DNA of 64,000 nucleotides from assembly GCF_014197205.1 (NCBI RefSeq), contig NZ_JACIFD010000005.1:1-64000 (forward strand). Direction: 5' to 3'. Origin of the DNA: Canibacter oris (GTDB lineage Bacteria > Actinomycetota > Actinomycetes > Actinomycetales > Microbacteriaceae). Below, piece after piece: positions 1 to 64,000 of the stretch. The notes under the pieces are model-generated. The model was given only the letters and a program-made list of their open reading frames with translations. It had not been told where the DNA came from and did not search any database. The stretch's first letter is position 1, and every line of letters begins with the position of its first letter. Made by a program: the position numbers and the translations under genes.

Positions 1-510
1 CGGTGTTGCGGGATCTGTCACGACACGGCGCAGTGGCACATTTGTAATCAATAGCGCAATTGCTCCCAGCACCGCAAGCGTTAATCCGATATCGGCGACA
101 TTGTAAACGGCGGGCACCAGCCAGGGAGTGTGAATGAAATCGACCACGTGGCCGACTGCAAATCCCGGCGCCCTAAAGAGCCGATCGACAAGGTTTCCGG
201 TGGTGCCGCCGAGCAGCAGCCCGATTACCACAGCCCAGCGCTTTGATTCGACATACCGGGCTTTCACCAGCACGGTGATTACCACGGCGGCGGCAATCAG
301 GGTGAAAACCCAGGTAGCGTTTGCCAGAAGGGAGAACGCAGCTCCGGGGTTGTATGTAAGATACCACTGCAGCATCTCGCCGATAACCTCTTGGTTGCGG
401 CGTTCTGGCAGCTGTTCAAGCGCCCAGAACTTTGTGAGTTGGTCGAAAATTAACCAGCACACGGCAACGCCGGCTAGCACCGTAAGAGGAGCTAACCGGC
501 GTTGTGGCAT
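1..510 (-). CDS. lspA: Lipoprotein signal peptidase (signal peptidase II), C-terminus outside window
   Basis: LspA is the membrane aspartyl protease that removes the signal peptide of prolipoproteins after diacylglyceryl transfer. The frame is open over 170 codons from ATG at 510 to the window edge with no stop, so the C-terminus is missing. I read the two catalytic Asp motifs: GNLVDR at about residues 111-116 and YNVADIG at about 138-144. At least three hydrophobic segments are visible (about residues 8-25, 65-85 and 94-105), with a fourth near the cut end. The start lies 30 bases beyond the divIVA stop and has no clear Shine-Dalgarno. In Actinobacteria lspA often follows divIVA, as here. 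The opposite-strand open frame over the same bases is a shadow. Confidence 0.93.
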   Translation of the reverse strand, partial: MPQRRLAPLTVLAGVAVCWLIFDQLTKFWALEQLPERRNQEVIGEMLQWYLTYNPGAAFSLLANATWVFTLIAAAVVITVLVKARYVESKRWAVVIGLLLGGTTGNLVDRLFRAPGFAVGHVVDFIHTPWLVPAVYNVADIGLTLAVLGAIALLITNVPLRRVVTDPATP

Positions 511-540
511 AGTGTTTGTGCTTGACACGCCGTTTAGGGT

Positions 541-1125
541 TTAGCCCAGAGCTGGGCCGCCTGCGGGCTCGTTGTCGTTGTCAAGATTACGCAGCTGTGC
601 CTGGATGTATGAGGTCAGGGTGTCGCGGTATTCCTTCTCGAAATCGCGCAGATCCTTGATTTTCTCTTCCAGCTTAACGCGCTCTGCGCCGAGGGTGTTG
701 AGCACGTTGGTACGCTCTGTCTCAGCCTCAGTGACCAGGCGCTTCGCTTCGTTTTCACCCTCGGTGATGAGCTGCTCGCGCTTGGTTTCACCCTCGCGCA
801 CGTGCTTATCATGCAGCTCCAGCGCCAGCTGCAGCATCGCGCTGGACTTCTGCGCGTCTGGAGAAACGTATGCAGCGCTGCTGTCTGCTGCTTCAGCAGC
901 TGGCTGTGCAGTTTCCTGCGCTACGGTTTCACCCTCAGGAGCGTTTTCAAGCTTTGCGGTCAATGCAGCTACTTTCTCTTGCAGCTCAGCGTTTGCAGCT
1001 TCGTAAGCCTCAAAATCTGCTACCACTTCGTCAAGGAAGTCATCCACCTCGTCTGGGTCGTACCCGTCACGGAACTTAGTGGTGGTAAAGGTCTTATTCT
1101 TGACCTGTTCTGGAGTCAAAGGCAT
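541..1125 (-). CDS. divIVA: Polar growth and division scaffold DivIVA/Wag31
   Basis: A 194-residue cytoplasmic coiled-coil protein that marks curved membrane at poles and septa and recruits the elongation machinery in Actinobacteria. The N-terminal lipid-binding domain carries the family signature MPLTPEQVKNKTF followed by FRDGYDPDEVDDFLDEV (residues 1-35). Coiled coil covers about residues 36-65 and 90-175, separated by a Glu/Ala-rich linker. It is shorter than Wag31 of mycobacteria (about 260). It ends the dcw cluster with yggT and sepF upstream and lspA downstream. An AACCTTAA half-site 36 bases before the start links it to ftsZ and a MerR gene; a purine-rich GAAAGAG precedes the ATG. Confidence 0.95.
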   Translation of the reverse strand: MPLTPEQVKNKTFTTTKFRDGYDPDEVDDFLDEVVADFEAYEAANAELQEKVAALTAKLENAPEGETVAQETAQPAAEAADSSAAYVSPDAQKSSAMLQLALELHDKHVREGETKREQLITEGENEAKRLVTEAETERTNVLNTLGAERVKLEEKIKDLRDFEKEYRDTLTSYIQAQLRNLDNDNEPAGGPALG

Positions 1126-1161
1126 AATTTTTCTCTTTCACTTAGGTACAGAGACTTCACT

Positions 1162-1170
1162 TTAAGGTTA
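1162..1170 (-). promoter_or_regulatory. AACCTTAA half-site upstream of divIVA
   Basis: On the coding strand the sequence reads TAACCTTAA, matching 8 of 9 positions of the perfect palindrome arm found before the MerR gene at 30966-30985 and of the repeat before ftsZ. It lies 36 bases upstream of the divIVA start, where a promoter or 5' leader is expected. That it is an operator is inference from recurrence. Confidence 0.45.
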
Positions 1171-1198
1171 GCAAATTCTGACAGTTGAAAACTGAATT

Positions 1199-1489
1199 TT
1201 AAAAATTAGCGGCTGCGAATGCCAGCAGTTGGATTAGCGCCCAAGCAGCGAACAGCACCACCATCAGCGCCACATCCAGCACGATTTGCCCAATTCTCAG
1301 CGGTGGCAGAACCTTGCGCACAAGTTTTAAGGGTGGATCAGTCACGGTGTAGAGCAGCTCGACAAGCACTAACAGCACACCTTTAGGGGTGAACCTGGGG
1401 TTGATAACCCGAACCCACTCCAAGATGAAGCGTCCCCACAGCAGCATGACATAGATTCTGAGTACCAGAATCGCAATCCAAAATATCAT
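1199..1489 (-). CDS. YggT family membrane protein
   Basis: A 96-residue hydrophobic protein of the YggT family (M. tuberculosis Rv2146c position). An N-terminal membrane segment (about residues 3-22), a central amphipathic region with the conserved DPPLKLVRKVLPP stretch (about 51-63) and a C-terminal membrane segment (about 69-92) fit the family. Its role is not firmly known; constant linkage to sepF and divIVA suggests a link to envelope growth or division. The start sits one base after the sepF stop region, so the two are probably cotranscribed. The length is normal for the family. Confidence 0.88.
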   Translation of the reverse strand: MIFWIAILVLRIYVMLLWGRFILEWVRVINPRFTPKGVLLVLVELLYTVTDPPLKLVRKVLPPLRIGQIVLDVALMVVLFAAWALIQLLAFAAANF

Positions 1490-1490
1490 C

Positions 1491-1991
1491 TTACTGACGC
1501 GGTGCTACAAAGAAGGAGCCACTATCTTGGTTGCCAGCTTCTTCCTCAGCAATGTCTGATACAGCAACATGCTCCGGTGTCAGCAGGAAAACCTTCCCGG
1601 TAACTCGCTCAATGTGACCGTTCAAGCCCATCACTAAGCCGCCCGCGAAGTCAATAATCCGTCGCGCGTCGCTGTCGTTCATCTGCGCCAGGTTAAGGAT
1701 TACCGGAACTCCGTCGCGGAAATTTTCTGCAATCTGCGGAGCCTCACTGTAGCTGCGCGGGTGCACCGTCAGAATCTCGCTCATTGGCTGCTGTTTCACA
1801 ACACGAGTTGGGGTTACTCGCTGCAGCGGTGTCACCACTGCGCCGAGACGCTGCTGCGGCTCTACTAGTGCCTGGGTTTCTGCCGCGGCGTTGTCAGCAG
1901 TTGCGCGCTGTTTATCTGTCTGTGGTTCTTCCACACCTTGCTCAGCTAAGCCAAGGTAAACGGCAGCTTTTTTAAAAGCGTTGTTCGGCAT
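1491..1991 (-). CDS. sepF: FtsZ membrane anchor SepF
   Basis: SepF tethers FtsZ to the membrane and is the main anchor in Actinobacteria lacking FtsA. The 166-residue protein has a short amphipathic N-terminus (FKKAAVYLGL, residues 6-15) suited to membrane binding, an acidic/Gln-rich linker to about residue 70, and the SepF core from about 72 with HPRSYSEAPQIAENFRDG and the RIIDFAGGLVMGLNG stretch. It directly follows ftsZ, with only 11 bases between; the usual intervening yfiH and ylmE genes are absent. It would bind the conserved C-terminal tail of the neighbouring FtsZ. Confidence 0.95.
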   Translation of the reverse strand: MPNNAFKKAAVYLGLAEQGVEEPQTDKQRATADNAAAETQALVEPQQRLGAVVTPLQRVTPTRVVKQQPMSEILTVHPRSYSEAPQIAENFRDGVPVILNLAQMNDSDARRIIDFAGGLVMGLNGHIERVTGKVFLLTPEHVAVSDIAEEEAGNQDSGSFFVAPRQ

Positions 1992-2002
1992 TTGCTAACT
2001 CC

Positions 2003-3175
2003 TTACTTGAGGAAGTCTGGAATATCCAGCTCATCTTCATCATCAATATCGAAAGCTGGATCCTTAATCTGGCTCTCCAGCGGCGGGTTAGCAACTGTTT
2101 CACCGAATCCTCCGGTGTCGTTTGCTCCCGGGGTCACAATCGGACCCGTTGAGTTCACAATTGCGCCAGTTTCTGCGGCCATCCGCTCCTGGCGCAGCTC
2201 ACGCCGTGGCACGTTGTGCTGCGCGGTTTCAGCTGCTGGCTTCTCGTCGAAGCCAGCAGCGATAACAGTTACTTTCACCTGGTCACCGAGCGATTCGTCA
2301 ATCACGGTACCGAAGATGATGTTTGCCTCCGGATGCACCGCTTTTTGCACCATGTCTGCCGCCTGGTAAATCTCGTGCAACCCAACAGCAGATGAGCCCT
2401 GCAGCGAAATCAGCACGCCGCGGGCGCCGTCGATTGAGGTTTCCAGCAGCGGAGAGTTAATGGCATCTTCCGCCGCTTTAATGGCACGATCGGTGCCGGT
2501 GCCGGTTCCGATACCCATCAGCGCTGAGCCAGCACCCTGCATCACAGTTTTGACGTCAGCAAAGTCAACGTTCATCAGGCCCGGGGTGGTAATCAGATCG
2601 GTGATGCCCTGCACACCGGCTCGCAGCACTTCATCTGCAGCGCGGAACGCATCAAGCATGGTGAGGCCCTCGCCCGCGAGCTGCAGCAGCCGGTCGTTTG
2701 GCACGATAATCAGGGTGTCTACCTCTTCGCGCAGCTTAAAGATGCCGGTGTCTGCCTGCTGTGAGCGGCGGCGGCCCTCAAAACCAAACGGGCGGGTGAC
2801 GACACCCACAGTCAGCGCACCAACACTGCGGGCGATGCGCGCCACAACCGGAGCGGCGCCTGTGCCTGTGCCACCACCCTCACCGGCGGTGATAAACACC
2901 ATATCTGCACCAACCAGGGCACTCTCGATATCGTCAGCGTGATCTTCAGCAGATTGGAAACCCACCTCAGGGTCAGCGCCAGCGCCAAGGCCACGAGTTT
3001 TTTCCTGCCCGATGTCAAGCTTCACTTCCGCTTCACTCAAAGCTAGCGCCTGAGCGTCAGTGTTAATCGCAATGAACTCCACGTTCTTAATCTCGCGCTC
3101 AATCATGCGGTTCACAGCGTTAACGCCGCCGCCGCCAACGCCAACAACCTTAATTACTGCTTCTCCGGAGTTCAT
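2003..3175 (-). CDS. ftsZ: Cell division GTPase FtsZ
   Basis: The tubulin homologue that forms the Z ring. The 390-residue protein shows the nucleotide-binding start [15 protein letters not shown] (residues 11-25), the tubulin signature [13 protein letters not shown] at about 102-114 and the T7-loop region [11 protein letters not shown] near 202. After a variable linker from about residue 320 it ends in the conserved acidic tail ELDIPDFLK that binds SepF. The start is supported by an AAGGTGG ribosome site 6 bases upstream. It has its own likely promoter (TATATAAC at 3216-3223) with a palindromic operator next to it. No catalytic deviation is seen. Confidence 0.98.
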
Positions 3176-3186
3176 ACGACCACCTT

Positions 3187-3223
3187 AAACCTTAAAGCTC
3201 AACCTGAGGTTGAGAGTTATATA
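3187..3223 (-). promoter_or_regulatory. ftsZ promoter with AACCTTAA repeat and CTCAACCT palindrome
   Basis: On the coding strand a -10-like TATATAAC (3216-3223) is followed at once by the 17-base palindrome CTCAACCTCAGGTTGAG (3198-3214), then by a copy of the TTAAGGTTT arm (3187-3195). The palindrome would cover the transcription start. The arm is identical over 9 bases to the operator-like palindrome before the MerR gene at 30377-30940. In Corynebacterium the MerR protein FtsR activates ftsZ; assigning this site to FtsR or to the second MerR protein is inference. Confidence 0.55.
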
Positions 3224-3316
3224 CTGAGTAGTTATGTATCAACACTATGAGCAAATCAGTTGTTATGGAGCAGACACTCCGGCAAGCAGGATATCCACAG
3301 CTTAAAAAAAATTTAC

Positions 3317-4495
3317 TCACTGATAAACCGGCGCTTCGGTCGCCGAAACGTCAATCACCGAAATTTCCTGATCCGCGAGAGCAGCAGCCATTTTACTGTA
3401 GATAACGGCTTTCAGCGGAGTGTCCTGAGCGCCGCCCCAGCGCACCACAACCCCGTCACGCATCTTAAGTTCTATGCTCTGTGCACCCGCGGCACTGACC
3501 TCAGCAACTTGTGAGCGCAGCTCGGCAGGAATATCCCGCAGCACAGCAGCAGCAGCAAAAAACTGCTTCGTACCAACTTTAGAAATTCCGTCTCCCACGG
3601 CCAGTGGCAACCCGTCCGGCAACACTTCCGCAACCATCAGCTCCACCCCGGCAGCATCCACAATCGTAAATTTTTCGCCGCGCGGCAAAGCCAAAACCGC
3701 GGTACGCTCAGTCAGTTGCACAATCAACTGCCCCGGAGGCACTCGCTGCACATCATAGTCTTGAATCAACGCAAACTGCTGCAACGTCTCATGTACCTCA
3801 GCATCTTTCACGAACGCCAGCGGCTTACCCTGTAACGGGTACAGCGCCTCGCTCACAGTGCTGTTGAGCTCATCAGAACCGCCACTGACCTGAATTTCTT
3901 TCACCGCTAGCGCCGGGGTCAAAACCGCAATTCCAACTAACACGCCCAGCAACGCAATCATCATTGCGCCGACCCCAAGCCTGCGCAGCTGCCGCCGCCG
4001 ACTCACCGTCAATTGACGTTGCCAAAAACGAAAAGCTCGTGTCTTTGCCCGCTCCGCGCGTGCCAGTCGGCGCCGCGCTTGTTTGATTCTTATTTTCTGC
4101 TGTTTTTGCGCAGCGGCCAAATCTTCCCCGCGCGGCGTGACAGCTAAAGTCTCCGCAGGGGATACGGCAGCCAAATCTGCTGCGGGTTCTGCATGCGGCG
4201 CAGCTGCTAAGTTTTCCGTGCCCAACTCAGCTGCAGCAGCATCCGGTTCCTGCCCAGGGGCGGCTTGCGGCGTCTCCGCGCTGCCTACCGGGCGAAAGTC
4301 ATTCGCGTCTGCCACTGCCTGCGCGATACGCGCCGAAAACCGCGGCGACTTAGTTGCGGGCGGAGACACAGTGGGCACCGCGGCAGATACCACAGCAGGG
4401 ACAGACTCCCCCGCAGCTGCCTCACCGACGGGCCGGCGCTCCTCAGCATGATAGTTCTCCTGCGCTGCAGTATCGAATCCAACCGGCCGCTTCAT
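3317..4495 (-). CDS. ftsQ: Divisome protein FtsQ
   Basis: FtsQ is a bitopic membrane protein linking FtsL/FtsB and the septal synthase. The protein has a long Ala/Pro-rich, probably disordered cytoplasmic part (about 165 residues), a basic stretch, one membrane segment (VGAMMIALLGVLVGIAVLTP, about residues 175-195), the POTRA domain starting at VKEIQVSGGSDEL and the FtsQ domain. An ATG three bases upstream (4498) also exists; I prefer 4495 because GGAG is then 6 bases away instead of 3. It lies between murC (20 bases upstream) and ftsZ, the normal order. Confidence 0.93.
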   Translation of the reverse strand: MKRPVGFDTAAQENYHAEERRPVGEAAAGESVPAVVSAAVPTVSPPATKSPRFSARIAQAVADANDFRPVGSAETPQAAPGQEPDAAAAELGTENLAAAPHAEPAADLAAVSPAETLAVTPRGEDLAAAQKQQKIRIKQARRRLARAERAKTRAFRFWQRQLTVSRRRQLRRLGVGAMMIALLGVLVGIAVLTPALAVKEIQVSGGSDELNSTVSEALYPLQGKPLAFVKDAEVHETLQQFALIQDYDVQRVPPGQLIVQLTERTAVLALPRGEKFTIVDAAGVELMVAEVLPDGLPLAVGDGISKVGTKQFFAAAAVLRDIPAELRSQVAEVSAAGAQSIELKMRDGVVVRWGGAQDTPLKAVIYSKMAAALADQEISVIDVSATEAPVYQ

Positions 4496-4515
4496 CATTT
4501 ACTCCGCTTTTACTC

Positions 4516-5961
4516 CTAGGCGCCAGGCAGCACAAAACCCGGGGCGGTCTGCAAGTCAGCATCCCCAAACTTCGCTACCAGGGATGCAACCAGCTGCGGA
4601 ATAATCTGGTAAACCGTGCCGCAGCTCATCGTCACAAACACGTCTCCGGGTTGCGCCACCGCCGCCAGATGCGCGGTTGCAATATCCCAATCAGCGGCGT
4701 AAAACACTCGGTTCTGATCCGCGAAATCTGCTGACACCAGCTCTCCGGTAACCCCCGGCACCGGATCTTCCCGCGCACCGTCAACTGGCAATACCACGGT
4801 ATAGTCTGCGCCCTGCTCCAAAACCTCAGCGAACTCCCGATGGAAATGCTGGGTGCGGCTGTAAAGATGCGGCTGATGCACCGCAATCAAACGCCCCTGC
4901 CCCACAACCGGTTTGGTAGCTGCCAAAAGCGCCGCAACCTCTGTTGGGTGATGCGCGTAATCATCGTAAACTCGCACTCCGCCAACCGCGGCATGAAACT
5001 CGAAACGCCGCTTGGTGCCAGCAAAACTCGCAACCGCCTGCGCCGCATCCGCCAGAGAATACCCCAGGTGCAACAGCACCGCGATCGCGCCCGCAGCGTT
5101 TACCGCGTTGTGCACCCCATAAACCGCAAGCTGCACCCGCTGCTCTTGGCCGGCCGCAGCAACCGTGAAGCTCACCGGGCCGCTGTCATCTACTGCAAGC
5201 AGCTGAACGTCGGCATGATCCGCAAATCCAAACGTTTGCACATGCACATCAGCAGGCAGCGCCGCCAGCACCTCCGCGCAGCCGGCATCATCGCTCGACG
5301 CGATTACCACCTCATTCGCAGCCGCCGCAAAATCAACGAAGGCCTGCATAAACGCCTCGCGCGAGCCGTAAAAATCTAGGTGTTCCGGATCAACATTGGT
5401 GATCAGCGCGATATCAGTATCGTACAGCTGGAAAGAGCGATCTGACTCGTCGGCCTCAATCACAAACAGATTGTCTGCGCCGTCACGCGCGCTCACGCCG
5501 AGTGCCTCGATCACACCACCGTTTACAAATGATGGATCAGCCCCCGCGCCGAGCAGCGCCGTCACCACCATCCCGGTTGAGGTGGTTTTACCGTGCGCGC
5601 CAGCAACCGAAATCAGTCGCTTATCGCGATTCAACCAAGCCAGCGCCTGCGAACGATGCAGCACCGGGATATTGTGCTGCAGCGCATACTGATACTCCGG
5701 ATTATCCTGCCACAGCGCACCCGTTACAACCAGGGTATCGGCACCAACCGCGTGCGCCGCATCGTGCCCCTCAGATACCTGAATTCCGAGCTCACTGAGA
5801 GCACGGGTGTAGGCGTTAAGACTGCGATCGGAACCGGTCACTTGCAGCCCACGATTGTGCATCATGCGCGCGATGCCGTGCATACCGGAGCCGCCAATGC
5901 CCACAAAGTGCACACGGCCCAAATCAGCTGGAATCGGCTGCTCAAGGTCAGGATAAATCAT
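4516..5961 (-). CDS. murC: UDP-N-acetylmuramate--L-alanine ligase MurC
   Basis: MurC adds L-Ala to UDP-MurNAc, the first peptide step of peptidoglycan synthesis. The 481-residue protein has all three domains: UDP-binding VHFVGIGGSGMHGIA (about 18-32), the P-loop VAGAHGKTTST (about 118-128), the central motif NVDPEHLDFYGS (about 189-200), and the C-terminal YDDYAHHPTEV and HQPHLYSRT motifs. It is a useful contrast to the degenerate MurD- and MurE-like proteins in the same cluster. One deviation: near the C-terminus, where the family usually has a GAGD-type sequence after MTM, this protein has SCGTV. The rest argues for a working ligase. Confidence 0.96.
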   Translation of the reverse strand: MIYPDLEQPIPADLGRVHFVGIGGSGMHGIARMMHNRGLQVTGSDRSLNAYTRALSELGIQVSEGHDAAHAVGADTLVVTGALWQDNPEYQYALQHNIPVLHRSQALAWLNRDKRLISVAGAHGKTTSTGMVVTALLGAGADPSFVNGGVIEALGVSARDGADNLFVIEADESDRSFQLYDTDIALITNVDPEHLDFYGSREAFMQAFVDFAAAANEVVIASSDDAGCAEVLAALPADVHVQTFGFADHADVQLLAVDDSGPVSFTVAAAGQEQRVQLAVYGVHNAVNAAGAIAVLLHLGYSLADAAQAVASFAGTKRRFEFHAAVGGVRVYDDYAHHPTEVAALLAATKPVVGQGRLIAVHQPHLYSRTQHFHREFAEVLEQGADYTVVLPVDGAREDPVPGVTGELVSADFADQNRVFYAADWDIATAHLAAVAQPGDVFVTMSCGTVYQIIPQLVASLVAKFGDADLQTAPGFVLPGA

Positions 5962-5998
5962 GCTGCTATCGTACTCCGCTCAGGTTGCTAAAAGCTGG

Positions 5999-7081
5999 TT
6001 ACTCGCCGTGTTCACGCAGCGCCCGCTGCACCAGTTGCAGCAGTTGCTCGGTGCCGTCAAGGCGGGCAACGGTTTTCGCGGCGGCGCTCATCTCGGCGAG
6101 CCGCTGCTTATCGTGCAACAGCGGCAGCAGGGTTTGCTGCACCCAGGCGGTGGTGATGTCGCTGTCTTCGACCGCTAAAGCGCCGCCGGCTGCAACAACC
6201 GCACGACAATTCAGTGCTTGTTCGCCGTTGCCGTGCCGATACGGGGAAAACACCGCGGGAATTCCGAGCCCGGAAATCTCGCTGACCGTGGTTGAGCCAG
6301 CACGCGACACCGCAAGATCCGCAATTGCGAAAGCTAAATCCATACGGTCACAGTACTGCAGCACCCGATATCCGGGCTGCTGTGGATCAGCTACCGCGGT
6401 AAGACCACCCCAGATGTGCAGCACCTGCGCACCGCTTGCCACAATCTCTGCCGCGGCCCCGGCCATGCCCTGGTTAATCCCGCGCGCGCCAAGCGAACCG
6501 CCGGTAACCAGCAGCGTTGGCAGGGCCGGATCTAATTCGAAATGAGCCGCCGCTGTTGCGCGCAGCGCTGCTCGATCAAGCTTTGTGATTTCTTGGCGCA
6601 GCGGCATTCCGGTGACTACGGCGCCCGGCATCGGAGTTCCTGGAAAGGTAACGCCAACATACTTGGTGCCGCGCGCGCCAAGCTTGTTTGCCATGCCCGG
6701 CAAGGCATTAGCCTCATGAATCACATACGGAATCTTCTCGCGCTTTGCAGCGCTGTATGCCGGAGCTGCAGCGTAGCCACCAAAACCCACCACAACATCG
6801 ATTTTGCGGGTGCGGATCAGCTGCCGTACCTGCGCCACCGCCTGCCGATAACGCAGTGGGAAGCCCAGGGCGTAAAGACTGGGTTTACGCGGAAAAGGCA
6901 GTCGCGCAATTGTTACCAGCTCAAATCCCCGCTGCGGCACCAGTTTTGACTCCAGCCCTTCTGCGGTGCCGAGCGTCACGATTTCTGCTGCGGGATCTGT
7001 AGCTTTGATCAGCTCAGCCAGCGCCAACAGCGGATTCACATGCCCCGCGGTACCCCCGCCGGCCAGCAAATAGTTTGTCAT
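5999..7081 (-). CDS. murG: Lipid II-forming GlcNAc transferase MurG
   Basis: MurG transfers GlcNAc from UDP-GlcNAc to lipid I on the inner membrane face. The 360-residue GT28 protein has the N-terminal glycine-rich loop LLAGGGTAGHVNPLLALAE (residues 5-23), VVGFGGYAAAPAYSAAK (about 96-112), HEANALPGMANKLGA, a second glycine motif VTGGSLGARGINQG and the donor-binding SRAGSTTVSEISGLGIPAV region. Start supported by GAAGGAG upstream. A 148-base gap separates it from ftsW; I see no gene in that gap. Confidence 0.97.
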   Translation of the reverse strand: MTNYLLAGGGTAGHVNPLLALAELIKATDPAAEIVTLGTAEGLESKLVPQRGFELVTIARLPFPRKPSLYALGFPLRYRQAVAQVRQLIRTRKIDVVVGFGGYAAAPAYSAAKREKIPYVIHEANALPGMANKLGARGTKYVGVTFPGTPMPGAVVTGMPLRQEITKLDRAALRATAAAHFELDPALPTLLVTGGSLGARGINQGMAGAAAEIVASGAQVLHIWGGLTAVADPQQPGYRVLQYCDRMDLAFAIADLAVSRAGSTTVSEISGLGIPAVFSPYRHGNGEQALNCRAVVAAGGALAVEDSDITTAWVQQTLLPLLHDKQRLAEMSAAAKTVARLDGTEQLLQLVQRALREHGE

Positions 7082-7229
7082 GGTGCAGCTCCTTCAAAAT
7101 CTTCCAACCTTTAGTTTAGCCGCTGCCGCCCAGCACTCGCTGCACTGTCCATCACTCGGTGACACACCACCAATAACAGCATAGTCGCTACTGCAGGGCT
7201 GCACTTCTGCTCAACGCGACCACGCAGCG

Positions 7230-8438
7230 TCACGCACTAAACTGTGACGCGTCCTGGTGTGTCTCGGTCTGCTCTTGGCGCGGCGCAGTGTCACGCGCAA
7301 TTGTGATTACTACCCCCATCGCCATGCAGCACGCCACCAGCGCAGTACCACCAGCGCTAACAAACGGCAATGGCACTCCCAAAACTGGCAACAGTCGCAA
7401 GACCACGGCGATGTTGATGAATGCCTGCCCGACGATCCACATCATGATGCCGCCTACAACCGCTTTCTGAAAGTAGTTTTTTGCCCTGGTAATAACCCGC
7501 AGCATCGCCCAGGCCAAAACAATGTAAGCTACAATAACCGCGAGACAGCCGAACAACCCCAATTCTTCGCCAATAATCGCAAAAATATAATCATCTTCCG
7601 CGGCTGGCAGCCAAGACCATTTTGCTTTGGAGCTGCCCAAACCGTTTCCGAAAACACCACCGCTAGAGAGCGCCCAGACACCGTGCAGCGGTTGCCAATC
7701 CAACCCAGAGTAATCAGTCTTGCTGTCTCCCCACAGACTCGCGATTCGATTTCTCCGGTTTTCACTGCTAATCACAAAAAGAAACGCGGCAAAAATTCCA
7801 GTAACCGCAAAAACAGCGATAGTGCGAAATTTAATCTCTCCAAACAGCAAACAGCCTAGCACCGCGAGTCCCAAAACCATGGCGGTGCCGAGATCTTTAC
7901 CCCACACGATAAGCCCCAAAGGGATACCCGCGAACAGCCCCAACGGGATGATTTCCTGCAGCAGCTTGCCACGAGGGGCTACCACCAGTCGTTGAATTAC
8001 AACGCCCAAAATCAAAATGGCACCGAGCTTCAGAAACTCCGAGGGCTGCACCTGCAGCGAGCCGATTCGCAACCAGTTACGGTTACCACCGTCGGCGACA
8101 CCCAGACCTGTAAAAACCACTGCGGATTGCAGCAGCACTCCACCGCCAAAAACGATCAGGGCAAAACGCATATACCAGTGAGGCTTTATGGCGCCGGCGA
8201 ACAGCATCGCAACAATTGCGACCAGGGCGTAACCAGCGTGGCGGAACCCCTCTCCCCAAGGTCCACGCTCAGCAAGATAAGAGTTCACGGAAGATGCCGA
8301 CATTACCATCAAAACGCCCAAACCAATAAGGCCCAAAGTGGCCGCAAATAGCCACACCGTAACCGCGTCTGCCTCGCGAATCGCGCGCAGTCGTAGGCCC
8401 TCACGCAGCGCTTTTACCGTGGCATTGGTTTTGCTCAT
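7230..8438 (-). CDS. ftsW: Septal peptidoglycan glycosyltransferase FtsW
   Basis: FtsW is the SEDS polymerase working with FtsI at the septum. The 402-residue polytopic protein has about ten membrane segments, the VMSASSVNSYLAERG stretch of TM1, NRNWLRIGSLQVQPSEFLKL (about 121-140), GKDLGTAMVLG and the C-terminal PLPFVSAGGTALVACC motif. Start supported by GGAGG upstream. It begins 3 bases after the stop of the MurD-like gene. The C-terminal tail is short and polar. Confidence 0.97.
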   Translation of the reverse strand: MSKTNATVKALREGLRLRAIREADAVTVWLFAATLGLIGLGVLMVMSASSVNSYLAERGPWGEGFRHAGYALVAIVAMLFAGAIKPHWYMRFALIVFGGGVLLQSAVVFTGLGVADGGNRNWLRIGSLQVQPSEFLKLGAILILGVVIQRLVVAPRGKLLQEIIPLGLFAGIPLGLIVWGKDLGTAMVLGLAVLGCLLFGEIKFRTIAVFAVTGIFAAFLFVISSENRRNRIASLWGDSKTDYSGLDWQPLHGVWALSSGGVFGNGLGSSKAKWSWLPAAEDDYIFAIIGEELGLFGCLAVIVAYIVLAWAMLRVITRAKNYFQKAVVGGIMMWIVGQAFINIAVVLRLLPVLGVPLPFVSAGGTALVACCMAMGVVITIARDTAPRQEQTETHQDASQFSA

Positions 8439-8441
8439 CTG

Positions 8442-9512
8442 TTATACCTCCGGCAGCTGGGTCAGCGCAGCAGCAATCGCGGCCGGTGACACTTCGCAAG
8501 CTCGCGCCAACGCCGCCGCTGCAAGGAAGTTCGCAACATCCTGTGGCGTTGCAAGATTGCGGCTGGCTAGTTCTGACAAAGTGGCAAGCTCTAAAGCGCT
8601 GTTGCGGCGTTCCGCATGGTAACCACGATCCGCCAACACATCTTCAACAAGACCAAGACCCGCGAGCGGCGGCGTGTCCAGCCCGAAACTAACGGCGCGG
8701 CAGCCCTCCGCGACATCCGCAGCCGCCAGCAGCTTTTCGGTTGCGAGGCTATGTCTGTTGTAAATACAGGCGAGCTTGGTGTTGGTGTAGACGTTGCCGT
8801 ATGGCTCCAGCTCAGTGGCCGGCGCAGCACTCGTAACGCCCGTGCTGTCCTCGGCGCCTGCAGCGTCCCCAGCACCGGCGGCAGCGTCCACGCTGAGCAG
8901 AGCGCTAGCAACCGGGTGAATACCATCCAGCAGTCGCAAATCCGCACCGCTGAGCCCCACCACAAAGAATTCAAACCGGGCTGGATCACGCACCGCATCG
9001 AGCACCGGCGGGGCGCTCAACCCAACCGGCGCCACCCGCCGCCCGGCCGCCAGCAGCATCCGTGCGGTAAGCTCTACGGTTGCAGCCACATCCTGCTGCC
9101 CGCTGACGCAAATCCACTGCGCCGCCACACCAAATTTGTCGCCCACATGCCATGCCAGCTCAATGTCGCTCCACACCGGCACTTGGGAGTTCTGCGCTGC
9201 CCGCAGCACCTCTGTCGCGCCGGGTTGCTCACTATCTGCAACCACAACCAGCTGCGGCGCGAAGGCGGCAAGCTGCGGCGCGATTTCCGTGATTTGCAGT
9301 TGTTTAAAGGTGGCGCCGATAACAGCCAGCAGCCGCTCTCGCTCTCCGCCGGGTTCCGGCGCCAAAACCAGCACCTCGGCGCCGAGCTCAGCGAGGGTAT
9401 CAGCAGCAGCGAAGCCCCGCTCGGAGACCCCGAAAACCGCAACTTTCACGCCGCTCCAGGCAGCGTTCCAGCTGGCTAGAGTGGCGGTCGTCGCAGAGTT
9501 ACGGATGCGCAT
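8442..9512 (-). CDS. MurD-like pseudoenzyme: lacks P-loop and C-terminal ligase domain
   Basis: The position between mraY and ftsW belongs to murD (UDP-MurNAc-L-Ala--D-Glu ligase, normally about 450-490 residues). This frame has 356. The N-terminal fold is recognisable ([22 protein letters not shown], residues 24-45, written here only as a family match) and so is the start of the central domain. However, the P-loop GTNGKTTT is replaced by SGQQDVAAT (137-145), followed by the expected VELTARML. The motif usually read ELSSFQLE is GLSGADLR (186-193), and the DHLDxH segment is a Gly/Ala-rich filler (208-225). The protein ends at LTQLPEV, where the family enters the D-Glu-binding domain. The frame overlaps mraY by 14 bases and ends 3 bases before ftsW, so there is no room for the missing part. 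Non-catalytic by inference. Confidence 0.85.
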
Positions 9513-10593
9513 TTGTCAGCACCCACTCCGCGTAAAACAGCGCGATTCCGATAATCACAAGCGCGCCTGACACAATCCAGAACCGCACTACAACGGTGAT
9601 TTCTTGCCAGCCTTTGAGCTCGAAATGGTGGTGAATCGGGCTCATCAGGAAGATTCGCCGCCCCTTTGTCACCTTAAAGTAGACGCGCTGCAGAATCACT
9701 GAGCCAGCCTCGATCAGGAACAGTCCGCCGATGAAAATTAGCAGCAACTCAGTGCGGGTCAGGATTGCGAAGGCAGCAACCGCACCGCCGATGCCCATCG
9801 ACCCGGTGTCACCCATGTAGAGCAGCGCCGGCGAGGTGTTCCACCACAAAAAACCGATTAGCGAACCAGCGAAGGCCGCAGCCACAACCGCGAGGTCGAG
9901 TGGATCACGCGCCACATAGCATGCCGCACCGCTGCTCGGATCAAGACAATTCTGGCTGAACTGCCAGAAAGAAATAACGCAGTAAGCCAGGAACACTAGA
10001 ATCGATGCGCCGCCGGCGAGCCCGTCGAGCCCGTCAGTGAGGTTCACCGCGTTTGAAGTGGCGGTGGTAATGAGGATAATCCAGGCGAGGAAAAGGATGG
10101 TGCCGGCCACAACGCCGAGCCGCAAAAAGTCAATATTGGTGTCGCGGAATAGCGAAATTGCGGTTGATGCCGGAGTGATGCCGTGCTCATTTGCAAAGTT
10201 AATGGCGAGCAGCCCGAAGCCGACGGCGACGGCCACCTGCCCCGCGATTTTTGCCCAACCACCGAGCCCCAGGGACTGTTGTTTCCGGGTTTTTAGAAAA
10301 TCATCGATGAAGCCGACAAGGCCGCAGCCCAGCGACAGCAAAAATACCAGCATCGCTGATGCGGTGATGCTGCCGCCGGTGAAAAGTTTTGCGCCGAAGT
10401 AGGCGACGACGGTGGCAAGCAGGAAAACCAGCCCGCCCATGGTTGGGGTGCCGCGCTTGGCGTAGTGGGTTTTAGGACCGTCTTCGCGAATAAACTGCCC
10501 CCACTCCAGGCGCACAAAGCCGCGCACAAAAAGCGGTGTGAGAAACAGCGAAAAAGCAAGCGCAATAATGCCCGCTACTACAACCTCGATCAT
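9499..10593 (-). CDS. mraY: Phospho-MurNAc-pentapeptide translocase MraY
   Basis: MraY moves phospho-MurNAc-pentapeptide onto undecaprenyl phosphate to give lipid I. The 364-residue polytopic protein has the conserved [17 protein letters not shown] (about 93-109), [15 protein letters not shown] with the catalytic Asp residues (about 185-199), [11 protein letters not shown] (about 255-265) and the [11 protein letters not shown] histidine motif near the C-terminus. About ten membrane segments. The start overlaps the murF stop by ATGA. All catalytic residues are present, so lipid I formation is expected. Confidence 0.98.
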
Positions 10594-11993
10594 GCCAGTG
10601 CCTCCGCTAATTTATCTCCCAAGAACCGCAGCCCCGCAGCGTTAGATGACTTCACCAAAACTGTATCGTGTGGCTGCAGTTCCGCGGTCAGGTATTCCAA
10701 CGCCTGTTCTGCGGTTTCGCAGTAGTGCGCTTCGGAGTCATCCCAGGCACCCTCGTTGACGGCGGTAATGTACATGCGGCGCACATTTTCACCAACAACC
10801 ACGAGTTTGCCAAGACGCAGCCGCACCGCTTGCAACCCTACCCGGTCGTGCGCCGGTCCGGCGTGCTCCCCGAGTTCGCTCATCTCACCGAGCACGGCGA
10901 TGCTGCGGCCACGCGGATCCGCCACCTGCGCCAGCGTTTTCAAAGCCGCGTCCATAGAATCAGGGTTCGCATTGTAAGCGTCATTAATAAGTGTGATGCC
11001 GTCGCGTAGGTGATGCACTTCCATGCGCCATTTCGCGGGGCGAGTAACCTGTTCCAGCACCTCTTTAATGCTTTCCAGACTCAGCCCCAAATCACTCGCG
11101 ACCGCCGCTGCGGCGAGCGCGTTGTTAATGTGGTGTTCGCCCAACACGTTAAACCGCACCGCGATTTTCTGCTCATCAATAACCATGTCGAAGCTGCTCC
11201 CGGTGGCGTCAGTCACCACGTTTTCAGCACGCACCTGGGGGCCGTTAAAGAACCGCACCCGCGCGGCGGTCTGCTCTGCCATAGCAGCAACCCGCGAATC
11301 TGCCGCGTTCAGCACCGCGGTTGCGGTCGCTGGCAGCCCGGTAACCATTTCCGCTTTGGTTTTTGCTGTCACTTCAAGACTGCCAAAACCGCCGGCGTGC
11401 GCCATTCCGACCATAAGCACAACGCCGTAATCCGGTGGCGCGAGCCGCGTCAGCTGGGCAATCTCACCAGGTCCTGAAGCACCCATTTCAGCTACCAAAT
11501 ACTCGGTGTCAGCCGTCACTCGCAGCATGGTCAGCGGCCCGCCGACCTCATTATTAAAGGATTTTTCGTTTGCCACCGTAGATCCCAGCCGCTGCAGCAT
11601 CGCAGCTAACAGGTTCTTAGTGCTGGTTTTGCCGTTAGATCCGGTGACACCCACAATGCGCAGTTTGCCCCGCGCTTTCACGGTGGCAATCACGTATGCG
11701 GCAAGCGCGGCAAGCGCGGCGGTGGTGTCTGCGACGATAATGTGTGGCGCAGCAGCGCCGGTGTGCCGCTCGGCGATGATGAGGGCGGCTCCACGCTCAG
11801 CAGCTGCGGCTGCATACAGGTGCCCGTCGGTCTCTTCGCCGCGCCGCGCAAAGAAAATCTGTCCCGGCTGAATCTCACGCGAGTCAGTTTGCCCATTACC
11901 TGAAATCACGGTTGCGGGAGTCGCCGTGGTATCTTGCAGCTCCAGCTTACCCGCGACCGCTGTCGCAATCTCCGCCAGTGTTAAAGCAATCAT
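10590..11993 (-). CDS. murF: UDP-MurNAc-tripeptide--D-Ala-D-Ala ligase MurF
   Basis: MurF adds D-Ala-D-Ala to UDP-MurNAc-tripeptide. I use the ATG at 11993 ([10 protein letters not shown]), which overlaps the stop of the MurE-like gene by ATGA and gives 467 residues; the frame is open further upstream but that part lies inside the preceding gene. The protein has an intact P-loop [12 protein letters not shown] (about 112-123), [12 protein letters not shown], the [11 protein letters not shown] motif of the C-terminal domain and [16 protein letters not shown]. These intact motifs show that its neighbours' loss is not general decay of the locus. It needs a tripeptide substrate, so D-Glu and a diamino acid must be added somewhere in the cell. 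Confidence 0.96.
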
Positions 11994-13057
11994 TTTTCTC
12001 CCGCCAAAATCTTCGCAGCAGGCTCGGCCAGGCACCCGCTTACCAATACGGTGGTTGCTGGATCGGCCTGCGCAGCCACCATCTGCAACGCGGCGGTAAG
12101 GTCACTGATCTCAGCCAGCCGAGCTTTGCCGTTAGCCTGCGCAATGCCCTGCAGCAATGCGCTCTGCTGTTGTATTGTACCGCTGTTTGGCGTTGCCTGT
12201 GACGCGGCGGGGTCTACCACAATAACTCGCCCGCAGCTGTGCCCGTAGTATGCGCCGCGCAAAAGTTCGTTACGTATTGCGGCGGCGTCTTGCTGCTGAG
12301 CCGTGGCGCTCCCGCTACCTGCTGACGCCTGTGCGACTACCGACGTCTGCACGGCTGCTGGAGCTACAATCGCCCACACCGCTTCCGGCGCCGCTTCGGC
12401 GAGTTCTCCGAGCACCGCGTCAGTCGCTGCCGCGCTGCTACCGCTGTCAAGGAACCAGTGCAGCTGCTGTCCCTGATACTGTTCGCACACGCTCGGCTGC
12501 GCCACCTGATAACTGGTTTCCAAAATCACCCCGGCCCGCGGCAGCTGCTGTTGTAAGTGCGCCGCTGGCACCCCCGCGCGCAGCAGCATCACCAACGCCA
12601 AAGCCAGGTTTTGGGCGTGAAATTTTGCGGCGCTGAGCACCGCGCCACGGAAATAAGCGTCCTCCGGCCCTTGCAACACGAAACCCACCCGTTGCAGCGT
12701 CGCAGTGGTAATCGCCAAATGCCAGTCAGCACTTACCCCGTAGGTTGTGGCGAGTTTTGTGACGCCCGCCTGCACCTGCTGCAGCGCCGCAACCGCCTCC
12801 ACGCTGTCGCACACTGCCACGATTTCGGTCGTAACATTCTGCAGCTGCGCTGCGGCGTGCGCAATCCGCTCCTTAACCTCAGCTTTTGGCTCCAAAGGCT
12901 GCGCCGGAAACATGTTAAACCCGATGACTTCAGCGGCGGCGGGAGCCACAAACTCAACCGCGGGGTACAGCTGCTGCAGCGCGGCTTGTGTGCCGCTAAT
13001 TCCCTTATCTCCCACGACTGCCAGGTGCACCGGCCGGTACGCGTGCTGTTCTGTCAT
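11990..13057 (-). CDS. MurE-like pseudoenzyme: lacks UDP domain and ATP-binding motifs
   Basis: The position between ftsI and murF belongs to murE (about 490-530 residues). This frame has 355. It lacks the roughly 100-residue N-terminal UDP-binding domain and starts where the central domain normally begins. The P-loop GTSGKTTT appears as GDKGISGTQ (about 16-24). The segment usually PGRFNVxNALAA is recognisable as LSAAKFHAQNLALAL (141-155). In the C-terminal part the usual DYAHxP is DSGSSA (204-209), the diaminopimelate-binding DNPR is probably VDPAAS (281-286), and the closing GKGHE is GCLAE (341-345). The start is 1 base after the ftsI stop and the stop overlaps murF by ATGA, so translation looks coupled and maintained. 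An ATG 27 bases further upstream (13084) lies inside ftsI. Recognition rests on position and weak motif correspondence. Confidence 0.8.
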   Translation of the reverse strand: MTEQHAYRPVHLAVVGDKGISGTQAALQQLYPAVEFVAPAAAEVIGFNMFPAQPLEPKAEVKERIAHAAAQLQNVTTEIVAVCDSVEAVAALQQVQAGVTKLATTYGVSADWHLAITTATLQRVGFVLQGPEDAYFRGAVLSAAKFHAQNLALALVMLLRAGVPAAHLQQQLPRAGVILETSYQVAQPSVCEQYQGQQLHWFLDSGSSAAATDAVLGELAEAAPEAVWAIVAPAAVQTSVVAQASAGSGSATAQQQDAAAIRNELLRGAYYGHSCGRVIVVDPAASQATPNSGTIQQQSALLQGIAQANGKARLAEISDLTAALQMVAAQADPATTVLVSGCLAEPAAKILAGEK

Positions 13058-13058
13058 C

Positions 13059-14849
13059 CTAGTATTCCTCCGGATACGGCTCAAACGGGGTATTTGACGG
13101 GGTCACCCGATAATCTTTGATAACGCTTGACGCCAGCTCTCCCCAGGTGCCGAGCAACCGTTTATAGGTGCCGTCACGCTGCGGGAAAGCGATGGAGGTG
13201 ACAACCACGTACTGCGGGTTTTCCGCGGGGAAGAATCCGGCGAAGCTATTGACGTAGTCACTGCGATACCCGCCGTGCCCGTCGCTCTGCTCCGCAGTGC
13301 CGGTTTTACCCGCCACCCGGTACCCTGGCAGCTCCAGGAAGCCGCGGTTTTCCAGATTAACCGCAACGTTTTCCAGCATGCGGTGTAGCTCTTTCGCGGT
13401 TTTTTCCGAGATTACGGTCACTCTTTCGCCGTGCGCGGGAACCTCTTCGGTGCCGTCCGGGCGCACGCATTTCTTCACCAGCGTTGGCGGGATCCGCACC
13501 CCATTATTCGCAATCGCCTGATAGGCTCCGGCGGTTTGCACAATCGTTGCGGAGAGCCCCTGCCCGAAGGTGCTGTTGTAGACCGTCTGGCGATCCCAGT
13601 CTCCCGGCGGCGCCACCAAACCGCTGTCTTCCACGGCAAGCCCCGCCTGAGTGCTCACCCCGAAACCGAATTTCTGCATATACTCATAGCGTTTTTCCGG
13701 GCTCACCTGGGTGCCCAGCATCGCGGTGCCAACGTTAGAAGATGCAACCAAAATCCCGGTCAGCGTCCACTGCATTTCACCGTGGGTGGTGGCGTCACCG
13801 AAGCTCACATTCGGCTCCGGATTCCATCGTGCCGGGGTGAGATTCTGGGTCAGCGGGGTTGCAACTCCCTCTTCGAGCAGGGTCGCTACCGTAATTGTTT
13901 TGAAGGTGGATCCGGGCTCATACGGCGCCAAAAACGCCCGGGAATCCCGTCTCTCAGGTGGGGTACCCGCCACATGATTCGGATCCACCGACCCGTCTTC
14001 AGCTACCGCCAACAGCTCACCGGTTTTGACGTCCATAATAACCGCCATCACCCATTCAGCGCCGGTTTCAGACGCGGTACGGTTCACGATTTGCTGCGAC
14101 TGCCACTGCAGGTCCCGATCGATGGTGAGGTGTACGGTGCCGCCATTCACCGCTTTTTCGGTGACCACGGTGCTACCCGGCAGCCGCACCCCATCTTCTG
14201 AGCGCTCATAGCTCTCCGAACCATCCACGCCGACCAGACAAGCATCCTGGGCGAGCTCAATGCCAGCCTGCGGCTCATTCTCGCTGCCCACGAACCCGAT
14301 AAGGTTACCGCCCACTGCGCCGTTCGGGTAGGTGCGGTTAAAGACCGAGGAGAAAGTCAGCCACGGAATATCGAGCTCTTTGAGCTTGTTCAGGGTGGTG
14401 AGATCCACCGAGCGTTTCACGTATGCGAAATCTGATTCGGGGTTTTCTGCCAAGGCGTCGTCAATGATTTTTTTAATCTCGCTCGGCTGTTGCCCGGTAG
14501 CGGCGCCGATCTCAGCCAACACCTGCTCAAAGGGAACCGTTTCAGTCTCTTCGGTTTGGCTGTTAAACCGCTGCACCGCCCCGTTTTTAATACGGGTGTT
14601 TTTGGGTGACATTTGCACGTCGTAGCGCTCGTCAGTGGTCGCCAAAATCTGCCCTTTGCGGTCTACGATGTCGCCGCGCAGCGCAGGAACGGTGATATCA
14701 ACTGCGCGTTTGCCCTTGGCCGCCTCAACGTATTGCGCCGCATTGATAACCTGCAGGTCAACCAGGCGGAATCCAAAAATACCACCGAGCAGCAGCACCC
14801 CGCCAAGGGCAAACATCCGCTGCCGCGCCGCCGCTTTTCTTGATCGCAT
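13059..14849 (-). CDS. ftsI: Septal transpeptidase FtsI/PBP3 (class B PBP)
   Basis: FtsI cross-links septal peptidoglycan. The 596-residue protein has a short cytoplasmic N-terminus, one membrane anchor (about residues 13-30), the class B pedestal with LRGDIVDRKGQILA (57-70), and the transpeptidase motifs STFK (314-317, nucleophile Ser314), SSN (370-372) and KTG (515-517). No PASTA domains, as in corynebacterial and mycobacterial FtsI. It follows ftsL by 18 bases. It looks fully active. Confidence 0.97.
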   Translation of the reverse strand: MRSRKAAARQRMFALGGVLLLGGIFGFRLVDLQVINAAQYVEAAKGKRAVDITVPALRGDIVDRKGQILATTDERYDVQMSPKNTRIKNGAVQRFNSQTEETETVPFEQVLAEIGAATGQQPSEIKKIIDDALAENPESDFAYVKRSVDLTTLNKLKELDIPWLTFSSVFNRTYPNGAVGGNLIGFVGSENEPQAGIELAQDACLVGVDGSESYERSEDGVRLPGSTVVTEKAVNGGTVHLTIDRDLQWQSQQIVNRTASETGAEWVMAVIMDVKTGELLAVAEDGSVDPNHVAGTPPERRDSRAFLAPYEPGSTFKTITVATLLEEGVATPLTQNLTPARWNPEPNVSFGDATTHGEMQWTLTGILVASSNVGTAMLGTQVSPEKRYEYMQKFGFGVSTQAGLAVEDSGLVAPPGDWDRQTVYNSTFGQGLSATIVQTAGAYQAIANNGVRIPPTLVKKCVRPDGTEEVPAHGERVTVISEKTAKELHRMLENVAVNLENRGFLELPGYRVAGKTGTAEQSDGHGGYRSDYVNSFAGFFPAENPQYVVVTSIAFPQRDGTYKRLLGTWGELASSVIKDYRVTPSNTPFEPYPEEY

Positions 14850-14867
14850 CTGTCTGTGCTGCCTCTG

Positions 14868-15488
14868 CTATCGAGTTTGCGGAGCCGGCAGTTCGCCTTC
14901 CCACACCACGGCGACTCCGGCAGCTGCGGTGGCCGCGGTGGCCGCTGCTGCCGCTGAGTCACGGGCCACAACCTCGCCAACCTCGTTAATTACCGGCTGC
15001 TGTTGCAGCGTTGCGTTTGGCACCAGGTTGGCTACTGGTCGCGGTGCCACCTCAGTGCTTGGCGCGCCCAGAATCACTCCGTCGCTGAGCCGCAGATATG
15101 ACGGCGCGATATTCTCCACCATCCCGAGGCTGCGCGCGTTATCGGCGAGGTTCTGCGGCGAAGTCAGCGCCAGCGCGTTCTGCGCCAGCACTCGCTCCAC
15201 TCGCAGCGTGTCGCGCTCCTGTTTTTTCAGCGCGTCAAGCTCATACGCACCCTTCGAGGTGAGGTTACTGATAACCATCTGCGCCCCGATGAAACAGACC
15301 GCCAGAGCGCCCACTAGATACGGCATCACGGTGTGCTTGCGGCGCGGCGCGGTGACCGGCTGCAGCTGCCGCGTCGGGTTACTGGCAGGCGCAGAGATGG
15401 GTGCGGGTGCAGCGGTCTTAGCGGGCACAGCTATGCCCCGCTTCGCCGGAAGCGCAAAGTTATCTGGTTTCCTAACTGTGCTGCTCAT
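14868..15488 (-). CDS. ftsL: FtsL-like septum formation protein
   Basis: A 206-residue bitopic protein at the ftsL position between rsmH and ftsI. It has a Pro/Ala-rich cytoplasmic region (residues 1-50), one membrane segment (PYLVGALAVCFIGAQMVI, about 56-73), a short coiled coil (YELDALKKQERDTLRVERVL, about 82-101), and an Ala-rich tail. FtsL forms a complex with FtsB and FtsQ that controls FtsWI. Sequence conservation in this family is low, so position, topology and the NARSLGMV segment carry the call. The start overlaps the rsmH stop by ATGA. Confidence 0.85.
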   Translation of the reverse strand: MSSTVRKPDNFALPAKRGIAVPAKTAAPAPISAPASNPTRQLQPVTAPRRKHTVMPYLVGALAVCFIGAQMVISNLTSKGAYELDALKKQERDTLRVERVLAQNALALTSPQNLADNARSLGMVENIAPSYLRLSDGVILGAPSTEVAPRPVANLVPNATLQQQPVINEVGEVVARDSAAAAATAATAAAGVAVVWEGELPAPQTR

Positions 15489-16438
15489 GTCTCTCTCACC
15501 TTCTCCGCTGCGCGCAGACGCACCGGAATGGATCTCGGGTTAGTTTCTTGTTCGGCCGCGGATGCCTGTTCAGCGCCGCGTGTCAAAAGTTTAAAAGCGG
15601 GGGCGAACTCTGGCAGTTGCTGCGGTAAGCCCGCCGGGGTACGGTCACGGCTAACCTGCGCGAAAGCATTTTTCACGATTTTGTCTTCGTGCGACTGATA
15701 CGCCATGACCACGATGCGGCCGCCAACCGCGAGCGCCTGTAAAGCGTTCGGAATCGCCGCTGCCAACACTGTAAGCTCATCATTTACCGCGACTCGCAGC
15801 GCCTGAAACACCCGTTTTGCCGGGTGCCTGAGGTTTTTCATTTTCGCCGGGGTGGCCTCTTGCAACACCTCCACCAGCTCCGTGCTGCGCGTAAGCGGAG
15901 TTGTTTCCCGCGCGGCGACTATCGCTGCTGCGTAGCGCGATGCCAAGGGCTCATCACCGTAGCGCTTAAACAGCTGGGTGAGTTCCGCGGCGCTGCTGCT
16001 TGCCAATAATTCTGCGGCGGTGATGCCGGTGCTTTGATCCATCCGCATATCCAGCGGGGCGTCCTGCGCGTACGCGAATCCGCGCTCGACAAAATCAAGC
16101 TGCATCGACGACACACCGAGGTCAAACAGAATACCGCGGCACTGTTTCCCGCTCTCAGCTACATAGTTTGCGGCAACTTCAGCAACGGCATCATATGTGG
16201 CGTGGATCGGCACAAACCGGGAGCCGAATTCCGCAAGTCTCGCGCTGGCACGCTGCAAAGCCGCCGGGTCGCGGTCAATACCGAGCACGGTGACGTGCGG
16301 CAGCCGCTGCAGCAGAGCTGCGCTGTGCCCGCCGAGCCCAAGGGTGCAGTCGATTATGAAGCACTCGGATGTCGCAACTGGAGCCAGCAGTTCGACGCAG
16401 CGCTCAAGCATTACTGGAATGTGCAAAGGTGATGTCAT
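15485..16438 (-). CDS. rsmH: 16S rRNA C1402 N4-methyltransferase RsmH
   Basis: RsmH (MraW) methylates N4 of C1402 in 16S rRNA using S-adenosylmethionine. The 317-residue protein begins HIPVMLERCVELL (residues 5-17), has the SAM-binding DCTLGLGGHSAALLQ (30-44) and LGIDRDPAALQRA (53-65), LFDLGVSSMQLD (about 103-114), RGFAYAQDAPLDMRMD and the RHPAKRVFQALRVAVN motif. It sits 12 bases after mraZ. Second gene of the mra operon and presumably under MraZ control. Confidence 0.97.
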   Translation of the reverse strand: MTSPLHIPVMLERCVELLAPVATSECFIIDCTLGLGGHSAALLQRLPHVTVLGIDRDPAALQRASARLAEFGSRFVPIHATYDAVAEVAANYVAESGKQCRGILFDLGVSSMQLDFVERGFAYAQDAPLDMRMDQSTGITAAELLASSSAAELTQLFKRYGDEPLASRYAAAIVAARETTPLTRSTELVEVLQEATPAKMKNLRHPAKRVFQALRVAVNDELTVLAAAIPNALQALAVGGRIVVMAYQSHEDKIVKNAFAQVSRDRTPAGLPQQLPEFAPAFKLLTRGAEQASAAEQETNPRSIPVRLRAAEKVRET

Positions 16439-16450
16439 GATAAGTGCGGG

Positions 16451-16894
16451 CTAGAAAATGCCCGGGAACACCTCCTCTGAAATATCCGAGTAGTGCTCTT
16501 CGCTGGCTGCGAGAACTTCCTGCCATTTCTGACTGTCCCAGATTTCGACACGGTCACCCACGCCGATAACGGTGAGCTCTTTGTCGAGGCTGGCGTATTC
16601 CCTAAGCAACCCCGGAATGGTGACGCGGTGCTGTTTGTCGGGAGTTTCGTCGTGCGCCCCGGCCAGGAAAACTCGCTGGAACTCGCGCGCCTGTTTAGAG
16701 GTGAGTGGCAGGGCGCGGATCCGCTCTAACAGCGCGTCAAAGCTGGCTGCGGGGAAGACATAGAGGCAACGTTCTTGCCCTCTGGTGATGACCAGGCCGC
16801 GGCTGAAAGCTTCGCGGAGTTTTGCGGGCACGACAAGGCGACCTTTGTCATCCAGCTTCGGCGTATAGGTGCCAAAAAAATTAACTGCTGACAT
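16451..16894 (-). CDS. mraZ: Transcriptional regulator MraZ
   Basis: MraZ is an AbrB-fold, ring-forming DNA-binding protein that controls its own dcw operon. The 147-residue protein has two SpoVT/AbrB-like halves: FFGTYTPKLDDKGRLVVPAKLRE (within residues 5-28) and a second DxxxR region with DKQHRVTIPGLLREYA (about 81-96). An AGAGGAGGTGA ribosome site lies just upstream. Three GTGGA repeats with 10-base period lie 20-44 bases upstream of the start and match the known arrangement of MraZ boxes. Confidence 0.97.
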   Translation of the reverse strand: MSAVNFFGTYTPKLDDKGRLVVPAKLREAFSRGLVITRGQERCLYVFPAASFDALLERIRALPLTSKQAREFQRVFLAGAHDETPDKQHRVTIPGLLREYASLDKELTVIGVGDRVEIWDSQKWQEVLAASEEHYSDISEEVFPGIF

Positions 16895-16913
16895 AGCTCA
16901 CCTCCTCTAGCGT

Positions 16914-16938
16914 TCCACTTTACTCCACATCTATCCAC
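16914..16938 (-). promoter_or_regulatory. MraZ operator: three GTGGA repeats, 10-base period
   Basis: On the coding strand GTGGA occurs three times (16934-16938, 16924-16928, 16914-16918), each separated by exactly 5 bases. The MraZ boxes described in E. coli have the same geometry (three TGGGN with 5-base spacers). The site lies between a putative promoter and the mraZ ribosome site, so binding would repress the cluster. Confidence 0.75.
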
Positions 16939-17201
16939 AAATTCATTAAAAGTAATAGATTTTTTTACAGAATCGCTAAACTTTCCTTGATTTAAGCGGA
17001 AAATCTAGGTGGAGGAAAATTACAGATTTTCTCCTAAAATTGGTTTTTCGGGAGGGGGCGGGGTAATCCACCACCGCAGCCACGTTGCACAAAGCACTTT
17101 GCTGTACGGCGCCACCTCCCATCGCACCACCGCACCACCGCGCCGCCGCAGCCACGATCGCAACACTATAACTACGCGCAAAACCCCGCCGCAAAACAAA
17201 C
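16939..17201. other. Intergenic region before mraZ, no gene seen
   Basis: About 260 bases between the mraZ operator and the terminator of the DUF3040 gene. The side next to mraZ is AT-rich and probably holds the mra promoter. Around 17011-17036 there is an imperfect inverted repeat (GGAGGAAAAT with ATTTTCTCC). Short open frames here have no family features and unusual composition; I do not call them genes. Confidence 0.5.
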
Positions 17202-17235
17202 AAAAAAGCGGGGATCCACTCTCGTGAATCCCCGC
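17202..17235 (-). terminator. Intrinsic terminator after the DUF3040 gene
   Basis: On the minus strand a perfect 8-bp stem (GCGGGGAT with ATCCCCGC, 17208-17215 and 17228-17235) with a 12-base loop is followed by six T. It lies 22 bases after the stop of the gene at 17258-17635 and separates it from the mra operon. Confidence 0.85.
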
Positions 17236-17257
17236 CGTAACTTCCAGTGCTTGTGCG

Positions 17258-17635
17258 CTACCGCGTGCCGTCCTGCCGTTCCTGCCATCGCTGTTCCAGT
17301 TTCTCAGTCAGCGTTTGCTTCGCACGAGCTGTGCCGGCGGGGTGTGGGGTACCGCCGCTGACAGCAGCAGCTGCCTCTTGTATCACCGGAGTGGTTGCGT
17401 AAACCAAAGCCGCAACCATCACCACAAAGCCAACCACACCCAACACTGCAAATTGAGTCACCACACCCGCCAAAAGCAGAGCAACACCTAGCACACAGGC
17501 CACTACGCCCAGCACGATATTGCGTTTACTCAGACGCCTGACCGGAGCGGAAGTATTAACTAAGTCTGCCTCACTCGCGTAAAAGTTACGCTCCATCTCT
17601 GCAAGCAGCCGCCGTTCTTCATCTGACAGTGCCAT
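17258..17635 (-). CDS. DUF3040 family membrane protein
   Basis: A 125-residue protein with the DUF3040 opening MALSDEERRLLAEMERNF (residues 1-18) and two membrane segments (about 40-60 and 64-84), then a polar tail. Members are found next to mraZ in many Actinobacteria (Rv2169c position in M. tuberculosis). Function unknown. Start supported by AGTAGGAA 5 bases before ATG. It is monocistronic, with its own terminator. Confidence 0.88.
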   Translation of the reverse strand: MALSDEERRLLAEMERNFYASEADLVNTSAPVRRLSKRNIVLGVVACVLGVALLLAGVVTQFAVLGVVGFVVMVAALVYATTPVIQEAAAAVSGGTPHPAGTARAKQTLTEKLEQRWQERQDGTR

Positions 17636-17702
17636 TTTGTTCCTACTTTCAAGTGCTACGCCTAAAATCTATTATTCCTGACCTAGCTAAACAAATGCTG
17701 GC

Positions 17703-17708
17703 TAAAAT
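17703..17708 (+). promoter_or_regulatory. -10 element TAAAAT, leaderless start of idsA
   Basis: TAAAAT lies 6 bases before the ATG at 17715, so transcription would start at or next to the A of the start codon. No Shine-Dalgarno is present between. This fits the TANNNT rule for leaderless mRNAs in Actinobacteria. Confidence 0.6.
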
Positions 17709-17714
17709 ATCAGT

Positions 17715-18815
17715 ATGCAGCTTTCTTTGAGTCTCGCCGACCTTGTGCAACAGCGCATTGACGATTTTCTCGATGCCCAAACCGAGCGTTTGGCCCCGCT
17801 GGGCCCTGACTGCGACCACCTACTAGCTGCAACCCGAGACTTTCTGCGAGGCGGCAAAAGATTCCGCGCCCAGGCGGTGGCGCTCGGCTTTCAAGCCACT
17901 CGCTCGCTGAGCTTCGATGCTCCGCTAAGCGACGACGCCGGGCGCGTCGTGACCGCGGCCGCTGCGCTTGAATTATTTCACGCGGCTGCGCTAATCCACG
18001 ATGATGTAATTGACCGCTCCGAGACCCGCCGTGGTCGCCCTGCCGCACACATCAGCTTCGCGAACTTGCATCGCGAGCGCGAGTGGGGCACGGATGCCAA
18101 CCACTTCGGTATCGCCAGCGCGATTCTGCTGGGAGATTTGCTACAAACCTGGGCGGATTCGCTGCTGCAGGAGGCGGTAAACTACTCCACTCCGGCAGCC
18201 GGACGCCGCGTGCGAGCCCATTTTGACAGAATGCGTACCGAGGTTGCTTTCGGCCAGTATTTCGACGTACTTGAAGAACAGTATCCGACTTTTGCGGAGA
18301 CCACCGAACAGCTTGAACGCGCTACCCGAGTGCTGCTGTACAAATCGGCGAAATACAGTGTCGAAGAGCCACTGTTGATTGGAGCAGCGCTCGCCGAGGC
18401 AACACCCGAAGTTGAAAAAGCGCTGTCTAACTACGGCATCCCGGTGGGTGTCGCCTTCCAGCTGCGCGATGATTTGATGGGGGTTTTCGGTGACAGCAAA
18501 GTTACCGGAAAACCCGCCGGCGGAGACTTAGCAGAGGGCAAGCGCACCGTATTGGTGACGCTCGCGCGAGAACAGCTGAGCGGCTCCGTGCGTGGAGTTT
18601 TTGACGATATTTTCGGATCAGGCGAACTTGACCCGGAGCAGTTGGAGATTTTGCGGCGCACCATCGTTGAGACCAAAGCACCACAAAAAGTAGAAGAGAT
18701 GATTAACAAAAACATCTCGCTCGCCACTAAGCACGCCCGCAACACCGAGATTGCAGGTGGCGCAGTTGAGCAACTAATTGCTCTGGCCGAAAAGATGGCC
18801 TACCGCGAAGCCTAA
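17715..18815 (+). CDS. Polyprenyl (geranylgeranyl-type) diphosphate synthase
   Basis: A 366-residue trans-isoprenyl diphosphate synthase that condenses IPP with allylic diphosphates. It has GGKRFRAQAV (46-55), the first Asp-rich motif DDVID (96-100), the following GRPAAH, and the second Asp-rich motif QLRDDLMGVFGD in the C-terminal half with KPAGGDLAEGKRT after it. The residues before the first motif (HAAALIH) do not let me fix the chain length. It corresponds to the IdsA-type gene beside pknL in M. tuberculosis (Rv2173). The alpha-mannosyltransferase gene mptA, usual next neighbour, is missing. Confidence 0.92.
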   Translation: MQLSLSLADLVQQRIDDFLDAQTERLAPLGPDCDHLLAATRDFLRGGKRFRAQAVALGFQATRSLSFDAPLSDDAGRVVTAAAALELFHAAALIHDDVIDRSETRRGRPAAHISFANLHREREWGTDANHFGIASAILLGDLLQTWADSLLQEAVNYSTPAAGRRVRAHFDRMRTEVAFGQYFDVLEEQYPTFAETTEQLERATRVLLYKSAKYSVEEPLLIGAALAEATPEVEKALSNYGIPVGVAFQLRDDLMGVFGDSKVTGKPAGGDLAEGKRTVLVTLAREQLSGSVRGVFDDIFGSGELDPEQLEILRRTIVETKAPQKVEEMINKNISLATKHARNTEIAGGAVEQLIALAEKMAYREA

Positions 18816-18876
18816 AACCGCCTGCGCAGCTACCGCGCAGCACGCCCAGTAAAGCCGCGCGGGAACAAGCCCAGCG

Positions 18877-19206
18877 CTACGCGAGCAGCGCCGCAGCCGC
18901 CCGCACCGGGGCCTTGTGGTTCTTACGCAGCAGCGCGATCGGGGTATCACCAAGCTGTTCATTTTCGGCGAGCAGCCAGCCGACAGCTTCCTCCTCACTC
19001 AGCCCCGCATCCAGCAGCACAATCGCGGTGCCCTTAAGACCCACAACCGGCTCGCCGTCCTGCAAAAACACCTGCGGCACCCGCAGCACTCCGGCAACCC
19101 GTGTCGCCAACAGTACTCGTTCCTCTAGGAGACGACGCACTTTACCCGGGGTTAACCCCAAAATTTCCACGAGCTCCGGCACAGTGTAAGTTGCAGCAGT
19201 TTCCAT
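18877..19206 (-). CDS. Rv2175c-type DNA-binding protein
   Basis: A small helix-turn-helix protein (109 residues from ATG 19206, METAATYTVPELVEILGL). The Rv2175c family has a winged helix N-terminal half (about 8-55 here, with TPGKVRRLLEERVLLATRV) and a C-terminal part with LDAGLSEEEAVGWLL. In M. tuberculosis Rv2175c is phosphorylated by PknL, whose gene starts divergently 137 bases away here too. A longer start at 19242 adds 12 residues with no family match. The upstream region has only TATAAC close to the start, so a leaderless transcript is possible. Confidence 0.88.
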   Translation of the reverse strand: METAATYTVPELVEILGLTPGKVRRLLEERVLLATRVAGVLRVPQVFLQDGEPVVGLKGTAIVLLDAGLSEEEAVGWLLAENEQLGDTPIALLRKNHKAPVRAAAALLA

Positions 19207-19330
19207 AGTTATATGCTGCCAGATGTGGCTGGCAAAAACCAAGGTGCGGACTGATCCACCCCATAAAATTTAAAATAACTCTTTCGCAAATTTTCGCTGC
19301 TGCGCCAGGGCGATTTCAGCGAAGAAGCAC

Positions 19331-19336
19331 TAAACT
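19331..19336 (+). promoter_or_regulatory. -10 element TAAACT, leaderless start of pknL
   Basis: TAAACT ends 7 bases before the GTG start at 19344 and no ribosome site lies between, so a leaderless mRNA is likely. Confidence 0.6.
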
Positions 19337-19343
19337 CTATAGA

Positions 19344-21422
19344 GTGAACTCACCAGGCAGAGACCTTTTTCTGGGGCGCACTTTAGACGGGCGCTACCGA
19401 GTCCGCGCGCGCATCGCCCGCGGCGGTATGGGCATGGTGTATCTCGCGGATGATCTGCGTTTAGGCCGCAAAGTTGCGGTAAAAGCAATGCACCCGCACC
19501 TGGTTGATGACGAAAATTTTGTGCGCCGGTTTGGCCAGGAAGCAAAGGCTGCGGCGGGGCTTAACGATCAAAACGTGGTCAACGTGTTTGACCAGGGCGA
19601 AGAGCTCGGCGTCCCCTACCTGGTAATGGAATATATCCAAGGCGAGACGTTACGCGACGTATTGAAACAACAAAAGCGGCTCACCGCGGCGCAGGCTATA
19701 GAAATCAGCGAGGCGGTTTTGAAGGGGCTGGCGGCGGCGCACCGCGCCGGCTATATTCACCGTGATTTGAAACCCGAAAATGTTTTCTTGGCTGACGACG
19801 GCCGCATCAAAATCGGTGATTTTGGGCTGGCGCGCACGGCTGACAACCACACCACCACCAGCCAGGGCTTGATGGGCACGGTTGCTTATGTCGCTCCGGA
19901 ACTGGTCACGCGCGGCGCGGTTGCTGATGCCCGCAGCGACATCTATGCTTTCGGCGTGATGCTATACGAGATGCTGACCGGCACGCAGCCATTCCGTGCA
20001 GAGCAGCCTTACCAGGTGGCGATTATGCACACCCAAAAAGATGTGCCGCGGCCGTCAGATATTTCCCGGGAAGCAACACCGGAGCTTGACGAACTGGTCC
20101 GGTGGACAACTCTCCGCGACCCCGAAAAGCGCCCAAAAGACGCTGCTGTCGTGCTCGCCCGCCTCCACCAGCTGCTAGACGGCGGCCTCGATGCTGCTAC
20201 CAAAGTGATGGCTCCGGGCGCGGGCGCGGCGACCACGAAGCTTCCTAGCACCACCGTTTTGCGCGGGGTGGATCACGCCGCCGCAACCACTCACCTCGCA
20301 ACCACGACGGCGGCCGGGGCCGGTGTTGCCGGCGCGGGCACGCTCGGCGCTTCCGGCCCAGCAGCTGCCGCGGGTTTTAGCGGTGCCGGAGGCGTTGCCG
20401 GAGCTGGTTTCGCAGGCGGCAGCGGTGCCGCAGCCGCAGCTACGCCGCACGCAGCCGCGACAGAAACTAATCTTTCTGAAAACGCACTGGATAGAGCCCA
20501 GTATGCCGCCACGAAGCGTCACAAGCGAGGGCTTATCGCGGCCGCACTCATCACAGTTTTAACCCTTCTGGTGACGGGCGGAGCCTGGTGGTTTACGCAG
20601 GGCCCGGGCGCGCAGGTTGCAGTTCCAGATCTCACCGGCATGAGCCTGGAACAGGCGCAGCTGACACTCAGCGAAGCCGGGCTTGAGCCGCACCCGGAGC
20701 AGCGTGACTGCACCAGCCCGGATATTCCGGTGGGCGCGGTGGTGGAGTTTAAGCCTACTGCCGCGACCAGGGTCGAGCACGGCACCACAGTGCAGCTGTG
20801 CCTTTCAATCGGGCCAGCACAGCTGCCAGTCCCGGAGCTTGTCGGAGCTGACACTGAGACCGCTAAAACCCGCATCGCCACTGCCGGCTTCAGCTTCGGC
20901 AAGATTGTAGCGGAACGCTTTGATGCGGCCGAGCGCGGCACAGTTTTGGCTGCTCTCGACACCGATCACAATGTGCTCGGCGAAACCTATGCTGAGCGTG
21001 CGGCCATCAACCTGATCGTTTCTGCCGGGCCGCTGCCCGAGGTTTCCGGGTTGAACGCCGCTGATGTTGCGAGCGCTTTAAGCGCTGCGGGGTTGCGTCT
21101 TGACACCGCACTCAACGCGGAAGAGCACAGCGACACTGTACCCGTTGGCAAAGTGATTCGCTTGCAGCAGCAGAGCGAAACCCTGCAGGTGGGTGACGCG
21201 GTCGGTTTGGTGGTGTCACAAGGGCCGGAGTTGGTCACCCTGCCTAATCTAGAGGGTTTGCGCATGAATGAAGCCATCGCGCAGCTTGAAGAGCTGGGGC
21301 TCGTGGCAGAAACCGGGGTGCCCGGAGTGCTGCGTAACGCGGTGCGGGTCAATAGCATGTCCCCTGCCGCAGGTGAACAGGTGCCCAAAGGCTCCACCGT
21401 GAAGCTCGGCTTCGAACTCTAA
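19344..21422 (+). CDS. pknL: PknL-like Ser/Thr protein kinase with PASTA domains
   Basis: A 692-residue membrane kinase. The kinase domain (about 15-275) has the Gly loop IARGGMGMVYLA, catalytic Lys in VAVKAMHPHL, HRDLKPENVF, DFGLARTAD and VAPELV. A long Ala/Gly/Thr-rich juxtamembrane linker (about 285-390) leads to a membrane segment (GLIAAALITVLTLLVTGGAW, about 395-414) and four PASTA repeats of about 65 residues (from VPDLTGMSLEQAQ onward), which in this family sense muropeptides or lipid II. Start is GTG with a leaderless promoter. Gene order with the Rv2175c-like gene and aroG identifies it as the PknL orthologue; PknB is the alternative but is normally near rodA and pbpA. Confidence 0.92.
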   Translation: MNSPGRDLFLGRTLDGRYRVRARIARGGMGMVYLADDLRLGRKVAVKAMHPHLVDDENFVRRFGQEAKAAAGLNDQNVVNVFDQGEELGVPYLVMEYIQGETLRDVLKQQKRLTAAQAIEISEAVLKGLAAAHRAGYIHRDLKPENVFLADDGRIKIGDFGLARTADNHTTTSQGLMGTVAYVAPELVTRGAVADARSDIYAFGVMLYEMLTGTQPFRAEQPYQVAIMHTQKDVPRPSDISREATPELDELVRWTTLRDPEKRPKDAAVVLARLHQLLDGGLDAATKVMAPGAGAATTKLPSTTVLRGVDHAAATTHLATTTAAGAGVAGAGTLGASGPAAAAGFSGAGGVAGAGFAGGSGAAAAATPHAAATETNLSENALDRAQYAATKRHKRGLIAAALITVLTLLVTGGAWWFTQGPGAQVAVPDLTGMSLEQAQLTLSEAGLEPHPEQRDCTSPDIPVGAVVEFKPTAATRVEHGTTVQLCLSIGPAQLPVPELVGADTETAKTRIATAGFSFGKIVAERFDAAERGTVLAALDTDHNVLGETYAERAAINLIVSAGPLPEVSGLNAADVASALSAAGLRLDTALNAEEHSDTVPVGKVIRLQQQSETLQVGDAVGLVVSQGPELVTLPNLEGLRMNEAIAQLEELGLVAETGVPGVLRNAVRVNSMSPAAGEQVPKGSTVKLGFEL

Positions 21423-21442
21423 CCCACCGCCAAGAGCCCGCT

Positions 21443-22123
21443 TCAGGCAGCGACCTGCACCACCTGGTCAGCCGCCTCCAGAAAATCGGTATCATGTGTT
21501 GCCGCAATCACGATAGCACCAGCTTGCGCGGCAGCGCGCAGTAAGGCAACAATTTTTGCAGCGTTTTCTGCGTCTAGTGACGCGGTGGGTTCATCCACCA
21601 ACAGCATCTGTGGTTGCTGCAACATAGCCCTGGCAAATGCAATACGCTGCTGTTGGCCGCCAGAGAGGCGATACAACGGCTCATCTATTTTGTCTGAGAG
21701 TTCCACCAGCTCCAAAATCTGCTGTATCGATTCCGCTCGCCGAGCCCGACTGAGTTTTTTCACACCCGGCACCAGCGTCAGATTTTCTCGCACCGTCCAC
21801 TGCGCGATCAGTCCGAGCTGCTGCAAAATAAACGCAATATTGTGCCGGTACAGTCCCTGTTTCTGCCGCTGATTAAGGTCGTGCAACCTAATCTGCCCCC
21901 ACAAAATCTCACCTGCATCGATTTCATCCAGCATTCCGATGCAGTTAAGCAGAGTGGTTTTGCCAGAGCCCGACGCTCCGCGCAGCGCGGTTAATTGCCC
22001 AGGCTCAGCAACAAAATTCAAATCTCGCCACAGGTGTAAACCACCGAAATTTTTTGTGGCGTTTATAACCTCCACTGCAGCGGTTGCCGGCACCACAAAC
22101 TCATTTATCTTGATCATCATCAT
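21443..22123 (-). CDS. ABC transporter ATPase of lactococcin-972-type operon
   Basis: A 226-residue MacB/LolD-type ATPase: Walker A GASGSGKTTLLN (about 49-60), Q-loop near FILQQLGLIAQW, signature LSGGQQQRIAFARAM (about 158-172), Walker B MLLVDEPTASLD and the switch His in AATHDTDF. The ATG overlaps the stop of the membrane protein gene by ATGA, so the two form one transporter. In lactococcin 972 clusters such a pair gives immunity or export. Several ATG codons follow each other at the start (MMMIKI); any could be used. Confidence 0.92.
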   Translation of the reverse strand: MMMIKINEFVVPATAAVEVINATKNFGGLHLWRDLNFVAEPGQLTALRGASGSGKTTLLNCIGMLDEIDAGEILWGQIRLHDLNQRQKQGLYRHNIAFILQQLGLIAQWTVRENLTLVPGVKKLSRARRAESIQQILELVELSDKIDEPLYRLSGGQQQRIAFARAMLQQPQMLLVDEPTASLDAENAAKIVALLRAAAQAGAIVIAATHDTDFLEAADQVVQVAA

Positions 22124-24105
22124 TTCCTCAAATCGTAAACTATTTGCCGCGTTGCTTTTTCATATGCGACTGCGGCGAAAGCACCAATTCCCGCAAATCC
22201 GGCGAACATTCCTGTCAGTAACAGATATTCATGGGGTGTGGATCCACCCGCCAAAGTTTTTGCCGCAACTATCACGAACGCTGCAGCCACCGCCAGCACT
22301 CCAAAGAGCACCGCCAAATTTTCCACTGTGCGATACCCCAGGAGGTGACGCAGGGTGATTATTTTCCGGTTCTGCAAAACATAGCAAACGCTGTAACACA
22401 CCACCGCCAGGATTGATACCAATGTCAGCATCACCATCTGCTGATATCCCCTCGTGATTTCCTGTTCGGTTGCTAAAGCCGCGCCCTGGGCTTCCACTTG
22501 CGGCGAAGTGACTCGCAGCTCCATCTCTTGCAGCCCTGACTCGTTTATCGCCTGCTGCAGTTTCTCTGCGTCGCCGATAAATAAAAGGTTGCCGGTGGTA
22601 ACTGCCGAAAGTAGGCTATCACCCGAGAAATAGTTCGTATCCGCAGCCACGATCACTGGGTTTTCAAAGCTGTATGCTCCGACCAGTGTGGTGTGAAAAA
22701 TAGGCACTTCACCGGTTTCTTGGGGAGATAGCGTGATTGTTGGTGGGGCCACTGTCGCGCTACCTTCCAGCGCTATAAATTCAGCCTCAAACTGTAGCCT
22801 GCGGCTAACATAGTCGTGGATTTGCGCACTGTGCGATGCGAACATTTGCGGCACATACACCTTCACTTCACCACTTGTCGTGGTGGCAAGGTGCGGCTGA
22901 CTCGCTAGCTGCGCATACTCCCCCGCGACCCAAATACAATTTAGCCCAGGAACGATCTGCTCGCATTCTGCATCTGGTTGCGAATAAAGCACCCCGATGT
23001 CGTATTTTGTTGCGTTCACCACCAGATTTTTAATGTTTTGAAGCTGCTCGGTAAGCTGCGTTTCGTTCAGATAAGGCACAAATAGAGAGTTGATGTTTTG
23101 TTTGCCGTCCCAAATTTTTTGAGCCCGCAAGATAGTACTCTGCGCAGCAATGTGCTGCGCCGTAACGAGGCTGGTGTGAGTCGCTAGTATGCCTGCAAAC
23201 ACAAACGTCACAAGTGCGATGTTACGCAAGGCTCGATATGGCCGACGGTCTTTTAATCTTTCTACTAGGCTGTATCTGCTAGACCACACAATCATTTGCG
23301 AGACAATCATCGTGGCAACAATCAGCAGATAAAAAACTAGGCTGAATAAACTCAAATCCAGATACTGTTTCCAAACGTAGGCGCTCCTGTCATAGCCATT
23401 GCAAATGACGTTTACTAGCACATAGGCACCGGTTGCTAAACATGCCAACACGAGTGCCGCAAACGCATTGCCGCCCACATCTTTTGCAATGCTTTTAATT
23501 TTATTAACGCCAAGAATCTCTCTGCAGGACACAACCTGCATTTGTTTGCTGTAAACAACCGTTGCGCAGAGCATAACTCCCAGCAACGACACCAGCGGCG
23601 GAACCGCAAACTTAGGGTTTTGCCACAGCGCTGTTACGAGGTTCAGCTGCGGTAATGCTTCTATAGAAAAGTTTTGCTGCCGCAGCTCAGCAAGAAAATC
23701 TTGATAGTTTGCTTTTTCCCCATAGAAAACCCAAATTCCGATGTCCCGCAAAGCTTCCTCGCTCTGCTTTATTGTGAATAAATTATCGCCGTATTTGTAG
23801 TCTTGATACTCTTGTGCGCTCGCAGCTTGCCCTGGAGCAAATACAACCTCTACCTCGGTGTAGTCTGCTTGCCGCACAAAATTCTTTTTCGCCCCAACTA
23901 AATTATGTTTGGTCGCTAGTGCAGTTACTTCTCCATAACTGTTTTCACCGCTGGCCGTGTCGATGACAGTCACGCTACCGACAGCACCAAACGGGGTATT
24001 TTGAGCCAAACTAGTGGACCCAAAATACCCCGTCTGCAGAGCAACAAACAAGCTAAATGCTGTGAACACCCAAAGCACTAGCTGAAATTTGCCACTTCGG
24101 AACAT
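22120..24105 (-). CDS. Bacteriocin-associated membrane protein (lactococcin 972 immunity/permease type)
   Basis: A 661-residue polytopic protein. Membrane segments: one near the N-terminus (about 8-27), a group of three at about 165-295 (including PPLVSLLGVMLCATVVYS and LSLFSLVFYLLIVATMIVSQMI with short gaps), one near 295-315, and a C-terminal group from about 545 to 645. Large outside loops lie between residues 30-160 and 320-540. A SLVERLKDRRPYRALRN cytoplasmic segment follows the fourth helix. Topology, length and position next to a lactococcin-972-like peptide and an ATPase match the bacteriocin-associated integral membrane family. The DNA is visibly richer in A+T than the dcw genes, suggesting acquisition. 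Confidence 0.82.
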   Translation of the reverse strand: MFRSGKFQLVLWVFTAFSLFVALQTGYFGSTSLAQNTPFGAVGSVTVIDTASGENSYGEVTALATKHNLVGAKKNFVRQADYTEVEVVFAPGQAASAQEYQDYKYGDNLFTIKQSEEALRDIGIWVFYGEKANYQDFLAELRQQNFSIEALPQLNLVTALWQNPKFAVPPLVSLLGVMLCATVVYSKQMQVVSCREILGVNKIKSIAKDVGGNAFAALVLACLATGAYVLVNVICNGYDRSAYVWKQYLDLSLFSLVFYLLIVATMIVSQMIVWSSRYSLVERLKDRRPYRALRNIALVTFVFAGILATHTSLVTAQHIAAQSTILRAQKIWDGKQNINSLFVPYLNETQLTEQLQNIKNLVVNATKYDIGVLYSQPDAECEQIVPGLNCIWVAGEYAQLASQPHLATTTSGEVKVYVPQMFASHSAQIHDYVSRRLQFEAEFIALEGSATVAPPTITLSPQETGEVPIFHTTLVGAYSFENPVIVAADTNYFSGDSLLSAVTTGNLLFIGDAEKLQQAINESGLQEMELRVTSPQVEAQGAALATEQEITRGYQQMVMLTLVSILAVVCYSVCYVLQNRKIITLRHLLGYRTVENLAVLFGVLAVAAAFVIVAAKTLAGGSTPHEYLLLTGMFAGFAGIGAFAAVAYEKATRQIVYDLRK

Positions 24106-24123
24106 CTATAGACCTTCCGTGAA

Positions 24124-24429
24124 TCAATAGACTCGGTAATATGCTTGGTCAGTTTTAAACCAACCAGTGCAGCCATCATATCGCGTAGCGTGTGACCAAT
24201 GTCCTGGGCCAACATTCGGGCTTCGCGTTAGGCTGCCGTGACAATTCCGAACACTAGACCCATGGCTGCGCGTTGAATGATAATAATTAGACCAAATCGT
24301 TGAAGAATCAACTCCGTAATCCCATGTTCCGCCCTCGGCTGGGTAAGTTACTACTGCATTCGCCGCAGCAGCACCCGCGAAGACCAAACCAACGCTGACC
24401 AATACGGTTGGAATCATTTTCTTGTTCAT
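24124..24429 (-). CDS. Lactococcin-972-like bacteriocin precursor
   Basis: A 101-residue secreted peptide precursor. Residues 1-25 form a Sec signal peptide (MNKKM, hydrophobic core, AAANA cleavage site). The mature 76 residues have the lactococcin 972 family pattern: EGGTWDYGV (32-40), WSNYYHSTRSHGSSV (46-60) and an aromatic C-terminus QAYYRVY. Two Cys (63 and 87) could form a disulfide, which lactococcin 972 does not have. Lactococcin 972 binds lipid II and blocks septum formation in lactococci; whether this peptide does is inference. Start supported by AGAGGAG 6 bases upstream. First gene of the operon with the membrane protein and ATPase. Confidence 0.85.
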   Translation of the reverse strand: MNKKMIPTVLVSVGLVFAGAAAANAVVTYPAEGGTWDYGVDSSTIWSNYYHSTRSHGSSVRNCHGSLTRSPNVGPGHWSHATRYDGCTGWFKTDQAYYRVY

Positions 24430-24469
24430 AATATTCTCCTCTGAATATCATGTTTATCGGGTAACTTAG

Positions 24470-24497
24470 AAAATACCCCCCCCTAACATCATGTCAA
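24470..24497 (-). promoter_or_regulatory. Bacteriocin promoter with G8 tract in the spacer
   Basis: On the coding strand TTGACA (24492-24497) and TATTTT (24470-24475) are separated by 16 bases that end in eight consecutive G (24476-24483). The start codon is 41 bases after the -10 element. Slippage in the G tract would change spacer length between good and poor values. Confidence 0.65.
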
Positions 24498-24582
24498 TAA
24501 GGAAAATAAAAATTTATATTTTCGTAATATTAGCTTCCGCTGCAGCCAGGGCGTTTATCCGAAAATATATAAGCATTCCCAC

Positions 24583-25929
24583 CTACCGCTGGCGCAGCTC
24601 CTCGGCCACCTGGAAGGCAAGCTCCAGTGACTGCATGTGGTTCAGGCGTGGATCGCACAGTGACTCGTAACGCGTTGCGAGCGCCGCTTCGTCAATCTGC
24701 GCTGCCCCGCCGAGGCACTCGGTGACATCGTCACCGGTAAGCTCGACGTGAATACCGCCCGGCACAGTGCCAGCCGCGCGATGCGCTTCGAAGAAACCTT
24801 TAACCTCGTCCATCACGTCTTCAAAACGGCGGGTCTTATAGCCAGTGGAGCTGGTGATCCCGTTGCCGTGCATCGGGTCAGTAACCCATACCGGGCTAAT
24901 GCCAGCGGCTTTTACACCCTCCAGCAGTGGCGGCAGCACCTCGCGGATCTTATTCGCCCCCATCCGGGTGATCAGCGTCAAACGGCCTGGTTCCCGCTCC
25001 GGGTCGAGTTTCTCAATCAGTGCCAGGGTGTCGGCCACGGTAGTTGTCGGCCCAAGCTTTACCCCAATCGGGTTAGCAACCTGTGACAGGTAATGTACGT
25101 GAGCCCCGTTGATATCGCGGGTGCGCTCGCCGATCCACAAAAAGTGTGCCGAAGTATCATACAGTTTGCCGGTGCGACTGTCGATGCGGGTCAGCGGCCG
25201 CTCGTAGTCTAGCAGCAGCGCCTCGTGGCCGACAAAGAAATCAGTGCGGCTCATCGCCGAAAAGTCAGCGCCGCAAGCGAGCATAAACTCCACCGCCCGA
25301 TCGATTTCGCGAGTCAGCGCCCGGTACCGCTCGTTTGCTGGGTTCTCAGCGAAGCCCTTGTTCCACTCATGTACCTTGCGCAGGTCAGCAAAACCACCCT
25401 GGGTGAATGCCCGAATTAGGTTCAGGGTTGCGGTGGACACGTTGTAGCCTTGCATTAGGCGGTGCGGATCAGCCGCCCGCGTAGCGGCGGTGAAGTCGTA
25501 ACCGTTTACGAGATCGCCGCGGTAGGCAGGCAGGGTCTGCCCGTCGCGGGTTTCTACATCGCTGGAGCGTGGCTTCGCGAACTGCCCGGCCATCCGCCCC
25601 ATTTTCACGACTGGGGTGGAAGCGCCGTAGGTCAGCACCAGTGCCATCTGCAGCACGGTTTTTACCCGGTCTCGAATCTTATCTGCGGTGGCCCCGGCGA
25701 AGGTTTCTGCGCAATCACCGCCCTGCAGCAGGAAAGCTTCGCCACGCGCCACGGCAGCAAGTTTTTCTTTAAATTTGTCTGCCTCACCCGCAAACACCAG
25801 CGGTGGCTGCGCCGCGAGCTCACCGCGCACCTTGCCAAGCACCACAGCATCAGGCCAGTTTGGCTGCTGTTTCGCTTCCAGCTCCTGGTATTTGTCGAGC
25901 TCAGCGTACAGATTCTGCTGTTCAGCCAT
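24583..25929 (-). CDS. aroG: Class II 3-deoxy-7-phosphoheptulonate synthase
   Basis: DAHP synthase condenses PEP and erythrose 4-phosphate, the first step of aromatic amino acid synthesis. The 448-residue type II enzyme has FLLQGGDCAETFAG (about 62-75), VVKMGRMAGQFAKPRSS (about 107-123), PAYRGDLVNGYDF, the NPANERYRALTREIDRAVEFM region, WIGERTRD, DPMHGNGI and HVELTGDDVTECLGG (metal and substrate residues). M. tuberculosis aroG (Rv2178c) sits at the same place relative to pknL. The bacteriocin operon lies between the two genes here. Confidence 0.97.
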   Translation of the reverse strand: MAEQQNLYAELDKYQELEAKQQPNWPDAVVLGKVRGELAAQPPLVFAGEADKFKEKLAAVARGEAFLLQGGDCAETFAGATADKIRDRVKTVLQMALVLTYGASTPVVKMGRMAGQFAKPRSSDVETRDGQTLPAYRGDLVNGYDFTAATRAADPHRLMQGYNVSTATLNLIRAFTQGGFADLRKVHEWNKGFAENPANERYRALTREIDRAVEFMLACGADFSAMSRTDFFVGHEALLLDYERPLTRIDSRTGKLYDTSAHFLWIGERTRDINGAHVHYLSQVANPIGVKLGPTTTVADTLALIEKLDPEREPGRLTLITRMGANKIREVLPPLLEGVKAAGISPVWVTDPMHGNGITSSTGYKTRRFEDVMDEVKGFFEAHRAAGTVPGGIHVELTGDDVTECLGGAAQIDEAALATRYESLCDPRLNHMQSLELAFQVAEELRQR

Positions 25930-26078
25930 GTTCTTTAGCCTTCTGGGTCGGGGTTATCACTCTAACCGTCTATTTTACCCAATCGACCCTGTAAAAACAC
26001 GGGTTATTCCGGCCACACTTGAGTCGCAACCAAACCGTAATTTGGGCACAACCTAACCGCAGTTCAGGCTTTTACCAG

Positions 26079-26783
26079 CTACGCGCGCTGCTCCTGCTTC
26101 GCCTCTTTTTCCAACCGTGCTTTCACCGTTGACGCGTAATTATCCACGTACTGCTGCTGACTGATTTTTTGAATCTCAAACATGATCTCGTCGGTGATGC
26201 TGCGCAACACAAAACGATCCGCAGCCATTTCCCGGAACCGCGAAAAATCGAGCGGCTCGCCGATAATGGTGCCGATACGGTGCAGCCGCGGGATCCGCGT
26301 TCCAATCGGATTAGCTTTATTGGTATCAACCATAATAGCCGGCACCACAACCGCGCCTGACTCCAGAATCAAGCGTGCAATACCGGTGCGGCCACGATAC
26401 AGTTTGCCGTCTGGGCTACGGGTGCCTTCAGGGTAAATGCCGAGCACTTTGCCCTCGCCCAAAACCTTCAGTCCCGCCAGCAGCGACGCCTCGCTGGCTT
26501 TACCCCCAGAACGGTCAATCGGCAGCTGCCCCACGCCGAGCATAAAGTTACGCACAAACGCGCCCTTTAGGCCTTTGCCAGTGAAGTAGTCGCTTTTTGC
26601 GAGGAAGTAGACGCGCCGGTCAATCATCAGCGGCAGGAAGAAAGAGTCAATCACAGAGAGGTGGTTGCCCACAATAATTACCGGCCCCTGCGCAGGGATA
26701 TTCTCAGCGCCCTCAACCCACGGCCGATAGATGGTTTTTAAGAGCGGCCCCAGCACGATGTGTTTGAGAATCCAGTACAGCAA
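26079..26783 (-). CDS. 1-acylglycerol-3-phosphate acyltransferase family protein
   Basis: A 234-residue PlsC-type acyltransferase. The catalytic HX4D motif is NHLSVID (41-47) and the substrate motif is YPEGTRSPDG (about 117-126). A hydrophobic N-terminus suggests membrane association. The start is TTG at 26783 with AAGGAAG upstream. Equivalent to the Rv2182c position between aroG and fadD15 in mycobacteria, probably acting in phospholipid synthesis. Confidence 0.93.
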   Translation of the reverse strand: MLYWILKHIVLGPLLKTIYRPWVEGAENIPAQGPVIIVGNHLSVIDSFFLPLMIDRRVYFLAKSDYFTGKGLKGAFVRNFMLGVGQLPIDRSGGKASEASLLAGLKVLGEGKVLGIYPEGTRSPDGKLYRGRTGIARLILESGAVVVPAIMVDTNKANPIGTRIPRLHRIGTIIGEPLDFSRFREMAADRFVLRSITDEIMFEIQKISQQQYVDNYASTVKARLEKEAKQEQRA

Positions 26784-26896
26784 CTCAGCTTCCTTCCGAC
26801 TTGCTTAACATTACCGCAAATATTCAGCTATTATACGTTTAACCCGATAAAGTGTTTCAGAGAACACATGTCAGCGTACCGTAGGAGCTACAGACT

Positions 26897-28690
26897 ATGA
26901 AACAGACAAGCGTCCCGCCAGTGGTGGCTGCAAAACCAGATTACAACGTCACCGATCTGCTTGAGGAGCGTTTTAGCCTCACCCCAGATTTGGCGATTTT
27001 TGCGGTTCCTGCCGGTGACGGATGGCGTAATCTGACGGTTGCAGAGTTCCGTGCCGAGGTTATCGCTCTCGCGAAGGGTTTCATCGCGCAGGGTATTGAG
27101 CCGGGCGACCGGGTGGGCTTCATGTCCCGCACCCGCTACGAGTGGACTCTCGTCGACTTTGCTCTGTGGTACGCCGGCGCGGTAATGGTGCCAATCTACG
27201 AGACCAGCTCGGCTTTGCAGGTGCAGTGGATCCTCGAAGACGCGGGCGCCACAGCCTTCCTGTGCGAGCACTCTGAGCATTTTGCCCGGTTTGCAGAGGT
27301 GCATGACACCCTGCCGCTGATCACCAAACACTGGCGGATTGACGCGGGCGCACTTGACACTCTCAAAGCCGCTGGCGCGGAGATCAGCGATGATACTGTG
27401 ATGCAGCGCCGCCAGCAGGCTACTGGTGAGGATCTCGCCACCCTGATTTACACCTCCGGGTCGTTCGGACGCCCAAAGGGCTGCTTCCTGACCCACTCCA
27501 ATTTCGTGGAGCTGTCTCGCAACACCTTTGTCAGCCTCACCGAGATTTTCTCGCAGCCGGAGGCTGGCACCATTTTGTTCATTCCACTGGCGCACGTTTT
27601 TGCCCGCTTTATTTCGGTGCTGTGCGTCTACGGCGGAGTACGCGTCGGTCATGCAGAGCCAAGCAACCTGCTGCCGGCTTTTGAGTCTTTCCGCCCCACC
27701 TTCCTGCTCGCCGTGCCGCGAGTTTTCGAGAAGGTTTACAACGGTGCCGAGCAGAAGGCAGAGGGCGACGGCAAAGGCAAGATTTTCCGTGCCGCAGCCA
27801 AAACCGCAGTGCAATACTCTAAGGCTCTCGACAAAGGCAAGGTGCCGCTGCCTCTGATGCTGCGCTTCAAACTTTTCGACAAGCTGGTGTTCTCAAAGCT
27901 GCGCTCTCGCCTTGGTGGCCGCGTAAACTACGCAGTTTCCGGCTCCGCGCCGCTGAGCACCTACCTCGGCCACTTCTACCGCGCGCTCGGCATTAAGATT
28001 CTTGAGGGCTACGGCCTTACCGAAACTACTGCGCCGCTCAGCGTAAATATGCCGCAGAAGTTCAAGGTTGGAACTGTGGGTCCGGTGTTGCCGGGCACCA
28101 GCGTGCGCATCAGCGAAGAAGGCGAAATTTTGGTGAAAGGCGTGGGTGTCTTCAAGGGCTACTGGAAGAATGAGGAGCTCACCAAAGAGGTCTTCACCCC
28201 TGACGGCTATTTCCACACTGGCGACCTAGGCGAGCTAGACAGCGACGGCTACATCCGCATCACCGGCCGTAAAAAGGAAATCATTATCACCGCAGGCGGT
28301 AAGAATGTGGCACCTGCCGTTTTGGAAGACCCAATCCGGGCAAACACCATTATCGGCTACCCGGTTGTGGTCGGCGAAAAGCGACCGTTTATTGCAGCGC
28401 TGATTACTCTCGACCCGGAAATGTTGCCGACCTGGCTGCAGAACAACGGCGAAGATCCGAATATGTCACTCGCCGAAGCAGCTAAAAACCCGAAGGTCAT
28501 CGCCGAGGTGCAGCGTTCTGTTGATGAGGCTAACGCTTTCGTGTCCCGTGCCGAGTCGATCCGCAAATTCACGATTCTGCCGGTGGAGTTTACCGAGGCT
28601 GCGGGGCATCTGACTCCGAAAATGAGCATCAAACGCGCAAACATTTTGAAAGATTTCAGCGCGGAGATTGGCGAAATTTACGGCGACTAA
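26897..28690 (+). CDS. Long-chain fatty-acid--CoA ligase (FadD15 type)
   Basis: A 597-residue AMP-forming acyl-CoA synthetase. It has the AMP-binding signature YTSGSFGRPKGC (about 185-196; the usual TSGTTGxPKG is altered to TSGSFGRPKG), YGLTETTAP (about 373-381), the YFHTGDLG motif with Asp for ribose binding (about 436-443), GRKKEIIITAGGKNVAP, and a C-terminal LTPKMSIKR that replaces the usual PTxKxKR. A TAGGAGC ribosome site precedes ATG by 10 bases. It would activate long-chain fatty acids for membrane lipid or mycolate precursor synthesis. The open frame antisense to it (26888-27814) is a shadow. Confidence 0.94.
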   Translation: MKQTSVPPVVAAKPDYNVTDLLEERFSLTPDLAIFAVPAGDGWRNLTVAEFRAEVIALAKGFIAQGIEPGDRVGFMSRTRYEWTLVDFALWYAGAVMVPIYETSSALQVQWILEDAGATAFLCEHSEHFARFAEVHDTLPLITKHWRIDAGALDTLKAAGAEISDDTVMQRRQQATGEDLATLIYTSGSFGRPKGCFLTHSNFVELSRNTFVSLTEIFSQPEAGTILFIPLAHVFARFISVLCVYGGVRVGHAEPSNLLPAFESFRPTFLLAVPRVFEKVYNGAEQKAEGDGKGKIFRAAAKTAVQYSKALDKGKVPLPLMLRFKLFDKLVFSKLRSRLGGRVNYAVSGSAPLSTYLGHFYRALGIKILEGYGLTETTAPLSVNMPQKFKVGTVGPVLPGTSVRISEEGEILVKGVGVFKGYWKNEELTKEVFTPDGYFHTGDLGELDSDGYIRITGRKKEIIITAGGKNVAPAVLEDPIRANTIIGYPVVVGEKRPFIAALITLDPEMLPTWLQNNGEDPNMSLAEAAKNPKVIAEVQRSVDEANAFVSRAESIRKFTILPVEFTEAAGHLTPKMSIKRANILKDFSAEIGEIYGD

Positions 28691-28706
28691 AACCGCTGTT
28701 TTGCTC

Positions 28707-28752
28707 AAGGCTGGGTGGCTAAATCGATACTGTTTAACCACCCAGCCTTTTT
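28707..28752 (+). terminator. Intrinsic terminator after fadD
   Basis: AAGGCTGGGTGG (28707-28718) pairs perfectly with CCACCCAGCCTT (28738-28749), with TAAA/TTTA extending the stem after one mismatch. Five T (28748-28752) follow. It separates fadD from the convergent def gene. Confidence 0.85.
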
Positions 28753-28780
28753 GCTGTGCACCAGGCATCCTAACAGTAGG

Positions 28781-29269
28781 TTAAAACCAGCCGGACTCGC
28801 GGATTTGTCGCATCGCGGATTTACGGCTGCCAGGATCCAACCGTTGCAAATACAGTTTGCCTTCCAGATGGTCACACTCGTGCTGCAGCGCCTGCGCCAG
28901 CAAACCCGTGCCGTCGAGCACCACTGGTTCACCCGCGAGGTTGATTCCAGTAACCCTCGCGCGTGGATAGCGCGGCACTTGAAACCACAACTCAGGCACT
29001 GAGAGGCACCCCTCACCAACCAGCTCAGGCTCGCCAAAAACCTCCAGCTGCGGGTTTAAGACGTAGCTCACCTCGCCGTCGATGTGCAGGCTAAACGCCC
29101 GCAGCGTGTTGCCAATTTGCGTTGAGGCGAGTCCCGCGCGGCCCTCAAAAGCAACCGTGTCAAGCAGGTCTTTGACGTGCGCCGCAACGCCCGGCGTAAT
29201 TTCGGTAATCGTTTCGCATACGGTGCGCAACACCGGATCCCCAAATAACCTAATCTGTCGCACTGTCAT
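28781..29269 (-). CDS. def: Peptide deformylase
   Basis: Removes formyl from the initiator Met of nascent proteins. Motif I is GLASTQIG (standard GLAAPQIG), motif II EGCLSVPEL with the metal-binding Cys, and motif III QHECDHLEG with the two His and the catalytic Glu. The protein has 162 residues from ATG 29269 (MTVRQIRLFGDP), which has GGAGG 8 bases upstream; the GTG three codons earlier overlaps that ribosome site. The change of Ala-Pro to Ser-Thr in motif I is unusual but not at a metal ligand. Confidence 0.95.
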   Translation of the reverse strand: MTVRQIRLFGDPVLRTVCETITEITPGVAAHVKDLLDTVAFEGRAGLASTQIGNTLRAFSLHIDGEVSYVLNPQLEVFGEPELVGEGCLSVPELWFQVPRYPRARVTGINLAGEPVVLDGTGLLAQALQHECDHLEGKLYLQRLDPGSRKSAMRQIRESGWF

Positions 29270-29353
29270 GCTGCTCACCTCCGCTTAATTGTTTCTTCAG
29301 CCAGCTTACTGATAAATCACACCAATTTTTTCAGCATTGCCACCGCAACCCGC

Positions 29354-29359
29354 TAAAAT
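29354..29359 (+). promoter_or_regulatory. -10 element TAAAAT, leaderless start of parA-like gene
   Basis: TAAAAT is followed after 7 bases by the GTG at 29367, with no ribosome site. The spacing supports GTG 29367 as start and a leaderless transcript. Confidence 0.6.
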
Positions 29360-29366
29360 TATATGT

Positions 29367-30206
29367 GTGAAGGTACTAAGCATCAGTTCTCTAAAAGGCG
29401 GCGTCGGCAAAACCACTGTGACGCTCGGTTTAGCATCGGCAGCTTTCTCGCGCGGGCTACGCACCCTAGTTGTTGATTTAGACCCGCAGTCAGACGCTTC
29501 AACCGGTTTAGATGTTGATCCTAACGGTAAAGCCAACATCGCAGATGTCTTAGGTGATCCGAAGCGCGTCACTGATGCAATTTGCCAGAGCGGCTGGGTT
29601 AATCACCACGAGGGAAAGATTGATTTGCTGCTCGGCAGCCCTTCAGCGATTAACTTTGATGGCCCGCACCCTTCGATTCGTGAGATTTGGAAGCTCGAAG
29701 AAGCTCTCGCTCACATCGAAAAAGACTATGACCTGGTGCTGATTGACTGCCCACCATCGTTAAATGCCCTCACTCGCACCGCGTGGGCTGCCAGTGACCG
29801 GGTGCTGATTGTCACCGAACCTGGGCTTTTCGCTGTTGCTGCGGCGGATCGCGCCCTCCGCGCAATTGATGAACTGCGCGCGGCGGTGAGCGAGCGCCTC
29901 AGCCCACTCGGTATTGTGATTAACCGTTCGCGCCCACAGTCTTCCGAGCATCAGTTCCGGATTCGGGAGATGCGGGAGCTGTTTGGAGAACTGGTGCTTG
30001 ATCCGATCCTTGCAGAGCGCACTTCGATTCAGCAGGCTCAGGGCTCTGCAAAGCCGGTGCATATGTGGCCGGGTGAAGCCTCCCAGCGCACCGCGGCGAA
30101 GTTTGATGCGCTGCTCGATCAAGCCGCGAAAGCACTTGAGATTGAAATCGCGCCGGCGCCTGCTGTGCCAGAAGAGTGGCTGGTGGAAACCCTCGACAAC
30201 GAATAG
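29367..30206 (+). CDS. Orphan ParA/Soj-type ATPase
   Basis: A 279-residue ParA/MinD ATPase with deviant Walker A SLKGGVGKTTVTLGLA (about 8-23), Walker A' VVDLDPQSDAS (about 38-48) and Walker B LVLIDCPPSLNALT. No parB or parS is near, so it is not the chromosome partition pair. The orphan actinobacterial relatives (Rv3213c; the corynebacterial ParA-like division protein PldP) are the closest guess. I set the start at GTG 29367 (MKVLSISSLKGG) because the -10 element lies immediately upstream. The frame is open 10 codons further. Confidence 0.85.
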   Translation: MKVLSISSLKGGVGKTTVTLGLASAAFSRGLRTLVVDLDPQSDASTGLDVDPNGKANIADVLGDPKRVTDAICQSGWVNHHEGKIDLLLGSPSAINFDGPHPSIREIWKLEEALAHIEKDYDLVLIDCPPSLNALTRTAWAASDRVLIVTEPGLFAVAAADRALRAIDELRAAVSERLSPLGIVINRSRPQSSEHQFRIREMRELFGELVLDPILAERTSIQQAQGSAKPVHMWPGEASQRTAAKFDALLDQAAKALEIEIAPAPAVPEEWLVETLDNE

Positions 30207-30244
30207 ACTAAAACCGCAATTAACTGCGCAATTTGACACAGTTT

Positions 30245-30300
30245 AGAGAGGCGGGGGTGTTTATCACCATATAGGTTGATAAACACCCCCGCCTCTCTTT
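30245..30300. terminator. Strong hairpin between convergent parA and MerR genes
   Basis: A perfect 22-bp inverted repeat (30245-30266 with 30277-30298) around a 10-base loop, with GAGGCGGGGGTG in the left arm. On the plus strand TTT follows. It lies between convergent genes and probably terminates both. Confidence 0.85.
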
Positions 30301-30376
30301 CCCGGCTACAATCGCGCTACCTGACACAAAGCAGCCTGCACAACTAACATTGTTAGGAAATACAGCTGCTGCCCCG

Positions 30377-30940
30377 TTAGCTTGCACGTCGAGCGCGCTT
30401 ATGCGCCGCAATCTCATCGATTGGAGCCGGAGCTACCGCAGCTGCGGTGCGATGCTCTTCAAAGTCAACAAGGGTGCTTTCCACCTCATGCAGCACCTTA
30501 CCAACGGCGATGCCGAACACACCTTGGCCTTTGTTCAAAAGGTCAATAACCTCATCGTTCGAGGAACACAGATACACACCGGCACCATCGCTCATAAGAG
30601 TAGTCTGTGCTAAATCATTAACTCCGGCTTCGTGCAGCTGCTCAACCGCGGTGCGAATCTGCTGCAGGCTGATACCCACATCAATGAGGCGCTTAATAAG
30701 CTTCAGCACCAAAATGTCGCGGAACCCATAGAGTCGCTGCGATCCGGAACCAGCAGCCGAACGCACCGTTGGTTCCACCAGCCCGGTCCGAGCCCAGTAA
30801 TCTAGCTGCCGATAGGTAATGCCTGCGGCGTTAGCGGCAATCTTTCCAGTGAAACCACCGTCACGGTTAGGCTGCGGCAAACCGTCTGAAAACAGCATAT
30901 TGTCTTTTTCTGAGCCCACACCAGTAGTTTTATCTACCAC
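30377..30940 (-). CDS. MerR family regulator, Rv1830 type
   Basis: A 187-residue MerR protein. The winged HTH covers about residues 35-105 with GITYRQLDYWARTGLVEPT (within 40-60), SGSQRLYGFRDILVLKLIKRL and DVGISLQQIRTAVEQL. The C-terminal part (LMSDGAGVYLCSSNDEVIDLLNKGQGVFGIAVG) matches the Rv1830 family. In M. tuberculosis the order is garA, ftsR-like Rv1828, nuclease Rv1829, Rv1830; here the nuclease is missing. Start is GTG at 30940 with AAGGGG upstream. A perfect palindrome 26-45 bases before the start suggests self-regulation. Confidence 0.88.
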   Translation of the reverse strand: MVDKTTGVGSEKDNMLFSDGLPQPNRDGGFTGKIAANAAGITYRQLDYWARTGLVEPTVRSAAGSGSQRLYGFRDILVLKLIKRLIDVGISLQQIRTAVEQLHEAGVNDLAQTTLMSDGAGVYLCSSNDEVIDLLNKGQGVFGIAVGKVLHEVESTLVDFEEHRTAAAVAPAPIDEIAAHKRARRAS

Positions 30941-30965
30941 CGCAACCCCTTCTAAATCTAAACTT

Positions 30966-30985
30966 AAACCTTAACTTTAAGGTTT
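30966..30985. promoter_or_regulatory. 20-base palindrome AAACCTTAA-CT-TTAAGGTTT upstream of MerR gene
   Basis: Perfect 9-base arms (30966-30974 and 30977-30985) with a 2-base centre. This architecture is typical of MerR dimer sites. The same arm occurs before ftsZ and divIVA, pointing to a small cell-division regulon. Confidence 0.65.
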
Positions 30986-31105
30986 GCTGTTTACTATCTT
31001 GCACCCTGGAGCACCATAGTCGCTACTCAACACGGCGCTTTGGCGATTTCCCTTATCACAAAACGCTAACGAAACGACCTCATTGCACACTCGCCTCCCG
31101 GCAGT

Positions 31106-31786
31106 TTAATTTCCTCGCTGTAGTCGCTGCCGCACTACCCCGGCACGAACCGCTTCCAGCAATTCCGCCATCACTAGTGCTTCTTCGTAGTTCTCTGGGG
31201 CTTGCTGTTTACCGGTAACCGCGATAACCGTCTGCTGAATCAACTCGGCTTCTTTTTCGGCAGCCAGACGCACACCACGCAAATGTCGTGGAGTTAGTCC
31301 GCGCTGTGCCAACTTAGCCAGCGCCGTCACTTGCAGTGCCGCGTCCGCAGGGAAAACTTCTGCGCTCGGCAACAGCCCCACACTAATCGCAGCAGCTAGC
31401 AGCCCCGGTTTAATCCCGGTGGCGCGCAGTAACTCGTCACGAGTCAAAACCTGCCTCGGCGTTAATATACTTGAAAAACTGCGTTGCGCAGTTCCAGGAA
31501 TAACCGGGTCTTTACCGGCATCAACCTCTTCTAGCACCTCAGAGATTTTTTTCAGCGGCAGATAGTGATCACGCTGCAGGGTGAGAATCAACCGCAGCCG
31601 CTCCACATGCTCCTGTTTAAACTTGCGGTAGCCACTGCTGGTTCTCTCAGGAGTAATCAGCCCCTGATCTTCCAAGAACCGCAGCTTTGACGGCGTGAGA
31701 TCCTGAAATTCACCGCTAAGCTGCTCCAATACCTGACCGATGCTGTATCGCGCGGCCGGCTGTAACTTTTTTACTGCTGCCGCCAT
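31106..31786 (-). CDS. ftsR: MerR family regulator FtsR (Rv1828 type)
   Basis: A 226-residue MerR protein with the HTH start RYSIGQVLEQLSGEF (about 13-27), LTPSKLRFLEDQGLITPER (about 31-49), SGYRKFKQEHVERLRLIL and YLPLKKISEVLEEVDAG. FtsR of Corynebacterium, encoded next to the FHA protein OdhI/GarA, activates ftsZ transcription. Here it starts 3 bases after the garA stop, so the two are cotranscribed. The C-terminal part (about 120-226) is a putative ligand domain. Assignment rests on gene order and the PSKLRFLEDQGLI motif. Confidence 0.9.
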   Translation of the reverse strand: MAAAVKKLQPAARYSIGQVLEQLSGEFQDLTPSKLRFLEDQGLITPERTSSGYRKFKQEHVERLRLILTLQRDHYLPLKKISEVLEEVDAGKDPVIPGTAQRSFSSILTPRQVLTRDELLRATGIKPGLLAAAISVGLLPSAEVFPADAALQVTALAKLAQRGLTPRHLRGVRLAAEKEAELIQQTVIAVTGKQQAPENYEEALVMAELLEAVRAGVVRQRLQRGN

Positions 31787-31789
31787 CGC

Positions 31790-32254
31790 TTACACCACCT
31801 CAGGCAAATCAAATCTCGAGGCGAAGAAAGTGAATCGGTATTTCCCGATCTGTACCTCCGCGCCATCAGACAACTCTGCTACCGCCTCGATGCGCTCATT
31901 GTTGCAGTAAGTGCCGTTTAGAGACCCGAGATCCACAACAGTAAACTTTGTGCCCTCACGCCGGAACTCCGCATGGCGCCGCGACACTGTCACGTCGTCA
32001 AGGAAAATATCTACAGCGGGGTGCCGCCCCGCCACAGCCAAATCAGTGTCAAGCAAGAATCGCGCGCCCTCGCTTGGGCCTCGGCGCACCACCAGCAGAG
32101 CAGCCCCAGATGGCAATGCTGCAACCGCTTCGGCCTCTGCAATTGTCAAATCGGTTGCGTGCGCGCGAATCATCGCGCTCAGATCAGCCTGAAACTGCTC
32201 TGTTGCGCGAACCTCGGTGTTCTGTTCTGCACCAGATGCGTGATTATCGCTCAC
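31790..32254 (-). CDS. garA: FHA domain protein GarA/OdhI
   Basis: GarA/OdhI inhibits 2-oxoglutarate dehydrogenase and tunes glutamate metabolism until phosphorylated. The 154-residue protein has the FHA domain (about 52-145) with AGRHPAVDIFLDDVTVSRRHAEF (within 74-97) and DLGSLNGTYCNNE. The N-terminal phosphorylation motif, VETTSVFRAD in the family, reads VRATEQFQAD (about 14-23): the first of the two Thr (PknG site) is Ala and the second (PknB site) is kept. A GTG start with GAGGTGG upstream. First gene before ftsR. Confidence 0.92.
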   Translation of the reverse strand: MSDNHASGAEQNTEVRATEQFQADLSAMIRAHATDLTIAEAEAVAALPSGAALLVVRRGPSEGARFLLDTDLAVAGRHPAVDIFLDDVTVSRRHAEFRREGTKFTVVDLGSLNGTYCNNERIEAVAELSDGAEVQIGKYRFTFFASRFDLPEVV

Positions 32255-32318
32255 TTGCCACCTCTTTCACAAAAACTTCTGTTGTCTACGCTACCGCAGT
32301 TTAGCTGGAAACGCACAT

Positions 32319-32750
32319 TTAATTTCTCGGCTGCGCGCCGCGCGGCAACGAAGCGCTCTCTTCTGCAGAAAGCTCTGTTCGATACGGGTCAACAACTTCC
32401 CTGTTGGCGCTCTGAATCACCGCGTCAAGCTCATCCAATGCCAGACCTGCGCGATCGATTTGTCCAGCACGGTAAGCTGCCCGACCCGCCATATGGGCTG
32501 ACACCGGCGCGGTCAATGATTGCAAAATAAACACCGGCAAAAGCGCGAACAGAGTCATCAGTGTGCGCTGCTCTAACGCAACCGCGGCAATAATCAGCAG
32601 CAGTCCGAAAATTTGTGGCTTGGTTGCGGCGTGCAAACGGGCAAGTGGATCGCGGAACCGCAGCAACCCCACTCCAGCCGACAGCGAGAGCAGTGCAGCA
32701 CCCAGGACGCAGCACACGACCGCAATCTCGATTAGCAAGTCCCAATTCAT
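32319..32750 (-). CDS. mnhG: Mrp antiporter subunit MnhG/MrpG
   Basis: Smallest distal subunit of the multisubunit Na+/H+ antiporter. The 143-residue protein has three membrane segments (about 6-28, 42-60, 66-85) and the family motif GVGLLRFRDPLARLHAATKP (about 26-45). A polar tail after residue 95 is longer than usual. ATGA overlap with mnhF. Last gene of the operon. Confidence 0.93.
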   Translation of the reverse strand: MNWDLLIEIAVVCCVLGAALLSLSAGVGLLRFRDPLARLHAATKPQIFGLLLIIAAVALEQRTLMTLFALLPVFILQSLTAPVSAHMAGRAAYRAGQIDRAGLALDELDAVIQSANREVVDPYRTELSAEESASLPRGAQPRN

Positions 32751-33214
32751 ACCTGCTCCTTTCGGCCAGCCGCATCCACGGCACCAGCGGCTCCGCTTGC
32801 CGCAGAGCCAAGACCACCCGCAAAATTCGCGTCTCCGGAGCCGTCCGCAGCGGCAGGTTTGTCAGCAGACTCTGTCCGAGCTCCCTGCATATCAATCATC
32901 CCGGCAATGTTGTTCGCCATCTGCTGTAATTTATCGTTTTGCCCATCAGCTTTGCGGCGCACATACCGTGCCACGGTAATCGTTGCCAAAGCTGCAGTAG
33001 CTGAGACCCCAATCATTACCGGAACGGAATTGGTGTGTTTATTAATCACCATTTCTAAGCCCAAAACCAGCACAATAGTGGTTAGCAGCACATCAGACGC
33101 GATCATCCGGTCAAGCACGGTAGGCCCCAGCAGCGCACGCAACAGGGCAAGAAAAGCGGCAGCTGCCAGCAGCCCTCCACCACCCCACAGAATTAAGATT
33201 TCACTTATCGCCAA
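32747..33214 (-). CDS. mnhF: Mrp antiporter subunit MnhF/MrpF with C-terminal extension
   Basis: From TTG at 33214, with GGAGGAG 4 bases upstream, the product has 155 residues. The frame is open further but upstream residues lie in mnhE and match nothing. Three membrane segments (about 6-24, 37-55, 62-82) and LLGPTVLDRMIASDVL (about 28-43) fit MnhF. The family is normally about 90 residues; the extra 60 at the C-terminus are polar and Ala/Gly-rich, probably cytoplasmic. Start overlaps mnhE by 14 bases. Confidence 0.9.
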   Translation of the reverse strand: MAISEILILWGGGGLLAAAAFLALLRALLGPTVLDRMIASDVLLTTIVLVLGLEMVINKHTNSVPVMIGVSATAALATITVARYVRRKADGQNDKLQQMANNIAGMIDMQGARTESADKPAAADGSGDANFAGGLGSAASGAAGAVDAAGRKEQV

Positions 33215-33746
33215 GACACTCCTCCAGTTCTGCCCTGGTGCCGATTGCCGCCACCAACAGCCGTTCAATACGCAGCGCGTCCCGGCGCAGCGCCTGCTGC
33301 TCTTTCGCAGTTGGTGCGTGCAAAGCGTGCACATAAATCACCGAACCGAAGCGGTCGATATCGGCGATTAGCGACCCCGGAATTAGCGACAGCGTCAGAC
33401 TTGTCATGGTCAAAATAAAGTCTGAGTGAGTGTGCAGCTGCACCGCAACAACCGCCGGCTGCGCCTTCTTCCACGGGTTAATCGCAAGCCATGCAACCTG
33501 CAGCGAACCAAGCATTAGCTCAAACAAGAAGAACAGCAGGTACTTTAACGCCGCAAGGGGATTAAATCGCCCAGCTAGCTCCACCGGAGGCAAAAAGAAT
33601 ATTCGGGTTACCGCGAATGCCACCAGCAGTCCACTCAGAAAACTCAGCGGTGAAATCTCCTGCCACAGCATCATCCACAGTGCTACCAGCCAGATCAGCA
33701 GCGGCAACTCGTACAGCCGCAGTGTTCCTTTCAGCTGTTTACTCAT
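33201..33746 (-). CDS. mnhE: Mrp antiporter subunit MnhE/MrpE
   Basis: A 181-residue MnhE with N-terminal membrane segments (about 14-30 and 33-52) and a further hydrophobic part (about 66-92), followed by a cytoplasmic domain with LTMTSLTLSLIPGSLIADID (within 111-131), the family hallmark TxxPGT-like stretch (here SLIPGS). Overlaps mnhD by ATGA. Confidence 0.92.
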   Translation of the reverse strand: MSKQLKGTLRLYELPLLIWLVALWMMLWQEISPLSFLSGLLVAFAVTRIFFLPPVELAGRFNPLAALKYLLFFLFELMLGSLQVAWLAINPWKKAQPAVVAVQLHTHSDFILTMTSLTLSLIPGSLIADIDRFGSVIYVHALHAPTAKEQQALRRDALRIERLLVAAIGTRAELEECLGDK

Positions 33747-35335
33747 GGCGCCTCCTGCGATTTTGTTGGTTCCTGATACCAGGATATTTGTTGGGTTGGA
33801 TCAACGAGCGCCGCCCCCGCCCCCGTCGCGTAACGCACCAGCGGACCCGCAAAAATCGTCAGCAGCACGCTTACCGCGACCATGCCGATTGTGGCTCCCA
33901 TCATCAAACGAGGTATTTCCCGCGAGGCCTGCTGCGGCGCCACGTTTGGTGCAGCCACCAGGTTGTCAAGAATTTTTGTCGCTGCTGTTTTACTGTTGAT
34001 AGCAGCTTTCGGACGCCAGAACGCGATGCTCCATACCCGCACCAGCACGTACAGGGTGAGCAGCGAGGTGAGCGTTCCGATACCAACCACTGCGTAGTGC
34101 AGTGGTTGCCCCTCGTGCAGCGCGGCAGTGAATAGCCCGATTTTTCCGAGGAATCCAGAGAACGGCGGAATACCCCCGAGGTTCAGCATCGTGATGAAGG
34201 CAAGCACTGCGAGCAGCGGTCGGCTACGCAACAAGCCGCCGAGTTTGTCGAGGCTGGTGGTGCCACCGAAGCGCTCAATCATCCCCACTACCAAGAACAT
34301 AGCTGTCTGCACAACAATGTGGTGCACTATGTAGTAAACCGTTGCGGTGAAGCCTAGCTCAGTATTGATTGCTACGCCAAACAACAGGTAACCAATGTGA
34401 CTCACCAGAGTGAAAGAGAGAATACGTTTAATGTCCCGCTGGGAAATTGCGCCGAGAATACCGATTATCAGGGTAAGACCCGCAATCACCATTAGCACAC
34501 TGTTAATGTCGCTGCTGACGAAAACTAGGGTTTGGGTGCGCAAAATAGCGTAAATACCAACTTTGGTCAGCAACCCCGCAAAAACCGCAGTGACCGGCGC
34601 GGGAGCTGTGGGGTAAGAGTCTGGGAGCCAGAACGACAGCGGGAAAATCGCGGCTTTGATGCCAAACGCAATCAGCAACAATAGGTTTAGCACGAGTTGG
34701 ACGCGTGGATCCAGCTCCGCAATCCTGCCGGCGAGCTGCGCCATACTGACGGTGCCGGTTGCCGCGTAAATCGTCCCGATCGCTGTAAGAAACAGCACAG
34801 ATGAGACCAGCGACACCACGATATAGGTGACACCAGCGCGGATCCGCTGCTCCGTACCCCCCATGGTGAGTAGCACATAGCTCGCTACCAGCAAGATCTC
34901 GAAGGCAACGTAAAGGTTAAACAGGTCATTGGCGACGAAGGCGTCAAAAACACCGGCTCCGAGTACCAAATATGACGGGTAGAAGATTGAGACCGGTGCT
35001 TCCTGGTCGCCGTCTGCAAGACCCTGGCCGACACTGAATACCAGCACTGCGAGCAATACCAACGCCGAAACTGTGACCAGCAACGCGGAAAGACTGTCTG
35101 CCAATAGCACGATTCCATAAGGCGCTTCCCAACCGCCGACAGCCACCGCGATTGGACCGTGGGCAGCAACGTACACCATGGTGATGGCACCTATTACCGC
35201 CACCGCAATCAGCGCACCAAAAGTGATATATCCCTGCAATCGCCGCTTGCCGGCTACAGTCAGGGCGAGGGCCGCACCAAGCAGCGGCACTATCACCAGC
35301 AATGGCACAATACTCTGCATCAGCTGCTCGCTCAA
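33743..35335 (-). CDS. mnhD: Mrp antiporter subunit MnhD/MrpD
   Basis: A 530-residue relative of complex I NuoN/NuoM with about 14 membrane segments. Visible family features are YVAFEILLVASYVLLTMGG with the conserved membrane Glu (about 139-157), LLLIAFGIKAAIFPLSFWLPDSYPTAP with the conserved Lys (about 219-245), and SHIGYLLFG. Part of the proton path of the antiporter. Overlaps mnhC by ATGA. Confidence 0.95.
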   Translation of the reverse strand: MSEQLMQSIVPLLVIVPLLGAALALTVAGKRRLQGYITFGALIAVAVIGAITMVYVAAHGPIAVAVGGWEAPYGIVLLADSLSALLVTVSALVLLAVLVFSVGQGLADGDQEAPVSIFYPSYLVLGAGVFDAFVANDLFNLYVAFEILLVASYVLLTMGGTEQRIRAGVTYIVVSLVSSVLFLTAIGTIYAATGTVSMAQLAGRIAELDPRVQLVLNLLLLIAFGIKAAIFPLSFWLPDSYPTAPAPVTAVFAGLLTKVGIYAILRTQTLVFVSSDINSVLMVIAGLTLIIGILGAISQRDIKRILSFTLVSHIGYLLFGVAINTELGFTATVYYIVHHIVVQTAMFLVVGMIERFGGTTSLDKLGGLLRSRPLLAVLAFITMLNLGGIPPFSGFLGKIGLFTAALHEGQPLHYAVVGIGTLTSLLTLYVLVRVWSIAFWRPKAAINSKTAATKILDNLVAAPNVAPQQASREIPRLMMGATIGMVAVSVLLTIFAGPLVRYATGAGAALVDPTQQISWYQEPTKSQEAP

Positions 35336-35835
35336 TACTGCCCCCCTTGCTCTGCCTGTGCTGCGCGTCGCGCCGCAACTCGGTCGTCGACACCGTCACC
35401 GTCAGAATCAAAGTCACTAACCTCCGCGTAGAAGTCAGCATCTGTAACTTCTTCTTGGGTAGCGGTGAGCCCTTCTGCCTGTGCCAGCAGGATGTCTTCT
35501 GCGTCATCACTAACGTTGTCGTCTTGGGCGTCAGTGTGCCTAAATGACCGATAAATAAGCGCGAGCATAAAGGCGCTAACCGCAAAGGTAATCACAATCG
35601 CGGTGAGAATAAATGCTTGCGGCAGTGGATCGCTCATCTCCTCGGGCGCAACGTCATTACCCGCGAGAGGAGCCGCTCCGAATGACCCACTTACGAGAAA
35701 CAGCAGCAGGTTCGTTGCGTTGCCAACAAGCAGAAAACCGAGCAGGATCCTGGTCAGGCCGCGATCCAGCATCAAAGCGAATCCAATAGCGTACATCACG
35801 ACCATTGCAATTAGCAGGGCGATGCTGACAATCAT
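35332..35835 (-). CDS. mnhC: Mrp antiporter subunit MnhC/MrpC
   Basis: A 167-residue homologue of NuoK. Three membrane segments (about 3-22, 28-48, 73-95), GLTRILLGFLLVGNATNLLL (about 26-45) and DPLPQAFILTAIVITFAVSA (about 70-89) are the family motifs. The acidic C-terminal extension of about 65 residues (Asp/Glu-rich) is longer than in typical MnhC. Overlaps mnhA by ATGA. Confidence 0.94.
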   Translation of the reverse strand: MIVSIALLIAMVVMYAIGFALMLDRGLTRILLGFLLVGNATNLLLFLVSGSFGAAPLAGNDVAPEEMSDPLPQAFILTAIVITFAVSAFMLALIYRSFRHTDAQDDNVSDDAEDILLAQAEGLTATQEEVTDADFYAEVSDFDSDGDGVDDRVAARRAAQAEQGGQY

Positions 35836-38711
35836 ACTGCCACCTGCCTTTCTTCTTCACTGTGCACATCGATTTGTGAGCCTAGGCTCCGCAGCACATC
35901 AAGCACCAAACCGAATACCACCAGGTAGACGCCAACATCGAAAAGCGTGGAGGTGACAAGCGGCAACTCTCCGAAAAAGCCGAGCTCCAGGTCAACCCAG
36001 CTAGAGAACAGCACCGGAGCGTTAAAGAACAGCGGCAGAATCGCGGTAATTGCGGCGAGTGCCATGCCTGCTCCCACAATTTTACCGGCGTCAAACGGCA
36101 CTGTTGCTCCTAGCTCGGTGCGGCCTCCCACGAGGTAACGGGACACTAGCGCCATCCCAGCGATAAGCCCACCCGCGAAACCACCGCCGGGGCTGTTATG
36201 TCCAGCTAGTAGCATGTAAAGTGACAGCACGAGCATCGCGTGAAACATCAACCGCACCACGACCTCGAAAATTATGGAGCGCCGCTCGGGGCTGAGATCG
36301 CGGCCAGCGATCATCCAGTAGTTGCGCGTTGCGGGGTCGTTTGGATCAGCTAACCGCCGCAGATGCCTTAGTACGTCCTGTTTCGCTTCTTTCCGCCGCA
36401 GTTTCGGCAAGTTGTCGCCGCGTGCAGAGAGGAAAACTAGAGAAGCGATGCCGGTGGCGGCGACCACCACGACAGACAGCTCGCCGAAGGTGTCCCAGCC
36501 CCGAATGTCGACCAAGGTGACGTTCACAACGTTGTAGCCGTGGCCCCCGGTGACTGCCATTTCTGGGAACGCTAGGGATACTGGATTAGCGATCCGTGCT
36601 CCCATTGCAACCACCGTGACGACTCCGATGACGAGGGCCATCGCTGTGCCGATGAGAAGATTCCGGATCCGAGTTGCGGTTGTGCTTCGCCGTGCCAGGT
36701 GCTGCGGCAGACGCCGGATTACCAGCACGAAAGCGATGAGCGTGATTGCTTCAACCAGCATCTGAGTGAGGGCCAGATCTGGTGCGCCGTGCAGACCGTA
36801 TAGTGTCGCCATCGCAAACCCAGTGAAGCCCACCAAAATAACCGCTTGAAAACGTTTTGCGGCGAAAATCGTAGCGATTGCGGAAACAATCAAAACGATT
36901 GCGATAATCAGCTGCAGCGGGGTGCCCCAGGCGACTTCTCCGAGCGGAGCTTGCTGCCACAGTAGCATCCCACCCACGCCACTTATCACGACTAGGAAAA
37001 TCAGGGAGAGGTAGTAAGGCAGAGAGCCACGCTGAGTCACCGAAGTAACTTGCACAGCGACGAAGTTCAGCGCTCGCATCGCATTGCTGTAGAAGGTGCT
37101 GAAAGTGTAACGTTCGTCCAGCTCACGGATACGCGACTCGGTAACACCGGCCAACCACAGGGTGAGCATGGCCATAGCCAAAATTCCAGCGGTGATACCC
37201 AGCGCCGGGGTAAAGCCATGCCATAACGCTAGATGCTCAGGTTCAGAGCCTGCCAGCTGCGGTCGCGCCATCTGGTAAAGCGGATCAAGCTGCGCAGATA
37301 ATACGCCACCGACTAAAGCGAGCAGTGCGAAGATGCTAGGCGCAAATAACATACTCGCAGTGCGTGGGCTGAGGTTTGTGGCGACGCATTTGGATTCATC
37401 GCGCTTGGTTTTAAACGCTCCGAGCAGGAATCGAGCGGTGTATGCCGCGGTCAGAATACTACCGATGATAAGCACCCCGAGCGCGCCCAGGTTGACCCCC
37501 GTCTGTGGCAAGCGCAGCAGCTCCGTAAGAGCGGCTTCTTTCGCAACGAATCCCACCAACGGCAGCATCCCCAGCATTGACAGGCCTGCTGTTGTCGCGA
37601 TGATTGCGAGGGGTGGATCCTGCCGGCCAAGCCCTGAAATAAGTCGTAAGTCGCGGGTTCCTGCGCGGTGCTCAATCATACCAACCGTCAGAAACAGCGG
37701 CGCCTTTGCAACAGCGTGTGCGAAGAGCAGAGCTGTTGCTGCGGCGTCTGTTGTTGGCTGCCCGACACCGTATAGCATAGTGAGCATGCCCAACTGGCTG
37801 ACCGTACCGTGGGCGAGAATAAGTTTGAGATCGTATTGCCGAAGTGCCTTAACCGCAGCGATGAGCATCGTTACAGCACCTAAGGCAACCAGTGTCAGGC
37901 GATATCCGGGTACCTCTGCAAAGGCTGGCCCCATTTTTGCAATTAGGTAGATTCCAGCTTTCACCATCGCTGCAGCGTGCAGATAGGCGCTTACCGGGGT
38001 TGGCGCTGCCATTGCTTGTGGTAGCCAGAAGTGGAATGGGAAGATTGCTGATTTGGAGAGCGCGCCGGCAAGCAAGAGATAGCAGGCTACATTGATAAGT
38101 GGCCCGTGCAAGTTACTGGAAACCAAAATAGCGCTGAGGTTCGCTTCGCCGGTGTGCGTTGTGAGCAACAACAAACCGATGAGCATTGCCAAGCCACCGA
38201 GGGTGGTAACGATAATTGCTTGCTGCGCGGCTGCACGGCTGGTACGTTTTTTACCGTTGTGCCCGATTAGCAGGAATGACAGCACGGTTGTAGCTTCCCA
38301 GAAGAGGAACATCACGAACACGTTGTCTGAGATGACAAGCCCCAGCATAGCTGTTGCAAATGCCAAGAATATCATCCCGAAGCGTGGCACGTTTTCGTCG
38401 TCTTGCCGGAAGTAGCTAGCACAGTACATGAGGATCAGCGCACCCGCGAGCGTCACCAACATTGCCAGCAGATTTGAGAACAAATCGATATATACAGAAA
38501 AGCTTATGTTAAATTGCGCAATCCATGGGACTTCCCACTGCACTGCACTGTTCGTCGCGGTTTGCGGCAGCAGCCACAAAAACAACAAAAAACTAGCGGC
38601 AGGCGCCGCAGCTAGGGCGTAAAAGCCTTTTGCACCGAGTCCACGCAGCAGCGGATACGCTGCAGCCGCTGCGACGCTTAACAGGGCAAAAGAAAGCAAG
38701 GTTACTAACAT
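35832..38711 (-). CDS. mnhA: Mrp antiporter fused subunit MnhA-MnhB
   Basis: A 959-residue fusion. Residues 1-500 are NuoL-like with LFWEATTVLSFLLIGH (about 135-150), KSAIFPFHFWLPQAMAAPTPVSAYLHAA (about 220-247 in pieces) and AHGTVSQLGM. Residues about 600-790 carry the MnhA C-terminal part (GAPDLALTQMLVEAITLIAFVL). From about residue 815 the MnhB part follows (VVRLMFHAMLVLSLYMLLAGHN, SPGGGFAGGLIAG). A+B fusion is common in Actinobacteria. First gene of mnhA-C-D-E-F-G, which exports Na+ in exchange for H+ and handles alkaline and salt stress. Confidence 0.96.
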   Translation of the reverse strand: MLVTLLSFALLSVAAAAAYPLLRGLGAKGFYALAAAPAASFLLFLWLLPQTATNSAVQWEVPWIAQFNISFSVYIDLFSNLLAMLVTLAGALILMYCASYFRQDDENVPRFGMIFLAFATAMLGLVISDNVFVMFLFWEATTVLSFLLIGHNGKKRTSRAAAQQAIIVTTLGGLAMLIGLLLLTTHTGEANLSAILVSSNLHGPLINVACYLLLAGALSKSAIFPFHFWLPQAMAAPTPVSAYLHAAAMVKAGIYLIAKMGPAFAEVPGYRLTLVALGAVTMLIAAVKALRQYDLKLILAHGTVSQLGMLTMLYGVGQPTTDAAATALLFAHAVAKAPLFLTVGMIEHRAGTRDLRLISGLGRQDPPLAIIATTAGLSMLGMLPLVGFVAKEAALTELLRLPQTGVNLGALGVLIIGSILTAAYTARFLLGAFKTKRDESKCVATNLSPRTASMLFAPSIFALLALVGGVLSAQLDPLYQMARPQLAGSEPEHLALWHGFTPALGITAGILAMAMLTLWLAGVTESRIRELDERYTFSTFYSNAMRALNFVAVQVTSVTQRGSLPYYLSLIFLVVISGVGGMLLWQQAPLGEVAWGTPLQLIIAIVLIVSAIATIFAAKRFQAVILVGFTGFAMATLYGLHGAPDLALTQMLVEAITLIAFVLVIRRLPQHLARRSTTATRIRNLLIGTAMALVIGVVTVVAMGARIANPVSLAFPEMAVTGGHGYNVVNVTLVDIRGWDTFGELSVVVVAATGIASLVFLSARGDNLPKLRRKEAKQDVLRHLRRLADPNDPATRNYWMIAGRDLSPERRSIIFEVVVRLMFHAMLVLSLYMLLAGHNSPGGGFAGGLIAGMALVSRYLVGGRTELGATVPFDAGKIVGAGMALAAITAILPLFFNAPVLFSSWVDLELGFFGELPLVTSTLFDVGVYLVVFGLVLDVLRSLGSQIDVHSEEERQVAV

Positions 38712-38774
38712 TCAGACACGCTCCGTGCCGATTGTATAAGCCGGCTTTTCAATAGTATCTAACTGCCCTGGCAG
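38712..38774. other. Spacer between mnhA start and the rRNA repeat
   Basis: Upstream region of the mnh operon. On the minus strand TATACAAT could be a -10 element and GGAG lies 9 bases before ATG. The rRNA repeat begins right after it. Confidence 0.4.
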
Positions 38775-38820
38775 TTTTCTGTGCTGTGTTGTTGTTGCCT
38801 GTATATGCGTGTATACACAC

Positions 38821-38863
38821 AAAAAAGAAGAGGGGGCTGCTCCATCACAGAGCAACCCCCTCT
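38821..38863 (-). terminator. rRNA operon terminator, copy 1
   Basis: On the minus strand AGAGGGGG and GAGCA pair with their complements around a 7-base loop (38829-38863, one internal mismatch), followed by CTTCTTTTTTG. Placed just after 5S rRNA. Confidence 0.88.
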
Positions 38864-38877
38864 TTTTTAATTTTTAT

Positions 38878-38995
38878 TGCGGCGGTGTCCTACTCTCCCA
38901 CACCCTCCCGAGTGCAGTACCATCGGCGCTGTCAGCCTTAGCTTCCGGGTTCGGAATGTGACCGGGCGTTTCCCTGACGCTATAACCACCGCAAA
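38878..38995 (-). rRNA. rrf: 5S rRNA, copy 1
   Basis: About 118 bases reading GCGGTGGTTATAGCGTCAGG at the 5' end, CCGAACCCGGAAGCTAAG in the middle and GTAGGACACCGCCGC at the 3' end, all standard for actinobacterial 5S. Ends pair with each other (helix I). Exact ends are estimates. Confidence 0.95.
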
Positions 38996-39162
38996 CCTAT
39001 AAACCACCAACAACCAGCCGGTCCACGAAACATGAACTGGTTGCCGTGTTGTGGCCACGCACAAACTTGTACGTTCGAAACCACAAAGCAGACGCGAACA
39101 TCGTTACACTTACATGACTCTCTATCTCCCACCCGTTAACAGGATCACCTGCCAGGGTTGGG

Positions 39163-44258
<5,096 letters not shown>

Positions 44259-44505
44259 AAACAAAACAGCACCACCCAGCCGGAATAAGACCAGGCAGCA
44301 CCAGAGTTCAATCCAAGCAAACGATTCTGACATCATATCCAGAATTGTCCACCAAAAAAAAGGAATCCAAACCAACCAAAAGGCCAGTTACGAGGATAAA
44401 AATAATTTGGCATTTAACAATCAAGTGCACACTATTGAGTTCTCAAAGACCAGACAAGCCCCGTACCCGCACCAACCAAGGCACCTCCGAAACCCGCAGG
44501 AAAAC
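44259..44505 (-). promoter_or_regulatory. rRNA leader shared by both operons
   Basis: 247 bases between the 16S 5' end and the edge of the repeat, shared with copy 2 apart from one G. The element TTTGAGAACTCAATAGTGTG on the minus strand is typical of actinobacterial rRNA leaders. Upstream of 44505 the two operons have unrelated sequence, so their distal promoters must differ. Confidence 0.6.
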
Positions 44506-44748
44506 TTTAGGGATTTAATTCCATCATAAAATCTAACAAACGTCAAACTTTATTTGAAAACCTGAAGTTTTAGATTGTTGCCCTTTTCCGCGCTTCCGGC
44601 GCCGTGCGGCAACAGATACTTACTTTACGCCTAAACAGCATATCGCACAAGTAGTCCGATTTCCCGGGCGTGTCGAAAGAGTTTCCGACCACCCAGACGG
44701 CGAACCCGCCGCCATGAGACTCCCAGCTTTAGGCTCTAGGCTCAGTAT
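44506..44748. other. Divergent intergenic region between rRNA copy 1 and lipoprotein gene
   Basis: 243 bases, AT-rich next to the rRNA repeat, with no gene. It must hold the promoter region of rRNA copy 1 (minus strand has TTTGACG and TATGAT, but with only 12 bases between the hexamers). On the plus strand TAGGCT (44737-44742) lies 6 bases before the ATG at 44749, a possible leaderless start. Confidence 0.5.
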
Positions 44749-46176
44749 ATGTCTCAGGTATTGCGAGCATTAGGCACCGCAGTGGCAGGATGCATGATAA
44801 TCGCCACCACAGCGTGCACAACGCACACCACTGCAAGCGATGCTAATGTCACCACCACGGCGACGCAGCAGCAAGCTGCGGGAGGCGGATCCACCACCCC
44901 ACATACCGCGAACCCATTCGACAGCCTGTATCCTGCAGATTTCCGACTACAGCCACTTGGCAAGGTCACTGCAGCCGCAGCACAGCCCCCAGCGAAAGCC
45001 ACCGGCCTCACTGACGGCATCACAGATGCGACACATCACACCCTGGTGTTCCGCGCCACCGCAGGCGCAGACACCGCACCGCACAGCACACGAATAAGAC
45101 ACGAGTATTCTCGCCGGCAGGCTTTCAACGCCGATAGCAGCCACTATCTGGCGCAGAACAATCGCGGCGAATGGTATCTCTACGACGCGGTCACTTTTGA
45201 AAATCTTGGTCGCATCCCTCAGCTAACCGGTGATGCAGAGCCGTTATGGCATCCGCATGACCCCAACATACTGTGGCACACAGCGCGCAACGGCGGCACA
45301 TCCTGGATGAGTCTAGACGTCAGCACCGGTGCGGAGCAAAAGCTGCTTGACCTTAGTGAGCTGTCACCGTGGCCGCAAGCCACTGCCTACTGGACAGGTG
45401 GAGAGGGATCAGCCAGCGCCGATGGCGGCATTCTCACGCTAATGGCGACAAGCTACGACAGCCAGGCGCAGCGGGTCACTGTGCACGGAGTGCTCACGGT
45501 CGATGTCAAACAACAAAAACTTGTGGGCTCTCTTGCTGCTGCCAGTTTCCCCACACCGCATGCAGTGCCGGATCACGTCAGCACCGCTCCCAGCGGTAAA
45601 TACGCGGTCGTGTCATGGCTTGCAGAGCACGGCGGCACAGTCGCATACAGCACTGATTTTAAAGAGACGCAGCAGCTCACACAAAGCTCCGAACACTCTG
45701 ATCTCGCGCTGGGGCCAGCGCAGGAAGATTTCTTCGTATACGCCGACTATCAGGCTGGCGCAATCACAGCTCGCAACATCACTTCCGGCGAAAGTTTTAG
45801 TATCAGGTCGCTGTATCCGGCACCCGGCGAGGCATATGCGGTGCACATTAGCGGGCAAGCATTTGGGCGCCCTGGCTGGGTGCTGATTTCAACCTACGCA
45901 GCGACGCGCGATTACGGCGCAGCAGCCGCACCTGATAATTCACAGGCAGAGTACGGGCGCATCTGGTTAGCTGAGCTGCAAGCGAACGGTCAACAGCTTA
46001 CGGTAGCAAATACGATGGTGGATCACACCAAAGTACCGGAGACTGAAGCATATTTTGCCGAGCCACAGGCCTCTATTTCACGTGACGGCAGTCGGATTAT
46101 TTTCGCCAGCAACTACGGCGGCGCGGAAATTAACAGCTACATAATTGGTTTACCCAGCTCGGTGTATTCACGTTAA
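44749..46176 (+). CDS. Putative lipoprotein, beta-propeller-like, unknown function
   Basis: A 475-residue exported protein. The N-terminus has a signal segment (VLRALGTAVAGCMIIATTAC, residues 4-23) with Cys23 in a lipobox-like TTAC context; the next residues are Thr/Gln/Ala-rich. The rest has repeated short strands with Trp and Asp-Gly turns (NRGEWYLYDAVTFENLG, DISRDG-like ISRDGSRIIFASN near the end), reminiscent of WD40/TolB-type propellers, but I do not recognise a family. No start-proximal ribosome site; a TAGGCT element suggests a leaderless transcript. It ends converging with the permease gene, the two stops overlapping. Lies between the two rRNA operons. Confidence 0.75.
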   Translation: MSQVLRALGTAVAGCMIIATTACTTHTTASDANVTTTATQQQAAGGGSTTPHTANPFDSLYPADFRLQPLGKVTAAAAQPPAKATGLTDGITDATHHTLVFRATAGADTAPHSTRIRHEYSRRQAFNADSSHYLAQNNRGEWYLYDAVTFENLGRIPQLTGDAEPLWHPHDPNILWHTARNGGTSWMSLDVSTGAEQKLLDLSELSPWPQATAYWTGGEGSASADGGILTLMATSYDSQAQRVTVHGVLTVDVKQQKLVGSLAAASFPTPHAVPDHVSTAPSGKYAVVSWLAEHGGTVAYSTDFKETQQLTQSSEHSDLALGPAQEDFFVYADYQAGAITARNITSGESFSIRSLYPAPGEAYAVHISGQAFGRPGWVLISTYAATRDYGAAAAPDNSQAEYGRIWLAELQANGQQLTVANTMVDHTKVPETEAYFAEPQASISRDGSRIIFASNYGGAEINSYIIGLPSSVYSR

Positions 46177-48821
46177 TACTGTTCGAGCTGCTGCGGTTTT
46201 AATTGCGATATCCTGTTTATCAGCATTAGAACCCACGCAAACCAGCACACCGCCAAGGTAACGAGAGACGTTGCATCAGGCTGATACCAATGCTTTAACG
46301 CCAACAGCAGTGCGGCGATAGCAACACTCGCTGCTATCATCTGGACACTGGCCACCACCAACAACCGCAACATTATGCTTCTAACCGACTGCCCTAAATA
46401 CATGTAAAAGAACCGCACTCGCAGAAACAATATCTGCCGCAAGTTTTGATTACTGAATAACTGCAGACCTAGCATTAAGCAAAGCACCCCGCTAGCCAGA
46501 AAAGCGACCGGCAACAGCGCTTGCAGTACTGCATTTGACAGTGACATGGTTGCGCCTACGCTCCATAGCCATCTGGCTAGCTGCGCTAAGATTGCTGCAA
46601 TCACTGCTGCAACTGCACAAACCGCTGTTTCTAAAACAAGCAAAAAGAAAATCTTTCTTCTGCTGCAAAGTACGTTAGCTGCGGGAGTTAAAACAGCAGG
46701 TTTCATGGGAACACTGCCCAAAACTAACAAAATAATGAGACAGCTCAGCGCAATCACCGCGCCCTGCTGAGCAGCTGTAGCTAGACAAATACTTGCCACA
46801 ATACCAGCAGCTATCACAACCACCCCAGGAAAAACCTCGCTGAGACCCCATCTCAAACGTCGACCAAACGACCATCCCAGGCTGCGCAGCAAGCTTTGCT
46901 GCCGTAAACGCTGTGGCCGCACCGACACGATTACGATGCTCAGCCCCAATAGCAAAATCACAAACAAACTATTACTCACCCAATAGGCGACTTCACTGAT
47001 TGTACTGGAGGTCCAATTATCTGATCCAGTGACTGTAAAGTTTTGTGTTACCCAACCCAAATCAGCAACTGTTTGATTCTGCAGCGGATCGGTCACTCCG
47101 AAAGCATAATCAGGCACATAAATATCGATGCTTTGTGTGCTGCTGCCGCTGACCACCATTGCACCGAACCCTAATGACCTAATTTGGTTCGCCACCAGAT
47201 CTATCTGTAGCTGTGCTGCTTCGCGGGTTAGATTGTCTAAACCGGCAACTTTTATACGCACAGCAGTAACGTAGTCATCGGGGGTGAATTTCTTAGCTGA
47301 ATCCAGTGATACTATCACATGAGGAGCGGACACCCCCAGTCCGGTACCTAACCGGTTAGTTTCCAAAACTGCACCATTCTCTAAAGTAATCGCAGCACCG
47401 TCATATAACCCAAGAGGCGCCTGCAGTGCCAGTTTTTTTAATGCTTCGCGGTCAAAGACTCCGGCTTCAAACGGTGCTGCGCCGTTTTTCTGCGGCGTTC
47501 CTATTTGTAGTTCACGCGGCGTAGTTTCACGGTATTTTGTGGTTTCTCCCGGAATTCTGCCTGTCGGTGAATAATTTGGAAGCTCAAACACCCCCGCGTT
47601 GAATCCATGAGGGATCACCCTAAAGGCGGTTTTTTCGTCGTCTTTTGTATATTGCTGCAGTTCTAACCCACTGATTGATACCGCATCATACTTGTTAACT
47701 ACGGTGTACCCTAAACCTGGAATATCAGTTGTCTCTTGCCCTGGCCAATCTGCTTGTAATTTAAAAACGCTAAAAGGGCGTGCGATTTTTTGTAAATCGA
47801 CTTCAGTAGATCCTACTTCCAAGAGTGCGGCTGCGCCCTGCTCTTGCAGTTGACTAATACTGATGGTCATTCTTTGTGGCGCCAGAGCGTCTTCATATCT
47901 CAGATACGGCACAAGGTCAGAATTTGCACCAAAGAAACCCCATACTGCGGGCGCGTTTTCAAAATCTCGTAATCCCGGATAGTGCAGGAATTCGGGCGGC
48001 AAGATATCGCTTTCTGCGGGAATTAGAGAGGCTATTTTCGTAGCGTTAAGACCCTCTAAATCTGTTATTAGCTTTTCAGCCTGCTGCAAAGGTTGCAAAA
48101 AGCTGGCTGCTTCTCCCAAAAGGTCCATTTCCGCCTCGGGATCCACGGCTACGATGCTGGTGTGAGAAAGCAGCACCGGATATAAAGCAACATAAAGACC
48201 TTGCGGCGTTATAGCACTATCGCTGTACTTGATTGTGCTGCCTGGGTATGATACAACAATTCCGTGTTCTGACGCGGATTGCGGCACAGCTGTTTCACCT
48301 AATACACCGTCCCAATTTGCTAAATCTATTTCAACTAGAACATCTGTTGCATAATCTAAACGCCAGCTAACCCCGTCGTGCGATTTACTAGCGATTTCAA
48401 AGGTGAGCCCAATACGCTGTGCTGGCTGAAGCACCTCCCACGGAATTATGATGCCCAGCCATTTTTCTGTTCCTATCTGTGAGCCAAGGTATCCTACCGG
48501 GGCTACGGTCGCAATTTCCGGAATACTGCGCAACTGCTCGATTTGCCGCTCTGAGAGTGTGGGTGCTACTACTGCGCCGTAATTATTTTCCACCAGCGGC
48601 AAACCTAAATCATTGTTTGCAGGGGAAACCTCGGCCACAAAATCAGGATGCGTTACCAGAATGTCATACTCACCACGCCAGTTATTGTCTATGATATCTG
48701 CCGCAACGCTCTCTGTAGCCCGCCCCAGTAAGAGCACTGTCGGAAACATCACACCGACTATCAACAAAGCAACATTAAGGAGCCAAAGCTGTTTAGGGAA
48801 TACGCCCATACCCCCCCTCAT
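46173..48821 (-). CDS. Large FtsX-like permease with big extracellular region
   Basis: An 882-residue membrane protein: one N-terminal membrane segment (about residues 10-32), an outside region of about 580 residues, then membrane segments near 618-636, 660-710 (two), 730-755, 770-795, 820-840 and 850-870. The cytoplasmic RQQSLLRSLGWSFGRRLRWG after the second helix is typical of FtsX/MacB-type permeases. No ATPase gene is adjacent, so a partner must be encoded elsewhere. The DNA is AT-richer than the dcw genes. Start: ATG 48821, or ATG 48809 four codons on; a run of seven G lies between them, so the choice is open. Confidence 0.78.
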   Translation of the reverse strand: MRGGMGVFPKQLWLLNVALLIVGVMFPTVLLLGRATESVAADIIDNNWRGEYDILVTHPDFVAEVSPANNDLGLPLVENNYGAVVAPTLSERQIEQLRSIPEIATVAPVGYLGSQIGTEKWLGIIIPWEVLQPAQRIGLTFEIASKSHDGVSWRLDYATDVLVEIDLANWDGVLGETAVPQSASEHGIVVSYPGSTIKYSDSAITPQGLYVALYPVLLSHTSIVAVDPEAEMDLLGEAASFLQPLQQAEKLITDLEGLNATKIASLIPAESDILPPEFLHYPGLRDFENAPAVWGFFGANSDLVPYLRYEDALAPQRMTISISQLQEQGAAALLEVGSTEVDLQKIARPFSVFKLQADWPGQETTDIPGLGYTVVNKYDAVSISGLELQQYTKDDEKTAFRVIPHGFNAGVFELPNYSPTGRIPGETTKYRETTPRELQIGTPQKNGAAPFEAGVFDREALKKLALQAPLGLYDGAAITLENGAVLETNRLGTGLGVSAPHVIVSLDSAKKFTPDDYVTAVRIKVAGLDNLTREAAQLQIDLVANQIRSLGFGAMVVSGSSTQSIDIYVPDYAFGVTDPLQNQTVADLGWVTQNFTVTGSDNWTSSTISEVAYWVSNSLFVILLLGLSIVIVSVRPQRLRQQSLLRSLGWSFGRRLRWGLSEVFPGVVVIAAGIVASICLATAAQQGAVIALSCLIILLVLGSVPMKPAVLTPAANVLCSRRKIFFLLVLETAVCAVAAVIAAILAQLARWLWSVGATMSLSNAVLQALLPVAFLASGVLCLMLGLQLFSNQNLRQILFLRVRFFYMYLGQSVRSIMLRLLVVASVQMIAASVAIAALLLALKHWYQPDATSLVTLAVCWFAWVLMLINRISQLKPQQLEQY

Positions 48822-48984
48822 CCGCCTTGGAATCTTACCGGTATCTCAATAGCGTGACTGTCGCCGCTGCTTTCAGAATACACCCGAATAAAGAACTTCA
48901 AAACTATTTTCCGGTTGCGCAATGGGGCGCATTTTGGGGAGGAGTAGAGTCTATTTGATTACACTTCCCTTGTGTGGGGGGTGT
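48822..48984. other. Spacer between permease gene and second rRNA repeat
   Basis: 163 bases; no gene. It would carry the permease promoter. The second rRNA repeat starts at 48985 with TTTTCTGTGCTG. Confidence 0.4.
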
Positions 48985-49030
48985 TTTTCTGTGCTGTGTT
49001 GTTGTTGCCTGTATATGCGTGTATACACAC

Positions 49031-49073
49031 AAAAAAGAAGAGGGGGCTGCTCCATCACAGAGCAACCCCCTCT
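49031..49073 (-). terminator. rRNA operon terminator, copy 2
   Basis: Same hairpin and T-run as copy 1 (38821-38863), placed after the second 5S gene. Confidence 0.88.
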
Positions 49074-49087
49074 TTTTTAATTTTTAT

Positions 49088-49205
49088 TGCGGCGGTGTCC
49101 TACTCTCCCACACCCTCCCGAGTGCAGTACCATCGGCGCTGTCAGCCTTAGCTTCCGGGTTCGGAATGTGACCGGGCGTTTCCCTGACGCTATAACCACC
49201 GCAAA
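49088..49205 (-). rRNA. rrf: 5S rRNA, copy 2
   Basis: Identical to the copy at 38878-38995 by direct reading. Ends estimated. Confidence 0.95.
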
Positions 49206-49372
49206 CCTATAAACCACCAACAACCAGCCGGTCCACGAAACATGAACTGGTTGCCGTGTTGTGGCCACGCACAAACTTGTACGTTCGAAACCACAAAGCA
49301 GACGCGAACATCGTTACACTTACATGACTCTCTATCTCCCACCCGTTAACAGGATCACCTGCCAGGGTTGGG

Positions 49373-54468
<5,096 letters not shown>

Positions 54469-54714
54469 AAACAAAACAGCACCACCCAGCCGGAATAAGA
54501 CCAGGCAGCACCAGAGTTCAATCCAAGCAAACGATTCTGACATCATATCCAGAATTGTCCACCAAAAAAAAGAATCCAAACCAACCAAAAGGCCAGTTAC
54601 GAGGATAAAAATAATTTGGCATTTAACAATCAAGTGCACACTATTGAGTTCTCAAAGACCAGACAAGCCCCGTACCCGCACCAACCAAGGCACCTCCGAA
54701 ACCCGCAGGAAAAC

Positions 54715-55020
54715 CAACACACAAAAACAGCGGCCACCCAAAAACCATGTCCCTGGCGCCGCCCTCCGTCGTGCTGACAAGGAACTACTTTACGCAGTTA
54801 CCAACACAGACGCAAACCACCAAAACACCCGGGCGTGTCGGGGCAGTGAGCAGCGGCGGCTAGGCAGCTGGCGGCGGGGTGATCCACCACTGCTAAATAA
54901 CTTTACAGCTGCAATAGGGCAAAATAGATAGCACTATGGGCCGCCCGCCGGCGGTCTGATCCACACCCCCTGCCGCACAATCTGGCATTTAGGGCACAAC
55001 CCGGATAGAGCAAAAAAAGA
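54715..55020. other. Region upstream of rRNA copy 2, no gene seen
   Basis: 306 bases between the end of the repeat and the acyltransferase gene. On the minus strand this is where the distal promoter of rRNA copy 2 must lie. On the plus strand the last 15 bases are A/G-rich (AGCAAAAAAAGA) before the ATG at 55021. I see no coding signal. Confidence 0.5.
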
Positions 55021-55620
55021 ATGTCTAAACTGAGCCGCAATTTTACGCGCACGCTAAAACGCCTCCTCGCGAAACTGGTGTGGGGCATCTCCCCCTATCG
55101 CCACGTGCACCCGCCAACAGAGCTGCACGGCTCGCGGATTTTTATCGGCGCACCGCACACCTCGAACTGGGATTTCGTGCTGATGCTCGCGGTAGCTTGG
55201 GAGCTTGATATCAAAATGCACTGGCTCGGGAAAAAAGAAATGTTTCCAAAGTGGGCTGCTGGCCTGCTAAAGCGCCTCGGCGGCATTCCCGTCGACCGCA
55301 AAAACCCTGCAGGGCTGGTGCGGCAAATCATCACCACGGCAAAAACCGAGAAAGATTTTGCGCTGGTAATCACCCCTGAAGGCACCCGCCGCGGCGACGG
55401 CTGGAAGAGCGGCTTTTACCGTATCGCGCGGGCTGCAGACATGCCGGTAACGCTCGGCTACATCGACAAAACCACCCGCACCGCAGGACTCGGCAAAACC
55501 ATCACCCTCACCGGTGACGTAAAAGCAGACATGGACGAAATTCGTGCGTTTTACAAAGACAAGTCGGGTATTCATCCGGAGCGCCGCACCGAGCCCTACC
55601 TGCGCGAAGAAACACGGTAG
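55021..55620 (+). CDS. 1-acylglycerol-3-phosphate acyltransferase-like protein
   Basis: A 199-residue PlsC-family acyltransferase of the short type. The catalytic motif is HTSNWD (46-51), the following LGKKEMFPK and RLGGIPVDR are family-typical, and TPEGTRRGDGWKSGFYRIA (about 119-137) is the acceptor motif. No membrane segment is obvious. It is a second PlsC-like protein beside the one at 26079-26783, which differs in length and sequence. Tgt follows 66 bases later on the same strand. Confidence 0.9.
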   Translation: MSKLSRNFTRTLKRLLAKLVWGISPYRHVHPPTELHGSRIFIGAPHTSNWDFVLMLAVAWELDIKMHWLGKKEMFPKWAAGLLKRLGGIPVDRKNPAGLVRQIITTAKTEKDFALVITPEGTRRGDGWKSGFYRIARAADMPVTLGYIDKTTRTAGLGKTITLTGDVKADMDEIRAFYKDKSGIHPERRTEPYLREETR

Positions 55621-57009
<1,389 letters not shown>

Positions 57010-57085
57010 AGCTGCTCCGGTAGCGGTAGCAAAAAAGTCAGCGGCGGCAGCTAGGAAGCAGTGGTAACTAAGTCAGCAACAGCCG

Positions 57086-58036
57086 CTAGCTTAGCGATAA
57101 CAAGAGCTCCGGCACCAGCGCAGCACCGCTGCCAGCCGCCACCACCAGCTGTTGCGGCTCGCCGGTGAGCGCTTCGCCAACTGCGTAAATCCCGGGGATG
57201 CCGATGTTGCTGAGCTCGGCGGGCTGATCCACACCCCAAGCGGCAAGGCCCTGCGGACACGCTGCTGGCACCCCGAACTGCGCAAGATAAGGCGCCTGCA
57301 CGGTGGTTAGCGGCAGCACAAAACCCTGCGTTACCGGCAAGACCTCACCTGCGCTGCGTCGCACCCCTTGCATTTGCGCTCGCTCCCCGACAATTTCGAC
57401 GGCATCGCGTACCACCAGCACCTCCGGGCTGAATCGACGCAACAGTTGCTGTACAACATCAAGCTGCTGCTCAGAGCACTGCGGATGCGGCAATAGCACC
57501 ACGGGTTGTCCGGTTTTCTCGTAGCCGTCACACACCACGCAGCTGTGCAGCGCGGTGCCATAGTAGGCCCGCAGGTTAGTGATGTCAGGCAACCGCTCCT
57601 GAATACCAGTAGCGATTACGATGCGCCTGGCATGATAAATTTGTGGATCACCGCTGCCGCGCACCGGGGCGACCGTGACGGCGAAACCCAAGGCGGCTGC
57701 CGGCTCTGGCGGTGTGCCTGCGGAGCTGTCGATAACCGTGCCGGTGGCGGGGGTCACCGCCGTCACCGCCCCCATGACGTACGATGCCGTGGGGTAAGCC
57801 AGTACCTCTTCCCGGCCCTGCTGCCTGAGCTGCGCCGGTGCCACACCATCGCGAGTCAAAAACCCGTGCGACTGCAAAGTGGCCGCGTGCCGCGGCCGAT
57901 TAGCATCAACCAGCAACACCCGCGCGTGCGCACGCACCAGATTTAAGGCACACGAGAGGCCGGCAGGGCCAGCGCCAATCACCACAGCGTCATAAAGCGC
58001 TGTGTGTGATTCCGACTCTGACCCTGCAGCAACCAT
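57086..58036 (-). CDS. Thioredoxin-reductase-like FAD/NAD(P) oxidoreductase
   Basis: A 316-residue flavoprotein. The FAD site is DAVVIGAGPAGLSCALNL (about 16-33), followed by VLLVDANRPRHA. A CVVCDGYE segment (about 165-172) puts a CxxC at the position of the redox-active pair of thioredoxin reductase, though the usual CATC is CVVC. The second Rossmann motif (GxGxxA) is poorly kept: the segment after it reads VVLLPHPQCSEQQ, so NADPH binding by the normal mode is doubtful. The GVWD-like end is ELSNIGIPGIYAVGEA. A TAAACT -10 element lies 9 bases before the ATG, suggesting a near-leaderless message. Convergent with tgt. Confidence 0.85.
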   Translation of the reverse strand: MVAAGSESESHTALYDAVVIGAGPAGLSCALNLVRAHARVLLVDANRPRHAATLQSHGFLTRDGVAPAQLRQQGREEVLAYPTASYVMGAVTAVTPATGTVIDSSAGTPPEPAAALGFAVTVAPVRGSGDPQIYHARRIVIATGIQERLPDITNLRAYYGTALHSCVVCDGYEKTGQPVVLLPHPQCSEQQLDVVQQLLRRFSPEVLVVRDAVEIVGERAQMQGVRRSAGEVLPVTQGFVLPLTTVQAPYLAQFGVPAACPQGLAAWGVDQPAELSNIGIPGIYAVGEALTGEPQQLVVAAGSGAALVPELLLSLS

Positions 58037-58076
58037 ATTTATTGCAGTTTATCCACTGACTGATTCAGTGCCACCG

Positions 58077-59591
58077 CTAGCTGTCAAGCTGCTGCGCAAA
58101 GCGCTCCAAACGCAGCATCGTCTCTGCCTTACCGAGCAATTCCATCGACTCAAACAGCGGCGGTGAGACGCGACGCCCAGACACCGCAACCCGCAACGGG
58201 GTAAAAGCAAAACGTGGCTTAATGCCCATACCCTCAACCAAAGTCTGCGACAACGCCTGCTGGATGTTCTCGGTTTGCCACGCAGACACCTGCTGCAGAG
58301 CGTCGCGGCTCGCGGCAACCACTTCGCCGGCGTTATCAGCCAGTGCCCGCAATGCATCCTCCTCGTACACCACCTTGTCGGCAGGGATAAACAGGAAGCT
58401 CAGCATCCCCACAACCTCACTCAGCACGGTTACCCGGCTCTGCACCAACGGCACAGCAGCACGCAGCGTAGCCCGCTGCTCAGCAGTTGGCTCCAGTGGC
58501 AGCGCGTGAGCGGTAATCAGGTAAGGCAGGATGCGCTCTTCGAAATCTTCCGGCGCGAGCATCCGAATATGGTCCGCGTTAATCGAATCGGCTTTCTTCT
58601 GGTCAAAACGTGCCGGGTTCGGATTAACATTCTCAACATCGAACGCCGCGGTGAGCTCGTCAACAGTGAACACATCGCGGTCGGGCGCCAAAGACCAGCC
58701 CAGCAGCGACAGGTAGTTCAGCAGACCCTCTGGGATGAAACCACGGTCGCGGTGATGCAGCAGATTTGACTCTGGATCACGCTTAGACAGCTTCTTGTTA
58801 CCCTCACCCATCACATACGGCAGATGCCCGAAGCGCGGAATTTCTTTGCAAATTCCAATCTCAATCAAAGCGTGGTACAGCGCAATCTGGCGCGGGGTGG
58901 AGCTCAGCAAGTCTTCGCCGCGCAGCACGTGGGTGATGCCCATCAAAGCATCATCAACAGGATTTACCAGGGTGTAGAGCGGTTTACCGTTTGGCCGTAC
59001 CACCACAAAGTCAATCGTCGAGCCAGCAGGGAAGGTGATGTCGCCACGCACCAGGTCGGTGAAAGAAAGGTCAACGTCAGGCACCCGGAATCGCAGCGCC
59101 GGCTGCCGCCCTTCAGCAAGGAAAGCGGCTTTCTGGTCAGCGGTGAGATCGCGATCGAAGTTGTCGTAGCCGAGCTGCTTCGGGCGACCGTTTGCGATGT
59201 TGCGCGCCTCAATCTCCTCCGGAGTTGAGAAGCTCTCGTACAGGTAACCTGCCTCCTGCAGTTTCGCGATAACCTCGGCGTAAATCTCGCCACGCTGTGA
59301 CTGGCGGTAAGGCTCGTGCGGGCCACCAACATCGATACCCTCGTCCCAGTTCAAGCCGAGCCAGCGCAGGGAGTCTAGAATCTGACCGTAGCTTTCTTCA
59401 CTGTCGCGCTCAGCATCGGTGTCTTCGATACGGAAAACAAAAGTGCCGCCAGTGTGGCGCGCATAGGCCCAGTTAAAAAGGGCGGTGCGCACCATCCCCA
59501 CGTGTGGAGTGCCAGTTGGAGACGGGCAAAAACGCACACGGACGTCGCTGCCGGTAGCGGTAGAAAAACGAGGTTCAATCTGTGTAGCCAT
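58077..59591 (-). CDS. gltX: Glutamyl-tRNA synthetase
   Basis: GltX charges tRNA-Glu (and in Actinobacteria often tRNA-Gln for later amidation). The 504-residue class I synthetase has the HIGH-type motif in [20 protein letters not shown] (within 24-43; HVGM replaces HIGH as usual in this phylum), [11 protein letters not shown] (about 53-63), and KLSKRDPES (KMSKS equivalent, about 269-277). TAAAAT 9 bases before the ATG again suggests a near-leaderless transcript. Confidence 0.97.
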
Positions 59592-59600
59592 AACTCGTTC

Positions 59601-59606
59601 ATTTTA
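59601..59606 (-). promoter_or_regulatory. -10 element TAAAAT upstream of gltX
   Basis: On the coding strand TAAAAT is followed by 9 bases and ATG at 59591. There is no ribosome site in those bases. Confidence 0.5.
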
Positions 59607-59667
59607 TCGAAAGCTGCTGGAAATCACACTACAAACGCCAGCGATTGCGCAGTTACGCGACGCGACA

Positions 59668-60612
59668 CTACACCGCGCGCAGCTGCCAGGGCGCCGGATC
59701 CACCTGCGCCGCTAACGCTCGTGCCAAACGCACCGCGGGGTTCTGGTGCGTGGTGTGCATAAAAGCAAGACCGATGGTGCGGCGCCGCGGCGGATCAAGC
59801 GGCACCGCCTGCGCTTCCGGTGGCAGCAGCCGCATTCCCGCAAGCGCCAGCTGCGGCACCAAGGCCACCGCACCACCAGCGGCAACCATCGCCACCATCG
59901 CCGGGATGTTATCTGTTTCCTGCACCACATCGGGCACAAAATCTTCTTCAGCTGCGGCAGTCATCAGATTGCCGCGGCATTTTTCGCAGCCTGCGATCCA
60001 GTGGTCCTGGCGGAACCGGCGCAGCTGTGCCGTCTGTTTCGCACCGATACGCGGATCATCGGCGGCAGCAACTAAGCGCAGCTCTTCCTGCCACAGCGGC
60101 AAAAACTCTGCGCCCGCGGGCAGCGGCACCGTGTTTTGGTAATCAAAAATCAACGCGCAATCAACTTCCCCGGCGCGCAGCAGCTCTAGTGCTCCGGGAG
60201 GCTCCGACTCCCGGTACTGCAGCGTCACGCCCGGAGCCAGCTGTCGCATCACACGCATCATCTCCGGCACCACGGTGGCTGATGCTGATGGGAACCCGAC
60301 AAGTCGCAGAAAACCGCCCTTATCGTCTCGCAGCGCAGCGATTTTGTCAAAGGCGCTCGCGAACTCCGCCACCACGCGCTCCCCGCTCGCCGCGAGAATT
60401 TTTCCGGCCGGAGTCAAACGCACTGTGCGCCCTGCGCGCTCGCTCAGCGGCATTTCGAGCCGTTCCTCCAGCCGCTTAATACGCTGGCTAATCGCGGGTT
60501 GACTAATCCCCAGCTGCTCCCCGACGCCGGCGATTGAACCGCAGCACTCCAAAGAGTGCAAAATCCGCAAATCTGTAACATCAATGTTTGGTAAATGCTG
60601 CAGCTCAACCAT
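59668..60612 (-). CDS. LysR family transcriptional regulator
   Basis: A LysR protein of about 314 residues from ATG 60612, which has GGTGGAG 6 bases upstream; GTG 60624 and ATG 60618 are alternatives lying on that site. The N-terminal HTH reads LRILHSLECCGSIAGVGEQLG followed by ISQPAISQRIKRLEERL (split at the turn). The effector domain (about 90-310) is poorly diagnostic. It is 2-14 bases after rlmN depending on start, so probably cotranscribed; target unknown. Confidence 0.9.
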   Translation of the reverse strand: MVELQHLPNIDVTDLRILHSLECCGSIAGVGEQLGISQPAISQRIKRLEERLEMPLSERAGRTVRLTPAGKILAASGERVVAEFASAFDKIAALRDDKGGFLRLVGFPSASATVVPEMMRVMRQLAPGVTLQYRESEPPGALELLRAGEVDCALIFDYQNTVPLPAGAEFLPLWQEELRLVAAADDPRIGAKQTAQLRRFRQDHWIAGCEKCRGNLMTAAAEEDFVPDVVQETDNIPAMVAMVAAGGAVALVPQLALAGMRLLPPEAQAVPLDPPRRRTIGLAFMHTTHQNPAVRLARALAAQVDPAPWQLRAV

Positions 60613-60625
60613 TTGCATCTCCACC

Positions 60626-62089
60626 TTACTTCACAGCTGTTGCCGCGGCTATCTCCAGCGCAGCCTGCTTATCTGCTTCTGTTGCCACCAGCTGTCCACA
60701 GGCACCATCAATTTCTTTGCCGCGCGTGTCTCGCAGGGTGGTGGGGATCCCCGCTGCGTTGATCCGCCGCACAAATTCTGCCATCACCTCCGGCTCTGAG
60801 CTGGTCCAAATTGAGCCCGGAGTGGGGTTGAGCGGGATCGGATTCACGTGCACCCAACCCTTACCGCGCTGATTAAGTTTCTCGGCGAGTAAATCAGCAC
60901 GCCAGGCGTGATCGTTCATGTCTTTAATCAGCGCATACTCAATCGAAACTCGGCGCCCTGTCGCATCAAAATATCCCTTCGCCGCGTCAAGCACCTCATC
61001 GACTTTCCATCGGCTATTAACAGGAATCAAATCATCGCGCAGCTCATCATCTGGAGCGTGCAAACTCAACGCAAAAGTAATCGGGAGCTCCTCTTTCGCG
61101 AGCTTTCTGATCGCCGGAGCCAGGCCCACTGTCGACACAGTGATACCACGAGCGCTCATCCCCAGCCCTGCCGGAGCCGGCGCAATCATGGTGCGCACCG
61201 CCTGCATCACCCGTTTGTAATTCGCGAGCGGCTCACCCATGCCCATAAATACGATGTTAGTGACGCGCTCCGGATCGGTGCCTCCTCCGGCCTGCCGCCC
61301 GTGACCGAGGCCGCCCTCGGCGATGATGCGATTGGCCTGCACCACCTGATCCACAATCTCAGCGGTGCTCATGTTGCGGGTTAGACCCGCCTGCCCTGTG
61401 GCGCAGAATGGACAGTTCATGCCGCAGCCGCACTCTGAAGACACGCACAGGGTGATGCGGCCCGGGTAACGCATCAGCACCGACTCCACGAGCGCCCCGT
61501 CGAACAGGCGCCACAGGAACTTGACGGTCGCGCCGTCGTCTGTGACGAGGCGTTTCACCTCTGTCAAAAGCGGTGGCAGCATTGCGGCAACCAACTCTTC
61601 ACGGCCCTGCTTCGGCAGATCAGTCATTTTCGCTGGATCACTGGTGTAGTGGGTGAAGTAGTGCGTTGCTAACTGTTTTGCACGAAATGCCGGAAAGCCC
61701 AGTTCTTTCAGCTTTGCTCCCCGCTCTTCCGGGGTGAGGTCTGCAAGGTGTTGCGGCGGCTGTTTAACCTTTGGCTCGGCGAACTGCAGAGTTGGGCGAC
61801 CGTCCGGGTTGGTCAGCTGCTTCCACCCTTCTGTCTGGGGGCGGATCTGCGGGCGTGCGGCTTCCCCCGCGGGGGTTGGGCGCACCCCGGCTGTGCGCCC
61901 GCCAGGCTGCCGCGCAGCAGCGGTTTTGGCGGCGGCTTTAGCAGCTGGTTGCCGCTGCGCCATTTTGGCAAGCATCGCTTCCCGCTCTGCCCCGGTTAGC
62001 GCAGTGCGGGTGCGCTTTTTAGTCTGGCGCAGCTCGCCCTGGACATATCGCACCCCAGGGGTGTCATGGTTAAGTTTGCTCGGATCCAT
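60626..62089 (-). CDS. rlmN: 23S rRNA A2503 / tRNA A37 C2-methyltransferase RlmN, long N-terminus
   Basis: A radical-SAM methyltransferase. The cluster-binding motif is [10 protein letters not shown] (about 220-229) within [18 protein letters not shown], with [12 protein letters not shown], the mechanistic Cys near [15 protein letters not shown] (about 461-475), and the SAM/substrate stretch [13 protein letters not shown]. The family is about 350-380 residues; here 487. The extra roughly 110 N-terminal residues are Ala/Pro/Lys/Arg-rich and probably disordered, perhaps RNA-binding. The ATG at 62089 is the only good start before the core. Confidence 0.94.
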
Positions 62090-62150
62090 AATTTTCTACT
62101 GTCTCTCAATTCCTCGCCCGCTCGTGGCTTTTACCACTACCGCGCAGCCG

Positions 62151-62951
62151 TTATGCCGTGGCTGCCACCACCGGGTTTCTTAAAATTCCAATACCGGCAA
62201 TTTCAACCTCTACGGTGTCGCCCGGGTGCAACCGCCCGACACCCGCCGGAGTGCCGGTGAGAATCACATCTCCCGGCAGCAGCGTCCAGACGCTAGAGGC
62301 GTAAGACACAATGCGCGCCAGAGAATGAATCAGGTCTTTAGTGTTACCGTCCTGTTTCACCTCACCATTAACCCGCGTCTGCAGTCGCAGGTTGTCATAG
62401 CTGAGGTCAGTTTCGATAACCGGGCCGAGCGGGCAGAAAGTATCAAAGCCTTTGGCTCTTGCCCACTGCCCGTCAGCAATCTGCAAATCCCGGGCGGTCA
62501 CATCATTTGCGCAGGTGAAACCGTACACGATTTCCAGCGCCCGCTCCTCAGGAACGTCTTTACCGACTGCGCCAATCACGAGCGCCAGCTCTCCCTCGAA
62601 TTCCACCCGCTCAGAAACCGGCGGAATCACAATCGCGTCTCCTGGGCCGATGACGCTGGTGTTTGGTTTCAGAAACAGCAACGGCTCCGCGGTTTGCCCA
62701 CCGCCGGTCACGTTTTGCATTTCAGCGATGTGCTCCCGGTAGTTTTTCCCGACCGCAATGACTTTTGAGCGTGGAATAACCGGCGCTAAAACTGTCACCT
62801 CCGGGAATTTGAAACGTCTTCCCGTGGTGTCATAATCTCCCAGCATCGGGTCAGAGACCAGCTCGACCAGCTCCAGCTCAGTGCCGTCGGCTGACTCATC
62901 AACGATACCGAAGGTAATCGCGTCGGCGGCGCGAAAGCGAACAACCTTCAT
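62151..62951 (-). CDS. Fumarylacetoacetate hydrolase family protein
   Basis: A 266-residue FAH-fold hydrolase/isomerase. Family motifs: IAVGKNYREHIAEM (about 65-78), FLKPNTSVIGPGDAI (about 92-106), EFEGELALVIG with metal-binding Glu residues (about 115-125), and the C-terminal GDVILTGTPAGVGRLHPGD. Substrate cannot be told; the acylpyruvase/oxaloacetate-related group is likely. It starts on the ilvE stop (TAATG), so the two are cotranscribed. Confidence 0.9.
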   Translation of the reverse strand: MKVVRFRAADAITFGIVDESADGTELELVELVSDPMLGDYDTTGRRFKFPEVTVLAPVIPRSKVIAVGKNYREHIAEMQNVTGGGQTAEPLLFLKPNTSVIGPGDAIVIPPVSERVEFEGELALVIGAVGKDVPEERALEIVYGFTCANDVTARDLQIADGQWARAKGFDTFCPLGPVIETDLSYDNLRLQTRVNGEVKQDGNTKDLIHSLARIVSYASSVWTLLPGDVILTGTPAGVGRLHPGDTVEVEIAGIGILRNPVVAATA

Positions 62952-64000
62952 TAGCGTACCTGCTGTACCCAGTTGCGAGTGTCTGGTAGCAGCCCGAACT
63001 GAATGCCGGTGAGCTCTTCGCGCAGCCGCATAGTAACCTCGCCGGTTTGCTGCGGCAACACAATCTCGAAGCCATCAAGCCCGTGCAAACTGCCAATTGG
63101 GGCAATTACCGCGGCGGTGCCGCAGGCGAAGGCCTCCTGAATTTCACCGCTGGCAGCGCCGTCTCGCCACTCTGACACGGTGACACGGCGTTCCTCCACG
63201 GTGTGCCCCGCTGCACGTAGCAGCTCGATCAGGCTCGACCGGGTGACGCCCTCCAGAATGTTGCCGTTGGTTTCGGGGGTGATGACGGTGCCGTCACGGC
63301 GCACCAGAAACAGGTTCATGCCACCGAGCTCGTCGATGCGGTCACTGTCGCTGGCGTCGGTAAACAGCACCTGCTGGCAGCCGTTCGCGTAGGCTTCATC
63401 AGTGGCAGCGAGGGAGCCGGCGTAGTTACCCCCGCACTTGGCAAAACCGGTGCCGCCGTGGCCAGCGCGCTTCATCTCAGTTGCGAGCCATAGTTTCACA
63501 GGCTTTACACCCTCAGGGAAGTAGTGCCCGACCGGGCTTGCAATCACGATAAAGCGGGCGCGCTGCGCGCTGCGAACCCCGAGGAAAACCTCGTCGGCGA
63601 TCATAAACGGGCGCAGATACAGGCTGTGCCCGGGGGTGTCTGAAACCCACTCATGATCAATTTTCACAAGCTCAGCGCAGGCCGCCACAAACAGCTCTTC
63701 CGGGATTTCCGGTAGCGCAAGCCGCCGTGCGCTCTTGTTAAAGCGCTGCGCGTTACGCTCTGGGCGGAACAGCGCAATTTTCCCGTCAGGGTGACGGTAG
63801 GCTTTCAACCCCTCGAAGATTTCCTGCCCGTAGTGCAGCACCGCGTTCGCCGGATCAAGACTGAGCGGGCCGTACGGCAGCACCTCGGGGGTTTGCCACC
63901 CGGTCTCTTTCTCCCACACGATGCTCACCATATGGTCGGTGAAGTGCGTGCCAAACCCGGGATTAGCGAGTGCGGAGCTGCGGCGAGCCGGATCCACCTG
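62951..64000 (-). CDS. ilvE: Branched-chain amino acid aminotransferase, 5' end outside window
   Basis: PLP enzyme that makes Val, Leu and Ile from their 2-oxo acids. The fold-type IV motifs are HYGQEIFEGLKAYRHPDG (about 56-73), FRPERNAQRFNKSARRL, the catalytic Lys segment AKCGGNYAGSL (about 203-213) and the EVTRSSLIELLR-like EGVTRSSLIELLR loop. The GTG at 63997 is inside the conserved N-terminus (LANPGFGTHFTDHM follows after 10 residues) and the frame stays open to 64000, so the true start is beyond the edge. Confidence 0.93.
   Translation of the reverse strand, partial: QVDPARRSSALANPGFGTHFTDHMVSIVWEKETGWQTPEVLPYGPLSLDPANAVLHYGQEIFEGLKAYRHPDGKIALFRPERNAQRFNKSARRLALPEIPEELFVAACAELVKIDHEWVSDTPGHSLYLRPFMIADEVFLGVRSAQRARFIVIASPVGHYFPEGVKPVKLWLATEMKRAGHGGTGFAKCGGNYAGSLAATDEAYANGCQQVLFTDASDSDRIDELGGMNLFLVRRDGTVITPETNGNILEGVTRSSLIELLRAAGHTVEERRVTVSEWRDGAASGEIQEAFACGTAAVIAPIGSLHGLDGFEIVLPQQTGEVTMRLREELTGIQFGLLPDTRNWVQQVR

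Follow-up and report, generated by a model that had tools for sequence, protein, structure and literature searches.

A lactococcin 972-type bacteriocin operon between a Ser/Thr kinase gene and aroG in Canibacter oris

Overview of the operon

Analysis of a 64,000-nucleotide stretch of Canibacter oris DNA (contig NZ_JACIFD010000005.1, positions 1 to 64,000, hereafter the window) identified a locus that is quite probably a complete lactococcin 972-type operon, encoding a Sec-exported, lipid II-binding bacteriocin with an ABC transporter that protects the producer. The gene order was found to be bacteriocin, integral membrane protein and ABC ATPase, with all three genes intact, in agreement with the known three-gene layout recognized in the preliminary description of this DNA. 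The operon type is already known: lactococcin 972 (Lcn972) is described as an unmodified, lipid II-binding bacteriocin, and what the two accompanying genes do is termed unverified (PMC11796350). The present member is set apart by a cysteine placement shared by no sampled relative and by the most isolated permease among those compared.

The bacteriocin gene (lcn) and the permease gene are separated by 18 bp, and the ATPase gene begins 4 bp inside the end of the permease gene, which suggests that the three genes lie on one transcript. A ribosome-binding-site-like GGAG (24436..24439, minus strand) was found 6 nt before the lcn ATG. A sigma-70-like promoter candidate, TTGACA-16-TATTTT (24470..24497, minus strand), was located 40 nt upstream of lcn by consensus scan (10/12 matches), this being weak evidence because the region contained six such sites, where shuffled sequences averaged 2.9 (sd 1.6). 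No regulator was identified at the locus, both neighbours being a kinase gene and aroG, and Rfam models at gathering thresholds matched only rRNAs within the window.

The bacteriocin precursor and its predicted fold

The lcn gene (24124..24429, minus strand) encodes a 101-residue precursor that is a member of the lactococcin 972 family. A family profile search, proposed as a check in the preliminary description, placed it above the cut-offs of both PF09683 (51.2 bits, cut-off 22) and TIGR01653 (44.9 bits, cut-off 32.1), with no PF09683 match being found in any of 14 control genomes. The EGGTWDYG, SNYYH and HGSSV features, by which a signal-peptide-bearing precursor of this length had been recognized, were all present and align to the solved structures 9hkj and 2lgn. 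The precursor also keeps the core residues that are invariant across an 18-row alignment. Residues 1-25 (24355..24429, minus strand) form a predicted Sec signal peptide, with a basic start, a hydrophobic stretch and A-N-A, its Sec-typical appearance having been judged by eye inspection only. The leader of Lcn972 is likewise reported to be 25 residues long (PMC4289311).

The predicted mature bacteriocin of approximately 76 residues (24124..24354, minus strand) has seven strands in an AF2 model with a pLDDT of 83-97 over residues 31-101. The closest solved sequences were Formosin D (9hkj, E 7.8e-7) and Lcn972 (2lgn, E 9.3e-4), the latter score being by sequence no better than that of an unrelated flagellar chain (9.3e-4 vs 1e-3). 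Foldseek searching with the peptide model returned 9hkj at 4.6e-4 (TM 0.70 by target) and 2lgn at 2.6e-3 (TM 0.74 by target), both with a probability of 1.00 and the following row at 0.31. The modelled fold matches that of both solved members of the family, Formosin D and Lcn972.

Formosin D (PDB 9HKJ, 'Lactococcin 972 family bacteriocin', released 2025-12-17) was the best solved match by both sequence and fold, with 32% identity to the window peptide in the structural alignment. No paper on it was found among the matches listed for that word. Lcn972 of Lactococcus lactis IPLA 972 (PDB 2LGN) has in common with the window peptide a leader-bearing precursor, the fold and the GTW...SNY.H...H motifs, although the sequence match spans approximately 50 residues only. 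Its operon, like that of the window, includes a putative ABC transporter encoded by two genes, but is borne on plasmid pBL1, whereas that of the window is chromosomal.

The cysteine pair

The two cysteines of the window peptide were placed by the AF2 model in the loop after strand 56-61 (Cys63, codon at 24241..24243, minus strand) and in the loop after strand 77-84 (Cys87, codon at 24169..24171, minus strand), and probably form a disulfide in the mature bacteriocin. The preliminary description was correct that these cysteines are not found in Lcn972, and the Lcn972 residues aligned to the window peptide contain none. The pair as such is not distinctive, with exactly two cysteines being found in 57 of the 81 sampled family peptides (the window peptide counted in) at several distinct placements. 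It is the C63/C87 placement that was seen in the window peptide alone among these 81. In this census the L040 peptide was entered with three cysteines, its full ORF having one more just upstream of the counted stretch.

A frequent placement among family peptides is a cysteine pair at H-1 and the C-terminus, which suggests that strand 56-61 pairs with strand 95-100. If it does, residues 63 and 87 would, by inference only, lie at the other end of that strand pair. One reading, given somewhat less than even odds, is that the lactococcin 972 fold has repeatedly been closed by a single disulfide at differing positions, to which the window adds the unique Cys63-Cys87 pair and a private permease. If true, the fold would have a shared weak point that the disulfide staple makes good, with staple position and permease both changing as toxin specificity changes. 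Lcn972 is termed metastable in the title of a cited work. Cysteine-based RiPP modification was also considered and was dropped because neither neighbouring gene (kinase, aroG) encodes a modifying enzyme of that kind.

The permease and ATPase

The permease gene (22120..24105, minus strand) encodes a 661-residue protein with eight predicted TM helices and outer domains at approximately residues 41-155 and 339-533. Its sole NCBIfam match at E 1 was TIGR01654 (bact_immun_7tm), at 45.5 bits and below the cut-off of 189.35, so that it is related to this family but not filed as a member. The cut-off was likewise missed by all four other actinobacterial operon permeases tested, one of which had no match at E 1e-5, and was passed by the single Bacillota permease tested (270.5). 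A literature search on the TIGR01654 name gave only unrelated items among the matches listed. The '7-TM type membrane protein' of the preliminary description is indeed a membrane protein and second in order, but '7-TM' is the family name and eight helices are predicted. The hydropathy count depends on the threshold, a stricter one giving seven in several relatives and another giving eight in the window permease and that of L027.

The AF2 model of the permease was of moderate confidence (mean pLDDT 71.3, with residues 77-116 mostly below 50). The order of its elements was found to be a TM helix, an outer domain and three TM helices, twice over, with the ATPase as a separate protein. Fold matches were obtained to YbbAP (9ge7, Foldseek 4.1e-8, VIA-align Z 18.9), to BceAB (8g4c, Foldseek 1.1e-4; 8s5g, VIA-align Z 18.7) and to MacB. 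The ATPase gene (21443..22123, minus strand; 226 aa), noted earlier as following the membrane protein gene, was confirmed by an ABC_tran match of 111.4 bits. Its best NCBIfam model was TIGR03608 (L_ocin_972_ABC) at 193.2 bits, below the cut-off of 254.85, which the operon ATPases of L027 (161.9) and L059 (172.1) also failed and that of L067 (298.2) passed. By modelled fold, the permease and ATPase would form a type VII (MacB/BceAB-like) ABC transporter. BceAB and YbbAP are of the same fold class as the window permease, which has eight predicted helices and two outer domains, compared with the 10 helices of BceB and YbbP. The shared transporter fold does not by itself establish function.

The order of lcn, fused permease and ATPase is shared by other loci, among them 13 of 39 in one survey. 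A split layout of peptide, ATPase and a permease of three to four helices was found in 14 of the 39, with L028 and L042 adding a one-helix protein of approximately 350 aa.

Proposed mode of action and immunity

We infer a mode of action in which the precursor would be exported by Sec with removal of the 25-residue leader, releasing a beta-sandwich protein of approximately 76 residues that is probably closed by Cys63-Cys87. This protein would most likely kill related Gram-positive bacteria by binding their lipid II and blocking septal wall synthesis as Lcn972 does, this being by analogy, as the lipid II evidence concerns Lcn972 in the sources as cited (PMC11796350, PMC4055356). The permease and ATPase would most likely protect the producer by using ATP to strip the bacteriocin from lipid II on the outer side of the membrane, with no part in export. 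Because the toxin carries its own Sec-like signal, immunity through such release of lipid II is the most probable role of the ABC pair. For mediterrocin it has been argued that no ABC exporter is needed where a Sec-type leader is present (PMC12345188), and Lactococcus strains with the cloned Lcn972 cluster are reported to have MICs of 800-1600 AU/mL compared with 12.5 AU/mL for the host (PMC4055356).

The ABC pair could instead be a dedicated exporter or maturation system for the bacteriocin, with immunity encoded elsewhere; NCBIfam labels the family to which the ATPase is closest 'putative bacteriocin export ABC transporter'. The split-layout loci recall MacAB efflux pumps, and MacB appears among the permease fold matches. 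This is considered unlikely: the precursor has its Sec-like leader, a Pfam domain search of the ATPase gave no match to a leader-peptidase domain, and the best fold matches of the fused permease are to YbbAP and BceAB.

Insertion site and flanking genes

The operon lies in an island of 3,160 bp (21423..24582) between the stop of a PASTA Ser/Thr kinase gene (the pknL of the preliminary description; 19344..21422, plus strand; NF033483, 523 bits) and the stop of aroG, encoding a class II DAHP synthase (24583..25929, minus strand; TIGR01358, 667 bits), both matches being above cut-off. As had been proposed, these two genes are close in relatives, with intervals of 6, 150, 194 and 7 bp in four congeners. 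The site was empty in all four, and none of these genomes had a PF09683 match. The island was also confirmed to be AT-richer, with operon genes at GC 0.490-0.527 and GC3 0.422-0.564 compared with averages of GC 0.576 (sd 0.034) and GC3 0.626 (sd 0.057) for a baseline of 41 crudely called window ORFs of at least 150 aa, which includes the two larger genes of the operon. Insertion of the operon between the kinase gene and aroG, previously called likely, is therefore well supported, and horizontal acquisition is most likely.

The neighbourhood of a division gene region was borne out by a scan of 10 proteins at about 2.0-16.4 kb of the window, in which ftsZ, murC, mraY, murF and rsmH passed their models, ftsQ, murG, ftsW and an ftsI-like gene gave sub-cut-off matches, and one protein had no match at E 1e-30. 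This closeness follows from the conserved place of the kinase gene and aroG, and no functional meaning of it could be demonstrated.

The same closeness bears on the idea that the peptide is directed chiefly at the producer or sister cells rather than being a cross-species weapon, and serves to retain the island through post-segregational killing or to regulate growth or division. Plasmid stabilisation by post-segregational killing has been tested for the Lcn972 cluster (PMC4055356), and streptococcin B is reported to act within the species (PMC11796350). Against the idea, congeners have the kinase-aroG site without the operon, and a second complete operon of this type is present in the same genome, on another contig by lepB/rnhB. 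The idea is given a still lower likelihood than the export role, although it overlaps and is compatible with the favoured reading of a secreted bacteriocin with dedicated immunity.

Second operon, relatives and distribution

Recent duplication between the two operons of this genome was rejected because their peptides stand apart in the tree and BLASTP gave no significant match between their permeases (best E 0.071). The window peptide falls in an unresolved fork, where the nearest by path is that of Cellulosimicrobium, while the second peptide groups with those of Rothia nasimurium (100/87) and an Actinomycetales MAG (99/95).

The nearest peptide in the tree, from Cellulosimicrobium cellulans PW (L050), is encoded in the same gene order and is 45% identical over the precursor and 53% over 72 residues. 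Its cysteines are at H+15 and the C-terminus, unlike C63/C87, and its permease shows no significant BLASTP similarity to that of the window (E 0.53). The window is therefore a compact case of a toxin core 53% identical to that of another genus alongside a permease without significant pairwise similarity. Such operons would be informative on immunity and its specificity, and the relatives, in which nature has set cysteines at a range of positions on the same fold, on what limits fold stability.

The window permease was the most isolated of the 45 distinct permeases compared. Its nearest relatives, L145 and L146 (49.7 and 48.1 bits; 24% over 237 residues at 49.7 bits), are included in that number and come from two genomes that belong to a different family within the order, with ATPases 41% identical to that of the window. 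The L145 peptide is distant (34.7%, E 0.010), and none was found at L146 with the profile used in this analysis.

The host is an actinobacterium with a small genome. Members of the bacteriocin family are not rare in Microbacteriaceae, being found in 43 of 398 genomes, and the island was present in one of five searched genomes of the genus. Such a restricted, AT-rich island with so isolated a permease could be the silent remnant of a bacteriocin locus in decay. This is the least probable of the explanations considered and is very doubtful, as the three ORFs are intact, GGAG precedes lcn, the permease stop and ATPase start are coupled and the invariant residues of the peptide core are kept. A broken locus looks otherwise, the permease of L055 being in three pieces.

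Loci of the same kind, for streptococcin B (scbABC) and mediterrocin, have reported antibacterial activity (PMC11796350, PMC12345188). These are from Bacillota and have regulators in or beside the locus, whereas the neighbours of the window operon are the Ser/Thr kinase gene and aroG. No relative of the permease was found to be encoded in plasmid or phage records, and viral contigs gave no match to either the peptide alignment or the permease. A relative of the peptide was identified on one plasmid, from Arthrobacter alpinus (40% over 70% of the query).

Genetic organization and probable insertion site of the bacteriocin operon

The island between the PASTA kinase gene pknL (plus strand, ending at 21422) and the class II DAHP synthase gene aroG (minus strand, stop at 24583) was found to be filled by three minus-strand ORFs, encoding a lactococcin 972-type precursor of 101 residues (lcn, 24429-24124), a permease of 661 residues (24105-22120) and an ABC ATPase of 226 residues (22123-21443). 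The order of precursor, membrane protein and ABC ATPase is the lactococcin 972 layout that the preliminary description had claimed. As lcn is followed by the permease gene after 18 bp and the permease and ATPase genes overlap by 4 bp, the three are likely to share one transcript. A GGAG motif is situated 6 nt 5' of the lcn start, with a statistically weak TTGACA-16-TATTTT site 40 nt upstream of lcn.

Assignment of the precursor to the lactococcin 972 family was confirmed by profile search, with the cut-offs of both PF09683 (51.2 bits against 22) and TIGR01653 (44.9 bits against 32.1) exceeded. Its top sequence matches among solved chains were 9hkj (7.8e-7) and lactococcin 972 itself (Lcn972, 2lgn; 9.3e-4), but the three others up to E 1 were all derived from unrelated proteins, and since the first of these already appeared at 0.001, the 2lgn match is weak by sequence alone. 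Foldseek comparison using an AlphaFold model of the precursor, built with 17 relatives (block confidences 83-97 for residues 31-101), placed 9hkj Formosin D first (4.6e-4) and 2lgn second (2.6e-3), with the next at 0.31. Among the papers listed for Formosin, none concerned a bacteriocin. The operon looks intact and belongs, as an ordinary case, to a known kind of bacteriocin locus, its activity being predicted; what is unusual in it is the cysteine placement and a permease that is the most isolated among those compared, and a second operon in the genome, in all likelihood a separate gain, was not expected.

The kinase and DAHP synthase genes are adjacent in all four congeners examined (tblastn), with intervals by ORF ends of 6 bp (G001), 150 bp (G002), 7 bp (G004) and 194 bp (G003, whose kinase is cut by a contig end), compared to 3,160 bp in the window, and PF09683 had no match in these four genomes. 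This comparison bore out the proposed insertion between pknL and aroG, and the island genes are, as described, AT-richer than the window's mean. Division and cell-wall genes do lie at 2.0-16.4 kb of the window, so that the operon's reported location beside them holds; however, this closeness is taken as a property of the insertion site, because the kinase-aroG junction is common to the genus. The kinase adjoining aroG in G004 (locus L046, 2155-3519) has only 454 aa and offers no match to the window kinase beyond residue 304 (PASTA repeats); the PASTA repeat number may vary within the genus.

Distribution and a second operon in the same genome

With the window's own genome included each time, PF09683 occurred in 2 of 40 near relatives, 43 of 398 Microbacteriaceae genomes and 13 of 394 genomes of the class. 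Forty loci were fetched, the peptide being present in 39. By crude ORF calls, 13 of these 39 possess a fused permease (at least 650 aa) with an ATPase, 14 have a split layout of peptide, ATPase and then a 3-4-helix permease of approximately 350-390 aa (e.g. L112, L120, L126, L128 and L130), and 12 are ambiguous or incomplete. One genome (G316) had five PF09683 matches in two places, with three lcn972-type genes in tandem before one permease in one of its loci (L036, 7730-8677).

Two PF09683 matches were identified in the window's genome, the other belonging to a complete lactococcin 972-type set (locus L027, G000:C8:59501-79500, at 7247-10285) of peptide (10285-9992), permease with eight hydrophobic stretches (9912-7888) and ATPase (7891-7247), followed downstream by a GNAT gene and then lepB and rnhB. 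The latter two are adjacent in all four congeners, where no match to the second peptide or permease was found at E 1e-3 in stretches of 7.1-13 kb around them; a single weak match to the second ATPase (31.6%) in G003 was on the opposite side of rnhB. In the peptide tree, the second peptide grouped with those of Rothia nasimurium (100/87) and an Actinomycetales MAG (99/95), with the window peptide outside that group. As the two peptides stand apart in the tree and the second peptide and permease were not matched around lepB-rnhB in the congeners, separate gain of the two operons is most likely. Upstream of the second operon, at a distance of approximately 3 kb, are genes for a LuxR-type response regulator and a histidine kinase (L027 13126-14821); putative surface-protein ORFs occupy the intervening DNA.

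Permease and ATPase

The sole named NCBIfam match of the window permease was TIGR01654, at 45.5 bits far below the cut-off of 189.35. Among five permeases scanned as controls from other lcn972-type operons, the four from actinobacteria also failed (L059 49.0, L050 42.8, L037 33.7, and L027 without a match at E 1e-5), while that of Kroppenstedtia passed (270.5); the cut-off therefore seems to be fitted to Bacillota, five permeases being a small sample. The permease had been described as a 7-TM type membrane protein; it is a membrane protein, but hydropathy predicts eight helices. Its AlphaFold model (mean pLDDT 71.3) repeats twice a unit of one helix, an outer domain and three helices. Foldseek ranked Escherichia coli YbbAP (4.1e-8) and BceAB (1.1e-4) closest, then LolCDE and MacB, and VIA-align gave Z 18.9 to YbbAP (375 residues, 5.4 A) and 18.7 to BceABS (424 residues, 8.2 A); an unrelated protein of long helices reached Z 10.0 in that list. 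The model is interpreted as having the fold of a type VII ABC transporter. Lipid-cycle intermediates are released from bacitracin by BceAB, and by analogy with this similar fold, target protection is the favoured mechanism by which the window permease and ATPase would provide immunity.

The window peptide shares 53% identity over 72 residues with that of Cellulosimicrobium cellulans PW (L050), whereas their permeases have no significant BLASTP similarity (E 0.53). This mismatch is not unique, as permeases lie above E 1e-5 in 62 of the 282 peptide pairs (near-copies included) that are at least 40% identical over at least 50 residues. It would result from an immunity side that changes faster, and likewise from an exchange of permeases between operons. 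When 51 entries (45 distinct permeases) were compared by the score to their nearest counterpart, the window permease ranked lowest with 49.7 bits (L146, from another family of the order), and the next lowest had 57.4. Among 396 genomes of the order, it was matched outside its own genome in three only (22-31% identity).

Cysteine placement across the family

The census comprised 84 non-redundant peptides including that of the window, with one further ORF lacking the anchor; 81 were counted after exclusion of L055 (broken), L064 (frame lost) and a second L068 ORF. The latter is an odd lcn972-like ORF that follows the ATPase of the Corynebacterium uropygiale operon (L068 2446-5858) and has a C-terminal part unlike the family; with positions numbered from the H of HGSSV, its cysteines are H+14 and H+42. 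Twenty peptides had no cysteine, one had one, 57 had two, two had three and one had four. Odd counts numbered three, whereas 10,000 draws with the overall frequency kept constant averaged 38.8 and never gave fewer than 21; this statistic overstates the case as related sequences are not independent. Cysteine pairs are the rule among these 81 peptides, which are mostly actinobacterial; of the six Bacillota rows, four had no cysteine, one had one and one had two. The window peptide does carry the pair noted as a contrast with lactococcin 972, but possession of two cysteines does not distinguish it within the family.

The placements were H-1 with the C-terminus (23 peptides), H+5 with H+9 to H+14 (26, of which one has a third cysteine), H+14/15 with the C-terminus (six), around H-11 with H+33 (three, two with further cysteines) and others (two). 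The window's H+7 and H+31 (Cys63, Cys87) occurred in its peptide only, and the second operon's pair is H+5/H+10. The peptide tree required at least 15 changes among placement labels, where the fewest possible is six; as it is based on 81 columns with many open forks and cysteine columns retained, we claim only that several placements exist, leaving the number of origins unclaimed. No title on this series was present among the matches listed in the lactococcin 972 cysteine and disulfide literature. According to PMC12532748, a cysteine-free relative retained its activity through 30 min at 70 C, an argument against any need of a disulfide for stability; Lcn972 itself is there called thermosensitive.

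Other features of the window

Two rRNA operons (38775-44362 and 48985-54572) are identical 5,588-bp copies in direct orientation on one contig, with a distance of 10,210 bp between them. The stretch separating these operons contains two ORFs, neither with a Pfam match at E 0.01: one of 882 aa on the minus strand (46173-48821, GC 0.484) and one of 475 aa on the plus strand (44749-46176), which overlaps the former by 4 bp.
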